From: a bacterium
GTDB taxonomy: Bacteria > B130-G9
Reading direction: 5' to 3'
Assembly (NCBI GenBank): GCA_021160245.1
Contig: JAGHCW010000014.1
Location: 1 to 10,229 of the forward strand
DNA length: 10,229 bases
How positions within the stretch are numbered: the stretch's first letter is position 1; each line of letters begins with the position of its first letter. Positions 1 to 10,229 of this stretch are shown piece by piece. Below the pieces are notes generated by a model, which saw only the letters and a list, made by a program, of their open reading frames with translations, was not told where the DNA came from and did no database searches. The position numbers and the translations under genes were made by a program.

Positions 1-53
1 AAGGAAACAACCCAGCAAAGCCTTCTCCGCCTACTCCCGACTTATTGGACAGC

Positions 54-111
54 CTCTTCAGCATGGTGCCCCGATGAGGCCGAGGCCTCCCTCAAATCCC
101 TTTCTGAAGAG
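54..111. repeat. Nested inverted repeat
   Basis: The outer arms CTCTTCAG (54-61) and CTGAAGAG (104-111) are exact reverse complements. Between them lies a second exact palindrome, GAGGC (76-80) and GCCTC (85-89), around a CGAG loop. The arrangement would fold as one long stem with an inner hairpin in DNA or RNA. It lies outside any credible gene. A structured RNA or a small non-autonomous repeat are both possible; nothing in the sequence decides between them. Confidence 0.5.
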
Positions 112-142
112 AATGTAGGGTGGCCGGCGGTCTCCGGTGCAG

Positions 143-162
143 CCCCCGAATGAATTCGGGGG
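143..162. repeat. Strong intergenic hairpin, 8-bp stem
   Basis: The arms CCCCCGAA (143-150) and TTCGGGGG (155-162) are a perfect 8-bp inverted repeat around a TGAA loop. It lies about 70 bp past the dnaE2 stop codon on the minus strand. The following bases are not T-rich, so it is a poor fit to a Rho-independent terminator. It could protect the 3' end of the mRNA or be a REP-like dispersed palindrome. Confidence 0.55.
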
Positions 163-232
163 TTAGGATAATGATAGCCATTTTGCATCGCATCGGCTGA
201 AACCGGGCGACGACCCATTGATTTGCTTGCCA

Positions 233-3200
233 TCATGTAACCATCTCCGCGTTCAAGACCAGGCTCCCGCCCTCGTCGCGCACGATGCCGTTCACCATGA
301 GTTTCGGCGTGCCGATGGTCTTGGCGCCATATTGTTGATAGACCTTTGGGAACAAAACGACCTCAACGAGGCCATCGTTGTCCTCCAGCGTCACGAACTT
401 CATATAATCGCCTTTCTTCGTCCGAATCCTCTTCCCTGTGATGACTCGCCCGGAGATCGTAACCTTCCGGTTTATGTGCTCTGCGAGCTGCGAGCTTTTG
501 ACGAAGCCGCGCCGCTCCGCCATCAAATCGCTCCTCTGATGTGGATCGACATTGAGTATCATAAACTCCATCTTCTCTATCTCCTGCCACGTGTATTGAG
601 GCAGTTCGGGCGGAACCGGCAGCGCCGGCGGAATGTTGACCCCAGAAAGCAGAGGTTCTTGCTCCAATTCAAAGGAAAGAGCCGGGTGAAGGCGCATCGC
701 CTGCCACAAAAGCTGTGGCCGAAACAGGCCGAAACAATCCGCCGCGCCGCATCTGATGAGGGCTAAAAGTTCTTGATAAGAGGGCTGGACACGAAGAATA
801 AAATCAGCAAGGTCTATAAATGCGCCGCCAGATTCGCGCGAGCCAAGTATCGAGTCCACAGTCTTCTGCTTAAGCCCGCTAACCTGCTCAAAGCCGATGC
901 GAATGGCGGCGCCTTTGCCGTAGAACCCAGCGAGGCTATGGTTGACGCATGGAAGCTGAACCTCAAGACCGCAACGCTTCGCCTCCTGCACATACTCCGC
1001 CGTGTTGTAATAACCGCCGTGATTGTTGAGCACCGAGGCGAGAAACTCCGCCGGAAAGTGCGCCTTCAGATACGCGCACCGATACGACAACAGGCCATAA
1101 GACACCGCATGCGCCTTGCAGAAGCTGAAACTGGCGAAGCGCGACACAAGCTCCCAAAGATTATCCGCAAACTCTCGCTCAAAACCTTTCGCAACCGCGC
1201 ATTCCTTGAACCGCGCCTCGATCTGCCGCGTCATCGGATATTCACGACCCTTGGTTATCATCTTCCGCATCCTGTGTGCCTCGGCATCGCTTAAACCCAC
1301 CACCTCGACCGCAAGCCGCATAACCTGCTCCTCGGTCATGATGATCCCAAGCGATTCGGCGAGAACGGATTCAAGCGCCGGGTGCAGGTAATCTATCGGC
1401 TCCTGACCGTGAAAACGGCGGATGAACCTATCGAGCATACCGCCCTCGCGCGGCCCGGGCCTAACGAGCGCAATCGCGATTATCACGTCGTCCTCGCATT
1501 TGGGCCGCAAACGCTGCAAGAGATTCCTCATGCTTGGCGATTCGATCTGAAAGCACCCAAGCGTCCGCCCTTCGGCCAAAAGTTTGAGCGTCTCCGGGTC
1601 CTGCCGGTCGATTCGTTCCAAATCGAGCGACGTGCCATAGTTCGCCCTCACGGCCTTTAGCGTGTCCGCAATCACCGAAATCCCGCATTGCCCGAGAAGG
1701 TCTATCTTCACAAGACCTGTCGCCTCGGCCGCGTGCATCTCAAACTGCGTAACGATGAGCCCTTGCGAGGCGCGCTGAAGAGGCGTGTGCCGATTGAGTT
1801 TTCCGCGGCTAACGAGCGTCCCCCCGGGGTGTATCGAGAGATGCCTGGGGAAGCCTCGTATGCGCTCCGCCATAGCGACTACCTTGCGGAAGCTCTTGTT
1901 TTTGAGCAAAAGACCCTTGCACTCGGGCGCCTTCTCTATCATCTCCGGGAGCGGTGTCGAGCCGAAATATGAGATGCCGCTTGTGAGCGCGTTGAGATCG
2001 CCTCGTGAGAGCCCAAGAACGCGCCCGACCTCGCGGAGCGCTCCCCTCGCCCCAAACGTCACGTGCGTCGAGAGCAGCGCCGCGTGCTCCCGTCCATATT
2101 TCTGCAAGGTGTATTTCAAAACCTCGTCGCGACGCCGGTGGCAAAAGTCGAGATCAACGTCCGGGCAACCCTCCCGGCCCCTGGACAAAAACCGCGGAAA
2201 ATAGAGATTATACTTGAGCGGGTCCGGCTGCGTCAGGCCTAGAAGGTGTGAGACGAGGCTGTTGGCCGCCGAACCGCGACCCCACATCGGGATGGCCTGA
2301 CGCCTCGCGAACTTCGCAATGTCCCAAACAATCAGAAAATAGGCCGCCATCCCCATCTCGCCGATGACCTTAAGCTCCCTTTCAAGCTGCTCAACCCGTC
2401 GCTTATCCGCGCTGGGATAAAGCACGCCTAGATTGCGTCGGCAGATCTTGCCTAAAAACTCATGGGCCGAAATCTCGCCGTCCGGCAGAGGAAAGTCTGG
2501 CAACATCGGCGGACGCGCCCGCAGCCTGAACTTGCACCGCCCAGCAATCGCGATTGTGTTCGCAACCGCCTCAGGATAAGACGCAAAGGCATGGCTCATC
2601 TCGGCCGCCGACTTCAGCCAGCATTCCTTAGACACGAACTTCGACTCGGGCAAACTGTTGAGCATCTGATTCAGCCGAATCGCCGTCAATAAACGATGGA
2701 CGTTGTAATCGCCAGGCGCGGCGAAGAAGACCGGCCCCGTCGCCACACGAGGCAAAGATTTGGGGGCAGCCGCAGCGAATTCCATGTGTGTGTTGAGGCG
2801 AGCTCGGAACGTGCGAGCCGAAGAGTAAAAGCAAGAATCTAAAGGATTCTCCCGTGTGCCGTGGGCACCCCCCCCGCTGTTTTCGGGAAATGCACCACCA
2901 TATTGCTGCGCAATCTGGTGACGAGCCGCCAAGCTCTCTATGCGCATCTCGAGGTACAAATCGCCCTTCGGCAAAACCTCCCGCAGCCGTCCGGCCTGCT
3001 CAACATTCTGAACAAGAACTATCAGGCCGCGATGATATATGGATAGCGCCTCGCAGGAATCCTGCGGGCCATCAACATTGTGCCGCGTCAAAATCTCACA
3101 CAAATTGCCGTAGCCTTCACCATCAATAACTAGAAGCACCACATCGCCATCTGAAAACTCCACCAGCGACCCGACAATCGGCTCAATGCCCACCTCATCG

Positions 3201-3361
3201 GCCGCCTTGCAAAACGCGAAAGCTCCATAGAGGTTGTTGGTGTCGGTCAACGCGAGATGGCTCATGCCGAGCTCTTTTGCGCGAGCCAAAAGGTCGCCTA
3301 TCGAACTCGCGCCCGTCAAAAGGCTGTAATTGCTATGACAATGCAGATGAACGAAACTCAT
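233..3361 (-). CDS. dnaE2: DnaE2-like DNA polymerase III alpha subunit (probable SOS-linked polymerase)
   Basis: A 1042-residue C-family DNA polymerase. The PHP domain (about 1-215) opens with HLHCH, but the usual TDH reads TDT (39-41) and the glutamate expected after IVG is missing, so PHP metal binding and proofreading are probably impaired. The polymerase core has GRGSAANS (361-368), the acidic motif PDVDLDF with D401 and D403, and the third aspartate D554 in VKIDLLG. GRGSAANS, HLSIHPGG and the GYY...AKRCGLEV stretch are closer to DnaE2 (ImuC) than to the replicative DnaE. A helix-hairpin-helix region (about 828-877) and an OB fold (about 967-1042) follow; the protein stops there, without the long tau-binding tail of E. 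coli DnaE. QEPLL (901-905) is a possible weak clamp-binding motif. The start overlaps the lexA stop (ATGA) with a good ribosome binding site. Residues about 155-203 look like an insertion. Family assignment is firm, the DnaE2 label likely. Confidence 0.92.
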   Translation of the reverse strand: MSFVHLHCHSNYSLLTGASSIGDLLARAKELGMSHLALTDTNNLYGAFAFCKAADEVGIEPIVGSLVEFSDGDVVLLVIDGEGYGNLCEILTRHNVDGPQDSCEALSIYHRGLIVLVQNVEQAGRLREVLPKGDLYLEMRIESLAARHQIAQQYGGAFPENSGGGAHGTRENPLDSCFYSSARTFRARLNTHMEFAAAAPKSLPRVATGPVFFAAPGDYNVHRLLTAIRLNQMLNSLPESKFVSKECWLKSAAEMSHAFASYPEAVANTIAIAGRCKFRLRARPPMLPDFPLPDGEISAHEFLGKICRRNLGVLYPSADKRRVEQLERELKVIGEMGMAAYFLIVWDIAKFARRQAIPMWGRGSAANSLVSHLLGLTQPDPLKYNLYFPRFLSRGREGCPDVDLDFCHRRRDEVLKYTLQKYGREHAALLSTHVTFGARGALREVGRVLGLSRGDLNALTSGISYFGSTPLPEMIEKAPECKGLLLKNKSFRKVVAMAERIRGFPRHLSIHPGGTLVSRGKLNRHTPLQRASQGLIVTQFEMHAAEATGLVKIDLLGQCGISVIADTLKAVRANYGTSLDLERIDRQDPETLKLLAEGRTLGCFQIESPSMRNLLQRLRPKCEDDVIIAIALVRPGPREGGMLDRFIRRFHGQEPIDYLHPALESVLAESLGIIMTEEQVMRLAVEVVGLSDAEAHRMRKMITKGREYPMTRQIEARFKECAVAKGFEREFADNLWELVSRFASFSFCKAHAVSYGLLSYRCAYLKAHFPAEFLASVLNNHGGYYNTAEYVQEAKRCGLEVQLPCVNHSLAGFYGKGAAIRIGFEQVSGLKQKTVDSILGSRESGGAFIDLADFILRVQPSYQELLALIRCGAADCFGLFRPQLLWQAMRLHPALSFELEQEPLLSGVNIPPALPVPPELPQYTWQEIEKMEFMILNVDPHQRSDLMAERRGFVKSSQLAEHINRKVTISGRVITGKRIRTKKGDYMKFVTLEDNDGLVEVVLFPKVYQQYGAKTIGTPKLMVNGIVRDEGGSLVLNAEMVT
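2753..2899. repeat. Putative palindromic element inserted in frame in dnaE2
   Basis: This segment encodes residues about 155-203 of the polymerase, between AARHQIAQQY and LPRVATGPVFF, where family members normally pass directly from one to the other. The encoded peptide is unlike the family (GGG, then Arg/Ser-rich, then AAAA). The DNA holds three perfect inverted repeats: GCTCG/CGAGC (2802-2818), AGAATC/GATTCT (2834-2850) and GTGCC/GGCAC (2856-2868), followed by a C8 run (2868-2875, G8 in the coding strand). Clustered hairpins inside an open frame recall the palindromic elements that insert in frame in Rickettsia genes. The boundaries are estimates; the alternative is a lineage-specific loop. 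Confidence 0.5.
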
Positions 3362-3966
3362 CGATATCTCCTTACAACGCCCTGAACGACGCCCAAAACG
3401 CTCACCCTTTCCCCAGAGACGATTATCGGCTCAAACGCATCGTTCGCCGGCTGAAGCCGAACATTGTCGCCCTCACGATAAAACCGCTTCAGCGTGCACT
3501 CGCTGCCATCAACCATCGCGATAACAAGCTCCCCGTTTCGCGCCTCGACCCTTTTTTCGACCACGATGCAATCCCCGTCCGCGATATGATCGTCAACCAT
3601 CGAATCGCCGCGAACTCGAAGCGCAAAGCAATCACGCTCTCCAGTAAGCATCTCAGCAAAATCGACCTCCTCAACGTCCTCAAGCGACTCGACCGGCAGA
3701 CCAGCCGCAACCGTGCCCACAAGCGGAACCCGCGACCGCGAGAAGGGATTCTGCTCCCGAACAAGCTCAATCGACCGGCTCTTGTTCCAAGAGCGGCGGA
3801 TAAAGCCCTTCCGCTCAAGGTGAACCAGATGCTTGTGCAGCGAGCCGACGGAGCTGACGCCGAGGCGCCCTGCTATCTCCCGCAGGCTCGGCGCACAGCC
3901 ATGTTGCTTGACGTACGTCGTGATATATTCCAAGACCTGTGCCTGCCGCCGCGTCAGTTGCTCCAT
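3358..3966 (-). CDS. lexA: LexA repressor (SOS regulator, S24 self-cleaving)
   Basis: LexA represses DNA-damage genes and cleaves itself when stimulated by RecA filaments. From the start chosen here it is 202 residues, the same length as E. coli LexA. The N-terminal winged helix-turn-helix spans about 1-65 (PSLREIAGRLGV, then recognition-helix region SVGSLHKHL). The cleavage site is A88-G89 in GTVAAGLP, the nucleophile S122 in GDSM, and the general base K160 in CTLKRF, matching E. coli A84-G85, S119 and K156. An upstream in-frame ATG at 3987 would add seven residues, but MEQLTRRQ aligns with the usual LexA N-terminus and has AAAGGGA eight bases ahead, whereas the 3987 ATG has no clear ribosome binding site. 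It is first in an operon with dnaE2 and has an inverted repeat on its promoter, suggesting autoregulation. The recognition helix differs from E. coli, consistent with a different operator. Confidence 0.96.
   Translation of the reverse strand: MEQLTRRQAQVLEYITTYVKQHGCAPSLREIAGRLGVSSVGSLHKHLVHLERKGFIRRSWNKSRSIELVREQNPFSRSRVPLVGTVAAGLPVESLEDVEEVDFAEMLTGERDCFALRVRGDSMVDDHIADGDCIVVEKRVEARNGELVIAMVDGSECTLKRFYREGDNVRLQPANDAFEPIIVSGERVSVLGVVQGVVRRYR
3368..3373 (-). promoter_or_regulatory. Ribosome binding site of dnaE2 inside the lexA 3' end
   Basis: AAGGAG on the minus strand lies six bases before the dnaE2 ATG (3361) and inside the last codons of lexA. With the ATGA stop/start overlap it fixes the dnaE2 start and indicates translational coupling to lexA. 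Confidence 0.85.
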
Positions 3967-4003
3967 TATTTGAGTCCCTTTGCTCATTCTTTATTTTTCA
4001 CAA

Positions 4004-4018
4004 CTATGGACACCATAG
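4004..4018. promoter_or_regulatory. Candidate LexA operator
   Basis: CTATGG-ACA-CCATAG is a perfect inverted repeat with 6-bp arms and a 3-bp spacer. It ends 17 bases before the upstream lexA ATG (3987) and covers the putative -10 box. LexA commonly represses its own gene through such a site. It does not match the E. coli CTGT-N8-ACAG box or the Gram-positive GAAC...GTTC box, so this would be a lineage-specific motif. The site is seen; the protein that binds it is inferred. Confidence 0.6.
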
Positions 4019-4040
4019 GAGAACAAAAAGAAAAAGTCCA
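4012..4040 (-). promoter_or_regulatory. Putative sigma-70-type promoter of lexA-dnaE2
   Basis: On the minus strand TGGACT (4035-4040) resembles a -35 box and TATGGT (4012-4017) a -10 box, four of six matches each, with exactly 17 bases between them. The spacer is T-rich. The -10 box lies inside the inverted repeat at 4004-4018, so a repressor bound there would block RNA polymerase. Confidence 0.5.
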
Positions 4041-4075
4041 CTCTTTTTTCAGGTAGGAATACGCGCGGTGCGGAA

Positions 4076-4178
4076 ATACCCCAGAGGGGTATAATTTTAA
4101 TAGCCGTAGGTGCTAACCTACAGATCGGGATAGAACCGAAAATCTGCTCAGCCCTGAAAGGGCTGCATAAACAGATCG
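4076..4178. repeat. REP-like hairpin cluster upstream of the transposase remnant
   Basis: Three perfect hairpins lie in about 100 bp: ATACCCC/GGGGTAT around AGA (4076-4092), GTAGGT/ACCTAC around GCTA (4106-4121), and CAGCCCT/AGGGCTG around GAA (4149-4165). The last is enclosed by outer arms ATCTG (4142-4146) and CAGAT (4172-4176). A short direct repeat, CAGATCG followed by GA and CCGAAAA, occurs at 4121 and again at 4172, on either side of the last hairpin. Short GC-stem hairpins directly ahead of an IS200-like gene are the hallmark of REP sequences mobilised by RAYT transposases. Confidence 0.7.
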
Positions 4179-4190
4179 AGACCGAAAAGA

Positions 4191-4366
4191 ATGTCAACCT
4201 ACACGCAGATTTATTATCACATCGTCTTCGCGACCAAGAACAGGGAACCTGTCTTGACCTCAGAAGGCCATGAGAGCTTATTTCGATACATCTGGGGTAT
4301 CATCAACCACAAGAACTGTCATCTATACCGCTTAAACAGCCTTGCAGATCACCTTTGTTGCCCCGT
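4191..4366 (+). pseudogene. REP-associated tyrosine transposase (IS200-like), 5' remnant
   Basis: RAYT proteins are single-strand HUH/Y1 nucleases related to the IS200/IS605 TnpA; they are linked to spreading REP hairpins. The first 57 residues match this family: MSTYTQIYYHIVFATKNRE, then the RYIWGIINHKNCHLYRLNSLADH block. Where the family has the metal-binding HUH pair (ADHxH), this reads ADHLCC, so only the first histidine (H54) remains. After that the frame runs into a hairpin and unrelated sequence, and the catalytic-tyrosine half of a protein of about 150 residues is missing. The frame stays open to 4634 by chance, into the next gene. It is almost certainly inactive. The ATG has only a weak A-rich ribosome binding site. 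Confidence 0.8.
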
Positions 4367-4453
4367 CGGGGCAATGGACGTGTCAGGCAACAATCTTCCA
4401 GACTTCAGCGCCGAACCGAAAGATTCGGGTCTGAATGCCCCAAAGGGTCTGGA
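4358..4453. repeat. Hairpin cluster at the break of the transposase remnant
   Basis: TTGCCCC/GGGGCAA around GTC (4358-4374) sits exactly where transposase similarity ends. It is followed by CCGAA/TTCGG around AGA (4416-4428) inside longer arms TCCAGAC (4397-4403) and GTCTGGA (4447-4453). GGGTCTG occurs twice (4427-4433 and 4445-4451). With the hairpins upstream of the remnant, this gives a RAYT fragment with palindromes on both sides, as in a decayed REPtron or several REP insertions. The stretch up to 4510 holds no other feature I can support. Confidence 0.6.
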
Positions 4454-4515
4454 CAAAATCCCACCAATCTGGCCTATTCTCGTCGTAGTATTAGACTGTT
4501 GTAGCAGCCATGACC

Positions 4516-4522
4516 GGAGGGG
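4516..4522 (+). promoter_or_regulatory. Ribosome binding site deciding a GTG start
   Basis: GGAGGGG ends five bases before the GTG at 4528, whereas the in-frame ATG at 4510 lies before this site and has no ribosome binding site of its own. This favours the GTG as start of the membrane protein gene. Confidence 0.7.
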
Positions 4523-4527
4523 ACACC

Positions 4528-5106
4528 GTGAATCAGAAACGTATATCAGCCAACTTCTTCATCTGGGCGTACGCGCTGTGCGCGGCGCTCGCATTCGCTC
4601 GTCAACACTCGCAGGCGAGCCGCTTTGGTTATGATTGGCTGCAATGTGGGTGCCCCATGCTGGCGTTCCTCTCGGGGATCGCTGATATACTCGCGTTCTT
4701 GGTCTTCATGGTCTTCATCTACAAGGTCTGGGTGGAGATTCAGGATGGCCACGCGAGCACATCCGCCGGGAAGGCCGTCGGATTCCTGCTGATACCGTTT
4801 TTCAATATCTATTGGCTATTCAGGGCAATTTGGGGATTTGCCAAGGAGTTCAACAGGTTCCTGGACCGCAACGAGATCAGCGTGGCGAGGCTCTCTGAGG
4901 GGCTTTTCCTCGCATGTTCGATCTTGATGTCGCTGAGGTGGCTTTATAGGACAATCGCAACGCTGGAGCCGCTGACGGGCGTTGGGTTTTCCCTGGGCGC
5001 GTATTCCTATTATCAGGCGATCCCGGTCCATATCCTCGTGATATTCGTCATCTACAAAAGCTGCGAGGCGGTGAATGCATTGCCGGAAGCGAGCTCAGGC
5101 AGCTGA
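4528..5106 (+). CDS. Small multi-pass membrane protein of unknown function
   Basis: A 192-residue protein from the GTG start (198 from the ATG at 4510). Hydrophobic segments lie at about 8-22, 44-66, 83-105, 124-140 and 165-177, so four or five membrane spans are likely. The central stretch GKAVGFLLIPFFNIYWLF (81-98), followed by GFAKEFNRFLDR, resembles a motif I associate with uncharacterised bacterial membrane proteins; I cannot give a family number with confidence. There are three cysteines near the N-terminal half (C18, C40, C42). It is followed by fliP about 65 bases downstream on the same strand, but nothing ties it to flagella: it is not FliO-like in length or sequence. No promoter stands out; TGGACA (4450) and TATTCT (4475) have a poor 19-base spacing. 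Coding is likely because of the strong ribosome binding site and consistent membrane pattern. Confidence 0.75.
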   Translation: MNQKRISANFFIWAYALCAALAFARQHSQASRFGYDWLQCGCPMLAFLSGIADILAFLVFMVFIYKVWVEIQDGHASTSAGKAVGFLLIPFFNIYWLFRAIWGFAKEFNRFLDRNEISVARLSEGLFLACSILMSLRWLYRTIATLEPLTGVGFSLGAYSYYQAIPVHILVIFVIYKSCEAVNALPEASSGS

Positions 5107-5171
5107 GGCGCCGGCCTCGGGGAAAACGCAGCTTGATACGAGTGGGCAGATCGCTGATACTCAGAAGCGTG

Positions 5172-6020
5172 ATGCAAAGAGTCCGTATAAAGTGCCGATT
5201 CTCACTCGTGATGTTGGGGCTTCTCGTCGCCTTCTGTGGCGTCGGGCTCATCGCCTCATCTGGCATCGCGCTTGCCCAAGTTACGCCGCCAGAACCTCCT
5301 GCCGCGCCGGCGCCTGCCGCTCCTGCTGCGCCTGAACCAATCGGGCCTTTGCCCACGATAAATCTCTCGTTCGGTCAGGAGAGCGATACGGACAGCATCG
5401 CCCTTACGCTGAAGATAGTGTTGCTGCTTACAATACTCACGCTCGCGCCCTCAATCCTAGTGCTCATGACGTGCTTCACGAGAATCATCATCGTCTTCCA
5501 CTTCATCCGCCAGGCAGTGGGAACGCAGAGCTCGCCGCCCAGCCAGATACTGGTCGGACTCGCGCTATTTTTAACTTACTTCATCATGAGCCCGGTCATA
5601 GACCAGGTTTATACCGACGCGTTTCAGCCGTTCATGGAGAACCAGATATCCCGCGAAGACGCATTCGAGGCTGGGATGAAACCGATCAGGGAGTTTATGA
5701 TCCGGCAGACGCGGGAGAAAGACATCGCGCTCTTTGTCCATCTCGCCCGTGAGAAGAGGCCCGCCTCGCCTGAGGAGGTACCCAACAAAGTGCTGATCCC
5801 GGCATTCATATTGAGCGAGCTCAAGACCGCTTTTCAGATAAGTTTCCTGCTCTTTGTGCCCTTCCTTATCATCGATATGGTCGTCGCGTCCGTACTGCTC
5901 TCTATGGGTATGATGATGCTGCCGCCCATCATGATCTCGCTCCCGTTCAAGATACTGCTTTTCGTCATGGTCGATGGCTGGTATCTGATGGTCGGCTCGC
6001 TCGTCCGGTCGTTTCACTGA
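5172..6020 (+). CDS. fliP: Flagellar type III export channel protein FliP
   Basis: FliP forms, with FliQ and FliR, the export gate of the flagellar type III secretion system in the inner membrane. From the ATG at 5172 it has 282 residues (E. coli 245). A signal peptide (about 1-36, ending ALA-Q) is followed by a Pro/Ala-rich linker (about 38-60), which explains the extra length. The FliP core is complete: LTLAPSILVLMTCFTRIII, RQAVGTQSSPPSQILVGLALFLT, MSPVID, GMKPIREFM.RQTREKDIALF, LIPAFILSELKTAFQISF, and SMGMMMLPPIMISLPFK with the methionine-rich gate loop, then VDGWYLMVGSL. A TTG at 5133 also opens the frame but would add 13 residues before the signal peptide. No fliO, fliQ or fliR lies beside it; the next gene downstream is convergent, so this copy sits outside the usual fliOPQR cluster. 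No key motif appears missing. Confidence 0.97.
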   Translation: MQRVRIKCRFSLVMLGLLVAFCGVGLIASSGIALAQVTPPEPPAAPAPAAPAAPEPIGPLPTINLSFGQESDTDSIALTLKIVLLLTILTLAPSILVLMTCFTRIIIVFHFIRQAVGTQSSPPSQILVGLALFLTYFIMSPVIDQVYTDAFQPFMENQISREDAFEAGMKPIREFMIRQTREKDIALFVHLAREKRPASPEEVPNKVLIPAFILSELKTAFQISFLLFVPFLIIDMVVASVLLSMGMMMLPPIMISLPFKILLFVMVDGWYLMVGSLVRSFH

Positions 6021-6022
6021 CT

Positions 6023-7948
6023 TTAGGGCCGGGGGCCTGCGCCCTTCGCCCGTCCAAGCCCCGCTTTCGCTTCAGCCGAATCCGGCGCGATCACAAGGGC
6101 CGCGCTGAACTGCTCGATGCTCCTTTCAACTTCGCCCGCTCTAAGAAGTACTGAGGCGCAAAGGAGCCTGCATGATAGCGAGCTCGGGGACTGCTCGACC
6201 GCTCTTTGGGCCTCATTAAGAACCCCACGTCGAGACTCATCATCTCTCAAGTAGCCGGCTAAATGCCTGTCGTCCGTCGAAACGGGATCAAGATACGTGT
6301 ACTCGAACCGCTCCCTGACGGCTGAGAACTTGTCGCTGCCATCAACGTAAACCGCCGAGTTGTCATCGAAGAACACAAGATGCCAGCCCTTGTGACGATT
6401 CCACCATCTCAACTGCTCATCCTCGATGCCCGAAGCCGAGGCGATAGCCTCCGCTACCCGGGCCGCTTCCGCAGAAAATAGCCGGCGCCTCGAGTCGTGG
6501 ACGATATCAACAATCGCGTAATCCACGCCATAATCGTCAGTTATTTGGGCAAACGACTGCCTTGCGAACCTCGCCCAGAGGTTCTTATGGACGACATTTC
6601 GTCCGTCAATGAACGCTTGGCGGCCGGGATAGGTCTTAAAGATGATATATCCGCCGAACCTGTGTGAATTGTACATCCGCCCGTCTATTCCGTGTTCGAT
6701 AACGAATTCCACGCCGCCCTCGGGATACGCCCCCAGGTTCACGCCGATGCCCGGCACAAAGACACTGGGCATAAAGAATATGAAAAGAAGAAGCGCAATC
6801 GCCATGAGCGGCAGACCGACTAAAGCCGATCTCCCGGGCCATCGAGATGGGAATCCGCCGCCAGCACGAAACGTCTTCAGCTGGCCTAACGTCCGGCCCA
6901 ATGCCGGGGCCACCACAAAAAAGAAGATCGGAATGTAGCGCCTCGCACCGAGCGCAAGAACGACTGCCGCAAGCACGACGGCGAGGTCAGAAGCCCGCCA
7001 CTTTTTGATGGTTGCAAGTAGAAAGAGAATGACCGCGGCGAACATGATCCAGAAGAGTTTGAATCTCGCGTCAGGGGCCGTCCACTCCATTACTGAGATG
7101 CCGCCTTCCGAGCTGTGTTCCAGAATCGCCGACTTTGCGAAGTCCAGTATTCGCCAACCATAAGGATTCAAAAGGAGCGCGGCGCTTGAGGCAAAGGCGG
7201 CCAGCAGAATAGAGTGGAAGCCCCTTCTGATAGTAATCGGCTTCGATTGCGCCGTCTTTTCCGGCAGCTGTGCCTCGGGCTTAGATTCCGACATCTTTCC
7301 GTCCAGCCGCAATCGGATAGCTGCGTAGTATTTCGGCAGTACGCCCCATGCTAAGTAATCAATCGCGAGCCGAAGAAAGAGATATGCCGGGGCGAATACG
7401 GCGCCTGCTTGCGCATTTGCCCAGAAGATCGCGATCACCGGCAATAGGATCAGCCACCTCCGTCTTCCAGAATAGAATAGCTCGACGATCAGGATCGTGG
7501 CGGCAATGCCCAGAAAATTGAATATGTGTGGTCTCAAAAGAAATCTGAAGCGCGAGGCGCATGCTGCAAGGAGGAGGAACGAGGCGATGATCGCTTGCGC
7601 CTTTCGGCTCCTCTTCGAGGCAATGACAGATGCCCAGAAGATCAGCGTGAACGAGGAGGCGATGACAATAGCCTTGATGACGACGAGAGCCCAAAGCCCG
7701 ACGCTTCTACGCACGAGCTCGGCAAGCGCGCAGAACAGCCACTCGTGCATTATCCACGGCTCGCCCAGCGATGTGAATGTGAAGGGATCGACTCTGGGCA
7801 CGCTGCCGGTATTGAGAATCAACTCGCCCGTTTTAAGAAGGAACCAAATGTCGTAATTCATGACCTGAAAGAGCGATAGGACAAAGACGCCGACCCAGAC
7901 TATTGCAGCTGTGCTGGCTGTGAACGCCCGCTGAGTATGAGCTGTCAT
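6023..7948 (-). CDS. Large polytopic membrane protein with C-terminal TPR-like segment
   Basis: A 641-residue protein with about ten hydrophobic segments in the first 395 residues (for example 13-30, 86-110, 118-131, 144-158, 166-190, 245-261, 298-313, 322-335, 338-350, 376-395). Short motifs in the loops, DIWFLLKTGELI (33-44), HEW (68-70), RPH (139-141) and NPYG (261-264), recur in a group of bacterial membrane proteins that look like GT-C type glycosyltransferases but have no proven activity. A soluble domain (about 405-560) has GGYIIF and FIDGRN. The end (about 588-635) is TPR-like (LLCASVLLRAGEVERSIEQFSAALVIAPDSAEA). The start overlaps the upstream stop by ATGA, with AGGGG six bases ahead, so it is translationally coupled. 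The stop codon lies two bases from that of fliP on the other strand. The function is unknown; a sugar-transfer role is only a guess from the fold-like layout. Confidence 0.85.
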   Translation of the reverse strand: MTAHTQRAFTASTAAIVWVGVFVLSLFQVMNYDIWFLLKTGELILNTGSVPRVDPFTFTSLGEPWIMHEWLFCALAELVRRSVGLWALVVIKAIVIASSFTLIFWASVIASKRSRKAQAIIASFLLLAACASRFRFLLRPHIFNFLGIAATILIVELFYSGRRRWLILLPVIAIFWANAQAGAVFAPAYLFLRLAIDYLAWGVLPKYYAAIRLRLDGKMSESKPEAQLPEKTAQSKPITIRRGFHSILLAAFASSAALLLNPYGWRILDFAKSAILEHSSEGGISVMEWTAPDARFKLFWIMFAAVILFLLATIKKWRASDLAVVLAAVVLALGARRYIPIFFFVVAPALGRTLGQLKTFRAGGGFPSRWPGRSALVGLPLMAIALLLFIFFMPSVFVPGIGVNLGAYPEGGVEFVIEHGIDGRMYNSHRFGGYIIFKTYPGRQAFIDGRNVVHKNLWARFARQSFAQITDDYGVDYAIVDIVHDSRRRLFSAEAARVAEAIASASGIEDEQLRWWNRHKGWHLVFFDDNSAVYVDGSDKFSAVRERFEYTYLDPVSTDDRHLAGYLRDDESRRGVLNEAQRAVEQSPSSLSCRLLCASVLLRAGEVERSIEQFSAALVIAPDSAEAKAGLGRAKGAGPRP

Positions 7949-8943
7949 TCAGAACCCCTGGCGAGCTTTATATTCTCCGTGAACGTCTCGATGCGGAGGC
8001 GATTCTGTGCCGAGAGCGGGCCCGGGTAATTGCCCTCTATCGAAAGCACCGGCACGGAGAGTTTTTTTCTGAGTATCAAGTCCTCTATCTGCCTGAAGCA
8101 AAACGCCTGCACATAGTGGATGATGCCGCAGATACCCCTCAAGCGGATTTGCTCCTTTATGTCTGCTATTCGTCCCGATATGTCGTAGGGATATGTGTAA
8201 TTAGCGTACTGCTCGACAAGGTCGGATGCCGAATCCAACATGGCGAACTGCCTCTGCACCTCGTTGAAGACGATACGCGCCTCGTTCTGCTCAATGCAAT
8301 CGTAGATATCGGGATTGATGGGCGGGACCCCGACGAGGCCAAGCTTGATAGCGTGCTGGAAGTCCACGGGCGCCTTTTTTCTGGATGCTTTCTCAAGCAG
8401 GCGATCAAGCTCTCGCTCAAACGCATCCGGGTCGCCAAACATGTCGCTCGCGGAGACTAATGCAATGTGGTTGTCGAATCCATTTATCCGGCCATCTTGC
8501 CAGGTTAGATCATCGATTATCTGGAGCTTCTTGCGAATGCCGGCGAGGATGAGCCTCATCTCCTCGGCCTCGGTCATCGTCGTCCCCATGCGTCGGCAGA
8601 AGACGGCCAGTTGCTCCCTCAAGAGGCGCCGGTCGCGCCCGAAGGGGTAGCTGAAAGGGACGATCTCGACGCCATGGAGCTCAAGCGATTCGGCAAGGGC
8701 CTGGGTGTTGCTGCAATCGCCCTGCATGACCGCGACTATTTTCTCGATGCCCTCAGAAAGGACCGCGCCGTAAATGCCCTTTACCCAGCCACAGCACGTT
8801 ACTGGGTAACCGTTCCTCTCAGCGCGCTCAATAAAATCTGCGCGCCTAGCATGGCTGATGAAGAGATTGTTAAGGTCAACCGGGGTGTGCCCGCCAGCCA
8901 GCATCGCCTCAACTGGAACCGTCGTTGTTATGCCGATTTTCAT
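7945..8943 (-). CDS. 2-hydroxyacyl-CoA dehydratase (HgdB/FldBC) family protein
   Basis: A 332-residue protein from the ATG at 8943; an in-frame GTG at 8955 would add four residues, but MKIGITTTVPVEAMLAGG is the natural family start. The N-terminal part has TPVDLNN, CCGWVKGIYG and QGDCSNT; the C-terminal part has GICGIIHYVQAFCFRQIED and VPVLSIEGNYPGPLSAQNRLRIETF, the signature of the family. C50 or C51, C77 and C282 are candidate iron-sulfur ligands. Members hold a [4Fe-4S] or double-cubane cluster and carry out low-potential radical dehydration or reduction once charged by an ATP-dependent activase. Neither a second subunit, an activase nor a CoA transferase lies in the window, and the protein is shorter than classic HgdB, so the substrate is unknown; a double-cubane-type reductase is an alternative. 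It starts 13 bases after the upstream gene and overlaps the next by ATGA, so it belongs to a three-gene transcript. An oxygen-sensitive cluster suggests an anaerobic host. Confidence 0.85.
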   Translation of the reverse strand: MKIGITTTVPVEAMLAGGHTPVDLNNLFISHARRADFIERAERNGYPVTCCGWVKGIYGAVLSEGIEKIVAVMQGDCSNTQALAESLELHGVEIVPFSYPFGRDRRLLREQLAVFCRRMGTTMTEAEEMRLILAGIRKKLQIIDDLTWQDGRINGFDNHIALVSASDMFGDPDAFERELDRLLEKASRKKAPVDFQHAIKLGLVGVPPINPDIYDCIEQNEARIVFNEVQRQFAMLDSASDLVEQYANYTYPYDISGRIADIKEQIRLRGICGIIHYVQAFCFRQIEDLILRKKLSVPVLSIEGNYPGPLSAQNRLRIETFTENIKLARGSE

Positions 8944-8956
8944 GCCAACCGCCACA

Positions 8957-10229
8957 TCAGAAGGCCGAGAAATGATACAAGATGGAGTTCAGGGAGTACT
9001 CCTCGCCGGTAATCGGATTTATGAGGCGAACGAATATCTGATAATCGCCGGGGCCCTCTCTGCCGGAGAATACATACTCGAAAACCGTAACGGTCTCATC
9101 GGTCTCCGGGGCAAGCGTGAAGATAGAGCACGGATTGAGCAAGGAATAGACGGCGCCAGACGGGTCCTCTGCCCAGAGCTTCGTCTCAATTGAGACCGCC
9201 TCAAGCCCGTTGGTGATATGGGCGTCCACGATCATCGTGTCGTGCATCTTAAATGAGTAGGCGTTGAGGCTTAGCTCGACCGATGGCCCGACTGGATCCT
9301 CTTGATCGCCTCTGATATAGAGCAGAGCCTTTCCCCCATCGTCAGTTTCGCCCTTTCCTGTATAGACGATATGAATGTGCGCAGAACCCGCCACCATCGC
9401 CGTCATCATGGACGCGACTGACCAGTGGCCGGCGCGCTCTATGGGGATATTCTCCGAATGCCAACCCAGCTTGTTCTTGCTGAGATACCTCGTGCCATCC
9501 CCCTGCGTGATGGACTGCACGTGGGTTATCTGAGCTGTGTACGATGCGCCAAGCGCAATCTGCGCCCAGAGTCCGCCCTCCTCGACTGCCTCGATCTCCC
9601 AACCTGAAGCGGTGCTATGGGCATAATTCAGAGTCGAAGACAGCGGCGGCGTCCCATCGAGATAGACCAGATGCAGGTTGTCGGAAGCGTCGATTGCGAG
9701 CGAATCCCAAAGGCCTATCAGGCCGGATGTTGGCGAGGCGATTAGCTCAAACTCCCATTGCTGATCTCGGACACTTGCGCAGTCGAGGTTTCCGTCCCGA
9801 TCGATATATATAATATAAGGCGCCCCGTCGGCATCCGTGATGATGCCAGCCACCTCGCTCGCATTTGCCGCAAGAGTTTGCCTGTCCCAGTAATAATTCT
9901 CTCTGCAAAGGTACTGGATGTTCCCATCGGCATAGCAGAAGGCGATGTGGCATTTCTCATCGTGAACGAAGATAAGGGGCGCGCCATGGGAGATGGGCTC
10001 CGCCGGGCAGCTCTCAGTCTGCCAGAAGAATCCGTTATATGCCGCAAACATCGGCGGCTCCGTTGGCATTGTGGAATAGACTATGCGTGGCTCGCAATCA
10101 CGATTGACTGCTATATCTGGGCGTGATCCAGAGAATATTGGCAGCTCCACAACACGCTCTACCTCCCAATCACCCGAGGCCCTCGACGCATAGCAGACCT
10201 CCGAGACGTCCATTCCATTCTCGTGGAGA
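8957..10229 (-). CDS. Beta-propeller-like repeat protein with C-terminal beta domain, 5' end outside window
   Basis: The 3' part of a larger gene. An internal ATG at 10213 would give 418 residues, but the frame stays open to the window edge, and the bases before it encode LHENG, which fits the first blade. The true start therefore lies outside. Using that ATG as 1, a hydrophobic-strand pattern of the form hIVYxDxxGxLxYA recurs about every 44-51 residues, near 44, 90, 134, 181, 230 and 281, as in six- to eight-bladed propellers. Residues about 310-418 form a separate beta-rich domain (VELSLNAYSFKMHD, then LWAEDPSG, FSGREGPGDYQIFVRLINP) like the Ig-type modules at the end of secreted proteins. 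No sorting signal is visible. It is probably exported, but the signal peptide cannot be seen. It is the first visible gene of a minus-strand operon; the stop codon is 13 bases before the dehydratase-like gene. The ligand or enzymatic role is unknown. Confidence 0.85.
   Translation of the reverse strand, partial: LHENGMDVSEVCYASRASGDWEVERVVELPIFSGSRPDIAVNRDCEPRIVYSTMPTEPPMFAAYNGFFWQTESCPAEPISHGAPLIFVHDEKCHIAFCYADGNIQYLCRENYYWDRQTLAANASEVAGIITDADGAPYIIYIDRDGNLDCASVRDQQWEFELIASPTSGLIGLWDSLAIDASDNLHLVYLDGTPPLSSTLNYAHSTASGWEIEAVEEGGLWAQIALGASYTAQITHVQSITQGDGTRYLSKNKLGWHSENIPIERAGHWSVASMMTAMVAGSAHIHIVYTGKGETDDGGKALLYIRGDQEDPVGPSVELSLNAYSFKMHDTMIVDAHITNGLEAVSIETKLWAEDPSGAVYSLLNPCSIFTLAPETDETVTVFEYVFSGREGPGDYQIFVRLINPITGEEYSLNSILYHFSAF

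Follow-up and report, generated by a model that had tools for sequence, protein, structure and literature searches.

Protein-coding palindromic repeats are best known in Rickettsia and Wolbachia. The Rickettsia palindromic elements (RPEs; Ogata 2000, as reviewed in PMC2229807) measure 105-146 bp and are found in frame in many genes of their hosts (PMC2229807), and RPE-type inserts are known in the DNA polymerase III alpha gene of Rickettsia (PMC3767692). The Wolbachia palindromic elements (Ogata 2005, as cited in PMC2229807) are likewise protein-coding palindromic repeats from a different host and are compared here by behavior. Within DnaE2 genes, REPs have been reported for other bacteria (PMC3733652).

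The window analyzed here is a 10.2-kb contig (10,229 nucleotides; G000:C211) in a 3.43-Mb MAG, G000, whose uncultured host bacterium we place, by inference, in Coatesbacteria. This candidate phylum is known through environmental metagenomes. Repeats were compared among four MAGs of one Coatesbacteria family, G000 and G001 to G003, and BLAST showed that those of the window are common to the three other genomes. A preliminary description had proposed a single in-frame insertion of about 49 codons within the PHP region of the dnaE2 gene. The insertion is indeed in frame and open, but it comprises two nested repeats rather than one element. We conclude that the segment very probably represents two non-autonomous hairpin-forming repeats, one nested in the other within dnaE2, presumably translated through and tolerated as a disordered loop (Table 1).

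Table 1. Positions in the window of the repeats, their hairpins, and the genes around them
Feature	Position	Strand	Description	Basis
dnaE2-like gene	233..3361	-	Error-prone DNA polymerase gene, repeat host	Pfam, NCBIfam, AF2
lexA	3358..3987	-	Overlaps dnaE2 start, directly upstream (SOS context)	NCBIfam TIGR00498, E=5e-62
Outer repeat, footprint	2755..2948	-	Older; split by inner repeat into 5' part (2948-2872) and 3' part (about 2776-2755); encodes LAARHQIAQQYGGAFPENSGG ... AAAPKS	Model R3
Outer-repeat hairpin	2896..2920	-	CACCA-G-ATTGC-GCA-GCAAT-A-TGGTG	Compensatory changes, sequence
Inner repeat	2792..2875	-	Younger; 84 bp; reading frame GAHGTRENPLDSCFYSSARTFRARLNTHM	Model R1, 77 bits; BLAST copies; 27 codons absent in G003
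Inner repeat, 5' hairpin	2856..2868	-	GTGCC-CAC-GGCAC; conserved module, two sequence flavors	Copy alignment, hairpin count
Inner repeat, middle hairpin	2834..2850	-	AGAATC-CTTTA-GATTCT; window copy only	Hairpin count; missing from other aligned copies
Inner repeat, 3' hairpin	2802..2818	-	GCTCG-CACGTTC-CGAGC, then TCGCCTC; most conserved module	Copy alignment

Two repeat families in and around dnaE2

The host gene encodes PHP, Pol III alpha, finger, HHH, and OB domains (Pfam, NCBIfam), and its frame is open across 2753-2899. Both a Pol III alpha-type architecture and an SOS context were found (domain profiles, structure match, and lexA). The window protein scored 690 bits against the curated error-prone polymerase family NF004225, below the cut-off of 939, and likewise fell under the cut-offs of the replicative DnaE models (NCBIfam). 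A second full-length DnaE-type gene, with 32% identity to the window DnaE2, is encoded in G000. We infer the name DnaE2 from the lexA neighbor and this second gene, with the curated-family score below its cut-off. Polymerase motif residues (e.g., P400, D401, D403, and D405) are invariant, and comparison of the G000 and G003 genera indicated purifying selection on dnaE2 (dN 0.18, dS 1.23).

Hairpins were counted by script; a short-seed repeat search had returned nothing. On the dnaE2 minus strand, three perfect hairpins fall within 67 bp (2868->2802), which bears out the earlier claim of three in less than 70 bp, and none of 2,000 dinucleotide shuffles of the 84-bp element contained three. Across the window, about 0.2% of 84-bp stretches have three perfect hairpins. 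The wider 171-nt stretch had an ordinary folding energy (z about 0); the signal is therefore one of discrete palindromes, not of overall stability.

An alignment of 24 copies of the inner repeat revealed a unit of about 80 bp, in which a 5' hairpin of either of two flavors (GTGCC-CAC-GGCAC or GCGGAG-AGC-CTCCGC) precedes a variable spacer, after which comes a nearly invariant 3' hairpin (GGCTCG-CACGTNC-CGAGC), itself followed by TCGCCTC. Of the three hairpins in the window copy, the first and third recur in other copies and the middle one is private to it; the hairpin modules are kept in non-coding copies too. A model trained on the 24 aligned copies (R1; E-values rough) gave 54 inner-repeat matches in the four genomes at E<1e-3, and 68 when the threshold was relaxed to E<=1, mostly in G001. 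BLAST with window DNA recovered copies in the same genome (G000:C47 and G000:C4) and in G001, G002, and G003 (best E=8.5e-18), with one borderline match beyond the family (E=0.0097) among the other 56 of 60 genomes. Further copies, which the preliminary description had suggested seeking by BLASTN, are thus present in the source genome and by the dozen in its sister genomes, in genes and outside them. An exact pattern for the second 5'-hairpin flavor matched only G001 among 290 genomes and missed a known G003 copy; it is therefore too strict to gauge spread. In G000:C4 (L151, 2148-2189), half an inner copy lies within a longer palindromic stretch, GGTGCCGGCT...AGCCGGCACC, that immediately precedes a DNA polymerase IV gene.

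The remainder of the 2753-2899 segment, together with the DNA to about 2948, is an older repeat common to the G003 ortholog. Elsewhere this outer repeat is about 113 bp long, has three hairpins, and is mostly intergenic. BLAST of the outer-derived DNA of G003 matched G000:C4 (82% over 67 bp) and copies in G001 and G002. A hold-out model (R3) was built from six copies, all outside dnaE2, after removal of hits L192 and L199 of model R2, whose alignments ran in reverse orientation owing to the near-palindromic last hairpin of the outer repeat. This model matched the window dnaE2 at 2948-2845 (E=3.2e-9) and the G003 dnaE2 over the whole model length (E=4.4e-19), with no match in eight other dnaE-type genes or two PGM-gene loci. 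Since a model built without them finds the dnaE2 copies, the peptide LAARHQIAQQYGG is repeat-encoded as well. Compensatory changes across copies affected 6 of the 13 pairs of the outer hairpin at 2896-2920, and 13 of 28 outer-repeat pairs among the six hold-out copies. Another outer copy directly adjoins the 3' end of the dnaE2 of G003 (locus L056, 4089-4186; E=1.2e-16, R3), and other outer copies are also found at gene ends. One AAA ATPase gene (MSPKKKKK...IFIGPNNSGKTY) has an outer copy on its 5' side in three genomes (L088, L005, and L090 about 1430-1600).

These data bear directly on whether the extra residues could be an ordinary lineage-specific protein insertion that looks palindromic by chance. 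The PHP loops of DnaE proteins do vary in length (alignment), and the unremarkable overall folding energy would suit such an origin. The explanation is nonetheless refuted by the DNA copies elsewhere; with the R3 match to the ortholog and the conservation of hairpin modules in non-coding copies also against it, we assign it next to no probability.

Occupied and empty sites and the order of insertion

At the site of the inner repeat, the DnaE2 ortholog of G003 (L056; another genus, 74% identical) reads QYGGTSHKNSGG-VWGHAMAAPTSLP, versus QYGGAFPENSGG[27 residues]EFAAAAPKSLP in the window. The flanks of the two genes align at the DNA level and 81 bp are absent from G003, so that the homolog alignment sets the edges of the inner insert at exactly 27 codons. 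Conservation of these residues among homologs, with no extra genomic copies of the DNA, had been named as grounds for abandoning the repeat interpretation; instead, genomic copies exist and the closest ortholog is without the 27 codons. The outer repeat is present in the dnaE2 PHP region of both the G000 and G003 lineages. The inner repeat, with its two hairpin modules and variable spacer, lies inside the last outer-hairpin loop in the dnaE2 of G000 but not of G003. Both repeats are open in frame as parts of dnaE2.

Other genes are also occupied. In G001 and G003, a phosphomutase-type (PGM/PMM-type) gene is longer by about 28 in-frame codons; it is without the inner insert in G002 and in the distant genomes G008 and G035, and carries a different short insert there in G000. 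In-frame presence in a conserved gene, with absence from close orthologs, was therefore found for this gene as for dnaE2. Breaks and joins at repeats are common in MAG contigs, and an assembly artifact could in principle produce such inserts, but the dnaE2 frame is colinear on both sides, the independent MAG of another genus (G003) has the outer copy at the same codons, and the PGM insert is present in two MAGs. We regard an artifact as highly improbable. RHS genes in G001 and G002 carry in-frame copies. The frame of an RHS gene at G000:C47 changes at a copy, and a group II intron reverse transcriptase gene is cut short right at an inner copy (L143, G000:C96, 2537-2620); insertions can therefore break genes too.

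The dnaE2 of G003 has two further inserts. An antisense inner copy elsewhere in the gene (L056:2271-2351; 66.5 bits, R1) stands in for native residues (129 bp versus 102), and a third in-frame, hairpin-rich insert near the C terminus (L056, 3699-3815) is matched by neither repeat model. It is conceivable, and we offer the idea only tentatively, that dnaE2 is a preferred and repeatedly re-colonized landing site in this phylum (two families, nested in G000; three separate inserts in G003), that the loop of one repeat serves as a target for the other, and that a repeat peptide replaced a native polymerase stretch, with selfish DNA supplying error-prone polymerase sequence.

The order of events was approached through a second nested locus. 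The inner repeat occupies the same outer-repeat loop in dnaE2 (G000) and in the spacer that separates tatC from an ATPase gene (G001); in G002 this spacer holds the outer repeat alone. Because the same nested loop occurs at two loci, a composite unit, gene conversion, or precise loss in G003 could each have produced the pattern. We consider it rather unlikely that outer and inner repeats reached dnaE2 as one larger mobile unit, or by gene conversion, in place of two successive insertions. The identical arrangement at two loci would be expected from such a transfer, and the inner copy of the tatC spacer is the closest relative of the window inner copy (79%). However, the outer part of the window dnaE2 is nearer to that of the G003 dnaE2 (75%) than to the tatC composite (66%), and therefore at most the inner part was copied; moreover, many inner and outer copies stand alone (models). 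The simplest reading of these few sequences is that the outer insertion is old and shared, and that the inner repeat was inserted, or introduced by conversion, later in the G000 lineage. The outer repeat would then have entered dnaE2 before the G000/G003 split, and the inner repeat would have arrived afterward.

Predicted translation and structure of the repeat-encoded residues

The AF2 model of the window DnaE2 had a mean pLDDT of 84.8, with 2hnh as its best structural match (Z 45.5, rmsd 3.7, 847 aligned). Residues 147-191, for which few homologous rows were available, had a pLDDT of <50; in this region, from window residue 92 to 178, the sequence alignment to E. coli Pol III alpha is interrupted. 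The G003 protein has four segments with a pLDDT of <50: three of them (148-188, 456-480, and 941-977) correspond to its three inserts, and the fourth (897-910) does not. Residues that have no homologs are expected to score low, so these values fit a flexible loop and are no proof of one. The loop envisaged in the preliminary description was thus predicted, but with very low confidence that stems in part from the lack of homologous rows. The models fit repeat-encoded residues that would form a flexible loop on a confident polymerase fold. The 33 outer-derived dnaE2 codons look relaxed (dN 0.36, dS 0.52), this being a small sample.

Strong hairpins inside a gene also raise the question of whether the element is removed from the product, as an intron, an intein, or by translational bypass, and so never translated or retained. 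No stop interrupts the frame of any dnaE2 or PGM copy, insert lengths are multiples of three, which removal does not require, no splice or intein features were seen, and the window had no Rfam match. Removal is therefore very doubtful indeed. Under the favored reading of translated repeats, most insertions into genes would be lost, and the survivors would be those with a length that is a multiple of three, no stop, and an exposed loop as their site. The dnaE2 mRNA would be translated straight through the repeats, the extra residues would form a disordered loop, and the polymerase would presumably stay functional.

Mobilization and relation to described repeats

The copies may spread as DNA, helped in trans by a transposase or by recombination on hairpins. 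Y1 (IS200-like) transposase genes number one to three per genome in all four genomes. In the window, positions 4191-4634 (+) hold a 5' Y1 transposase fragment that covers profile positions 2-53 of 121 and breaks off at about 4355. About 1.3 kb separate this fragment from the dnaE2 copy, and it is without repeat-type ends of its own. The inner repeat might accordingly be a REP of the GTAG or CGTC super-families, moved by a RAYT/IS200-type (Y1) transposase. Its short hairpins, its many extragenic copies, and its copies in a repair gene, as in PMC3733652, suit such an origin, as do the Y1 genes themselves and the fragment near dnaE2. However, no inner-element hairpins were found within about 1.5 kb of the Y1 genes of G001-G003 (a miss is possible in these incomplete MAGs), and no transposase bearing repeat ends was found around Y1 genes. 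Neither tag has a majority among 35 inner copies: 16 have GGTC as the 4-mer 5' of the main (3') hairpin, 3 have CGTC, and GTAG is not dominant. We therefore judge a REP origin unlikely.

The resemblance to GTAG/CGTC REPs includes a frequent position 3' of genes and intragenic copies in DNA synthesis and repair genes, DnaE2 among them (PMC3733652), but the Coatesbacteria repeats are without the GTAG/CGTC tag, longer, and multi-hairpin, and no RAYT gene flanked by them was found. Correia/NEMIS and ERIC MITEs are also small non-autonomous repeats fused in frame to ORFs (PMC2229807); they have terminal inverted repeats and target duplications, whereas no clean target duplication could be defined for the inserts described here. 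RPEs are close in behavior. The likeness extends to hairpin formation, intergenic and intragenic copies, in-frame insertion, the Pol III alpha gene as a host, and possible hotspots. RPEs are reported in exposed regions, where the Coatesbacteria inserts may also lie. The Coatesbacteria repeats differ in phylum, in forming two modular families, in nesting, and in length (84 and about 113 bp versus 105-146 bp). Dispersed copies, hairpin structure, and in-frame presence in conserved genes with absence from close orthologs were all observed. The proposed Rickettsia-like reading thus holds as an analogy of behavior, with genomic copies and an empty ortholog site behind it. The preliminary description had also called a repeat in a polymerase gene notable. 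A repeat does colonize dnaE2, but the case is less unusual than stated because REPs in DnaE2 (PMC3733652) and RPEs in Pol III alpha (PMC3767692) are already published. With REP/RPE inserts in DnaE2 and DnaE known, what is notable here is the nesting and the repeated insertion into one gene.

Mobile repeats can apparently become protein as they do in Rickettsia, here through repeat families that appear to be new. The locus offers a clear case from a candidate phylum, with orthologous empty sites, members of two genera, and a nesting that gives a time order. It also extends the published hints of repeat accumulation in DNA-repair polymerases (PMC3733652, PMC3767692), and the question of why repair genes are hit becomes testable in another lineage.
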